Shown here in pieces: positions 1 to 43,875 of a stretch of DNA of 43,875 nt. Position numbers and translations under genes: made by a program. Position 1 is the first letter of the stretch, and each line of letters opens with the position of its first letter. A model generated the notes under the pieces. The model made no database searches and was not told where the DNA came from. It was given only the letters and a program-made list of their open reading frames with translations. The stretch comes from Acidobacteriaceae bacterium (GTDB lineage: Bacteria > Acidobacteriota > Terriglobia > Terriglobales > Acidobacteriaceae). The stretch covers positions 1 to 43,875 of the forward strand of contig JANYBT010000029.1 of assembly GCA_025360645.1 (NCBI GenBank), read 5' to 3'.

Positions 1-419
1 GCCACCAGCAGCCACGGATTCGGAGTGCGCAACACAATGGGGTAATAGATCGCCCACGCCACGCACCAGATCAGCAGAAACAGACCGATCGTGCCCAACG
101 AACTCGCCGGGGGCTCCATCCGTCGGGCGGCGGCGCCGACGTAGATCTGCGCCCAATACCAGAAGCCAACAAACACCGTGACCAGCGCACTCCAGCGGAA
201 CCAGTTCAGCGCCGGCAGCGTCAGGTTCTGAAAAATCTTGGGCTTGCTGGCAGCGTCCACCGTCTTCATGAAGGGGACGTTGATGATGTTGAAGAAATAC
301 AGCAAGCCAATCCAGGTAATTCCAGCCAGCAAGTGGATCCAGCGCAGCAGGATGGCCAGGTTCTCGGTTCCGGTGTGCGTGGGCATGGACCAAACGGCAA
401 AGGCAATCAGACTATTCAT
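1..419 (-). CDS. Membrane protein, urate oxidase N-terminal (PuuD-like) family, 3' end outside window
   Basis: The first 139 residues are visible; the gene runs off the left edge. The start is an ATG at 419 with a strong GGAGGAACGACG leader (ribosome site at about 426-432). At least three hydrophobic segments are seen, at about residues 21-48, 76-96 and 108-131. The stretch LLRWIHLLAGITWIGLLYFF carries the His of the first helix and is typical of the membrane domain called urate oxidase N-terminal (Urate_ox_N), found alone or fused to a cytochrome c domain in PuuD-type proteins. Whether a C-terminal haem domain follows cannot be seen. Role: an inner-membrane protein, possibly in urate or other oxidation; the substrate is not shown by the sequence. 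It is divergent from hfq across about 420 bp. Confidence 0.7.
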   Translation of the reverse strand, partial: MNSLIAFAVWSMPTHTGTENLAILLRWIHLLAGITWIGLLYFFNIINVPFMKTVDAASKPKIFQNLTLPALNWFRWSALVTVFVGFWYWAQIYVGAAARRMEPPASSLGTIGLFLLIWCVAWAIYYPIVLRTPNPWLLV

Positions 420-843
420 CGTCGTTCCTCCGGGGAAATGGGGTTCAGACTGAACGTGATCACGAAATGGCTACGCTCTCCGAGCCAGACAGGCGCGGTT
501 TCTGTGCGCGAACTGAATGTCGCGCCATGCTTTCACCGCAGCCGGAAGATGTCAACCTGTCGCTCAAGCCCAGCGCCAGTTTGGCCAAGGCGGTTGGCGG
601 TTGGCGGACGGCGCCATGCCGCCAAGAACGGGAAAATATGCGGTCAAGCGCGTTTACGATTGAAAACTCTATCGCAAACCCGTATCTTACTAGGGGCTGG
701 AGGGATGCGCCCAAGATTCCAGCCAAAGCATCCGGGAAGAACGGCCCTGGCAGAGGCCGCTCCCCAATATGCAACTCACCCCAAATCAGGTTCTGCCGGG
801 CGCAACATTCGTTCTTGCAGGTGGCTCCAAGGAGATCGGCACC
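420..843. other. Intergenic region between the divergent membrane gene and hfq
   Basis: No convincing gene is present. It holds the ribosome site of the minus-strand gene (426-432), a short run of GGCGGTT-like 7-mers near 588-608, the probable hfq promoter (660-688) and an hfq leader of about 150 nt. Open frames here have no homology-like features or ribosome sites. Confidence 0.6.
660..688 (+). promoter_or_regulatory. Predicted sigma-70 promoter of hfq-hflX
   Basis: TTGAAA (660-665), a 17-bp spacer and TATCTT (683-688) match the housekeeping pattern. Transcription would start near 695, giving an hfq leader of about 149 nt, long enough for regulation; Hfq autoregulation through its own leader is known in other bacteria. 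Prediction only. Confidence 0.5.
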
Positions 844-1149
844 ATGGAAAGCAAGCCGACACAGAGTATTCAGGACTCGTTCCTCAACACGGCTCGAAAA
901 GAACGCCACAACATCACCATCTACTTGATCAGCGGGGTCAAGCTCACGGGGCGCATCCGCTCATTTGACAAGTACTCCGTAGTGCTGGAAACCGGAAACC
1001 AGGAACAGCTGATCTTCAAGCACGCGATTTCAACCGTGGTCACCATTCGGGCGGCTCACATCCCGCACTTCGATGGGCGGCCCGCAGCGGCGCAGGTTAC
1101 GCCCACTGCAGAGACGGCGGCAGAGGCCGGCGTCACCACCGAGGAATAG
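844..1149 (+). CDS. hfq: RNA chaperone Hfq
   Basis: Hfq is a hexameric Sm-like RNA-binding protein that helps small RNAs pair with mRNAs. The 101-residue frame begins [15 protein letters not shown], the conserved Hfq start (Q8, D11, F13 and N15 form part of the proximal RNA face). It is followed by the Sm1 segment with [16 protein letters not shown] and FDKYSVVLE, and a degenerate Sm2 segment with IFKHAISTV, which carries the KH pair. The C-terminal 30 residues are an Ala/Thr-rich disordered tail. The ATG at 844 is preceded by AAGGAG at 829-834; an upstream in-frame ATG at 769 only adds a non-conserved leader. hflX follows 12 bp later, the same neighbour as in proteobacteria. Confidence 0.95.
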
Positions 1150-1161
1150 GCAATTCCCAGG

Positions 1162-2550
1162 GTGCATTCGAGTTCGCTCACGGGCAAAAAAACTGCCGGC
1201 AGTCGCACCGTCGAGGTGAGGCAGCCGGGAGGGGAACGTGCGTTTTTGGTAGGCGTCGAGTACAGCACGCGCCGCCGCCGCAGTCCGGGCGTCCCTGCCG
1301 GTGTGCAAGCTGCGCGCGATCAAGTGACCGCCACCCTTCCCCCCAGCGCTCCGGAATTTTCCGCCGAAGAGTCTCTTGACGAGTTGCGTTCGCTGGCCGC
1401 CAGCGCCGGTGCCATTGTGGTCGGCGAGTTTCTGCAGCACCGCGACCGCCCCGATCCCGCCACCTTGATTGGCAGCGGCAAGCTGGAAGAGATCGCCGGA
1501 GCGGCCGCCTCAGTCGACGCCGATCTGATTTTGTTTGACCACGATCTCACTGCATCCCAGCAACGCAACATCGAGCGGGAAATCAAGCGCCGCGTCATCG
1601 ACCGCACCCAGCTCATTCTCGACATTTTCGCCAAACACGCCCGCACCCGGGAAGGCCAGTTGCAGGTGGAGTTGGCACAACTGGATTACATGCTGCCCCG
1701 TCTGGCCGGGCGCGGCATCGAAATGTCGCAGCTCGGCGGCGGCATCGGCACCCGCGGCCCCGGCGAAACCCAGATCGAGACCGACAAGCGGAAAATCTAT
1801 CGCCGCATCCGGCAGGTTAAGAAGCAATTGGAGGATGTGCGGCGGATTCGCGCCCAACAGCGCCAGCGTCGGGAGTCTGTGCCTGTGGCCACCATCGCGC
1901 TGGTCGGTTATACCAACGCCGGCAAGTCCACGCTTTTCAACAAATTGACTCAAGCCAACGTGCTGGCCTCGCCGCGCATGTTTGCCACCCTCGATCCCAC
2001 CATCCGTGCCGTGGAATTGCCCTCTCGCCGTATGGTGCTGCTCTCCGATACCGTGGGATTCATCCGCAATCTGCCCCACACCCTGGTCTCGGCGTTCCGG
2101 GCCACCCTCGAAGAAGTGCAACGCGCCGCGCTGGTGGTGCAGGTCTCGGACGCCAGCAGCCCCATTTCCGTGGAGCAAGACGCCCAAGTCGATCGCGTGC
2201 TCAAGGAATTGGAAGCCGACAACAAGCCCCGCCTACGAGTGATGAACAAGACCGACCTGCTGGAAACCCGGCAGCGGGAGGCGCTACGCGATGACGCCGA
2301 AACGGTTCATGTGTCGGCCACCAAGGGAACCGGCATCGGCACTCTGCTGGAGCGGATTGACCAGATGCTCGAAGAAGACCGCCCGGTGCGGATGACGCTC
2401 CGCGTCCCCCAGAAAGAAGGCAAAGCGCTGGCCCTGCTGGCGGCAAAATCGCGCGTGTTCTCCAGGGCTTACAAAGAAGGCTTGGTGGAAATGGAAGCGG
2501 ACGTACCCGCTTCCGTGGCGAGAAGGGTGAAGCAGTGGAAGGTGGAGTAA
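1162..2550 (+). CDS. hflX: GTPase HflX
   Basis: HflX is a ribosome-binding GTPase that rescues or splits stalled 70S ribosomes, notably after heat stress. The 462-residue frame has the HflX N-terminal domain with the glycine-rich segment RGIEMSQLGGGIGTRGPGE (about residues 186-206). A helical region follows, then the G domain: G1 GYTNAGKST (about 249-257), G3 DTVGF (about 296-300) and G4 NKTD (362-365). The C-terminal domain is short. The longest frame starts with GTG at 1162 and has only a weak ribosome site; a GTG at about residue 19 is an alternative. It is 12 bp after hfq and probably cotranscribed with it. Confidence 0.95.
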   Translation: MHSSSLTGKKTAGSRTVEVRQPGGERAFLVGVEYSTRRRRSPGVPAGVQAARDQVTATLPPSAPEFSAEESLDELRSLAASAGAIVVGEFLQHRDRPDPATLIGSGKLEEIAGAAASVDADLILFDHDLTASQQRNIEREIKRRVIDRTQLILDIFAKHARTREGQLQVELAQLDYMLPRLAGRGIEMSQLGGGIGTRGPGETQIETDKRKIYRRIRQVKKQLEDVRRIRAQQRQRRESVPVATIALVGYTNAGKSTLFNKLTQANVLASPRMFATLDPTIRAVELPSRRMVLLSDTVGFIRNLPHTLVSAFRATLEEVQRAALVVQVSDASSPISVEQDAQVDRVLKELEADNKPRLRVMNKTDLLETRQREALRDDAETVHVSATKGTGIGTLLERIDQMLEEDRPVRMTLRVPQKEGKALALLAAKSRVFSRAYKEGLVEMEADVPASVARRVKQWKVE

Positions 2551-2600
2551 TTCAAGAATCTACCCGTTTTGAACAGTCGCTCGCCAGCATGTAAAGCTAA

Positions 2601-2652
2601 AATGGGCCGCCAGCCAAGAAGCGGTGACTGTTTCCTTGGCTATCGGCCCATT
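2601..2652 (+). repeat. Long imperfect hairpin downstream of hflX
   Basis: The outer arms AATGGGCC (2601-2608) and GGCCCATT (2645-2652) are perfect complements, and the inner arms AGCCAAG and CTTGGCT pair inside them. Further wobble pairing extends toward the loop. There is no T-run after it, so it is not a classic intrinsic terminator, though it may stop or protect the hfq-hflX transcript. A smaller inverted repeat (GATCC/GGATC) follows at 2654-2669. Confidence 0.5.
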
Positions 2653-2733
2653 CGATCCTGAACTGGATCAATGGTGGTACCTTTATGTTAATCTTCTGAG
2701 CTGGAAAGTCAAGGAAAATTGCAGCTCAGATCG

Positions 2734-2776
2734 TCCCAAATTGGGCCAGTCAAGAACTCCCAAACTGGGCAATCAA
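2734..2776 (+). repeat. Two direct repeats upstream of the atp promoter
   Basis: Two copies of a TCCCAAAYTGGGC-type unit lie 24 bp apart (2734-2753 and 2758-2776). Each unit has a small internal dyad (CCCAA/TTGGG in the first). They sit about 40-80 bp upstream of the predicted -35 box of the atp operon, so they could bind a regulator, or be remnants of a dispersed repeat. Confidence 0.5.
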
Positions 2777-2812
2777 ATGGCTCCCTAATCCTCGCCAGCG
2801 CCTCGGCTCTGG

Positions 2813-2842
2813 TTGACAGCGCGGCCCTGGGGATGATATTTT
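2813..2842 (+). promoter_or_regulatory. Predicted sigma-70 promoter of the atp operon
   Basis: A perfect TTGACA (2813-2818) is followed after 16-18 bp by GATATT/TATTTT (2835-2842). The start would lie near 2849, about 38 nt before the first atp start codon. The rest of 2551-2886 holds the hairpin and direct repeats listed separately and no gene. Confidence 0.6.
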
Positions 2843-2886
2843 CATTAATTTTCGGCCTTCTTTACTTCCGTTCTATCTGCTGATCC

Positions 2887-3357
2887 ATGAATGAGACGCT
2901 CCATCAACTAGGCGGATTACTGCTCGGCGCGGTGCCCACGGTCATCCTGTTGGCGCTGTTGTTCGGACTCTACTCGGTCATCCTGCACAATCCCCTGGCC
3001 AAAGTGCTGGCGGAGAGGCATGGCCAAATTGAAGGCGCGGTCGAGCAGGCGCGGGCCGACGTCGCTCAGGCCGAAGCCAAGACCGCCGAGTACGAACTAC
3101 GCATCCGGGAAGCGCGGCTCGCTGTATTCAAGAGCCAGGAGGCCCGCCGCCAGCAAGCCTTGCAAGCTCGCTCCACTGCGGTGGCAGCAGCTCGCAGCCA
3201 AGCTCAACGCCAGGTGAAAGAGGCGCGTGCCGTGCTGGACCAGGAAAAAGTGTCCGCTCAAGACGGCCTGCAACAAGAAGTTTCCAAACTGGCCACCTCC
3301 ATCATCGAGTCTGTGCTGCGACCGGCTGCTCCGACCCAGGCGGGAGGCGCACGGTGA
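2887..3357 (+). CDS. atpF': ATP synthase Fo subunit b'
   Basis: This is one of two b-type stalk subunits. The 156-residue protein has one N-terminal membrane helix (about residues 10-32, GAVPTVILLALLFGLY). The motif NPLAKVLAERHGQIEGA then leads into a long charged, Ala/Gln-rich helix that would form the right-handed coiled coil of the peripheral stator. It lacks a signal peptide, unlike the next gene. The ATG at 2887 follows the predicted promoter. The gene ends GTGA, overlapping the next start by 4 nt, so the two b subunits are translationally coupled and probably form a heterodimer, as in photosynthetic bacteria. Confidence 0.85.
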   Translation: MNETLHQLGGLLLGAVPTVILLALLFGLYSVILHNPLAKVLAERHGQIEGAVEQARADVAQAEAKTAEYELRIREARLAVFKSQEARRQQALQARSTAVAAARSQAQRQVKEARAVLDQEKVSAQDGLQQEVSKLATSIIESVLRPAAPTQAGGAR

Positions 3358-4124
3358 AGTCGTTGCGGCGCGCAGTTCCCTCGTTCTTTCTGCTGGCGAG
3401 TTTCTCAATCTTGTTGGTCACACCTCGCCCAACTTTTGCCCAAGACAATGCTGCGCAGTCCCCAGCCTCAGCCTCGACAGCCGACCAGCCCGGCACTTCG
3501 GGAAAAAGTGCCGAAGCGACCTCAGAAGCCACTGCAAAACCAGCCGCCGCTGAAGCAGAGGCCCAGGACGAAACTGCGAAATTCAAACATTCTGCCGCGG
3601 TGAAGTTCTTGTCTCGCGTAACCGGACTATCGCTGGACGCTGCGTACTGGCTGGCCGTACTGATCAATTTCGCGATTGTCGCTGGAGCGATTGGCTGGGC
3701 GCTGCGCAAGCAGTTGCCGGGCGCCTTCCGCGACCGCACCGAGGGAATTCAGAAAGCCATGCAGGAAGCACGTCTCGCCAGCGAAGAAGCGAATCGCAGG
3801 CTGGCGGACGTAGAAGCGCGTCTCGCAAAGTTGGGCGCCGAAATCAACCAGATGCAAGCCTCTGCCGAAAAAGACGCCCTCGCCGAAGAGGCGCGCATCG
3901 TGGCAGCTGCGGAAGACGATAAGCGCAAAATTGTGGATGCCGCCGGACAGGAAATTGCCGCCGCCGCCAAACAAGCGCAACGCGAATTGAAGGCGTTTGC
4001 CGCCAATCTGGCAGTGGACCTGGCCCAGAAACAGATTCACGTGGATGCCGCGACCGACCAGAACCTGGTGCGCGATTTTGCCGGACACCTCGCTCAAAGC
4101 GGGACTGGGGAGGAGAAAAACTAA
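3354..4124 (+). CDS. atpF: ATP synthase Fo subunit b with N-terminal signal sequence
   Basis: This is the second stator b subunit, 256 residues, longer than the usual 155-170. Residues 1-29 look like a Sec signal peptide ending PTFA-Q. Then comes a disordered Ala/Ser/Glu-rich linker (about 31-75), the membrane helix AYWLAVLINFAIVAGAIGWAL (about 97-117) and a long Ala/Glu/Lys coiled coil to the end. The start is GTG at 3354, overlapping the b' stop by 4 nt. A cleaved leader plus periplasmic linker before the membrane helix is an added feature compared with E. coli AtpF; similar extended b subunits are known to me in acidobacteria and some deltaproteobacteria. Confidence 0.88.
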   Translation: MKSLRRAVPSFFLLASFSILLVTPRPTFAQDNAAQSPASASTADQPGTSGKSAEATSEATAKPAAAEAEAQDETAKFKHSAAVKFLSRVTGLSLDAAYWLAVLINFAIVAGAIGWALRKQLPGAFRDRTEGIQKAMQEARLASEEANRRLADVEARLAKLGAEINQMQASAEKDALAEEARIVAAAEDDKRKIVDAAGQEIAAAAKQAQRELKAFAANLAVDLAQKQIHVDAATDQNLVRDFAGHLAQSGTGEEKN

Positions 4125-4127
4125 ACC

Positions 4128-4667
4128 ATGGCCTCGGTCAGCAACACTTACGCGCGCGCGTTTGCGGACGTTGTGGGCACCAGTCGCCTCAACTCAGGCG
4201 AAATCCTGCAGCAATTGCGCGGCGTTGCGGGCATGATCGGCGAGAGCGCCGACCTGCGCCGAGTATTGGAAAATCCAGCTATCCCGGCCAGCCAGAAGCG
4301 CGGACTGCTGGATGCCATTGTGGCGCGGGAAAGCATTTCTCCCGCAGTGCGGAATTTCCTGGCTATCTTGATTGACCACCGCCGAGTGCATTTCTTGAAT
4401 GACATCATCCGGCAATTCGAAACCGAAGTGAACCTGCGCATGGGTTTTGCCGAAGCTCAGGTGACCAGCGCGCGGGAGTTAAGCGCTGCGGAAAAGGCCG
4501 AACTGGAAGGCCGGATCTACCAGATGACCGGAAAATCCGTGAAGGCGACTTATGCCGGCGATGCTTCCCTGCTGGGCGGCGCGGTGGTAAGGATCGGCAG
4601 CACCATTTACGACGGTTCGGTGAAGGGACAGTTGGAGAAGATGCGGGAACGGCTGACCGGAAATTAG
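4128..4667 (+). CDS. atpH: ATP synthase F1 subunit delta
   Basis: Delta caps the F1 head and joins it to the b stalk. The 179-residue protein matches the family length. It has an N-terminal helical domain beginning SNTYARAFADVV and the segment RNFLAILIDHRRVHFLNDIIRQFE. The C-terminal part carries the family's typical LLGGAVVRIGSTIYDGSVKG ending. The ATG at 4128 lies 3 nt after the atpF stop with a GGAGGAG ribosome site just upstream. Gene order b', b, delta, alpha, gamma, beta, epsilon is standard apart from the missing a and c genes. Confidence 0.95.
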   Translation: MASVSNTYARAFADVVGTSRLNSGEILQQLRGVAGMIGESADLRRVLENPAIPASQKRGLLDAIVARESISPAVRNFLAILIDHRRVHFLNDIIRQFETEVNLRMGFAEAQVTSARELSAAEKAELEGRIYQMTGKSVKATYAGDASLLGGAVVRIGSTIYDGSVKGQLEKMRERLTGN

Positions 4668-4720
4668 GTGCTACGGTGGCGTCCCCGACCAGTCCTTGAG
4701 AATTCGAAACATTTTTTTGA

Positions 4721-6277
<1,557 letters not shown>

Positions 6278-6286
6278 CAAAACCGC

Positions 6287-7333
6287 ATGGCAAACATTCT
6301 CGATATTCGACGTCGCATCCGCAGCGTGACCAACACGCGGCAGATCACCAAGGCCATGAAAATGGTCTCGGCGGCGAAGTTGCGCCGCGCCCAGGAGCGG
6401 GCTCTGGCAGCGCGTCCCTATGCGCAGATGTTGACCAATGTGCTCAAGTCCCTGGTCTCGCGCGCGGAAATCTACGATCCCGAGACCGGCGAGCCCCGGC
6501 ATCCCCTGCTGGCCAAACGTGACGAGCGCAACATCCTGCTGATCGTGGTCACCGGCGACAAGGGGTTGGCGGGCGCCTTCAATTCGAACATCTTGAAAGC
6601 GGCGATGCAGTTCCTGGCCGTGAAGGCAGGAAAGAACATAGAGATCGAGGCCATTGGCCGCAGGGGACGCGATTTTCTCGGCCGACGGTTCGCTGCGGCC
6701 GCGCCTCGGACGGCGGATTCACAAGCGCCTGCCGCCACCAGCGTGATTCACGAGCAGGTGGGCGTATTGGGCAAGTTGGACTACTCCTTGGCCGGCGGAA
6801 CGGCTGAACGCGTCATCCAGCGTTACGCCGCCGGCGACATCGATGCGGTTTACTTGCTCTACAACGAATTCAAGTCGGTGATTGCGCAACGCCTCATCGT
6901 GGAGCAACTGCTGCCCATCTCCGAAATCGGCGTGGTGGACGTGCAACAGGCCACCGAATTGACCCAGAAAGAAAGAAAGCGGGCCCAGGAAGCAGCCAAA
7001 AAGGCGGGGGTTGGCATGCGTCCTCCGGATACCCACGACATGGACGAAGCCGCCGCGCATTTTGCCACCGCCGAAGTGGACTACATCTACGAGCAGCCCG
7101 CCGACGAGTTGTTCAGTTCCCTGCTGCCGAAGTATGTGGGGATTCAGATCTTCCATGCGCTGCAGGAGTCGGTGGCGGCCGAACATGCCGCCCGCATGAC
7201 CGCGATGGAAGCCGCTACCAGCAACGCGACCGACATGATTGATTCGCTCACCCTGGTGATGAACCGCGCCAGGCAGGCCAAGATCACCAAAGAGATCATC
7301 GAGATTGTCAGTGGGGCGGCGGCCGCCCAGTAA
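6287..7333 (+). CDS. atpG: ATP synthase F1 subunit gamma, with an insertion
   Basis: Gamma is the central rotor shaft. The N-terminal helix begins MANILDIRRRIRSVTNTRQI and the C-terminal helix ends RQAKITKEIIEIVSGAAAA, both diagnostic. At 348 residues it is about 60 longer than E. coli gamma. Extra sequence lies mainly at about residues 217-258 (a charged TQKERKRAQEAAKKAG helix and an acidic loop), with a smaller Ala/Pro-rich insert near residues 130-150. The ATG at 6287 follows the atpA stop by 9 nt. Confidence 0.96.
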   Translation: MANILDIRRRIRSVTNTRQITKAMKMVSAAKLRRAQERALAARPYAQMLTNVLKSLVSRAEIYDPETGEPRHPLLAKRDERNILLIVVTGDKGLAGAFNSNILKAAMQFLAVKAGKNIEIEAIGRRGRDFLGRRFAAAAPRTADSQAPAATSVIHEQVGVLGKLDYSLAGGTAERVIQRYAAGDIDAVYLLYNEFKSVIAQRLIVEQLLPISEIGVVDVQQATELTQKERKRAQEAAKKAGVGMRPPDTHDMDEAAAHFATAEVDYIYEQPADELFSSLLPKYVGIQIFHALQESVAAEHAARMTAMEAATSNATDMIDSLTLVMNRARQAKITKEIIEIVSGAAAAQ

Positions 7334-7430
7334 AAGCAGTCGTTTTAGGTTTCCAGTTTCTGGAGATTCAGGGTCGCTGCAAGCACTCAACCCCTGACCT
7401 CGAATCTGGGAACTTGCAACTCGAAAATGA

Positions 7431-8882
<1,452 letters not shown>

Positions 8883-8928
8883 CAGACAGTTCGCTTTCGG
8901 TTCGAGCGGATGCACTGCGGGGCCTGAT

Positions 8929-9348
8929 ATGGCAGATACTTTTCAACTCGAAATCGTCACGCCGGAAAAAACGGTGGTGAAAGACCTGGCCGAGGAAGCG
9001 CAGATCCCGGGCAAGAACGGGTATCTCGGCATTCTTCCCGGACATGCGCCGCTGATCACCGAACTGGCCATCGGCGAAATCACCTACCGGATGGGCGGGC
9101 TCACCCACCATCTCGCGGTGGCGTGGGGCTTTGCCGAAGTTCTGCCTGACAAAGTCACGATTCTGGCTGAAACTGCGGAGCGGGCCGACGAGATTGATGT
9201 GGACCGCGCCCAGAAAGCCAAAGGGCGCGCTGAGAAATTCTTGAACAGCGTCGATCCCGCGGTCGATTACAATCGCGCCGAAGCCGCGCTCGACCGCGCC
9301 GACACTCGCTTGGAAGTCGCCACCCAGGAACCGCCAAAGAAGCAGTAG
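8929..9348 (+). CDS. atpC: ATP synthase F1 subunit epsilon
   Basis: Epsilon links the rotor shaft to the c-ring and can inhibit ATP hydrolysis. The 139-residue protein begins MADTFQLEIVTPEKTVV and has the conserved GKNGYLGILPGHAPLITELAIGE segment. A C-terminal helical hairpin follows (about residues 88-130, with DVDRAQKAKGRAEKFL). It lies 46 bp after atpD and closes the operon. A tandem repeat starts at the base after its stop codon. Confidence 0.95.
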   Translation: MADTFQLEIVTPEKTVVKDLAEEAQIPGKNGYLGILPGHAPLITELAIGEITYRMGGLTHHLAVAWGFAEVLPDKVTILAETAERADEIDVDRAQKAKGRAEKFLNSVDPAVDYNRAEAALDRADTRLEVATQEPPKKQ

Positions 9349-9394
9349 CTCGCACGCCGGCGCCGCAATAACTCGCACGCCCCCGCCGCAATAA
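9349..9394 (+). repeat. Two tandem 23-bp repeats directly after atpC
   Basis: Copies at 9349-9371 and 9372-9394 differ at two positions; each begins CTCGCACGCC and ends CGCCGCAATAA. The array starts at the first base after the atpC stop codon. Its effect is unknown; it may be recent slippage. Confidence 0.8.
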
Positions 9395-9408
9395 AAATAT
9401 CCACCAAA

Positions 9409-9435
9409 AATGCCGCCGGAGATTCCGGCGGCATT
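9409..9435 (-). terminator. Intrinsic terminator of the Gly/Tyr-rich protein gene
   Basis: A perfect 12-bp stem (AATGCCGCCGGA, 9409-9420, and TCCGGCGGCATT, 9424-9435) with a 3-nt loop. On the minus strand it runs into TTTTTGG, the mark of a rho-independent terminator for the gene ending at 9455. From the plus side the hairpin could also end the atp transcript, though without a T-run. Confidence 0.8.
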
Positions 9436-9454
9436 GGACCTTGCCTGGTTCCCT

Positions 9455-10120
9455 CTAGTACCTCCCGCGGCCCCACACCGCCTGATAGCCGGCACGGTAG
9501 CCGTTGGAGTACTGGGCTTTATAGGCGCTCTTACTGCCGTTGTCGTTCCGGTAGCCGTGGTCGGCTTCGTCGTAACGGCCGCGCGGATTCGGATTGTACG
9601 GCTTGCGCTGCCCTAAGTCTTCCCGCGCCACTCCCGCCCCATCGTTGTAGCCGACGTTATAGGCATTGTTCTGGTTTCGGCCCCATCCGCCGCGATTGTC
9701 ACCCTGGTCGCGGTCGCGATTGTTCTGATACCACGGTTGACCATAGCCAGCTTGCCCACCCTCTTCGTCGCCATCACGGTTCACATTGCGGTAACCCGTC
9801 TCAAACCCCGCACGGTAGCCTTGCTGGTAGCCAGAGGCAAACTCACCCCGCGATCCCATCCATCCCTGATAGCCCCGACTTGCCTCGCGCCAATCGGGAG
9901 TGCGGTAGTCGTAGGGATCGTTTTCATTGCCTTCGTGGCGGCCTTGGCTTACTCCGTCCCGATAGCCGCTGTTGTACCCATATTGGCGGGCCTGCCCAGA
10001 ATTCCCGCGCTGTCCATATCCGCCAAAGTCGTCATCGTCGAAGGGCCGAGCCGCCGCAAACGCGCTGAGCCCCAATGCCACCGCCATCGTCACCGCTACC
10101 ATTCCAACCGTACGCCGCAT
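9455..10120 (-). CDS. Secreted Gly/Tyr/Asn-rich repeat protein, function unknown
   Basis: I do not recognise a named family. The 221-residue protein has a signal peptide (about 1-24, ending AFAAARP). The mature part is hydrophilic and rich in Gly, Tyr, Arg, Asn and Asp, with repeated YxxGYRxG-like units: YNSGYRDG, YQQGYRAGFETGYRN, YNVGYNDG, YKAQYSNGYRAGYQ. Such repeats suggest an extended or amyloid-like exported polypeptide or a surface or matrix protein; that is inference. The ATG at 10120 has an AGGAGG-type leader (TAGGAGGAACT). The gene stands alone and ends in a strong terminator. Confidence 0.75.
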   Translation of the reverse strand: MRRTVGMVAVTMAVALGLSAFAAARPFDDDDFGGYGQRGNSGQARQYGYNSGYRDGVSQGRHEGNENDPYDYRTPDWREASRGYQGWMGSRGEFASGYQQGYRAGFETGYRNVNRDGDEEGGQAGYGQPWYQNNRDRDQGDNRGGWGRNQNNAYNVGYNDGAGVAREDLGQRKPYNPNPRGRYDEADHGYRNDNGSKSAYKAQYSNGYRAGYQAVWGRGRY

Positions 10121-10372
10121 AGTTCCTCCTAAGGCCCGCGCTGGGCTCGCCGGTTGCCCTCCCCAGGGTCCCGACGTGCCCGCCGCGTGGCACTCTTTGC
10201 ATCTGCGTCATGGGATGCCCCCGATTCGCCGCTACGCTGCCAGCCACTTGAAAAATATAGTTTGCCGCGAACCCGAAACTTTCTGCACCATCCCGTGTTA
10301 TCGAGCGCCTTTTCCCTTTCTGTTACACTCTGGAGTTTCCTTCTTCAACTTTCTTTTGGCAGGAGCGGTCTC

Positions 10373-11221
10373 ATGGAAATCAAGCGGGTCGGCGTAGTGG
10401 GTGCAGGCACCATGGGCAACGGCATCGCCCATGTCTTCGCCCGCAGCGGTTATGACGTGGTGCTGTGCGACATTGAGCAGCGTTTCCTGGACCGCGCGCT
10501 TGAGACCATCGGCAAAAACCTGGAACGCGAGGTCACCAAGAACAAGCTCACCCCCGAACACAAAGCTGCGGCCTTGCAACACATTCATCCTGTGCTGGAG
10601 CGGGCCCAACTGGCCGAGTGCGATTTTGTAGTGGAAGCAGCGACCGAGAAGTTCGAGATGAAAGCGGAGATCTTCCGCGAGCTCGACCGCGTGCTCCGAC
10701 CTGAAGTGATTCTGGCTTCCAACACCTCCTCCATTTCCATCACCAGACTGGGGGCGCTGACCCAGCGCGCCGACCGCGTGATCGGCATGCACTTCTTCAA
10801 TCCCGTCCCCATGATGAAGCTGGTGGAAGTGATCCGCGGCCTCGCCACTTCGCAGGACACCTACGACGCGGTGCGCGATCTCGCCCTCAAACTCGAAAAG
10901 ACCCCGGTGGAAGTCAACGACGCGCCCGGCTTTGTGTCGAATCGCGTGCTGATGCCGCTGCTCAACGAAGCCATGTATGCGGTCATGGAGGGCGTCGCTA
11001 CGCCGCAAGCCGTGGACGAAGTGTTTAAGCTGGGCATGGCCCATCCCATGGGGCCGCTCACCCTCGCTGACTTCATCGGTCTGGATGTCTGCCTCGACAT
11101 TATGCGGGTGCTGCAAGATGGCCTGGGCGACCCCAAGTACCGGCCATGTCCGTTGCTGATCAAGATGGTGGATGCCGGCTGGCTGGGTCGCAAAAGCGGC
11201 CGCGGCTTCTACAAATACTGA
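10373..11221 (+). CDS. hbd: 3-hydroxyacyl-CoA (3-hydroxybutyryl-CoA) dehydrogenase
   Basis: It oxidises 3-hydroxyacyl-CoA with NAD(P)+ or runs in reverse, in beta-oxidation or butyrate/PHB-type metabolism. The 282-residue length fits the single-domain family. The Rossmann motif is [14 protein letters not shown] (residues 7-20), with the acidic residue D33 after the second strand, the catalytic His at HFFNPVP (H140), and the C-terminal domain with [11 protein letters not shown] and a GRGFYKY end. The ATG at 10373 follows AGGAG at 10361-10365; the frame is open further upstream, but without conserved sequence. The thiolase at 19881-21074 could supply its acetoacetyl-CoA substrate. Confidence 0.93.
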
Positions 11222-11241
11222 GCTGCTATGACCCAGCTAAC

Positions 11242-11613
11242 ATGACCCACCCTGCTGATAGCGCCGTCAAGAAGAAATTCGACTTGCCGTTTTATTGCGC
11301 AGCCGCAGCCTTTGGTATTTTGGCCGGGTGGGTGGACGTGAAGCAGGGCGACCTGTTGTTCACGGCTCTGCTGGTGCTCGCGCCATGCATGGTTCTGGGA
11401 GCATTGCGACCGGAGCGGCCTTGGCGTTGGGTCGTGACCTTGGGAGTATGCCTGCCGCTGGTCGAACTCCTGGCTTACGTCTTCCTCGCTCAAAAGCCCT
11501 ATCGCGCCCAGATTTACGAATCGTTTCTCGCCTTCCTCCCCGGCATTGCAGGCGCTTACGGAGGCTCGCTCGGCCGCGGCGTCTTAAATAATCTGGGCTT
11601 CGCCAAGCCGTAA
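11242..11613 (+). CDS. Small membrane protein, unknown
   Basis: The 123-residue protein starting MTHPADSAVKKK has about four hydrophobic segments (roughly 16-30, 35-55, 60-80 and 93-112 in the frame) and no catalytic motif that I can see. It begins 20 bp after the hbd stop, so it may be cotranscribed. A longer frame upstream overlaps hbd and is not supported. The ribosome site is weak. Confidence 0.6.
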   Translation: MTHPADSAVKKKFDLPFYCAAAAFGILAGWVDVKQGDLLFTALLVLAPCMVLGALRPERPWRWVVTLGVCLPLVELLAYVFLAQKPYRAQIYESFLAFLPGIAGAYGGSLGRGVLNNLGFAKP

Positions 11614-11709
11614 GCAACGACCAGGCCGCTAGCCTCCGAAGTTGAAGCCCCATCCCTCACCCTAAAAGTAACTCCCTTTCCACAGGCGTTTCAGGTATGC
11701 TCCGGTTTG

Positions 11710-12513
11710 ATGGGAGTTTCCGTCACAATCCTGGCCAGCGGCAGCGGCGGCAACAGCGCCGTGATCGCCAGCGCCACCACCCGGGTGCTGGTGGATGTCG
11801 GCTTGTCTTGCCGCGAAATCATCCGCCGCCTCACCGCTCTCGGCCAGGACCCTCGCTCCCTGTCTGCCATCCTCATCACCCACGAGCACTCCGACCACAT
11901 CGCCGGACTCCGCGTGCTGGCCAAAAAACTTCAAATCCCCGTGTTCATGACCGGCGCAACCCATACCGTCTGGGCCAGGGCGATCCAGGACGAACGCGGC
12001 GAAGCGCCGCAATTGGAACAATTGGAACTCTTCTCCGCCGGCAAGAACTTTCAGGTGGGCGACATTGCAATCACCCCTTTCACTATTCCCCACGACGCCG
12101 CGGACCCCGTCGGCTTCACCTTCACGCTCGCGGGCGTGAAGATCGGCATCGCCACCGACCTCGGCTACATCCCGGGAAGTGTTCGCCACCACTTGCGCGG
12201 CTGCGACGTCCTGCTGGTGGAATCCAACCACGACCTCGAGATGCTGCGCGGCGGCGCCTACCCGTGGAGTGTGAAGCAGCGGGTCATGAGCCGGGTCGGT
12301 CACTTGTCCAACGATGCTCTCGCTGAATTCTTCACCAGCGACTATGATGGCTGTGCGGCCTATGTGGTGCTGGCGCATCTCTCAGCGCAGAACAACCATC
12401 CTGAGATTGCGTTGGCTGCCGCCGAGAAAGCGCTCAGCGGGCGGCGGACCCTGCTCCGGAACCGTGTCCTGCTGGCCAAACAGTCGGAGAGCCTGCAACC
12501 GATCTGGCTGTAA
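11710..12513 (+). CDS. Metallo-beta-lactamase-fold hydrolase, YycJ/WalJ-like
   Basis: The 267-residue protein has the MBL signature THEHSDHIAGL (H58, H60, D62, H63), an N-terminal LASGSGGNSAVI strand-loop typical of the YycJ/WalJ subgroup, and later metal-site segments IPHDAADPVG, ATDLGYIP and LVESNHD. The family contains predicted exonucleases or phosphodiesterases; the Gram-positive member is linked to cell division and wall regulation. A TTG lies just before the ATG at 11710; I chose the ATG. The ribosome site is poor. The next gene starts 6 bp later. Confidence 0.85.
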   Translation: MGVSVTILASGSGGNSAVIASATTRVLVDVGLSCREIIRRLTALGQDPRSLSAILITHEHSDHIAGLRVLAKKLQIPVFMTGATHTVWARAIQDERGEAPQLEQLELFSAGKNFQVGDIAITPFTIPHDAADPVGFTFTLAGVKIGIATDLGYIPGSVRHHLRGCDVLLVESNHDLEMLRGGAYPWSVKQRVMSRVGHLSNDALAEFFTSDYDGCAAYVVLAHLSAQNNHPEIALAAAEKALSGRRTLLRNRVLLAKQSESLQPIWL

Positions 12514-12519
12514 CAGCCT

Positions 12520-12960
12520 ATGAGTCAGTGCATCGATCCCCTGGTGGGAAAAATTCTGGCCGGATGGCGCTACGACATCTCGGGGCTGGCCCCGGAGATG
12601 AGTGGCGACTACGAACTCCATCTCGTCGCCTGTCAGCACTGTCGCAAGCGCCAGAAACTTCACCGCATCATTGACGTTTCCCTGATTGTGCTGGCCTCGG
12701 CTTCGGCGGCGGTGTTTCTGCTCGCCTTTGCGGTCATCCACCATCTCGGCCCGCGCCACGCCTTCTGGCTGGAGATCGCGGCCATGGCCGGTTTTTCGCT
12801 CTCCGCGCTGATCTGGTTGATTGTCGCCGTGGCCACTCCCGCTCCCATGACCATCGCCGATGTCGCTCTGCTGGGCGCGCGCACTTTGCATGACCGCCTG
12901 CCCGCAGAAATTCGCGACCGCCTGCCCGAAGAATTCCGCACCAGAATGTCCGGCTCGTGA
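12520..12960 (+). CDS. Small zinc-finger/two-helix membrane protein, unknown
   Basis: The 146-residue protein has HLVACQHCRKRQKLH at about residues 29-43, an HxxxCxxC-type zinc-ligand cluster like that of anti-sigma factors. Two membrane helices follow (about 49-70 and 83-105), then a charged tail with the repeated RDRLPEE-like motif. It may be a zinc-finger membrane regulator, but no sigma gene lies next to it. It starts 6 bp after the hydrolase stop and is probably in its operon. Its last bases belong to a 43-bp duplication. Confidence 0.65.
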   Translation: MSQCIDPLVGKILAGWRYDISGLAPEMSGDYELHLVACQHCRKRQKLHRIIDVSLIVLASASAAVFLLAFAVIHHLGPRHAFWLEIAAMAGFSLSALIWLIVAVATPAPMTIADVALLGARTLHDRLPAEIRDRLPEEFRTRMSGS

Positions 12961-13028
12961 AACACGCGTTGCGAGCCTTTGCCTTAGAATGGCTGGGTCG
13001 TGAAACCCGCAGCGCGAGCCTTTGCCTT
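12955..13028 (+). repeat. Duplicated 43-bp unit at the 3' end of the zinc-finger gene
   Basis: Units at 12955-12985 and 12998-13028 share TCGTGAAAC and GCGAGCCTTTGCCTT; the similarity also extends left (AGAATG...), giving a 43-bp period. The first copy contains the stop codon of the upstream gene. It looks like a local tandem duplication. Confidence 0.8.
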
Positions 13029-13084
13029 GTTTGCTCCCGGCAGGTTCAGCTCGATTTCATGCAGCTCACAGGTGGCCGCTCAGC

Positions 13085-13558
13085 CTACTTGATGTGACAG
13101 GTGGCCAGACCGCGTTTCTCCAGATACTGCTGGTGGTAATCCTCCGCCGCGTAGAACTCGGGGGCCGCGACGATCTGAGTCGCGATAGGCTTGCTGAAGC
13201 GGCCGGATTTTCCGAGCTCCTCTTTCGCCGCCTTGGCCGCCGCTTCCTGCTCCGGCGAGTGGAAGAAAATCGCCGACCGATATTGCTTCCCCCAGTCCGG
13301 ACCTTGCCGATTGATCTGGGTCGGGTCGTGGTTTTCCCAAAAGACGTTGAGTAGTTGTTCATAGGAAACCTTGGCGGGATCGTACTCCACCTCGACCGCC
13401 TCGGCGTGCCCCGTCGTATCCGTGCAGACCTGCTGGTAGGTGGGATTTTCCATTTGGCCGCCAATGTAGCCCACCCGTGTCGACATCACGCCAGGAATCT
13501 GGCGGAACGTCGCCTCGACTCCCCAAAAACATCCCGCCGCAAATGTTGCCTTCGCCAT
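13085..13558 (-). CDS. msrA: Peptide methionine-S-sulfoxide reductase MsrA
   Basis: MsrA reduces methionine S-sulfoxide in oxidised proteins. The 157-residue protein has the GCFWG active site with catalytic Cys10 near the start, followed by [30 protein letters not shown] and [23 protein letters not shown], all conserved. A second Cys lies near the C-terminus (TCHIK) and could act in resolving the disulfide. No MsrB domain is fused. The ATG at 13558 has no clear ribosome site, and the leader is taken up by a repeat region. Confidence 0.95.
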
Positions 13559-13569
13559 AAGTTTAAAAT

Positions 13570-13668
13570 CCTCGTCGCGAAACTCTCAAACCCTCGTCGC
13601 GAAAATCCTAGTCCCGAAAAACTTCGATCCCCGTCGAAAACTCTCAAACCCTCGTCGAGAAAAATAGA
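13570..13668 (+). repeat. Degenerate roughly 20-bp repeats upstream of msrA
   Basis: CTCGTCGCGAAA-like units recur at about 13571, 13593, 13611, 13631 and 13651. Units 1 and 4 are followed by the same ACTCTCAAACCCTCGTCG stretch 58 bp apart. Two GCCGAGACCCCG copies follow near 13694-13718. The spacing is too short and the units too degenerate for CRISPR. The area 13559-13909 has no gene. Confidence 0.7.
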
Positions 13669-13733
13669 ACTGACGCGACCGCCCGTCCCCACAGCCGAGA
13701 CCCCGCGGCCGAGACCCCGTCCACAATCGAGGC

Positions 13734-13814
13734 GCCCCGGAGGGGCCCCCGTTAGTAGCCCAGCGCTTCAGCGCTGGGTATGCCGTCAATGATGATGAAA
13801 AGTCCCGGAGGGAC
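13734..13814 (+). repeat. Composite palindromic intergenic element
   Basis: Three dyads lie in a row: GCCCC-GGA-GGGGC (13734-13746), CCCAGCGCT-TC-AGCGCTGGG (13759-13778) and GTCCC-GGA-GGGAC (13802-13814). The GGA-looped stems are of one type, and the middle hairpin is a perfect 9-bp stem. Elements of this build are, to my memory, dispersed in acidobacterial and related genomes; this is the only copy in the window. Confidence 0.6.
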
Positions 13815-13909
13815 GGCCGAATCCACCCGCCCCGCGCCCCACGGACCGAATCACCTTCGGAAACACCAATTTAGATGCGGCAGCGCCGGATTGGTTCCGG
13901 GCGCCCGTA

Positions 13910-14299
13910 TCAATTGGCCCCAAGCTCGCGCATGTGCATCACAATCTGCCAGCGCCGGTTTTCCGGCAGCTTGCTGAACGAGGGCATGCCCCGGTCGGGA
14001 TTGCCGTTGGTGATTTTCCAGAACAGAGCACCGTCGCTTTGCGCTTGCACCATCGGCAACTGCAGGTCTGCCGCTTTCTTCAGGCCGCTTCCCTCATCGC
14101 CATGGCACTGGGCGCACTCCCGCTGAAAAAGCTTCTTGCCGCCAGCGGCCGCTTGCGGCTTGCCGGCCAGCGGATTGCGTTTGGCCGCCGCCTCCGCCGG
14201 AGCTTTCCAGTTGGGATCCTGCTGGTATCCCGCGCTCTCCGCCAGTAGACACAGAGTTGCACTTAGGAGAATGATCGCCGTCAACCTTGCGGTCTTCAA
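13910..14299 (-). CDS. Secreted c-type cytochrome, single haem
   Basis: The 129-residue protein has a signal peptide (about 1-23), then one haem site CAQCH (C62, C65, H66). The likely axial Met is in RGMPSF (M105), so it is a class I periplasmic cytochrome c. I chose the TTG at 14299 because AGGAGG lies 6 nt upstream (14306-14311) and the start overlaps the upstream stop as TTGA. An ATG at 14317 is in frame but would place the ribosome site inside the gene. It is translationally coupled to the barrel gene, and both lie under the Fur-type sites at 15.2 kb. Confidence 0.85.
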   Translation of the reverse strand: MKTARLTAIILLSATLCLLAESAGYQQDPNWKAPAEAAAKRNPLAGKPQAAAGGKKLFQRECAQCHGDEGSGLKKAADLQLPMVQAQSDGALFWKITNGNPDRGMPSFSKLPENRRWQIVMHMRELGAN

Positions 14300-15162
14300 T
14301 GCTTGCCTCCTAGCCATTGGGCGACTTGAGTTCCGAAACCGCGGATTTCGTAGCTGTAACCGAATCGCAGCAGCACCGGATTGCTGAGTTGGGTGAGCCC
14401 GAATCCGGGCGAGAACTTGAGCGTGGAGTTACTGCTCACCTGCCATGCCACCACCGGCGCGAGATAATGCGCGGTCTGGCTGAATCCAAAGCCATTGGTG
14501 CCACCCAAACCGCCGTACACCTCCACCCCTGCGCTGAAATTCTCGCGACACCACCTGCACGCACCGCCCGACGCCAGCGTGCCCAGTGGCCGCGACACTC
14601 CTGCCGCATATCCAAATTCAAAACCCTCCGCGGCAGACAGATTCTTCTCGACGATGAAATTCCCTGCCAGGTTCCAGTCATGAATATCGCTTGAAAGGAT
14701 GAGCTTCGTCTCGATCTCATGGGCAGGCACTTTGCTCAGCACCGCGTTCGATTCCCTCCTCGGATGGGCGTTGCCGACGATTTCCTTCCCAATTCGAGTC
14801 GCTTCATTCAGTCCTTCGTATTCGAAGTAGAGAATCGGGTTGATCCAGTGTTCGCGTTTGAGCGGACGGAAGCGGTTCTCCAGTCGCCAGCCGGTGAACA
14901 CACCGGAATCGCCCGCGGTCGCTTGACCCTCCAGGTAAAGCTCGCCGGTCCAGCGGGCCGTCACCCCGTATTCAACCTCGATATAAGGCGCGAAGTAAAA
15001 GCTGCCGGAGCGCGGAGCGCCCAGCGTGCCGGAGGCTTCGATCTCCAGATTGCCGGGCTCTTCCAGATGATGGTCGTAAGTCACCACATAGGGAGATTCC
15101 TGGGCTGACAATCCCGAGGCGGTCCAGAGTAGACACAAGGCGAAGGCTAGACCATTTTTCAT
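14296..15162 (-). CDS. Predicted outer-membrane beta-barrel protein
   Basis: The 288-residue protein has a signal peptide (about 1-20, ending GLSA-Q) and no membrane helices. It has many alternating hydrophobic/polar strands rich in Tyr, Phe and Gly, and it ends with strands typical of an outer-membrane barrel. An internal CRWC pair is notable. I do not recognise a specific family, and the substrate is unknown. The ATG at 15162 follows AGGAGA. It is the first gene of a two-gene unit with a cytochrome c, preceded by a promoter flanked by palindromes and by a Fur-family gene, which suggests control by a metal or by oxidative stress. Confidence 0.7.
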   Translation of the reverse strand: MKNGLAFALCLLWTASGLSAQESPYVVTYDHHLEEPGNLEIEASGTLGAPRSGSFYFAPYIEVEYGVTARWTGELYLEGQATAGDSGVFTGWRLENRFRPLKREHWINPILYFEYEGLNEATRIGKEIVGNAHPRRESNAVLSKVPAHEIETKLILSSDIHDWNLAGNFIVEKNLSAAEGFEFGYAAGVSRPLGTLASGGACRWCRENFSAGVEVYGGLGGTNGFGFSQTAHYLAPVVAWQVSSNSTLKFSPGFGLTQLSNPVLLRFGYSYEIRGFGTQVAQWLGGKH

Positions 15163-15191
15163 GGACGAGTTCTCCTAGTTGCAATCCTTAT

Positions 15192-15206
15192 TGCAACTGG
15201 GTTGCA
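15192..15206. promoter_or_regulatory. Fur-type operator, downstream copy
   Basis: TGCAAC-TGG-GTTGCA is a 15-bp dyad with 6-bp arms and a 3-bp centre. It falls at about +7 to +21 of the predicted minus-strand promoter. A bound repressor here would block transcription start. Its 16-bp context is the exact reverse complement of the copy at about 15269. Nearby are further TTGCAA hexamers (15179-15184). Confidence 0.55.
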
Positions 15207-15219
15207 TTATTAACTCAAC

Positions 15220-15248
15220 AGTATAGGCGCAGCCGGGTCCAGCTTCAA
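15220..15248 (-). promoter_or_regulatory. Predicted promoter of the barrel/cytochrome operon
   Basis: On the minus strand TTGAAG (15248-15243), a 17-bp spacer and TATACT (15225-15220) fit a housekeeping promoter. The start would be near 15213, about 50 nt before the barrel start codon. The two operators flank it. Confidence 0.6.
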
Positions 15249-15268
15249 TCGGAGAACGCATTTTGTGT

Positions 15269-15283
15269 TGCAACCCAGTTGCA
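15269..15283. promoter_or_regulatory. Fur-type operator, upstream copy
   Basis: TGCAACCCAGTTGCA is the reverse complement of the downstream site, about 77 bp away centre to centre and at about -56 to -70. A partly overlapping third arm pair (TTGCA...TGCAA, 15279-15294) extends it, so two dimers might bind side by side. Confidence 0.55.
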
Positions 15284-15337
15284 ACTAAATGCAACACCCC
15301 GCTTCGCATGCAATCCCGATGGGGGCTGCTTCCGGCT

Positions 15338-15787
15338 CTAGGCCGAGCGGCAGCCTTTGCAGTAGCCGCCCACTTCCAGTCGCGTCACCGCGATGTGGAA
15401 GTGGCAATCCCGCTCGATTTGCCCCTTGAGCCGATCGAAAAGGTCGCTTTCAAATTCTGTGATCTTGCCGCAGCGCAGGCAGGCCATGTGCACGTGGTCG
15501 CGCTGGGGACGCCGCTCATAATAGTGCTTTTCGCCTTGCAAGTGCATAAGATCGAGTTCATCGATCAGGCCGTGCCGCTTCAGCAGTCCGAGCGTGCGAT
15601 ACACGGTGACGCGGTCAATGCGGGCATCTAGTTTGCGGGCCTTGCGCAGGATCTGGCTGGCGTCCAGGTGGGTCTTGGCGGTCTCCACCACGCTGAGAAT
15701 GGTACGGCGCTGGCGGGTCATGCGCAGCCCGCGCGACATCAGTTCCGCCTGCAGATGCCCCGGTACCTCGGTTTCAGGAAAAGGCAT
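15338..15787 (-). CDS. Fur-family transcriptional regulator
   Basis: Fur-family dimers sense a metal (Fe, Zn, Mn), haem or peroxide. The 149-residue protein has a winged helix with RMTRQRRTILSVV and the recognition region RIDRVTVYRTLGLL (about 55-69). The dimer domain carries HVHMACLRCGK (H98, H100, C103, C106) and a C-terminal CKGC pair (C143, C146), a full Cys4 structural zinc site. The sequence does not tell which signal it senses. It lies just upstream of, and in the same direction as, the barrel/cytochrome operon, with TGCAAC/GTTGCA palindromes between them; control of that operon is the obvious inference. Confidence 0.88.
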   Translation of the reverse strand: MPFPETEVPGHLQAELMSRGLRMTRQRRTILSVVETAKTHLDASQILRKARKLDARIDRVTVYRTLGLLKRHGLIDELDLMHLQGEKHYYERRPQRDHVHMACLRCGKITEFESDLFDRLKGQIERDCHFHIAVTRLEVGGYCKGCRSA

Positions 15788-15836
15788 GAGAACCTCTGAA
15801 GTACGATTTGAAACTGGGCACTTCCTCCAACCGCGC

Positions 15837-16217
15837 TTACCCCTTCATCTTTTCTTTCACGCTGTGCGCGAGCCTTTCGATTTCTTCCGCCTTCTTGATC
15901 ACATCCAGCGACAACACGTGTTCGTTGGTCTTGTCCACATACGCTTTCAGTTCCGTCGCCAACTGGAACAGCTTGTCGGAGTCTCGTTTCAGCGTCGCCT
16001 CGCGCTCTTGATTGGCATGTTTCGCCATATCCCGCTCCAATTTGACTCGCGCCGGATCTTTTCCCGACCCCTCGCCGGACAAACTCCGGTCTTGTGACGG
16101 GTCGGAGGGAATGGGGCGGGTGGACTGGGCCGGCGCAATGCCCGGCAGCAACATCGCAACCAGAAGCAGTTGTACGGGCAGGCGCAAAATAAAGTCGGTC
16201 AGGCGGAAGTGGGCCAT
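15837..16217 (-). CDS. Secreted small coiled-coil protein, unknown
   Basis: The 126-residue protein has an N-terminal signal or anchor (about 1-31, ending APAQ), a Ser/Pro/Asp-rich linker, and a charged helical part (about 56-124, with KLERDMAKHANQEREATLKRD and AYVDKTNEHVLSL) likely to be a coiled coil. There is no enzymatic motif. It is probably periplasmic. I recall similar short proteins in acidobacteria but no function. It lies between the Fur gene and the rho terminator. Confidence 0.65.
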   Translation of the reverse strand: MAHFRLTDFILRLPVQLLLVAMLLPGIAPAQSTRPIPSDPSQDRSLSGEGSGKDPARVKLERDMAKHANQEREATLKRDSDKLFQLATELKAYVDKTNEHVLSLDVIKKAEEIERLAHSVKEKMKG

Positions 16218-16231
16218 GCAGAGATTATAAA

Positions 16232-16257
16232 GTGCTCCGGGCGAACACCCAGAGCAC
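16232..16257 (-). terminator. Probable intrinsic terminator of rho
   Basis: On the minus strand GTGCTC-T-GGG-TGTTCG-CCC-G-GAGCAC forms a 10-pair stem with one wobble, followed by TTTATAATCTC. It lies 5 bp beyond the rho stop codon and just before the start of the next minus-strand gene. Confidence 0.6.
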
Positions 16258-16262
16258 CCTTG

Positions 16263-17513
16263 CTACAGCGAGCTCATATTCGACAAAAACTCGCTATTCG
16301 ATTTTGTCTTGGACAGCTTGTCGATCAGCAGTTCCATGGCTTCCACGGGAGACAGCGGGTTCAGCACCTTGCGCAGCACCCAGATGCGATGCAAGTCTTC
16401 CTTGGGAATCAGCAACTCTTCTTTACGCGTACCCGAGCGTTGAATGTCAATCGCCGGGAACACGCGCTTATCCACCAGCTTGCGTTCCAGAATGATTTCC
16501 GAGTTGCCCGTGCCCTTGAACTCTTCAAAGATCACGTCGTCCATGCGCGATCCGGTATCAATCAGCGCCGTCGCAATAATGGTCAGCGAGCCGCCTTCTT
16601 CAATGTTGCGGGCCGAGCCAAAAAACCGTTTGGGACGCTGCAACGCGTTGGAATCCACGCCGCCTGAAAGCACCTTGCCGGAGGGCGGAACGATGGTGTT
16701 ATATGCGCGAGCCAACCGCGTGATCGAATCCAGCAGAATCACCACATCGCGCTTGTGCTCCACCAGCCGCTTGGCTTTCTCAATCACCATCTCGGCGACT
16801 TGCACGTGCCGCGCTGCCGGTTCATCGAACGTGGACGAAATCACTTCGCCCTTCACCGAGCGCTGCATGTCCGTCACTTCTTCCGGACGCTCGTCAATCA
16901 GCAGCACCATCAACACCACTTCCGGATGGTTGGTGGTAATCGAATTCGCCACATTCTGCAGCAGCATGGTTTTGCCGGCTCGAGGCGGCGACACGATCAG
17001 TCCGCGTTGTCCCTTGCCCAGCGGAGTGAGCAGGTCCATCACCCGGGCGCTGGCGTTCTCCCGCGTAGTTTCCAGCTTCAGCCGCTCTTGCGGATACAGC
17101 GGGGTCAGGTTGTCGAACAGAATCTTGTTGCGGGCTTCGTCGGGCGACTCAAAGTTCACCGCTTCAATCTTCACCAGCGCGAAATACTTCTCGCCTTCAT
17201 GCGGCGGACGCACCTGGCCGCTGATGGTGTCGCCGGTCTTCAGGTCGAACTTGCGGATTTGCGACGGTGAAACGTAAATGTCATCCGGGCCGGGAAGGTA
17301 GTTGTAGTCGGGCGAGCGCAGAAAACCATAGCCGTCGGGCAGGATTTCCAGCACTCCTTCCGCGAAAATGTGCCCTTCTTTTTCGCTCTGGGCCTGCAGG
17401 ATCTTGAAGATCAGGTCTTGCTTGCGCAGTCCGCTGGCGCCGGGCAGCTCCAGGGTGCGCGCAATCTTGGTCAGTTCGGTAATATTTTTTTCTTTGAGTT
17501 CAGCGATGGTCAT
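16263..17513 (-). CDS. rho: Transcription termination factor Rho
   Basis: Rho is a hexameric RNA helicase that ends transcription. The protein is about 416 residues. It has the N-terminal [18 protein letters not shown] helical part, an RNA-binding cold-shock-like domain with [22 protein letters not shown], and the ATPase domain: Walker [12 protein letters not shown] (about residues 172-182), [28 protein letters not shown] (Walker B) and the [21 protein letters not shown]-loop region. I prefer the ATG at 17513; a GTG two codons upstream (17519) is also possible. Rho follows rpoZ in the same direction after 77 bp. Confidence 0.97.
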
Positions 17514-17590
17514 AGTCACCTGGGGATGGATTTAAAGGAGGGTCTCACGCGAAGGAAGGAGGCTCGCCGTGCGGGGACGCGACGGGGCTG

Positions 17591-17806
17591 CTAGGCAGCC
17601 CGTCGTTGTGCCTCTGCAAAATTCTCGGGTTCGCTCAAAATATCCTGCCGTTCGGAACCCGCAATGCGGTCGAACACTTCGTTCATGGTTTCCTGAATCC
17701 GTGTGTTCGGCTTGTGAAATTTCCGCGTCGCTTTCGACGCGAGTTGGCACAGCGTGTATCGGTTGCGCAGAGTTTGCAAAGCGTCAAAAACGCGATCAGA
17801 ACGCAT
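17591..17806 (-). CDS. rpoZ: RNA polymerase omega subunit
   Basis: Omega helps assemble the beta' subunit of RNA polymerase. The 71-residue protein begins MRSDRVFDALQTLRNRYTL, followed by CQLASKATRKFHKPNTRIQET, which fits the omega core helix pattern (NRY-L---ASKATRK) in the acidobacterial form. The ATG at 17806 has GGAG at a good distance (ACGGAGAACATCTT). Upstream in-frame sequence lacks conservation. It precedes rho; the two may form one transcript driven from the promoter at 18.1 kb. The match is by pattern only. Confidence 0.75.
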   Translation of the reverse strand: MRSDRVFDALQTLRNRYTLCQLASKATRKFHKPNTRIQETMNEVFDRIAGSERQDILSEPENFAEAQRRAA

Positions 17807-18075
17807 AAGATGTTCTCCGTTACTCAGGAAGTTGGCCCATTTAACTCGCGTCCAGCCACGCAGGCGGGTCAGCCTGGGTCGGCCTGCTACGAATACCACT
17901 CGCTTGGACGGGTAATCTACGAATAATTCCGAAACCCACTTATCTGATGCCCGACCACCGCGCTAAGTTGCTCATTTCTGCGGACGTAACCAGCTTTTGA
18001 ACGCGACAAAGAGCCAAGTAACAAGCAGAAAAGTGTCACTGGACGACGAACCGGCGGGCCTTCAGGCAACACCCG
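17807..18075 (-). other. Long leader region of rpoZ, no gene seen
   Basis: About 260 nt would be transcribed before rpoZ from the promoter at 18076-18105. It contains possible pairing between TTTCTGC and GCAGAAA arms about 50 nt apart, and a GCAGGC/GCCTGC hairpin near 17860-17887. It could hold a structured leader or a small RNA; I cannot assign a known family. No protein-coding frame looks real. Confidence 0.4.
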
Positions 18076-18105
18076 AGTATATTCAGATGCCCAGGACCCT
18101 GTCAA
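18076..18105 (-). promoter_or_regulatory. Predicted strong sigma-70 promoter
   Basis: On the minus strand a perfect TTGACA (18105-18100), an 18-bp spacer and TATACT (18081-18076) make a near-consensus promoter. It lies 72 bp after the comM stop and reads toward rpoZ-rho with a long leader. Confidence 0.65.
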
Positions 18106-18177
18106 GCAATTATTTCACAGCGTACCGCTCCCGCCATCCCCAGCCGAATCTGAGCTAAGCCAATTGTTCTCCTGGCC

Positions 18178-19725
18178 TTACGCCCAATACGTCCGATCCA
18201 GGGTGCGGTATTGAATGGCCTCGGCAATGTGTTTTGGCTGAATCGCCTCCCCGCCTTCCAGGTCAGCGATGGTTCGGGAAACTTTCAGAATCCGATCGTA
18301 AGCGCGGGCGCTCAGACCCTGCTGCGTCATCGCCCGCTCTAGCAACCGCTCGCAATCGGGCGAGAGTTGGCAAAACTTGTTCATCTGGCGCGGCGCCATC
18401 TGCGCGTTGCAATAGATTTTGTCCTGCTTCTCCTGGAAGCGCTGGGTTTGGATCTGGCGGGCCCTCATCACCCGCTCCCGAATTACCGCCGAACTTTCCG
18501 GCTCCAGGCCCCCGCGCATCTCTTTGTAGTTCACTGCCGGAACATCAATGTGGATGTCCACGCGGTCCAGCAGCGGCCCGGATATCTTGGAAATGTAGCG
18601 CTGGATCAGGGGCGGGGTGCAGCGGCATTCCCGGGTGCGGTCGTTATGGAACCCGCAGGGACACGGATTCATCGCCGCCGCCAGCATGAAGCGCGCCGGA
18701 AAAGTCAGCGACATCGCCGCACGGGCAATGCACACGGTTCCATCCTCCAGCGGTTGCCGCATCACTTCCAACACACTGCGCGGGAACTCCGGCAGTTCGT
18801 CCAGAAACAACATGCCGTTGTGGGCCAGCGAGACTTCGCCGGGCCGGGGAATCATGCCGCCGCCAATCAGGCCCGCATCGGAAATCGTGTGGTGTGGCGA
18901 GCGGAACGGCCGCGTCCCCACCAGCCCCACGCCGGGATCGAGCACTCCCGCCACGCTGTGGATCTTGGTGGTCTCCAGCGCTTCTTCAAACGACAATGGC
19001 GGCAGAATGGTCGGCATGCGCTTGGCCAGCATCGTCTTGCCAGAGCCGGGCGGCCCAATCATCAGCAGGTTATGTCCGCCGGCGCAGGCCACTTCGATGG
19101 CGCGCTTGGCCGTGTGCTGGCCGCGAACGTCTTTAAAATCCACGCTAAAATGCGCCGCCTGGTCCAGCAGACTGGCGGTGTCCACCTTGAGCGGCGCGAT
19201 CCCGTTCCCAGAGTTGATGTAGTGGATCACGTCCAGCAACGAGCGCACCGGAAACACGTCCACGCCGCTCACCATCGCTGCTTCCTTGGCGTTGACCTCG
19301 GGCACGATCAGGCGCTGCAGCTTCTTGGCGCGGGCCTCAATCGCTATGGGCAGCGCGCCACGCACCCCGCGAATGCCCCCGTCGAGCGAGAGTTCCCCCA
19401 CGAAGACCGCATCGGCCAGCTCTTTCTTGTTCAGTCCACCGAACGCGCCCAGAATCCCCAGCGCCATCGGTAAATCGAAACCTGAGCCTTCCTTGCGAAT
19501 GTCGGCCGGCGCCAGGTTGATGGTGATGTGGGTGAAGGGAATGTCGAAGCCACAGTTCTTCAAAGCCGCTCGCACCCGGTCGCGACTCTCCCGCACCGTT
19601 GCATCCGGCAAGCCGACGGTGTGGAAGCGGTCCTCCAGGAGCTTCATGCCGGAAACATCCACCTCGACTTCGATGATGCTCGCGTCCACTCCATACACTG
19701 CGGCGCTGAGAGTCTTGTACAGCAT
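18178..19725 (-). CDS. comM: YifB/ComM family Mg-chelatase-like ATPase
   Basis: ComM is a hexameric helicase that extends strand exchange during natural transformation. The 515-residue protein has the N-terminal LonC-like (ChlI-type) domain (about 1-170), then an AAA+ domain with Walker [16 protein letters not shown] (about 222-236) and Walker [13 protein letters not shown] Cys-rich [15 protein letters not shown] segment follows, and a C-terminal [20 protein letters not shown] motif. All are hallmarks of this family. It stands apart from other competence genes here. The ATG at 19725 is the first codon of the conserved [12 protein letters not shown] start. Confidence 0.93.
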
Positions 19726-19880
19726 AGAAATTCAAAAGGCCTGCGGACACAGGCCGTAGCGTCGGGTGGGAGACCCAAGAGAAAGCCTACGCGGATGGGG
19801 ACCCGCGCAGCGGTGATTGAGGTCACGCGCAAATGTGATAGGGCCGCCGCGCCCTGAACTCGCACGGCGCCCCCAGTCTT

Positions 19881-21074
19881 CTAGCGTTCCACGGCCATCG
19901 CAACCGCATTGCCTCCGCCCAGGCAAAGCGCGGCGATGCCACGATGCAAGTCGCGCCGAATCATTTCGTGAATCAGCGTCACCAGCACCCGCGCCCCGCT
20001 GGCGCCAATGGGATGTCCAATCGCCACCGCTCCTCCGTTGACGTTGACCTTGTTGGGATCGAGGCCGAGCTCGCGCATCACGCCCAGCGCCTGCACCGAA
20101 AAAGCTTCGTTCAGCTCATACAGCTCCACATCTTCATTCTTCCAGCCAGTCTTCTCCCAGAGGGTGCGGACCGCTCCCACCGGGGCCATCATCACCCACT
20201 TGGGTTCGACCCCCGCCGTAGCTTGCGCAACAATGCGCACCAAAACAGCGGCGCCCAGTTCTTTCGCCCGCGACGTGCTGGTCACCACCACCGCCGCCGC
20301 GCCGTCATTCACCCCGGGAGCGTTGCCCGCAGTCACGGTGCCGTCTTTCTTGAACGCAGGCTTCAGCGCTCGCAGCGCCTCAATCGTCGTGTCTTTCCGC
20401 GGCGACTCGTCATTCGCAAAGAACGTCGTCGGCTGCCCTTTCTTCCTGGCGGGAATTTCCACCGGCACAATCTCCGCCTGAAAGCGGCCCGCTTCTATCG
20501 CCGCCACCGCCTTGCGATGCGATGCGACTGCAAACTCGTCCTGCTCTTCGCGCGTGATGCCATATTTCTCGGCCACATTCTCGCCGGTGACGCCCATGTG
20601 GTAGTCGTTGTAAATGTCCCACAGTCCGTCGTGCACCATCGAGTCCACCACTTTGCCGTCGCCCAGGCGATATCCCTTGCGCGCTTGCGGCAGCAGGTAA
20701 GGTGCGTTGGTCATGGATTCCATGCCGCCCGCCACCACCATCGAACTGTTGCCGGTCTGCACCGCCTGCGCCGCGAGTGCGACCGCTTTCAATCCTGAGC
20801 CGCAAACTTTGTTGATGGTCAGAGCGCCCACTGCGTTGGCGAGTCCGCCGAACAACGCCGCCTGACGCGCGGGATTTTGTCCTAGGCCTGCCGGCAAAAC
20901 GTTCCCCATGATGCATTCGTCCACCAGTGCGGCATCGATGTGGGCGCGCTTCACCGCTTCGCGCACCGCGATCGCGCCGAGCTGCGTAGCACTGAAATCG
21001 GACAGACTGCCTTGAAATTTTCCTACCGGAGTGCGGCAACCGGAAATAATAACTACGTCCTCGAAAGCGGCCAT
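19881..21074 (-). CDS. Acetyl-CoA acetyltransferase (thiolase)
   Basis: It condenses two acetyl-CoA to acetoacetyl-CoA or cleaves 3-ketoacyl-CoA. The 397-residue protein has the full thiolase set: nucleophile Cys91 in [10 protein letters not shown], the NEAF motif, His354 in [14 protein letters not shown] and the second Cys384 in CLGGGNAVA. The start at 21074 is preceded by GGAGCTCACTG. By length and motifs it is a biosynthetic-type (AtoB/PhaA-like) thiolase. The dehydrogenase at 10373 catalyses the next step, but the two are not in one operon. Confidence 0.93.
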
Positions 21075-21295
21075 CAGTGAGCTCCTGAATAAATTAGCGA
21101 CTAACCATTATAGATGTGCAACGCCGGCAAGTGTGCGCAAAGCCGCATGTTTACGCTGCGCAATCGAATCGTGCTGCGCCGAGACGCTGCGGACATTTCG
21201 AAAGTCGGCGAACCAAATCTTTTCTGACGGAGCGAATCCGCTGTTCACCGGAATGGGGAGGCGCTCAAAAACACACTAGCAACGTCATTTTTCTC

Positions 21296-21324
21296 TTGAC
21301 TTCATTTTTCAATAACTCTATATA
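21296..21324 (+). promoter_or_regulatory. Predicted promoter of the micro-gene
   Basis: TTGACT (21296-21301), a 17-bp spacer and TATATA (21319-21324) form a strong housekeeping-like promoter in an unusually A+T-rich stretch. The start would be near 21331. The upstream part of this gap (21075-21295) shows no gene. Confidence 0.65.
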
Positions 21325-21335
21325 TTCAATTAGTT

Positions 21336-21353
21336 GCAACAATGCATCGTTGC
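21336..21353. promoter_or_regulatory. Palindrome at the micro-gene transcription start
   Basis: GCAACAATGCATCGTTGC is an 18-bp dyad broken at one symmetric pair, placed at about +5 to +22. It may be an operator or the first hairpin of the RNA. Its GCAAC/GTTGC arms recall the arms of the 15.2 kb operators, but with a wider centre. Confidence 0.45.
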
Positions 21354-21389
21354 GAATTTCCATGAAGAATGGAAGGGAGAATAGTTCAC

Positions 21390-21440
21390 ATGGCAACCAA
21401 GAAAAAAGCTGCAAAAAAAGCCGCCAAGAAGAAACACTAA
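21390..21440 (+). CDS. 16-residue Lys/Ala-rich micropeptide
   Basis: The ATG at 21390 opens the frame MATKKKAAKKAAKKKH and ends in TAA at 21438-21440. GGAAGGGAGAA lies just upstream as a ribosome site. The frame sits exactly between a good promoter (21296-21324) and a textbook terminator (21467-21496). The peptide resembles one repeat block of histone H1-like/AlgP-type Lys-Ala tails, so nucleic-acid binding is likely by charge. It is far below normal gene-calling size. Alternatively the unit is a small RNA and the frame is incidental. Confidence 0.55.
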   Translation: MATKKKAAKKAAKKKH

Positions 21441-21466
21441 CTTGCGGTTCGGCAAAGTTGAAACCG

Positions 21467-21496
21467 GGGGACGCCAAAAGCGTCCCCTAATTTTTT
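21467..21496 (+). terminator. Intrinsic terminator of the micro-gene
   Basis: GGGGACGC (21467-21474), loop CAAAA, GCGTCCCC (21480-21487), then TAATTTTTT. This is a textbook rho-independent terminator on the plus strand, ending a transcript of about 165 nt. Confidence 0.85.
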
Positions 21497-21591
21497 GGCA
21501 GACGCTTTCTCTACTATTGCGCTGCCGCCGGGAAACTGAACCGGCCGACCCTCCAGGGAAACCGCCGCTGCAATCGGGCAACCACGCTGAG

Positions 21592-24573
21592 CTAGTTCGC
21601 AGCTAGAGACTTGCGGTTGTCTGGCAATCGCGTTTCCGTCTTCGGACACAAGTTGCGATAGGAACAGTAGCCGCAATGGTTCCCGGGCTTGGCCTCGAAG
21701 TTCCCCGCCGCAATCTGCTCCGCCGTCTCTTTCACCATCTCCGCCGCCTTTTTCAAGTCCGCCGGCGACCGCGTGGAAGTCACTATGCTGTTATCTGCGA
21801 TGTTGTGAAGCTGCAAGCCGCTGACCTGGTAACCCCATTTCACCTGTGCCGCCAGCGCATAGAGCGAAAGCTGCAAGGCTTTGTCCGCCTGCTCCTGGTC
21901 CTTCGCTTTGCCGGTCTTGTAGTCCACAATGGTCACCGAGCCGTCGGAATTGCGGTCAATGCGGTCCACGCGCCCAGCCACCTGCACCCCTTCGACCTCG
22001 ATCTGGAAAGATTCTTCGGTGTGCAGCACCGTCGCGGGAGGATGGCTGCGCAGTCCCTCCAGCACCGCACGAAGCTGCTCCTGTCCCTGCTTCTGGTACA
22101 GGTCCTGTTGATAGGAGTCTGACATGCCGGAATTTTCCAAGTCTTTCCGCAGGTCGTCCAGCAGTCGCTCGTCACTGATGTCCCGCCCCAGACGAATGGC
22201 GTCGAAATATGTCTTGAGCACGTGGTGGATGCTACCGCCAAACTGCATCGCTCCTGCCGGTTCCGAGGGAATGTTCAAGACTCTTTGCATCTTGTACTGC
22301 AACGGGCATCTTTGATAACTTTCGATGGCGCTCGCGCTCAGCCGCGGGTTCACCGGCACCGCAATCATGCTGCTCACCCAATCCGCCACCAGCGACCGGG
22401 CGTTGATCATCCGAGCCGGACCGTCGGCTCCGAACAATTCCTGTTGCGGCATAACGGGTGTACGAGATTGCACCACACCCGCCTTGGTGAGCTTGTCGAC
22501 CATCTCGCGAATCATCCCCGTGGGAGTCTTATCTTTCTTCCCCACGCCCTCTTTGCCGGAAATCGATAGCGTGTCCTTCGCGCGAGTCATAGCGACATAA
22601 AAAAGTCGCCGCTCTTCCTGATTGTGGAGCTCCTTGTCGCTCAGCGCCCTCGGCTTGGCCGCCGAACCCAACGTTGCCGGAAATTCAAATAGGCTCTCCT
22701 TGTAGTTGGTGGGAAAAGAACCGGTGGCTGCCCGGAGGATGTACACATGGTCAAACTCCAGCCCCTTCGCGGCATGGGCTGACATCACTCGGACTCCATC
22801 CATCGTCGCCGTCGAAGCCGGGCAGACCGAGCCGCCCGCTTCCACGAAGTAGTCCATGTACTCGACAAACTCCCGGGGCGTACTGGTGCTGGTGATCGCC
22901 TTGTCTTCCCAATCCCAGGCGAACTGCAACAGCGCCTGCGCGGCGGGATGCCCCAGGTCCAGTTGAAACTCCCTGCCGACGATCTCCAAAGCCCGCGCGG
23001 CTTTCCCTCCCAAAGAATTCACTTGCGACCGCACCGATTGCAGTTTGTCGAGCAGCCGCGGGCCATTTGGGATTTTTTGGAGAATCGGATCTAGGCTGGT
23101 CAGGTCGCGCGCAGCCTTCATGGCCGATTGCAACTCTCCCGGATCAATGCCGAATTGCGGAAACGCGGCCACGCGAAACTGGCTGGCGCCGTCGCCGGGA
23201 TTCACCAACGCCAGCAACGCCGCCCACAGATCGCGGACCTCGGGCGTGTCCAGCACGTTCATCCCCTCAATCGAAATCGGAATGTTGTTGGCGAGCAGTT
23301 CGTCCACCACCTCCAGGCGATTGGCATGGCTCCGGTACAGGATGGCAAACTGCTTCCAGACCGGGGGCTTGCGCAGCTTGCGACGCTCCAGGATGTTGGT
23401 CACCACGTCAAAGGCTTCCGTCTTCTTTTCTTTCCACCGCACCAACCCCACTGGCTCGGATTGCAGGCTCTCGCCCTTTTCTACCATCGCCTCTTCGCGG
23501 GCGGACTGCAAAGGCTCGCGCCGGTAGTTGAGGACGGTTTCAGGTCCCGGCTCGCTTGCGGCAAACAGCTGCGGATTCTGGTTGATGATGGCAAAGGCGC
23601 TGGCGAGGATCGGCGACAGCGACCTGCGGTTCTTGCCCAGCACGGTCAAGCCGCTATCCGGAAAGGCCTGCACGAACAGCCGGAACGCTTCGCTGGAGGC
23701 GCCGCGAAAATTGTAGATGGCCTGGTCGGGATCGCCCACCACGAACAGGTTGCGGGTTTTGGCGGCCAGCATTTTCAGGATCTCGATCTGCGCGAAGTTC
23801 ACGTCCTGGAATTCATCCACCAGAATGTAGCGGGCGCGTTGTTGCTCGCGCGCCAGCAACTGGGCGTCGTCCCGCAGCAGGGCATACGCGCCGGTGATCA
23901 TGTGTCCGAAGGTGCCCAGGTTCTCGGCGCGCAGCATATTCTCCACTGTCGAATACACCTGGGAGATTTCGCGGCAGCGGTCCAGCGCTTGCTCGGCAGA
24001 AATTTGTTCCTTCGCTTTGGCCACTCGGGGCGGCAGACACTCGCCCCGCTCCACCCGCTTCACGTACGCGGCATAATCTTCGGCGCTCACCAACTGATCC
24101 TGGCAGCGGCTGATGAACTCCAACAGGTCACACAGGAACTGGCCCACATTGGCGGCGCGGACAAAGTGTTTCAAATTCAGCTCGCGAATGCGACGGCGGA
24201 GAAAAACCCACAAGTCCTTCTCATCGAGCAGACTAAAGTTTTGGCCCGATTCCAGCAGCAGTCGCAGGCAGTAGCTGTGGAAGTTGAACGAGCCGGGCCT
24301 GAGCGACGGATTCTTCAACACTTCCTGCACCCGCTCGGTCATTTCGCCCGCCGCTTTCTCTCCGTAGGTCAGGGCCAGAATCTCATCGGGACGGGCGTAG
24401 CCATTTTCGATCAGGCGGGCGATACGGCGGGCCAGCACCGTGGTCTTGCCGGTGCCCGCCCCGGCGATCACCAGCATGGGACCATCAACATGGTCAATCG
24501 CCTTTTGCTGCTGGGGGTCGGGAATGAACTGGTCGGCAATCAAATGGTGCGGCTGCGAGGTGGGGCGCGACAT
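21592..24573 (-). CDS. UvrD-type helicase fused to a PD-(D/E)XK nuclease with Fe-S cysteines
   Basis: The 993-residue protein combines a superfamily 1A helicase and a RecB-like nuclease. Walker A is VIAGAGTGKTT (about 35-45), Walker B ILVDEFQDVN, motif III GDPDQAIYNFRGA, motif V MSAHAAKGLEFDHVYI, and motif VI VAMTRAKD. The C-terminal nuclease has GRVDRID, IVDYKTGKAKD and LQLSLYA. A Cys in YQRCPLQYK plus the CGYCSYRNLCP cluster would hold a 4Fe-4S, as in AddB/AdnA nucleases. It likely processes double-strand DNA ends for recombination or repair. No partner subunit is adjacent. The ATG at 24573 follows GGAGGATAG-like bases in the leader. Confidence 0.9.
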   Translation of the reverse strand: MSRPTSQPHHLIADQFIPDPQQQKAIDHVDGPMLVIAGAGTGKTTVLARRIARLIENGYARPDEILALTYGEKAAGEMTERVQEVLKNPSLRPGSFNFHSYCLRLLLESGQNFSLLDEKDLWVFLRRRIRELNLKHFVRAANVGQFLCDLLEFISRCQDQLVSAEDYAAYVKRVERGECLPPRVAKAKEQISAEQALDRCREISQVYSTVENMLRAENLGTFGHMITGAYALLRDDAQLLAREQQRARYILVDEFQDVNFAQIEILKMLAAKTRNLFVVGDPDQAIYNFRGASSEAFRLFVQAFPDSGLTVLGKNRRSLSPILASAFAIINQNPQLFAASEPGPETVLNYRREPLQSAREEAMVEKGESLQSEPVGLVRWKEKKTEAFDVVTNILERRKLRKPPVWKQFAILYRSHANRLEVVDELLANNIPISIEGMNVLDTPEVRDLWAALLALVNPGDGASQFRVAAFPQFGIDPGELQSAMKAARDLTSLDPILQKIPNGPRLLDKLQSVRSQVNSLGGKAARALEIVGREFQLDLGHPAAQALLQFAWDWEDKAITSTSTPREFVEYMDYFVEAGGSVCPASTATMDGVRVMSAHAAKGLEFDHVYILRAATGSFPTNYKESLFEFPATLGSAAKPRALSDKELHNQEERRLFYVAMTRAKDTLSISGKEGVGKKDKTPTGMIREMVDKLTKAGVVQSRTPVMPQQELFGADGPARMINARSLVADWVSSMIAVPVNPRLSASAIESYQRCPLQYKMQRVLNIPSEPAGAMQFGGSIHHVLKTYFDAIRLGRDISDERLLDDLRKDLENSGMSDSYQQDLYQKQGQEQLRAVLEGLRSHPPATVLHTEESFQIEVEGVQVAGRVDRIDRNSDGSVTIVDYKTGKAKDQEQADKALQLSLYALAAQVKWGYQVSGLQLHNIADNSIVTSTRSPADLKKAAEMVKETAEQIAAGNFEAKPGNHCGYCSYRNLCPKTETRLPDNRKSLAAN

Positions 24574-24952
24574 CGAATGGAGGATAGCAGAGTGCGACTC
24601 CAGTCGTCCGGTGGTCAGATTAGAACCGAAACCGGGCAGGATAGTCCGTAACTCGTTGAAAATGTCTGTAACCTATTGAAAACTATGAGGTCGGCTTGCC
24701 GGCGGGGCTACGAATTGGGGGAAGTGGGCTGGCGCCCACGTCGAATACCGACCACAGCCATTGCGTAGAATGCCCCCCAGTGGCCACAGGAAGGCCGTGG
24801 CGAGGCTAGGCCACCCTCAGACTACCCAAAGGTCATCCCGAAGCCTTCCGCGCCCCAGGACCCCTCCCAGCAACAATATGTGCAATGTTTTGCACTGACA
24901 GAAATTTGTACAATATCTTCCTGTTTTCGTTTTGCATCCCGGCCCGCCAGAT
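24574..24952. other. Gene-free region between rsmE and the helicase-nuclease gene
   Basis: No gene is supported. Visible are two direct copies of GTAACYYRTTGAAAA (24648-24662 and 24668-24682, 20-bp period) and a GTGCAA-TGTT-TTGCAC dyad near 24880. The leader of the helicase-nuclease gene also lies here. The region may hold that gene's promoter, but I see no clear -10/-35 pair. Confidence 0.5.
24648..24682 (+). repeat. Two direct 15-bp repeats
   Basis: GTAACTCGTTGAAAA (24648-24662) and GTAACCTATTGAAAA (24668-24682) recur with a 20-bp period, two DNA turns, upstream of the helicase-nuclease start. They could be tandem protein sites; nothing else supports that. Confidence 0.5.
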
Positions 24953-25711
24953 TTATGCCAGATTCGCCATTATGATGGCAGTGGCGACAATGGCTGCAGT
25001 TTCGGCCCGCAGGATGGTTGGGCCGAGGCTGACCGAACTCCAACCCGATTCGGAAAACAGGCTGAGTTCCTCGGGCGCCCACCCGCCTTCGGGACCCACC
25101 GCCAGAATGGTGTCCCGAACACTGAGGTCCGGAGCACTGATGTCCTGGCCAATGACGTCTTGGCGAATGAGTTGGCCGCGCACGAAATCCGCGAGAGCGA
25201 CCTGGGTCTCTACTTCTGACAGCAGAATTCTAGACGGAGCCTGCAGCGCGGCGGCGTCCTTGACCGGGAGCGGCCCAGCGAACTCCGGCGGCGTGAGTCT
25301 GCGGCTCTGCTCCGACGCTTCGCGGGCAATGCGCTGCCAGCGCTCCAGCCGTTTGGGCGCGGAAGCGATCAGATGGGCGTCGGTGCGGCGGGCCATCACC
25401 GGAATGATTTTGGCAACTCCCAACTCGGTGCATTTTTCGATCGCCCATTCCATGCGGTCGTACTTGAAGATGGAGAGAGCGAGCGTGACCGGAGGGTTCG
25501 AGGGTTGCAGAATCTCCTCGCCTAGCTCGAATTCGACGCTGTCGGCGGCGAGCGAGACGATGGCGCCGCGGCGCAGCAGGCCATGGGCGGAAATGTCGAA
25601 GCTCTGCCCGATGCGAGCACGCAGCACGCGGGTAAGATGGGCGGCATGTTCCCCGAAGAGAAACGCCCGGTTGCCACTCACTGCATCGGCGATCCAGCGG
25701 CGGCGGGTCAT
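24953..25711 (-). CDS. rsmE: 16S rRNA m3U1498 methyltransferase RsmE
   Basis: RsmE methylates N3 of U1498 in 16S rRNA using S-adenosylmethionine. The 252-residue protein has an N-terminal PUA-like part beginning MTRRRWIADA with HLTRVLRARIGQ. The SPOUT fold follows, with KCTELGVAKIIPVMARRT, ILAVGPEGGWAPEEL and the knot end VSLGPTILRAETAAIVATA, all conserved. It follows dnaJ by 38 bp in the same direction, a common arrangement after dnaJ. Confidence 0.93.
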   Translation of the reverse strand: MTRRRWIADAVSGNRAFLFGEHAAHLTRVLRARIGQSFDISAHGLLRRGAIVSLAADSVEFELGEEILQPSNPPVTLALSIFKYDRMEWAIEKCTELGVAKIIPVMARRTDAHLIASAPKRLERWQRIAREASEQSRRLTPPEFAGPLPVKDAAALQAPSRILLSEVETQVALADFVRGQLIRQDVIGQDISAPDLSVRDTILAVGPEGGWAPEELSLFSESGWSSVSLGPTILRAETAAIVATAIIMANLA

Positions 25712-25749
25712 TTTGTCTGGAGATTGAGTCTGAGATGGACGAACTGACT

Positions 25750-26868
25750 CTAGTTAAAAATATCTTTCACCTTGCCCAACAGCGAGCGGCGCTGCGGTTT
25801 GTTCTCGATGCGCAGCGTCTGTTCCAGTTCCTGCAGGAGTTCGCGCTGGCGCTTGTTCAGTTTGCCTGGGGTCTGCACCCGCACTTCGACATAGAGATCG
25901 CCCTTGCCGCGCCCGTTGAGCACCGGCACGCCGCGATTCTTGATGCGGAACTGGTGCCCCGATTGGGTGCCCTCTGGAATCTTCAACTGGTAGTCGCCCT
26001 CCAGAGTTCGCACCTGGATCTCGGTACCCAGCGTGGCTTGGGGAAACGAGAGAGGAACCACGCAAAACAGCTGGTTGCCTTCGCGCTCGAATACCGCGTG
26101 CTCTTTCACATGCAGCACAATGTAGAGGTCGCCCGCAGGTCCGCCAAACGCGCCTGCCTCGCCATAGCCGGAGAAGCGGATGCGGGTGCCATCTTCAACC
26201 CCGGCCGGCACCGTGGCGTCGATTTTTTTCTCGGCGACGATGCGGCCCTGACCGCGGCACTTGTCGCAGGGATCGGCGATCATGGTTCCTGTGCCCTGAC
26301 AGGTGGAGCAAGTACGGCTGATGCTGAAAAATCCTTGTTGATAGCGCACTTGTCCGTGGCCTTCGCAAGTGCGGCAAGTGACGGGAGCCTTGCCCGGAGC
26401 GGCGCCGGTGCCGCGGCATTTGTCGCAAGTCTCATGGCGGCGGATTTTCACCTGCTTCTCGACTCCGAAGACCGCTTCCTCAAACTCCAGGGTCAAATCT
26501 TCGCGGAGGTCCGCGCCGCGTTGGGCGCGGCTGCGACGACGGCCGCCGCCGAACATATCTCCGAGGCCGAAGATCTCCCCGAAAATGTCGCCCAGATCGG
26601 TCATCCCACTGACATCGGCGCCGCCGCTGGAGCCACTCACGCCGGCATGTCCGAAGCGGTCGTACAAATGGCGCTTGTCGGCGTCGGCAAGCACGGCGTA
26701 GGCTTCGCTGGCTTCCTTAAATTTTTCTTCGGTGGAGGGGTCGTCGGGATTGCGGTCAGGATGGTACTGCAGCGCGAGCTTGCGATAGGAGCTCTTGATC
26801 TCCTGATCGCTGGCACTGCGGCTGACGCCGAGGACCTCGTAGTAATCGCGTTTTCCGTTGCTGGTCAG
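25750..26868 (-). CDS. dnaJ: Chaperone DnaJ, non-ATG start
   Basis: DnaJ is the Hsp40 partner of DnaK. The J domain ([22 protein letters not shown] at residues 36-38) reads to residue about 72. A Gly/Phe-rich linker follows, then four zinc repeats [24 protein letters not shown] and CDKCRGQG, and the C-terminal substrate domains. No ATG, GTG or TTG exists between the in-frame TAG upstream and the J domain. The only candidates are CTG at 26868 or ATT at 26871, 6-9 nt after an AGGAAA ribosome site. From CTG the length is 372, normal for DnaJ. A start at the internal GTG 26694 would delete the J domain. Confidence 0.9.
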
Positions 26869-26899
26869 AATGGTAAATTTCCTTTTCTAGGGCAGGCCG

Positions 26900-27475
26900 C
26901 TAACCGGAGTTTCGGGCGACCCGCACCATGGCGGGACGAAGCAGGCGGTCTTTGAACTTGTAGCCGCGCTGCAACTCCTCCAGTACTTGATGATCTTCGG
27001 CCTGATTAGTTTCCACCATCTCAATGGCTTCGTGAAAACGCGGGTCGAAGGGCTGTCCGGTGGCCGCCAGGGGCTGCACTCCGATTTTCAGCAAGGCGTC
27101 CTGCAACTGCTTGTAGATGAGTTCGATGCCGCCACGGAATTCGGAAGGCTGCGCCGAAACTTGCAGGGCGCGCTCAAAGCTGTCGAGCACGGGCAACAGC
27201 ACTTTGGCGGCGTCGGCGACGGCATAATCGCGAAACTCCACTTGCTCGCGGGCGGCGCGCTTGCGGGCATTGTCAAACTCAGCCTGCGAACGGGCCAGGC
27301 GGTCCACCAACTGGTCGCGCTCGGCCTTCAGCTTCTGCAATTCGGTTTCTTCGCCGGCAACGGCTGCGGGGCCGGAGGGCGCACTGGGCGACTCCGAGCC
27401 ATCGGGCGGCGGCAGCTCGCGCTCCGCTTCGAGATCACGGGATTCCACTTCAATTTTTCCATTCTTCTTACTCAT
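26900..27475 (-). CDS. grpE: Nucleotide exchange factor GrpE
   Basis: GrpE releases ADP from DnaK. The 191-residue protein has a disordered acidic/Pro-rich start (1-40), the long dimer helix (about 43-95, with ELQKLKAERDQLVDRLARSQAEFDNARKR) and the beta-wing domain. The wing carries PFDPRFHEAIEMVE and ends with the family motif GYKFKDRLLRPAMVRVA. It sits between hrcA (25 bp upstream) and dnaJ (about 31 bp downstream) in one heat-shock operon. dnaK is not in the window. Confidence 0.95.
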   Translation of the reverse strand: MSKKNGKIEVESRDLEAERELPPPDGSESPSAPSGPAAVAGEETELQKLKAERDQLVDRLARSQAEFDNARKRAAREQVEFRDYAVADAAKVLLPVLDSFERALQVSAQPSEFRGGIELIYKQLQDALLKIGVQPLAATGQPFDPRFHEAIEMVETNQAEDHQVLEELQRGYKFKDRLLRPAMVRVARNSG

Positions 27476-27500
27476 ATCGTTTGCAACTCACTCGTGCAGC

Positions 27501-28577
27501 TCACTCGGATTCATTCAGAACTTGATCGAACAATCGCGCGATGTAGGAAACCGCGGTCATGGTGTGCTGGTAATCCATGCGGGTGGGGCCGATGACGGCG
27601 AGCGAACCCATGACTTCGCCGCCCACCCGGGCCGGGGCGCCGATCAAAACAAAGTTGCTCATCGAGGGCGAGGCTTCATTCAAACCAATCACCACGCGCA
27701 CCGCCTCCTGCTTGGTGTTGAGGTAGGCGCCCAACAGCTTGACGACTTTTTCCTTCTCCTCAAGCGTGCGCAGCATTTCTTCCAGGCGCCGGCGGTCCTG
27801 CTCGCCGGCGACCAGGTTGGCGGCGCCTTCGACAAATACGGTTTGGGCGGCATCATCGGTGGCGAGGGCGCCCTGGGCGTAGAGTTTCTGGATGGAATCC
27901 ATCAACCGGTTGTATTCGCTGCGCTCCGCTTCGACGCGGCGGGCAATTTCGGCGCGCACCGTATCCATGGTCCAGCCGCGAAAATTTTCATTGATAAAGT
28001 TGGCGGCAAGGTCAAGGTCTTTTTGCGAAATGTCGAGTCGAAGCAGCCGATCGCGCACCAATCCAGAGCGAGTGACGACCACGGCGAGCACTTTCTGGTC
28101 GGCCAGGCGCGAGAAGTACACGTGCTCCAAAGCGTTTTTGGGCCCGCGGGTGGCCACCGTGACCCCCACGTTGTGCGACAACAGCGACAGCACATGAGAC
28201 GTCCGCTCCAGAAACTCCTGCACATCTTTGACGCCCGCCAAAGAACTCTGGATAAAGTTTTCGCTTTCCGGCGACAAGCGGGCGGTGCCGGTGAGCTGTT
28301 CGACATAGTAGCGGTAGGCTTCGGTGGTCGGCACCCGACCCGAGGAGGTGTGGGGCTGCTCCAGGAAGCCGGCGTCAGAGAGGTCAGCCATCACGTTGCG
28401 GATGGTGGCGGCACTGAGCCGTTCGCTGCTGGAACGAGCCAGGGTGCGAGAGCCGACAGGTTCGCCGGTGGCGATGAAGGTCTCGATGATGGCGGTCAGG
28501 ATCTCGCGTCCCCGGCCGCCCGCGGGAGGCCGGGGGGCGGAGGTTTTCAAGTCCCTTCCAGTGGAGAAATCAACCAT
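27501..28577 (-). CDS. hrcA: Heat-inducible transcription repressor HrcA
   Basis: HrcA represses heat-shock genes by binding CIRCE elements. The 358-residue protein begins with a winged helix: REILTAIIETFIATGEPVGSRTLAR, then SAATIRNVMADLSDAGFLEQPHTSSGRVPT, a near-perfect family signature. The GAF-like and dimerisation regions follow, with MSNFVLIGAPARVGGEVMGSLAVIGPTRMDY near the end. The ATG at 28577 has a weak ribosome site. A degenerate CIRCE lies about 165 bp upstream, consistent with autoregulation. Confidence 0.96.
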   Translation of the reverse strand: MVDFSTGRDLKTSAPRPPAGGRGREILTAIIETFIATGEPVGSRTLARSSSERLSAATIRNVMADLSDAGFLEQPHTSSGRVPTTEAYRYYVEQLTGTARLSPESENFIQSSLAGVKDVQEFLERTSHVLSLLSHNVGVTVATRGPKNALEHVYFSRLADQKVLAVVVTRSGLVRDRLLRLDISQKDLDLAANFINENFRGWTMDTVRAEIARRVEAERSEYNRLMDSIQKLYAQGALATDDAAQTVFVEGAANLVAGEQDRRRLEEMLRTLEEKEKVVKLLGAYLNTKQEAVRVVIGLNEASPSMSNFVLIGAPARVGGEVMGSLAVIGPTRMDYQHTMTAVSYIARLFDQVLNESE

Positions 28578-28739
28578 AGCCCAATGCTTTTAAAACCTTT
28601 CGATGCAACCATTTACAAAAACGATGCCGCGCCATTACCGCCATCATTCCAGGCCAGTGAGCCGAGCGTTGTCGCCGAGCGTTGCGAAGGTAGCGTGAAA
28701 TCCAGAGCAAAACAGCGAACGCCTACCTGCATTCCTACT

Positions 28740-28766
28740 CTAGCAGCAGCGGTGGAGACGTGCTAG
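28740..28766. promoter_or_regulatory. Degenerate CIRCE element
   Basis: CTAGCAGCA (28740-28748), 9 bp, ACGTGCTAG (28758-28766). The CIRCE pattern is TTAGCACTC-N9-GAGTGCTAA; the inner TAGCA/TGCTA cores and the 9-bp spacing match exactly, the remainder partly (11 of 18 arm positions on the minus strand). It lies 163 bp upstream of hrcA and 21 bp upstream of the longest sigma frame. Confidence 0.45.
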
Positions 28767-28911
28767 CCTAATCGGTCCCGAAGGTTATGCGGATTTTCCA
28801 TAACAGCGACGGTCCCTTTTCGCGCGGTGGTTGGCCGGTGGCGGCTGGCGATGTGAGTGCTTGTCCGCGAGGCGGTTCGGAGGGCTGGGGGGCGCAGGCG
28901 TCGAACGGAAT

Positions 28912-28951
28912 GGAACCTGCCAGCGGGTCGCAACTTTCTCCATCTGGCAGG
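28912..28951 (+). promoter_or_regulatory. Possible ECF-type promoter with inverted repeat
   Basis: GGAACC (28912-28917), a 17-bp spacer and TTTCTC (28935-28940) resemble a sigma-E-class promoter. Perfect 8-bp arms CCTGCCAG (28916-28923) and CTGGCAGG (28944-28951) overlap it. Transcription would start near 28947, 32 nt before the ATG at 28979, which would suit an autoregulated ECF gene and that start. Confidence 0.35.
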
Positions 28952-28978
28952 GTTAGGACTGATGTGAGCAGTGCAAGC

Positions 28979-29626
28979 ATGGGGCGCGGGCTGCTGTCGA
29001 TCGGGATGCTTCCGTCTGGGTCACGGGAAACGCCGATCTCGGGTGGAACGCCTGCCGGGCTGAGCGACGCGGAAATTATGTTGCGGGCGAAAGCGGGCGA
29101 CGATTCCGCTTTCTCCTATCTGGTCGAGAAATACCGTCGTCCGATGGTGGGATTTATGTATCGCACCTGTCGGAATGCGGCGGTGGCGGAAGAGTTGGCG
29201 CAGGAAGTTTTTCTGCGGGTGTACCGGTCGCGGGCCGGGTATGAAGCCAGCGCGAAGTTCACCACTTGGTTGTACCGGATCGCGACCAATCTGGCGGTGA
29301 ACCATGCGCGAGATACGCGGCACGAGCGGCCGGAAAATACGGTCAGCATTGACGAGCCCGACGAAGACACCGGGTCCACGATGGATCTGGCGGACGGGAC
29401 ACTGACTGCGGAACAGGCGATTCTGCGACGGGAACGGATGCAAGCGATCCGGGACCGGGTGCAGGCCTTACCGGAGAAGCAACGCATGGCAGTGTTAATG
29501 CACAAGTATCAGCAGATGGACTATCGGCAGATTGCGCAGGTTTTGCATTTGAGTGAGTCAGCCACGAAGTCTCTGCTGTTCCGCGCGTATGAGACGCTGC
29601 GGGAACAGTTGAAGCAGTTTATTTAG
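28979..29626 (+). CDS. ECF RNA polymerase sigma factor (RpoE-like)
   Basis: ECF sigma factors redirect RNA polymerase to envelope-stress genes. From the ATG at 28979 the protein has 215 residues. Region 2 spans about residues 46-112, with EELAQEVFLRVYRSR and FTTWLYRIATNLAVNHAR. An acidic linker follows, then region 4 at about 150-208, with LPEKQRMAVLMHKYQQMDYRQIA and HLSESATKSLLFRAYETLR. The open frame extends to 28787, adding 64 low-complexity residues; the start is uncertain. The next gene is its zinc anti-sigma factor, 33 bp downstream. Confidence 0.9.
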   Translation: MGRGLLSIGMLPSGSRETPISGGTPAGLSDAEIMLRAKAGDDSAFSYLVEKYRRPMVGFMYRTCRNAAVAEELAQEVFLRVYRSRAGYEASAKFTTWLYRIATNLAVNHARDTRHERPENTVSIDEPDEDTGSTMDLADGTLTAEQAILRRERMQAIRDRVQALPEKQRMAVLMHKYQQMDYRQIAQVLHLSESATKSLLFRAYETLREQLKQFI

Positions 29627-29659
29627 TTGGAGGCGGAAAAGCGCCCGAGGACGTGAGTT

Positions 29660-30157
29660 ATGAATTGCAAGCAAATTGAAGAATTTTTACCGGATCTGGC
29701 CAGCGGACTGGAAGCTGCGAGTCCCGCGGTAAACACTCACATTCAGGCATGTGACGGCTGCGCCGTGAAGCTGGCGGAAATGCACCAGACCATGGCACTG
29801 CTGGATGAGTGGCAGGCGCCCGAGCCCAGCCCGTATTTCAATACCCGGCTGGAAGCACGTTTGCGCGAAGAGATGCGGCGCCCGGCGTCGGGATGGATGC
29901 AATGGTTGCGGCGTCCGGTGCTGGCAGCGTCGTTGATGGCGCTGATGGTGGTGGGCGGCTCGCTGATTGGGAAGAACACGTTTCTCAAGTTGACTGGCTG
30001 GGGCACTCCCACAGTGCCGACAGTGGAAGCGCAGAAGATGGAGCCGGGAACGCCGGTGGGAGACTTGCAGGCGCTCGACAAGAACCATGAACTCTATGCG
30101 GATTTCGATGTGCTGGATGAGTTGCAGGTGCAGAGCGAAGTGAGAGCGAACCCGTAG
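29660..30157 (+). CDS. Zinc-finger anti-sigma factor
   Basis: The 165-residue protein has the ZAS motif HIQACDGC (H27, C31, C34) in its N-terminal cytoplasmic part, one membrane helix (about 86-104, PVLAASLMALMVVGGSLIG) and a periplasmic tail of about 60 residues. This is the layout of RseA/ChrR-like anti-sigma factors that bind and silence the neighbouring ECF sigma factor until an envelope or redox signal acts. It starts 33 bp after the sigma gene and is surely cotranscribed with it. The tail has no recognisable sensor domain. Confidence 0.85.
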   Translation: MNCKQIEEFLPDLASGLEAASPAVNTHIQACDGCAVKLAEMHQTMALLDEWQAPEPSPYFNTRLEARLREEMRRPASGWMQWLRRPVLAASLMALMVVGGSLIGKNTFLKLTGWGTPTVPTVEAQKMEPGTPVGDLQALDKNHELYADFDVLDELQVQSEVRANP

Positions 30158-30257
30158 TAGGTCGCGAGAGTAGTGGGTCGCGAGGATTGAGCTGGAAGGC
30201 GTAAGCTAACCGGCCAGATGGCGCCGAGTTGTTTGGCGTGGTTTCAGGAACGGTGGG

Positions 30258-30911
30258 ATGATGCGCAGAAAGACATGGACGATTGCGGTGGCGGCGTGCC
30301 TGGCGATGGCACTGCCGAGTCTGGCGCAGAATCCACAGCGGGAAGAGCAACAACAGCAACGCGAAGAACGGCAACGCGAGCAGCGGCAACGGCAGCAGCA
30401 TAACCAGCAGCAGCGCAATCCGCAGGCTGGCGAGAGGCAACAGATTCAGCAGCGGCACGTGGGCGACTGGCTGCGCCGCTACAAGGATCTGCCTCCTCAA
30501 GAGCAGTTGAAGGCACTGGAAACCGATCCGCAGTTTCGCACTCTGGCGCCGCAGCGGCAGCAGCAACTGCGCGAGCGACTGCAACACTTCAGCAGCCTGC
30601 AACCCGACCAGCAGCAGCGGATGTTAGACCGGATGGAAATCTGGGAGCACCTGACTCCCGAACAAAAGGGGTCCGCCCGCCAGTTCTTTGGCCAGATGAA
30701 AGACCTGCCGCAGGAGCGACGCCAGTTGATCAACGGGGCGATTCACCGCATGCGCGAGATGACGCCGGAGCAACGGCAACAGTTGATTGACTCGGAAGCC
30801 TTCAAAAACCGTTTTTCGCCGCAAGAGCGGGAAATGCTGAGCAACATGTCGAAGTTGCCGCTAGCGCCTCCCGAAGGCGGCCAGAACGAGAACCCAGCGC
30901 CGGAAGAGTAG
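30258..30911 (+). CDS. Secreted Gln/Arg-rich protein, DUF3106-like
   Basis: The 217-residue protein has a signal peptide (about 1-23, ending SLAQ). A very Gln/Arg/Glu-rich low-complexity stretch (about 25-65) follows, then a helical domain with repeated LTPEQ, LPQERRQLI and FSPQEREML patterns. It resembles the DUF3106/Spy-like class of periplasmic helical proteins. Adjacent ATGs at 30258 and 30261 make the start ambiguous by one codon. As the third gene after the sigma and anti-sigma pair it is a likely regulon member or co-sensor in envelope stress. It is convergent with the proline dehydrogenase, 4 bp apart. Confidence 0.72.
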   Translation: MMRRKTWTIAVAACLAMALPSLAQNPQREEQQQQREERQREQRQRQQHNQQQRNPQAGERQQIQQRHVGDWLRRYKDLPPQEQLKALETDPQFRTLAPQRQQQLRERLQHFSSLQPDQQQRMLDRMEIWEHLTPEQKGSARQFFGQMKDLPQERRQLINGAIHRMREMTPEQRQQLIDSEAFKNRFSPQEREMLSNMSKLPLAPPEGGQNENPAPEE

Positions 30912-30915
30912 GCGG

Positions 30916-31842
30916 CTATCCCCGCAGCAGGTTCCTGGCGATGAACAACGCGTTGGCGGGGCGCTCGGCCAGGCGGCGCATCAGGTAGGGGTACCACTCG
31001 GTGCCGAAGGGGATGTACACCCGCATGCCCCAGCCTTCCTTCACCAAGCTAGCTTGCAGGTCGCGGCGAATGCCGTGCAGCATCTGGAATTCGAACGCAT
31101 CGCGGGGAATCTTCTCACTTATGGCAAAGGCCTTGGCAACTTCGATGATGTTCTCGTCATGGGTCGCCAGGCCATGGAAGATGCCACTCTTCATCATCAT
31201 CTTCATCAGCTTGATGTAGTTGGCATCTACTTCTGATTTCGCCTGGAAAGCGATGTCGTCCGGCTCTTTGTATGCGCCTTTGCAGAGGCGAATGCGGATG
31301 CCATCGGCCAGCAACTTCTCCACATCACTCTCGGCGCGGCGCATGTAGGACTGAATGACCGCCCCCACGTGTCCCTGGTTTCCCGGCTGGCGATGCAGTT
31401 CGTGCACAAAATCGAGCGTGCGCTGGGTGTAGGACGAGCCTTCCATATCCACGCGGACAAAATTGGGCGGCGTCATGGCGACGGCTTTGGCTACCAGCCC
31501 CTGCACCAGTTCGCGGGCCAGCGACTCGGAAACGTCGAAGCCCATGTGGGTGAGCTTGACGCTGATGTTGGCGTTGAGCTTGCGGGCGGCGATCTGGTCG
31601 AGCATTTGGTGATAGAGGTGGGCGCTGGCGCGGGCTTCGTCGGCGTTGGTGACATTTTCGCCGAGGTTGTCTACGGAGACGCCGGCACCGGCGCGATTCA
31701 CGACGGCGGCGGCTCGCAGGGCGTCTTCGACCTGGGTTCCGGCCACAAAGCGAGTGGAGGTGCGTTGGCCAATGGCAGAGCTTTCGGCGACGCCTCGGAG
31801 CCACTTGCTTTCGGAAAGGGCAATGAAGAGGGCCCTCAGCAT
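30916..31842 (-). CDS. Proline dehydrogenase
   Basis: This FAD enzyme oxidises proline to pyrroline-5-carboxylate at the membrane. The 308-residue single-domain protein has the PRODH barrel motifs NISVKLTHMG, FVRVDMEGSSYTQRT, GAVIQSYMRRAESD, IRLCKGAYKEP, GLATHDENII, FEFQMLHGIR and the C-terminal VYIPFGTEWYPYLMRRLAERPAN. It is not fused to the P5C dehydrogenase domain, so that step must be encoded elsewhere. Its end lies 4 bp from the stop of the convergent DUF3106-like gene. Confidence 0.94.
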   Translation of the reverse strand: MLRALFIALSESKWLRGVAESSAIGQRTSTRFVAGTQVEDALRAAAVVNRAGAGVSVDNLGENVTNADEARASAHLYHQMLDQIAARKLNANISVKLTHMGFDVSESLARELVQGLVAKAVAMTPPNFVRVDMEGSSYTQRTLDFVHELHRQPGNQGHVGAVIQSYMRRAESDVEKLLADGIRIRLCKGAYKEPDDIAFQAKSEVDANYIKLMKMMMKSGIFHGLATHDENIIEVAKAFAISEKIPRDAFEFQMLHGIRRDLQASLVKEGWGMRVYIPFGTEWYPYLMRRLAERPANALFIARNLLRG

Positions 31843-32034
31843 GAGGCCGCTCCGAGCGGGCGATGACGGTGAATGCCAGGGCGCATGAGCACGTTAAATT
31901 TGTACCACAAACGGCGAAGGGCAGAAGTGATGGCGGTCACGGGGGAGGTTCCTAAAAGTGCGTTGAAAAAAATCAGCGAGCGGTTGCGCCGGACGGAGGG
32001 CGATCCAAAAAAACCGCCGTTCACCAGGGGCCAG

Positions 32035-32871
32035 TTATTCTTCAACCGGTGCTTCGTTCAATTCTTTTGCCTTTTGCTTCGCCAATTTTTTGAGCGATGG
32101 GGCTGCCGGGAGTTTTTCCGGCATGGTTCCCCCTATCTCCTTGATGGTCTGACGAACTTTGGCTCCGATGCGGCGGTGGGTCTTAATGGCTGGCTGTTCA
32201 CCTTTGACGCTGCCTTTGCGAAGTTGCTCCTCGGTCTGGGTGATACGAAATTCGTTAGCGGCCAACTCGGCCCGGTCAATACAATCGAGCAGGTCTTCAT
32301 TGTCTGGTATACCCTTTACGCTCTTGATTTGCGCAAGACCGAGACCGCCGTATAGGCCGCGATATCCTTCGTCATGGAACACCCCAAACATCGTATTGCG
32401 AACTCCGGCCTCACTCGCAGCCCTACTCAGCTTCTTGTTGCCGTCTTTTAAGCGATTCCGGAGATGAAGCCGCCGCTCCTGATCAGTCAGGGAGTCCTGC
32501 TTCTCCAGTTTGTACGTTTGGTCGGCGAAGTAGGCCTGAGAGGACGCGATCTCTGGCTTGGACGGATCACCATTCATTGCCACCAAGTAGCAGGCATACT
32601 GGCTCAGAATGTAGTTTTCTCTTGACCTTTGTGCGCCGCTACCGATTTCGACCATTTCGTCCGTGTGCACGAAATGGTCAGCCGAGAAATTGCCAGCCAT
32701 ATCACAGGAAACTCTGGCCTTCTCGATGACTGCGCGAAAGTCCCGCCAATCGGTATAGGTGAGGACTGCCATGATTTCCCTCGCATACCAGAAGGGTTTT
32801 CCGTTGCTGGCTACCCGGCGGAGCTTTTCCAAAGCGTTCTTGATGAACTCTAACTGCTGAGACTCCATCAT
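32035..32871 (-). CDS. dinD: DNA damage-inducible protein D (DinD)
   Basis: E. coli DinD is an SOS-induced protein that inhibits RecA-mediated strand exchange. The 278-residue protein shares its order of motifs: FWYAREIMAVLTYTDWRDF (BRO-N-like domain), DEMVEIGSGAQRSRENYILSQYACYLVAMNGDPSKPEIA, AYFADQTYKLE, RNRLKDGNKKL, GYRGLYGGLG, ELAANEFRITQTEEQLRK and KVRQTIKEIGGTMPE. The start is one of two adjacent ATGs at 32871, after GAGGAAAGAGG. Base composition is more A+T-rich than in the flanking genes, which suggests acquisition. I see no LexA box of the E. coli or Bacillus type upstream. Confidence 0.9.
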   Translation of the reverse strand: MMESQQLEFIKNALEKLRRVASNGKPFWYAREIMAVLTYTDWRDFRAVIEKARVSCDMAGNFSADHFVHTDEMVEIGSGAQRSRENYILSQYACYLVAMNGDPSKPEIASSQAYFADQTYKLEKQDSLTDQERRLHLRNRLKDGNKKLSRAASEAGVRNTMFGVFHDEGYRGLYGGLGLAQIKSVKGIPDNEDLLDCIDRAELAANEFRITQTEEQLRKGSVKGEQPAIKTHRRIGAKVRQTIKEIGGTMPEKLPAAPSLKKLAKQKAKELNEAPVEE

Positions 32872-32896
32872 CGCTGTGAACCTCTTTCCTCCTCGA

Positions 32897-32902
32897 ATTA
32901 TA
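32897..32902 (-). promoter_or_regulatory. dinD promoter, extended -10
   Basis: On the minus strand TGGTATAAT is a perfect -10 with a TGn extension; the -35 position (ATATGG, 17 bp upstream) is weak. The start would be about 19 nt before the dinD ATG. The TTTTCCATAT repeat covers the spacer/-35 area. Confidence 0.55.
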
Positions 32903-32915
32903 CCAAATGAGATGG

Positions 32916-32971
32916 TTTTCCATATTTACATGTTTGCACATGGGGCGAAGATAAAATACAATTTTCCATAT
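32916..32971 (+). repeat. Paired TTTTCCATAT repeats in the dinD/HARE divergent region
   Basis: TTTTCCATAT occurs at 32916-32925 and 32962-32971, 46 bp apart, one over the dinD promoter and one over the start codon of the rightward gene. In addition ATGGGGCGAAGATAAAA (32940-32956) and ATGGGCGCAAGATTAAA (32970-32986) look like a diverged 30-bp duplication. Confidence 0.6.
32934..32962 (+). promoter_or_regulatory. Predicted promoter of the HARE-HTH gene
   Basis: TTGCAC (32934-32939), a 17-bp spacer and TACAAT (32957-32962). The expected start, near 32969, coincides with the ATG at 32970, so the mRNA would be leaderless; no ribosome site is seen upstream of that ATG. Confidence 0.5.
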
Positions 32972-33395
32972 GGGCGCAAGATTAAACCTTCAACGACTAG
33001 CCGACAAGAAGCAGCAGGAAATTGACTCCCTGCGCTCCGACCTGGAACGAGCGACAATTTACCTGCAAGCGATTCAAGATTCGATCAGAGCACTCCCGCG
33101 GGAGTCGCCGTCTGTGAAAGCCGAGGCAGCGGTAGAGTTACGGCCCGGCACGCTGCTTGCCAAGGCCCGGGAGGCTATCCTTGCTGCTGGTAAGCCGCTG
33201 CACATCAACGAATTGGTGGTAGCGGTTGGCAAGCCGCTCGACCAGAAATCAAAACTCGCGCTTGCGGGGTCGATAGCAGCCTATGTTCGCAAAGGGCAAG
33301 TGTTTACGCGCCCCGCCGCAAACACCTTTGGAGTGCAAGAGATCAACGGGGCAAATTCAGACGGCCCAGTTCTGCCAGACACTTTTGGTGGTTGA
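32970..33395 (+). CDS. Coiled-coil protein with HARE-HTH-like domain
   Basis: The 141-residue protein has an N-terminal charged helix (about 8-45, LADKKQQEIDSLRSDLERA) likely to be a coiled coil. A compact domain follows (about 59-121): LLAKAREAILAAGKPLHINELV, ALAGSIAAYVRKGQVFTR and NTFGV. This matches the HARE-HTH (RpoE-delta/ASXL/restriction-enzyme) winged-helix pattern. HARE-HTH domains are thought to link DNA binding to chromatin or restriction functions. It is divergent from dinD and shares its operator-like repeats. The identification is by pattern and the function is unknown. Confidence 0.7.
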   Translation: MGARLNLQRLADKKQQEIDSLRSDLERATIYLQAIQDSIRALPRESPSVKAEAAVELRPGTLLAKAREAILAAGKPLHINELVVAVGKPLDQKSKLALAGSIAAYVRKGQVFTRPAANTFGVQEINGANSDGPVLPDTFGG

Positions 33396-33547
33396 ACTTT
33401 GCTGCGGGCTCATGCAGATACGACAAAGAGTGAAAATCTTTTAACGCAACCTTTCGGACACTACCGGTCACCGGTGGAGGGTAATGGTTGTCTGGGTAGG
33501 AGACAGCGGCTCGTGTAAAATAGAGTTTTGCGTAGACACTCATTTTT

Positions 33548-34714
33548 ATGAAACTTCCTGCCATTCAAGCGGCCTTGCGCGAAAAGAAGATTGCGGCATG
33601 GCTATTTTGCGACCACCACCATCGCGACCCGATTGCCTACCGCGTGTTGGGCCTGCCCGCGAATTCGATGGTGACGCGGCGCTGGTTCTATTTGGTTCCG
33701 GCGGAGGGCGAACCTCAGAAGCTGGTGCATCGCATCGAGGCCGGACACCTGGATACGCTGCCGGGCGCGAAGATCCAATATTCAGGCTGGCAAGAGCTGT
33801 TTGAGGAGCTGAAGACGATGCTCGCGCCGTATCGCGACGTCGCCATGCAGTACTCGCAGAACAACTTAATTTTCACGATCTCGCTGGTGGATGCCGGAAC
33901 GATTGAGTTGATCCGGAGTTTTGGCAACAACGTTGTCAGTTCCGCGGACCTGGTGGCCAAGTTTGAAGCGACGCTGACCGACGAGCAGATCCAGACCCAC
34001 TTTGCGGCGCGCGATGCGGTGGATGCGATTACCGCTGCCGCGTTTCAGGAAATCGGGCGACGAGTGCGCAACGGCGGCACTCACGAGTACGAAATTCAGC
34101 AGTGGTTTATGGAGCAGTTTGCGCGCGAAAACCTGATGACGGATGACGCTCCGGTGGTGGCGGTGAACAAAAACGCAAGCAATCCGCACTACGAGCCCAA
34201 GGCGGGCGTCTCCTCGCCCATCCGGGAAGGCGACTGGGTATTGCTGGACGTGTGGGCTAAGAAGAACATGCCCAACGCGGTTTACTACGACATCACGTGG
34301 ACCGGGGTGGTGGGCAAGACGGCTTCTGCCCGGCAGCAGGAGATTTTCGGCATCGTGACGGCAGCGCGAGATATCGGCGCCAAGACGGCAATCGATGGCG
34401 CGGCCTCGGGCCGTGCGACGGCGGGCTGGGAAGTGGATCGCGCGGTGCGGGACTACATCGACGGCCAGGGATATGGCGAATACTTCATCCACCGTACCGG
34501 GCACTCGATTGGCACCGATGTCCACAGCAACGGCGCGAACATGGACGACCTGGAGATCCACGATGTACGGCAGATCCTGCCCAATTCGTGTTTCTCGATT
34601 GAGCCGGGGATTTACCTGCCGGAGTTTGGGGTGCGCAGCGAAGTGGATGTGCTGGTGCGGCAGGGAGCGGCGGAAGTGACGGGAAAAATTCAACGCGAGA
34701 TTGTTCTTATCTAG
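33548..34714 (+). CDS. M24-family metallopeptidase (Xaa-Pro aminopeptidase-like)
   Basis: It probably removes residues next to proline from peptides. The 388-residue protein has a creatinase-like N-terminal domain and the pita-bread catalytic domain. All five metal ligands are visible: D234 (LLDVWAKK), D248 (YYDITW), H319 (HRTGHSIGTDVH), E352 (SIEPGIYLPE) and E365 (GVRSEVD). The ATG at 33548 has no clear ribosome site. The next gene follows with no gap after the stop codon. Confidence 0.92.
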   Translation: MKLPAIQAALREKKIAAWLFCDHHHRDPIAYRVLGLPANSMVTRRWFYLVPAEGEPQKLVHRIEAGHLDTLPGAKIQYSGWQELFEELKTMLAPYRDVAMQYSQNNLIFTISLVDAGTIELIRSFGNNVVSSADLVAKFEATLTDEQIQTHFAARDAVDAITAAAFQEIGRRVRNGGTHEYEIQQWFMEQFARENLMTDDAPVVAVNKNASNPHYEPKAGVSSPIREGDWVLLDVWAKKNMPNAVYYDITWTGVVGKTASARQQEIFGIVTAARDIGAKTAIDGAASGRATAGWEVDRAVRDYIDGQGYGEYFIHRTGHSIGTDVHSNGANMDDLEIHDVRQILPNSCFSIEPGIYLPEFGVRSEVDVLVRQGAAEVTGKIQREIVLI

Positions 34715-35125
34715 ATGGCAAATTCTACGGTGGTAAAAACCTCTCCGGCGGTAACGTCCGGGAACATGGCGATTCTGGCTCCGGTCGTAGGCTGGCTGGT
34801 GCCGGGCGGCGGACACCTCATTCAGAAGAAATGGGGACGCGGAGCGCTGCTGTTTGTCTCGATCACCGCGATGTTTTTCATCGGGCTGGCGATGCAGGGT
34901 CACATCTATAAACCGAATGGCGGCGACATTCTGGACATGTTGGGATTCGTTGGCGACCTGGGTGCAGGCGTTCTCTACTTCCTGGCGCGCTCCATGGACT
35001 GGGGAGTGAACGCGGTGGCGCATGCGACGGGCGACTACGGGACTAAATTCATCATTGTGGCGGGACTGCTGAACATCGTCAGCATAGCAGATGCGCACCA
35101 CATCGCCATCGGAAAGAAGCCATGA
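34715..35125 (+). CDS. Small membrane protein, DUF6677-like
   Basis: The 136-residue protein has segments ILAPVVGWLVPGGGHLIQKKWGRG and LLFVSITAMFFIGLAM. This GGGH..Q..W.RG build is that of a TM2-like or DUF6677-type family of bacterial small membrane proteins. Three to four hydrophobic segments are visible. Its ATG directly abuts the peptidase stop codon and its stop overlaps the next start (ATGA), so the three genes form one operon. No activity can be assigned. Confidence 0.65.
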   Translation: MANSTVVKTSPAVTSGNMAILAPVVGWLVPGGGHLIQKKWGRGALLFVSITAMFFIGLAMQGHIYKPNGGDILDMLGFVGDLGAGVLYFLARSMDWGVNAVAHATGDYGTKFIIVAGLLNIVSIADAHHIAIGKKP

Positions 35126-35304
35126 CGATGGAACTGACCCATTTTTCGGCCGCGGTGGTGTTTGCGTTATTTGCTTCGGTGGTGTTTGGCATCACGCAAC
35201 GGAATACGACGTCCGAACAGGTGCGCTACGGGCTGAAGTGCTTCGCCTATTTTGTGGGCGGAGTATTTTTGGCGGCGTGGGCGATGTGGTTAATTCGGCG
35301 GTAG
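35122..35304 (+). CDS. Small two-helix membrane protein, unknown
   Basis: The 60-residue protein has two hydrophobic helices (about 8-24 and 42-57) joined by a short polar loop (TQRNTTSEQVRYGLK). The ATG at 35122 follows GGAAAG and overlaps the upstream stop by 4 nt. It likely works with the preceding membrane protein. I do not recognise a family. Confidence 0.6.
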   Translation: MTMELTHFSAAVVFALFASVVFGITQRNTTSEQVRYGLKCFAYFVGGVFLAAWAMWLIRR

Positions 35305-35410
35305 GCGAGAGCCGTGAATGTCGGGGAGCGGTCCCTTCTGGAGTGTCTTCTTAGACAGCTTTTCTTGGAGCCGTGACTTTGCCAAGGTACCGTGATCGAC
35401 CTCGTCCGAG

Positions 35411-36724
35411 CTAATTTTTGCCGGTGAGAGTCTGAAACAGGAAGATAGCCGCTGCAGCCGTCACCACGGCGGTTACGACCCAGCCGGATCCTAGCAGAAT
35501 AGGGTTGAGTGGTTTTCGCTTCATCTTGCTGTGGTTACCGGCAATCAACATCATCATAGTCAATGTGATGGGAGTCGCCAAGCCCCCGGCGATGGAGCTG
35601 GCAAACAGCAATTTGATCGGGGTGACGCCCGCCAGAGCAATCGCGGAGCCAACCGCCAGCACCGCGACGAGAGTCAGATAAAATTTTCGTGCGCGCCAAA
35701 ACGTTTTTTCGATGTTCCCTCCCCAACCGAACATTTCGCTCACCACGTAAGAGCTGGTTGCGGTGAGCACGGGAATGGCAATGAGCGCGGAGGCCAAAAG
35801 ACCGACGCCAAACAGAAGCGAGGCCCAATGGCCGGCAAACGGGGTCAACGCAGTGGCCGCATCTTCGGCGGTTTGCACAACCTTGTGGTTCACTCCGAGC
35901 GTGGCGCCGGTCGCGATCAGGATGAACCAAAAGCTTGCGCCGGCGACAATGGTTCCGAGCGTGGAGTCCACTTGCACCAAACCTAACTGCGATAGCGGCG
36001 CTGTTTCCTCCGACATCTCTTCGGTTTCCCAAATGTAGGAGTAGGCCGTGAGAGTGGTGCCGAGCAGTGCAATTGCGCCCGCGATCATGGGGCCGTTGAA
36101 TGAAAAGTGGGGAATGAGCGAATTGCGCAGCACATCAGTCCAATGCGGTTTCGCTAAAAACGCCGCGGCGATATAGCTCAGGAACACGAGCGGAAGATAG
36201 ATGAGCACGCGTTGAAAGGTTGCATAATTTCCAAAAACGAGCATGAGCCCGGCGGCTGTGGCGAGCGGGATGACGAACCAGCGATAATCGAGGTGGAGCA
36301 GGAGCGAGAGGGCAGCGCCGCCGCCTTCCAGGTCGGCTGCCAACGTCATCAAATTCACAATCAGCACGGATATCAGCGCGAGCAATGCCCAGCCCTTGCC
36401 GTAGCGGGTGCGCACAGCATCTTCCAGGCCGCAGCGCATCACCATGCCAACTTGGGCGCTGATCGCCTGCACAATCGCAAGCATCGGGATGACCAGCAAC
36501 ACCAGCCAGCTCAAGCCATAGACAGTGGTCGAACCGATCACCGCAAGCGATGCAACCGTTGTGGGGTCATTATCGGATGCGCCCGAGACGATTCCAGGGC
36601 CAAGTACTCTCCACCAAGGGACAGGAGTTTTTTTGCCGTTCGAACGCGGCCCCCTAGCCGGTAATCGGCGAGATGACGGGTTCGTTGTGCCACCTTGGGT
36701 CCGCCCCTTCGCGTCTCTTACCAT
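35411..36724 (-). CDS. NRAMP-related divalent metal transporter, non-canonical motifs
   Basis: The protein has about 437 residues and about 11 membrane helices. The first helix carries GPGIVSGASDNDPTTVASL (D51-P54) where canonical MntH has DPGN. The sixth-helix metal-site region reads TLTAYSYIWETEEM, without the usual Met-Pro-His motif. This is an NRAMP-superfamily branch, and the ion may be other than Mn2+/Fe2+, for example Mg2+ as in NRMT-type proteins; that is inference. A polar N-terminal tail of about 35 residues precedes helix 1. The frame is open to 36799 (another ATG); I prefer the ATG at 36724. Confidence 0.8.
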   Translation of the reverse strand: MVRDAKGRTQGGTTNPSSRRLPARGPRSNGKKTPVPWWRVLGPGIVSGASDNDPTTVASLAVIGSTTVYGLSWLVLLVIPMLAIVQAISAQVGMVMRCGLEDAVRTRYGKGWALLALISVLIVNLMTLAADLEGGGAALSLLLHLDYRWFVIPLATAAGLMLVFGNYATFQRVLIYLPLVFLSYIAAAFLAKPHWTDVLRNSLIPHFSFNGPMIAGAIALLGTTLTAYSYIWETEEMSEETAPLSQLGLVQVDSTLGTIVAGASFWFILIATGATLGVNHKVVQTAEDAATALTPFAGHWASLLFGVGLLASALIAIPVLTATSSYVVSEMFGWGGNIEKTFWRARKFYLTLVAVLAVGSAIALAGVTPIKLLFASSIAGGLATPITLTMMMLIAGNHSKMKRKPLNPILLGSGWVVTAVVTAAAAIFLFQTLTGKN

Positions 36725-36834
36725 GCCCTTGTGAACCTCTTCATGACTTACCAGGGGAACCCGCACGACCTTACTGGCAAGCAGCGTGATCAACAGCATC
36801 CACTGCCCGTTTCTACAATCCCCTTAAATTTACC

Positions 36835-37776
36835 TCACCCTTCCCAAACAAAGGCCTCGAAAATCCTGCCGGGCTGGAATCCCATGCGGCGGTAGAGTTC
36901 AACGGCGCGGTGGTTCGCTTCGGTGACGGTGAGGGTGACGGCGGAGAAGTTGCGGGCGCGAAGATTTTCCGCGGAGGCCGCCAGCAGGGCCTCGCCGATG
37001 CCTCGCGAGCGGAATTCCGGCAGCACGCAGACCTGGGTCATGTGCCCCACGTCGTGGCGGACGCGCGAGCACAGAGCAACGCCGATCAGATGGCGGGTGA
37101 AGCGATGGACTGCGACCCAGGAGGACGGGGCATCGAATACGCCGCACCCGGGGAAGCGCACGATGTTGTTGAGGAAGCGGAGAGCGCCGCTAAGAGTGCG
37201 GTACTGGTCGTTAATGGTGGAATCCACGTGGCCGCGATAGGCGGCAGTGATGACTGCGGCGGCGCTCTGGTAGTAAGTTTCGGCCCAGGGCCGGATTTCG
37301 ATTTCAGGAGCGAGCTCGGCGGGGCTGAGATTGGCCGGGAGCGGCAGGGTCATGAAGATTCGGGGATGGCGCGAGAATCCCTGCTGCAGGAACGGTTGCG
37401 AGATGACGCCCGCTTCCTGCACCAGCAGTTGCGCCTCCACGCGATGAATGCCGGGAGACTGCTGCAGAGTTTCGATGACATGGGTCAGGAGCTGGGCCTC
37501 GACCTCATGCGGAGCGGAGAGCCGACTGCCGTTGGCGACGAAGAGATCGCCAATCACACCCTTGTTACCTTCATAGACGAAGAACGAGTAGCCGAAGATC
37601 TGGCCGCGCTCGACGGCGGCGTATCCGGGCAGAATCTTGGAGTCGAGGTAGCGCAGGACCATCTCGGCGGAACTGGAGTAGTCCCAGGAGAGGCGGTCGG
37701 CCCAAACTCGCGATTCCTCCTCGAGCAGAGGGCGCAGGTCGTGAGACGAGAAGTGGCGGAGGTCGAGAATTTCCAC
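36835..37776 (-). CDS. GNAT N-acetyltransferase, two-domain
   Basis: The 313-residue protein has two acetyltransferase-like halves. The second (about 160-313) keeps the acetyl-CoA motif VLPEFRSRGIGEALLAASAENL and the ending TVTEANHRAVELYRRMGFQPGR. The first (about 1-150) has the fold pattern but a degenerate CoA loop. The substrate is unknown. The start is a GTG at 37776 with a weak ribosome site. It lies downstream of an ArnT-like gene. Confidence 0.8.
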   Translation of the reverse strand: MEILDLRHFSSHDLRPLLEEESRVWADRLSWDYSSSAEMVLRYLDSKILPGYAAVERGQIFGYSFFVYEGNKGVIGDLFVANGSRLSAPHEVEAQLLTHVIETLQQSPGIHRVEAQLLVQEAGVISQPFLQQGFSRHPRIFMTLPLPANLSPAELAPEIEIRPWAETYYQSAAAVITAAYRGHVDSTINDQYRTLSGALRFLNNIVRFPGCGVFDAPSSWVAVHRFTRHLIGVALCSRVRHDVGHMTQVCVLPEFRSRGIGEALLAASAENLRARNFSAVTLTVTEANHRAVELYRRMGFQPGRIFEAFVWEG

Positions 37777-37860
37777 GAAGATCGACGCGGTATCGGCCCG
37801 CGCGGGTGAAAGGCAAGTCTAGAGCTTGGGCGGGGATGGAAGCAATGCGGGGAACATGGG

Positions 37861-37888
37861 GCGGCAACCCTAGGGCGGCAACCCTAGG
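37861..37888 (+). repeat. Tandem 14-bp duplication at the glycosyltransferase stop codon
   Basis: GCGGCAACCCTAGG occurs twice in a row (37861-37874 and 37875-37888). On the minus strand each copy carries a TAG; the second copy supplies the true stop codon. Confidence 0.8.
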
Positions 37889-39512
37889 GCATCGGCATGG
37901 CGTGGGCGGGAGCGGCTCCGGGCGCGGAGACCCAGAAATATTCGAGGTGCTGCGCGGGAATAGCGCCGAGATGGGAGACGCGTCGACCCGCCGTGTATTT
38001 CTGGAATTCGGATTGGGAGTCTTCGCGCGACACCAGCAAGTGCTGACCCGGGGGCATTTGTCCCTGCTCGTAACGCTCGACGGGATGGTTCAAGTAGAAC
38101 TCCAAGCCGTAGTCCTGTTCACGAGTGGTGTGGAAGACGGCAAGGGGCAAGGGCGCGGTCTGAACGTGCAGGATATCCACTGCGATGGGGCGGGCGGAGA
38201 GCTTGGCATCCAGGGCGGGAGTGGCAATCCGCAGAACGGCTCCGACGGCAATGACCACAGGGATGAGGGTGACGAAGCGGAACATTCGCAGACCGGCGCG
38301 GGTGGACAGAGTGAGAGCGACGCCCACGGCCAGGATCAGTGTGATGAGCGAAGCCACCAGCAAGGCGCGGCCTGCGATGTTCTGATGAAACAGGAAGTAC
38401 TGCACCAGCAGCGCGAAGAAGACGGGAGTGGCGGCCAGGAGTCCGTGGAGCGCAGCTTGCCAGAACGGAATGCGGTCTTGGTTTTGCCAGTGGCGGCGCA
38501 GGTAGTCAGCCAGGAGAAGCGGAACGGCGGGGACAGCCGGCAGGATGTATCCGGGCAGCTTCGATTGCGACAAGCTGAAGAAGATCACTGGAAGGACGAG
38601 CCAGAGGAGCAGAAAAATGTTCCAACCGTCTTCGGGATTGGAGGCGCGTCCGCGGCTGGCCCAGGCGGCGCGGGCGGCTTCCGCTTTGGCAAGCCCGCCG
38701 AACAGAAGCCAGGGCATCACGCTCAACGCCATCACTGGAATGTAGTACCAGAAGGGCTGTGAGTGGTGGTAGAGGTTGCTGCCGAAGCGCGCGAGGTTGT
38801 GCTGCCAGAGAAAGACGCGTGCGAACTCAGGGTTGCGAAGCTGCACGAGGACGAACCACGGCAACGCGACTGCGAGGTACACGACAATTCCGGGAAGCCA
38901 CAGAGTTCGCCAGACAATTCGCCAATTTCTTTGCGATGCAGCGAAGGCCACGACGATGACTGCGGCGAGGAAGGGGGCGATCGGGCCCTTGGCCAAGGTG
39001 CCCAGAGCGGCGAAAGCATAGAACGCGGCGAGATATCCTCGGCGGCCAGATTCGTGCCAAGCGTACCAGCACAGCAGGGCGAGAGTGAACATCGCCGTGA
39101 GCGGCATATCGGTGGAGGCGGCGCGAGCAAATCCGATAGTTGCGGCGCAGGAGGCGGTCATCAGAGCGCCGTCAATCTCAGAGCCTGGCCGAAATCGGCG
39201 CAGAAACAGATAGATCGCAACCACCATCAGGGTGGCATCTAGCGCGGAGGGCACGCGAGCGGCCCAGTCGCTGACGCCGAACAAGCTGTAGGAAATCATG
39301 GCCTGCCAGTAGTAGAGGGCCGGCTTTTCGAGCCAGGGCTGGCCGTTCAAGACAGGCGTGATCCAGTCGTGGCGGACGAGCATCTCCCGGGCAATTTGGG
39401 CGTACCGAGGTTCATCCGCGCCGACCAGGCCAAAGCTGCCCAGCCCGAAGAAAAACAGGAAGCCGCAGAAGCCGAGGAGCAGGATCGCGTCAGTGCGGGT
39501 GCGGTTGGTCAC
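37884..39512 (-). CDS. ArnT-like glycosyltransferase (GT83/PMT family)
   Basis: The 542-residue polytopic protein would move a lipid-linked sugar onto a periplasmic target such as lipid A or a protein. It has about 12 hydrophobic helices. The first periplasmic loop keeps the catalytic pair D33-E34 in VGADEPRYAQIAREML, followed by NGQPWLEKPALYYW, the typical family loop. The soluble C-terminal part (about 440-542) is periplasmic. The exact sugar cannot be read from the sequence. The ATG at 39512 begins MTNRTRTDAILLLGF. It is 45 bp after the small membrane gene and may be cotranscribed with it. Confidence 0.88.
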   Translation of the reverse strand: MTNRTRTDAILLLGFCGFLFFFGLGSFGLVGADEPRYAQIAREMLVRHDWITPVLNGQPWLEKPALYYWQAMISYSLFGVSDWAARVPSALDATLMVVAIYLFLRRFRPGSEIDGALMTASCAATIGFARAASTDMPLTAMFTLALLCWYAWHESGRRGYLAAFYAFAALGTLAKGPIAPFLAAVIVVAFAASQRNWRIVWRTLWLPGIVVYLAVALPWFVLVQLRNPEFARVFLWQHNLARFGSNLYHHSQPFWYYIPVMALSVMPWLLFGGLAKAEAARAAWASRGRASNPEDGWNIFLLLWLVLPVIFFSLSQSKLPGYILPAVPAVPLLLADYLRRHWQNQDRIPFWQAALHGLLAATPVFFALLVQYFLFHQNIAGRALLVASLITLILAVGVALTLSTRAGLRMFRFVTLIPVVIAVGAVLRIATPALDAKLSARPIAVDILHVQTAPLPLAVFHTTREQDYGLEFYLNHPVERYEQGQMPPGQHLLVSREDSQSEFQKYTAGRRVSHLGAIPAQHLEYFWVSAPGAAPAHAMPMP

Positions 39513-39557
39513 GGTATCAGTTCAGTGTAAATGGGGCGCGCGAATGGGTTCGAGATT

Positions 39558-39806
39558 CTACTCGTGGGCTTTGGAGCGCACAATGGCATAGAGACTGACC
39601 AGAGCCCACGTGGTCTCGAGGACAACGAATCCCAGTTGGAAGGGACGAAAGGCGATGTAGGCCAGGATTCCGGAGCCCAGCACGTTGAGGACGTTGTAGG
39701 CGGTCTTGCGTGAACTCATCCATCCCATTTGATGGCCGATGTAAGCGGCCAGAATGAGCAACGCTCCGGCGAACGATATGAGCTGTTGGGATGTTGATGG
39801 GCTCAT
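39558..39806 (-). CDS. Small membrane protein, CBU_0592-like
   Basis: The 82-residue protein has three hydrophobic segments (about 10-25, 38-55, 58-76) and the motif SRKTAYNVLNVLGSGILAYIA. This is the pattern of a small conserved bacterial membrane protein family (CBU_0592-type). Its ATG overlaps the nrnA stop as ATGA, so it is translationally coupled to that gene. The function is unknown. Confidence 0.75.
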   Translation of the reverse strand: MSPSTSQQLISFAGALLILAAYIGHQMGWMSSRKTAYNVLNVLGSGILAYIAFRPFQLGFVVLETTWALVSLYAIVRSKAHE

Positions 39807-40750
39807 AGCAGGCGCTCGCCCAGCCGCACTTGCGCCAGCATGCGGGCAACGGCCACCGAGAGTGGACCTTCCAGGGAGCAACCGCCGGCACACTGATGGC
39901 CGCCGCCACCGAATTGCTCGGCGACGGAGGCAACGTTGAGGCCGCCTTTGCTACGCAAGCTGACGCGGTAGCGGCGGTCTGGCAGCTCGCGAAAAAAGAC
40001 CGCCACCTCGACATCCTGAATGGAGAGGGCGTAGTTCACCAGACCCTCGCAGTCTTCGTCGCGAGCGCCGCAGCGTTCCATCTGCTCTTGCGTCACCCAA
40101 ATCCAGGCCAGCGGGCCTTCGCGATGCAAGTTGGAAAGAGCCGCGCCCAGCAAGCGCATTTTGGCGGTGGAATGAGCGAAATAGATGTTGCGGGCGCAGC
40201 GGACGGGATCAGCGCCGGCCAGCACAAGTTCGCGGGCCAGGGCGAAGGTGTGTTCGTCGGTCCCCTGAAACATGAAGGAGCCAGTATCGGTCATCAACGC
40301 GGTGTAGAGGCAGGTAGCGACCTCAGGCTCAATCGGCACGCCCACCGCTTGCGCCAGTTGGTACACCATCTCGCCGGTAGCGACGGCGCGGGGATCGATC
40401 CAGTTGACATGCGCGAACTCGCGGCCGCTGAGGTGATGATCAATGTTGATCAGGAAATTCTTTTCCAGGCCGGCGAGGCGGGTGCGCTGCACGCTGTCGC
40501 ATTCCAGGATGATGGCCGCGTCGTAGTCGCCGTTGATCTGGCTGGCGGTGCGGACGCGATCGGCGAACGGCAGGGTGCGATAGATGCGGGGCACGCCATC
40601 GTGCAAGACCACGTCGGCCTCACGCCCCATTTGACGCAGAATCTGGGCGCAGGCGAGGGCGGAGCCGACTCCGTCGCCGTCCGGACGCGCGTGGGAAGTA
40701 AGCACGAAGCGCTGGCGGCCGAAAATTTCTTTCAACACCTGCTGCAACAT
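39803..40750 (-). CDS. nrnA: DHH-family oligoribonuclease/pAp phosphatase NrnA
   Basis: NrnA degrades short oligoribonucleotides and dephosphorylates pAp. The 315-residue protein has the DHH domain with SHARPDGDGVGSAL, IILECDS, INIDHHLSG and ALMTDTGSF. The C-terminal DHHA1 domain carries FGGGGHQCAGGCSLEGP. The ATG at 40750 lies 2 bp after the rbfA stop. The order infB, ylxP, rbfA, nrnA is the standard translation/RNA-turnover operon, usually followed by truB, here replaced by a small membrane gene. Confidence 0.93.
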   Translation of the reverse strand: MLQQVLKEIFGRQRFVLTSHARPDGDGVGSALACAQILRQMGREADVVLHDGVPRIYRTLPFADRVRTASQINGDYDAAIILECDSVQRTRLAGLEKNFLINIDHHLSGREFAHVNWIDPRAVATGEMVYQLAQAVGVPIEPEVATCLYTALMTDTGSFMFQGTDEHTFALARELVLAGADPVRCARNIYFAHSTAKMRLLGAALSNLHREGPLAWIWVTQEQMERCGARDEDCEGLVNYALSIQDVEVAVFFRELPDRRYRVSLRSKGGLNVASVAEQFGGGGHQCAGGCSLEGPLSVAVARMLAQVRLGERLL

Positions 40751-40752
40751 GT

Positions 40753-41115
40753 CTAGCTCTTCTTTTTCTTCGTCCTTTTCAAAAGTTCGTCAATGCGCGG
40801 CCCGTACTCCAAAGAACGATCCTGCTGGAAGATCAATTCCGGACAGCGGCGCAGATGCAGGCGCTCGGCCAGTTCCCGGCGAATGTAGAGTTTGGCCGCT
40901 TCCAGACCCTCCATGGTGGCCTCACATTCGTCTTCATCGCCCTGGACCACGACCAGAACGCGAGCGGAGCGGCCATCCGGGGCCAAGTGCACTTCACTCA
41001 CGCTGACCAAGCCAATGCGCGGGTCGCTCAGTTCGCCTTCGAGCAGGGTATCGATCTCCTCGCGCAGCACACCGCTCATGCGGTCGCGATGGTATTTTTG
41101 CCCCCGGTTCTCCAA
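40753..41115 (-). CDS. rbfA: Ribosome-binding factor A, TTG start
   Basis: RbfA is a KH-fold factor for maturation of the 30S subunit. The 120-residue protein has HRDRMSGVLREEIDTLLEGE, DPRIGLVSVSEVHLAPDGR, AARVYI-like VEVV strands and the C-terminal CPELIFQQDRSLEYGPRIDELL with the basic tail KRTKKKKS, all family features. The start is TTG at 41115 with GAGGTG six bases upstream; an ATG at 41079 would lose conserved N-terminal residues. Confidence 0.92.
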   Translation of the reverse strand: MENRGQKYHRDRMSGVLREEIDTLLEGELSDPRIGLVSVSEVHLAPDGRSARVLVVVQGDEDECEATMEGLEAAKLYIRRELAERLHLRRCPELIFQQDRSLEYGPRIDELLKRTKKKKS

Positions 41116-41177
41116 TTGCTACACCTCGAAATAAACCGATGAGAATAACAGAAAATGACACGAGATGCAGAGGAATC

Positions 41178-41465
41178 TTACTCGATTTCCAAAAAAGAGT
41201 CGGTGACTTCCGCGCCAGCGTTGTTGGTGATGCGGTGGGCGGCGTGCTCGACGTTCTTCATCAGCCCGTCCAGATAGTCGCGGGAGGAGGAGATGCTGAC
41301 CACTCCGATGGTGGCCTGGTTCCACAAATTGCTGGGGTCGAGCTCGGCCACAGACACGTTGAAACTGGAGCGCAAACGGTCTTTCAGGCTGCGCAGTACC
41401 TGGCGCTTGTCTTTAAGAGACTGGGCGGCCTCAATGCGGATTTCGAGAGTGAGAATAGCAATCAC
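41178..41465 (-). CDS. ylxP: YlxP/DUF503 family protein
   Basis: The 95-residue protein has MIAILTLEIRIEAAQSLKDKRQVLRSL and RLRSSFNVSVAELDPSNLWNQATIGVVSIS, diagnostic of DUF503. The family is a small ferredoxin-like fold conserved beside infB and rbfA and thought to act in ribosome assembly or translation. The start is a GTG at 41465; the ribosome site is weak. It follows infB after 199 bp, an unusually long gap that contains 13-bp tandem repeats. Confidence 0.9.
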   Translation of the reverse strand: MIAILTLEIRIEAAQSLKDKRQVLRSLKDRLRSSFNVSVAELDPSNLWNQATIGVVSISSSRDYLDGLMKNVEHAAHRITNNAGAEVTDSFLEIE

Positions 41466-41523
41466 TGGAGCGCGTTGGTGGCGAGATTGCCGAGGGGAGT
41501 TCGCGCACCGAGCCGGTTATTAC

Positions 41524-41575
41524 TCGGAATACAGGTTCGGAATACAGGTTCGGAATTCAGGCTCGGAATCCAGCT
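41524..41575 (+). repeat. Four tandem 13-bp repeats between infB and ylxP
   Basis: Units of TCGGAATACAGGT begin at 41524, 41537, 41550 and 41563; the first two are identical and the last two differ at two and three positions. They interrupt an otherwise tightly packed operon. Confidence 0.85.
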
Positions 41576-41664
41576 TCAGCTGTCGCCACCAGCCCAGCGT
41601 CTAAACCCGCTGGGACAATATGTTCGGCGTTGCAAGGCCTGGCAAGCCGTAACTCGCAACTTTT

Positions 41665-43875
41665 TTATGCCATCATTTCGGCGGCAACGCGCTCGGTGAC
41701 AAAGGCCTCAATGATGTCACCGACCTTGATGTCGCCATAGTTGGCGATGGCGATGCCGCACTCCATGCCATTGCTGACAGAGCTGGCATCGTCTTTGAAG
41801 CGTCGCAGCGAACTGATCTTGCCCTTGAACACCATGGTGCCGTCGCGCAGCAGACGAACATCGGAATCGCGCTTGATGGAACCGTCCATCACCTGGCAAC
41901 CGGCAATAGTGCCGATCTTGGGGATGCGGAAGGTTTCCCGGACTTCGGCACGGCCCTGATAGGTCTCCTTAATAATGGGTTCCAGCAGACCGGTCATGGC
42001 GCGCTTAATTTCGTCCTGCAACTCGTAAATGATGGTGTGCAGGCGGATATCCACTTTATCTTGTTCGGCGAGCTCGTGGGCCTTGCGCTCGGGACGGACG
42101 TTGAAGCCGATGATGATGGCATTGGAGGCCGATGCCAACAGCACGTCAGTCTCAGTGATGGCGCCTACACCCGAGTGAATGACTTTCAATCGCACCTGGT
42201 CATTAGACAGCTTGGCCAGCAAGTCGATGAGCACTTCGACGGAACCGGCCACATCCCCTTTGAGGATGATGTTGAGTTCCTTCATGTTGGCGCTCTTGAT
42301 CTGCTCCGCCAAGCCTTCCAGCGACACCCGCGAGCTCTTGGACAAGGTGGCTTCGCGGGATTTTTGTTCGCGGTATTCGGAGATATTGCGGGCCTTGTCG
42401 CGGTCCGCCACCACTACAAACTGATCGCCGGCGTGGGGCAAGCCTTCCATGCCCAGGATCTCGACCGGGGTGGAAGGGGGGGCTTCGGCCAAGGCTTGTC
42501 CGCGATCGTCAAACATGGCGCGGATCTTGCCATAGACATTGCCGACTACAAAGTTGTCGCCGTTGCGCAGGGTGCCATTCTGCACCAGCAGGGTGGCGAC
42601 GGGGCCGCGGCCGCGGTCGAGCTTGGCTTCGAGCACGACGCCGCTGGCAGAACGTTCCGCGGTGGCTTTGAGTTCCTGCAAATCCGCCACCAGACAAATC
42701 ATTTCCATCAGCAGATTGAGGTTGGTTTTCTTTTTGGCGGAAACATCGACAAAGACGGTCTTGCCGCCCCAGTCTTCGGGCATCAAACCGCGGTCCGCCA
42801 ACTGCTTCTTCACCCGATCGGGCATGGCGTCGGGCTTGTCGATCTTGTTGACCGCGACGATGATGGGAACTTCGGCGGCATGGGCGTGGTCAATGGCTTC
42901 CACGGTCTGGGGCATTACGCCGTCGTCGGCGGCGACGACCAAGACCACGATATCGGTGGCTTTGGCGCCGCGGGCACGCATACGGGTGAAGGCTTCGTGA
43001 CCGGGCGTGTCCAGGAATACGATCTGCCGGCCAAAGGCGGGGGATTCTTTGTCGAGCACCGTGACTTTGTAGGCGCCGATGTGCTGGGTAATCCCGCCCG
43101 CTTCGCCTTCCGCCACACTGGTGGAGCGGATGGCATCGAGCAGCGTGGTTTTGCCGTGATCGACGTGGCCCATGATGGTGACCACGGGCGGACGAATCCC
43201 GATATCGGCAGGTTCATCCTTGCCCTCGGTACCCTGCTCCATGTCTTTGGAGGCCTGCTCTTCGAAGGTGATGACGTTGGTATCAGCGCCGAAGAAACGG
43301 GCCATCTCGCTGGCCAACTCGGCATCGAGAGTCTGATTGATGGTCGCAAACACGCCGCGTGAAAGTAATCGGCCCATCAGGTCTTTAGCGCGAATTTCCA
43401 ACTTCTCCGCCAGATCTTTGACGCTGATGCCTTCGGTGATGGTGATGCTGCGGGTGATGGGCTGCGGTTCATTGGAGAGCGACAACCGCGGCGGCGGAGT
43501 GTAGCCCTTCATGGGGCCTTCCTTCACCCCACGCGGAACATAACGTTGTCCGGGACGACGCGAAGGCGCGCCGGGACGGCTAGCGGGACGAGTGGATCCA
43601 GGCGGCGGTGCGCTCGAGGGGCCGGGGCCCACACCCAGTGGACGTGCGCCGGTAGGAGACTGGCGCGTCGGGTGCATAGGGCGGCGCTCCCCGGGACGAA
43701 TGGGAGGACGCGATCCAGGAGCTTGGGGCCGGGTACGCTGAAAAATGGGTTGTCCCGGAACTGGGCGGCCAGGACTGGGTCGCAGCGGCGCTCCCGAGGC
43801 ATCCGTCGCAGAAGCAGCGGGCTGGATGGGCTTGAGAGGCGCCTTATAGACGGGGCGCGGGCCGGTTTGCGGCAT
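41665..43875 (-). CDS. infB: Translation initiation factor IF-2, N-terminus outside window
   Basis: IF-2 is the GTPase that brings initiator tRNA to the ribosome. The visible 736 residues start inside the Pro/Arg/Gly-rich linker (about 1-130). They continue with the IF2-N fold ([27 protein letters not shown]) and the G domain: [12 protein letters not shown] (about 234-245), [15 protein letters not shown] and NKIDKP. The C2-type initiator-tRNA domain ends with [12 protein letters not shown] and [21 protein letters not shown]. The Met at the window edge is internal to a longer protein, so the gene is partial at its 5' end. It is the first visible gene of the ylxP-rbfA-nrnA group. Confidence 0.95.

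Follow-up and report, generated by a model that had tools for sequence, protein, structure and literature searches.

The window analysed here (43,875 nucleotides of contig JANYBT010000029.1 from an Acidobacteriaceae bacterium) contains a very small gene that is, on balance, probably a dual-function RNA: it would encode a disordered, probably nucleic-acid-binding polycation, and its RNA body would have a role of its own. The gene is a discrete unit with a micropeptide frame under coding selection and covarying RNA helices, and its RNA is constrained even in relatives without the Lys/Ala frame. Coding selection, helices, and frame-less orthologues together make a dual-function RNA the simplest account. 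The unit and its two neighbours comprise the following features:

21296..21324, + strand: promoter, TTGACT (21296-21301), 17-nt spacer, TATATA (21319-21324)
21334..21355, + strand: 5' hairpin SL1, where the transcript presumably starts (covariation in 35 units)
21358..21374, + strand: hairpin SL2, immediately 5' of the purine box (covariation in 35 units)
21375..21384, + strand: purine box GGGAGAATAG, ribosome site and conserved element (conservation)
21390..21440, + strand: micro-ORF MATKKKAAKKAAKKKH, from ATG at 21390 to TAA at 21440 (coding selection, 101 distinct ORFs)
21466..21496, + strand: terminator, SL3 GGGGGACGC/GCGTCCCCT (hairpin 21466-21488) plus T6 (21491-21496) (covariation)
19881..21074, - strand: divergent thiolase, neighbour and synteny marker outside the unit (Pfam Thiolase_N, Thiolase_C)
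21592..24573, - strand: convergent UvrD-type helicase/PD-(D/E)XK nuclease, neighbour outside the unit

Anatomy of the unit

The micro-ORF of the window unit specifies a product of 16 residues, nearly pure lysine and alanine. All of the parts described in the first-pass annotation (promoter, dyad, purine-rich site, frame, and terminator) lie where it had placed them. The promoter is present and recurs in relatives, but the description "near-consensus" was too generous, as 9 of 12 positions fit the consensus by manual count. A consensus promoter scan of 20900-21700, which demands a second hexamer ending in T, returned none at its threshold, and a terminator scan of the same interval found one, against a shuffle mean of 1.4. 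Judged on the window sequence alone, the parts are not striking. The window unit is judged real because its parts are conserved across relatives.

The 166-nt RNA folds moderately better than shuffled sequences (z -2.5; 3 of 200 shuffles as good). The SL3 stem with its loop has a single occurrence in its own 3.8 Mb genome, and on this ground SL3 was rejected as a generic terminator sequence. An in-frame ATG upstream in the window (21369, MEGRIVH) was rejected as the start; its frame is not conserved in relatives. Elsewhere, the window has an Hfq gene (769-1149, + strand; Pfam Hfq, 93.4 bits), and Hfq is encoded in all five genomes tested.

Conservation across the Acidobacteriota

In the labels used below, f1 is a family, g31, g34, and g55 are genera, G with a number is a genome, and L with a number is a locus. 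Of 61 genomes searched with a 241-base DNA query, 28 matched, the window's own genome among them, and a Lys/Ala frame is present in 29 of the 30 loci examined (L001 was skipped as a duplicate of L003; L030 is the locus without the frame). An alignment of 35 units from 35 genomes, of which 8 rows were fetched by a pattern demanding the box and ATGGC and 27 by DNA similarity with no such demand, has TTGAC, TATA, AGGGAGAA, and ATG invariant in every row. Within the box, GGGAGAA is invariant and TAG is conserved in at least 90% of rows. The pattern GGGAGAATAGN{0,10}ATGGC fetched 30 loci, 18 of which encode the peptide and 12 of which do not; four further pattern matches (three in g31) precede longer unrelated frames and are not the unit.

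A model built from the 35 aligned units matched 182 of 250 sampled class genomes at E 0.01. It matched 57 f1 genomes, and among the unmatched genomes listed one belongs to f1 (G261); a further 48 unmatched genomes were not itemised, so the f1 misses number at least one. G208 gave a weak model match at a different place, and its unit was found separately. The second-rank model matches (L257-L271, n=15) consist of 3 short Lys/Ala frames, 9 Lys/Ala tails of long proteins, and 3 loci without a Lys/Ala frame. In family f1, model-matched Lys/Ala-rich tails of long proteins end in terminator-like sequence (L258, L260-L265, L267, L270).

A scan of named genomes yielded at least 116 stretches and at least 80 listed loci, all in the Acidobacteriota, with record titles among the listed matches that include Edaphobacter, Granulicella, Terracidiphilus, Acidobacterium, and Ca. 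Sulfotelmatobacter. Among the 80 named loci listed, all have the Lys/Ala frame (two cut by the stretch end), 75 have a TTGAC-N15-20-TATA promoter, and 54 have the GGGGACGC stem after the frame; the scan pattern required the box and first codons and gives no measure of their variation.

The micropeptide and its coding selection

Coding selection was measured on 113 units (78 named loci and the 35 aligned units), which represent 101 distinct ORFs and 75 peptides of 12-30 residues. Across 39 pairs sharing no sequence, 189 of 271 differences are synonymous against 87.1 expected (z 15.1), with 47, 29, and 195 differences at the three codon positions; in frames displaced by one and two bases, z falls to -4.5 and -7.4. 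By this comparison of codons, the Lys/Ala micropeptide is under coding selection. Synonymous change in relatives was the conservation check that the first-pass annotation had proposed, and this result, together with the conserved signals in the 35 units, bears out its claim of a complete independent unit with a selected micropeptide.

After the initial Met, the peptides are composed of K (54%), A (31%), T (7%), P (3%), H (2%), and S (1.5%), with G and V each below 1%. Neither Arg nor an acidic residue occurs in the peptides of the 113 units, and the C-terminal residue is His in 40 and Lys in 73. The Ala2 codon is GCA in 34 of 34 coding units, compared with 67 of 136 for other Ala codons; this invariance might instead reflect a bias towards A-rich codons near the start. 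Searches of Pfam and NCBIfam with forms of 22, 22, and 30 residues scored far below every cut-off, and the 16-mer is too short for such a search.

RNA structure and neighbouring genes

The 18-bp dyad noted in the first-pass annotation is present as a repeat; it behaves as an RNA hairpin (SL1), with covarying arms and a loop that is not conserved among the 35 aligned units, a pattern that gives no support for a DNA operator. A second hairpin (SL2) follows it. SL1 has 7 pairs, 5 of them changed on both sides, and 91.4% of cells paired over the 35 units; SL3 has 9 pairs, 6 changed on both sides, and 98.7% of cells paired. SL2 is the weakest helix (6 pairs, 3 changed on both sides, 70.2% of cells paired) and is weak or absent in some rows. 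For the three helices together, 14 of 22 pairs are changed on both sides against 5.3 when shuffled, a value reached by 0 of 500 shuffles. The helices collapse when slid along the alignment, a comparison in which the tested structure, derived from the window sequence, is favoured over the slid versions. The unit has no Rfam match at the gathering score; the window's one match is an Acido-Lenti-1 RNA elsewhere (RF01687; 13733-13778, - strand; 41.7 bits against 37). Permissive Rfam scans of six and seven loci gave sub-threshold matches only, all off the unit.

Of the 107 units compared, 98 have at least one ORF upstream within the stretch, and in 64 a thiolase-family member is one of the three closest. 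The UvrD-type helicase/nuclease family provides the nearest downstream ORF in 35 of the 107; which family lies downstream changes from genus to genus.

Units without the Lys/Ala frame

Forty regions, for the most part weak or distant hits, were taken from the class-sample model matches; a Lys/Ala frame is present in 34 (longest frames 11-59 residues) and absent from six. All six are from f1 (g31, g55, and G180 of g34). The frame-less units in g31, g55, and one g34 species retain the promoter, hairpins, box, and SL3, with the box altered in g55. A genus-wide model search at E 1e-4 matched 17 of 19 g31 genomes and 18 of 21 g55 genomes. The Lys/Ala peptide is encoded by 0 of these 35 loci, in which no ATG, GTG, or TTG frame exceeds 7 K or A in 10 residues. 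A peptide search of nine frame-less genomes found no copy at E 10, with two coding genomes returning their own, in what is a weak test given the short, biased query. Eight frame-less loci examined have neighbour families in common with coding units, and three of the eight, one in G180 and two in g55, also have the thiolase nearby.

The g55 loci contain GGGAGCGCAGGCAAACGC identically in 18 of 18, have no start codon conserved between the box and SL3, and still contain a leftover Ala/Lys-containing frame, which in 5 of 18 is shifted by one base. Distances from box to SL3 fall in phases 0, 1, and 2 in 6, 8, and 4 g55 loci and in 5, 3, and 9 g31 loci, where the stem start of L296 is unsure. The three helices covary in g55: 6 of 21 pairs are changed on both sides against 3.2 when shuffled (3 of 500 shuffles reach this), and 18 cells are changed on both sides against 5.2 (0 of 500); further pair types number 11, below the 13.0 of the shuffles. 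Mean pairwise identity over the 18 g55 loci is 0.85 in the core, 0.29 upstream, and 0.45 downstream, and over 16 of the 17 g31 loci it is 0.62, 0.35, and 0.32, respectively.

The motif GGCAA is enriched in these RNAs, with 3.11 copies per RNA in g55 (0.56 shuffled), 2.53 in g31 (0.66), and 3 in G180 (0.45). Coding units average 1.6 copies against 0.62 when shuffled, partly a product of ATG-GCA-A, and 5 of 35 have none. In predicted folds of g55 and of the one g31 RNA folded, one GGCAA copy is in a hairpin loop. By eye, g31, g55, and much of g34 have a weak T tract behind SL3.

In 7 of the 17 g31 RNAs, an ATG 22-26 nt after the box start starts a different, Gly/Arg/Lys-rich frame extending into SL3; this basic frame is missing from the other 10. 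The loci in which it replaces the Lys/Ala frame are L252, L254, L255, and L291-L294, and these seven RNAs may still be translated. In a neighbour-protein tree made by a quick method, five g31 and two g55 rows fall on one side of a branch with an SH-aLRT of 98, so g31 and g55 may share a single loss of the Lys/Ala frame. In the thiolase tree, G180 and g55 are joined in 0 of 200 bootstrap trees, and the strongly supported branches still allow one origin.

Related micropeptide genes

A second micropeptide gene is present in the same genome as the window unit (17 residues; L319, contig C130), with nearly the same peptide and another leader and terminator. L319, L320, L321, and L322 form a second gene type, with CAATATCTTGTG upstream, a strong ribosome site, and other terminators. 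In a phylum sample, the model at E 1e-4 matched 58 of 199 genomes, 37 of them outside the class. Regions from 17 of these 37 out-of-class genomes have a candidate K-rich frame of 16-37 residues in 20 of 20 cases, mainly full-length matches chosen with a model that rewards K/A codons. By eye, most of these frames are followed by a GC-rich inverted repeat and a T run. Tandem pairs of K/A(R) micropeptide frames occur in other classes (L341, L351, L353, L357).

Comparison with known systems

SgrS/SgrT of enteric bacteria, like the window unit, combines a small RNA with a small ORF, and its RNA can outlast the ORF. SgrT acts in sugar-phosphate stress. In contrast, the window product would be a Lys/Ala polycation whose RNA may or may not act by base pairing, and the likeness is one of description. 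According to one account of SgrS (PMC4021124), the RNA persists in Yersinia, which has no sgrT ORF, and in E. coli O157:H7, where a point mutation has changed the start codon. VcdRP of Vibrio cholerae is described as a dual-function RNA with a 29-residue small protein (PMC8672173); it likewise resembles the window unit by description and differs in organism and peptide. The cyanobacterial Downstream-peptide RNA/yfr6 is reported as a conserved RNA preceding short ORFs whose changes are synonymous or come in multiples of three, proposed to be a regulatory 5' UTR (PMC2864571), whereas the window unit is independent, has its own terminator, and has an RNA also found without the ORF.

The first-pass annotation also likened the peptide to histone H1-like tails. 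This likeness is one of composition: the histone H1-like families PF07382 (HC2), NF038053, and NF038052 and the Rv3852 family NF050153 are K/A/P-rich, like the peptide. The profiles span 145-201 positions, compared with 12-30 residues for the micropeptides, and the 30-residue form scores far below their cut-offs (in bits, PF07382 15.2 against 40, NF038053 15.3 against 80, NF038052 12.9 against 135, and NF050153 17.8 against 100). Two 22-residue forms have no match to these profiles. No entry in Rfam, Pfam, NCBIfam, or the PDB sequences names the unit, and no description of this gene was found in open-licence papers.

Function of the unit and alternative explanations

From the anatomy of the unit, we infer that it is transcribed, that its product is abundant and binds nucleic acid, and that its RNA acts in trans on a target. 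A housekeeping-type promoter would give rise to a transcript of about 166 nt that ends at the intrinsic terminator, and the 5' stem-loop would likely shield the transcript's 5' end from decay. In most lineages, translation would yield a disordered 12-30-residue Lys/Ala polycation, probably abundant, that probably associates electrostatically with nucleic acid, much as a histone H1 tail would if detached. The RNA body (the 5' hairpins, purine box, GGCAA elements, and SL3) would have a second role, through base pairing or protein binding, and it is proposed that the RNA body survives without the Lys/Ala frame because of this role. By sequence, the 35 aligned units have their own promoter and terminator, as in dual-function small RNAs, and the ORF is under selection. 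Such RNAs often pair with mRNA targets with the help of Hfq, whose gene all five genomes tested carry. Constraint in the frame-less units supports an RNA that acts independently of translation, a point complicated by the basic frame in 7 of 17 g31 RNAs. The RNA role could also have been gained only after frame loss, and a dual role in the coding lineages is what we would extrapolate. Among the alternatives raised in the first-pass annotation, a dual small RNA/peptide gene has gathered the most support, given that g31, g55, and G180 retain the RNA without the Lys/Ala frame.

A gene for the peptide alone is possible, though we doubt it. The RNA would then be an mRNA for a polycationic micropeptide whose hairpins and box serve solely in mRNA stability and initiation, and the frame-less units would be later exaptations, encode another peptide (g31), or be remnants in slow decay. 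Strong coding selection fits this explanation, as do the second gene with nearly the same peptide behind another leader and terminator, the micropeptide frames found behind different leaders in other classes, and the other basic frame of the seven g31 RNAs. The g55 RNAs speak against it: in 18 genomes their core is far more alike than the upstream flank (0.85 against 0.29), and they combine covarying helices with mixed phases and lack a conserved start codon in the interval from box to SL3. An accessory ribosomal micropeptide, that is, a small basic component of the ribosome comparable to eL41 and bTHX, is quite improbable. The unit is conserved, with a very basic product and conserved expression signals, but inside a single family the peptide can be anything between 12 and 30 residues long, g31 and g55 have lost it, and no PDB chain matched at E 10 (a weak test with one 22-residue low-complexity query). 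Hardly credible at all is an attenuator leader peptide whose Lys codons would act as sensors of lysine or Lys-tRNA and govern readthrough into a gene downstream. A short Lys-rich frame does lie directly 5' of a terminator, yet the downstream gene is convergent in the window and its family varies between genera; of the 78 named units listed, 47 have their nearest downstream ORF (at least 120 residues, within 1 kb) on the opposite strand, 26 have it on the same strand, and 5 have none, an orientation that disfavours attenuation.

The dual-function reading can be extended, rather speculatively, to cooperation between the peptide and its host RNA. The peptide would be a minimal RNA chaperone or condenser beside a regulatory RNA with GGCAA active sites, and the coding RNA of g55, and of some g31 members at least, would have become purely regulatory. 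If this were true, an mRNA-to-sRNA transition would have been caught across two genera.

Significance

The unit, a very small gene conserved in a soil family (f1) and matched in nearly every member sampled, has a name in none of the libraries checked. Its coding, recoded or re-framed, and frame-less forms provide a natural series with an RNA that outlived its ORF. How mRNAs turn into regulatory RNAs is thus a question that is testable in genera with cultured members. The gene also raises the question of why a bacterial phylum keeps polycations of 12-30 residues separate from any folded protein.
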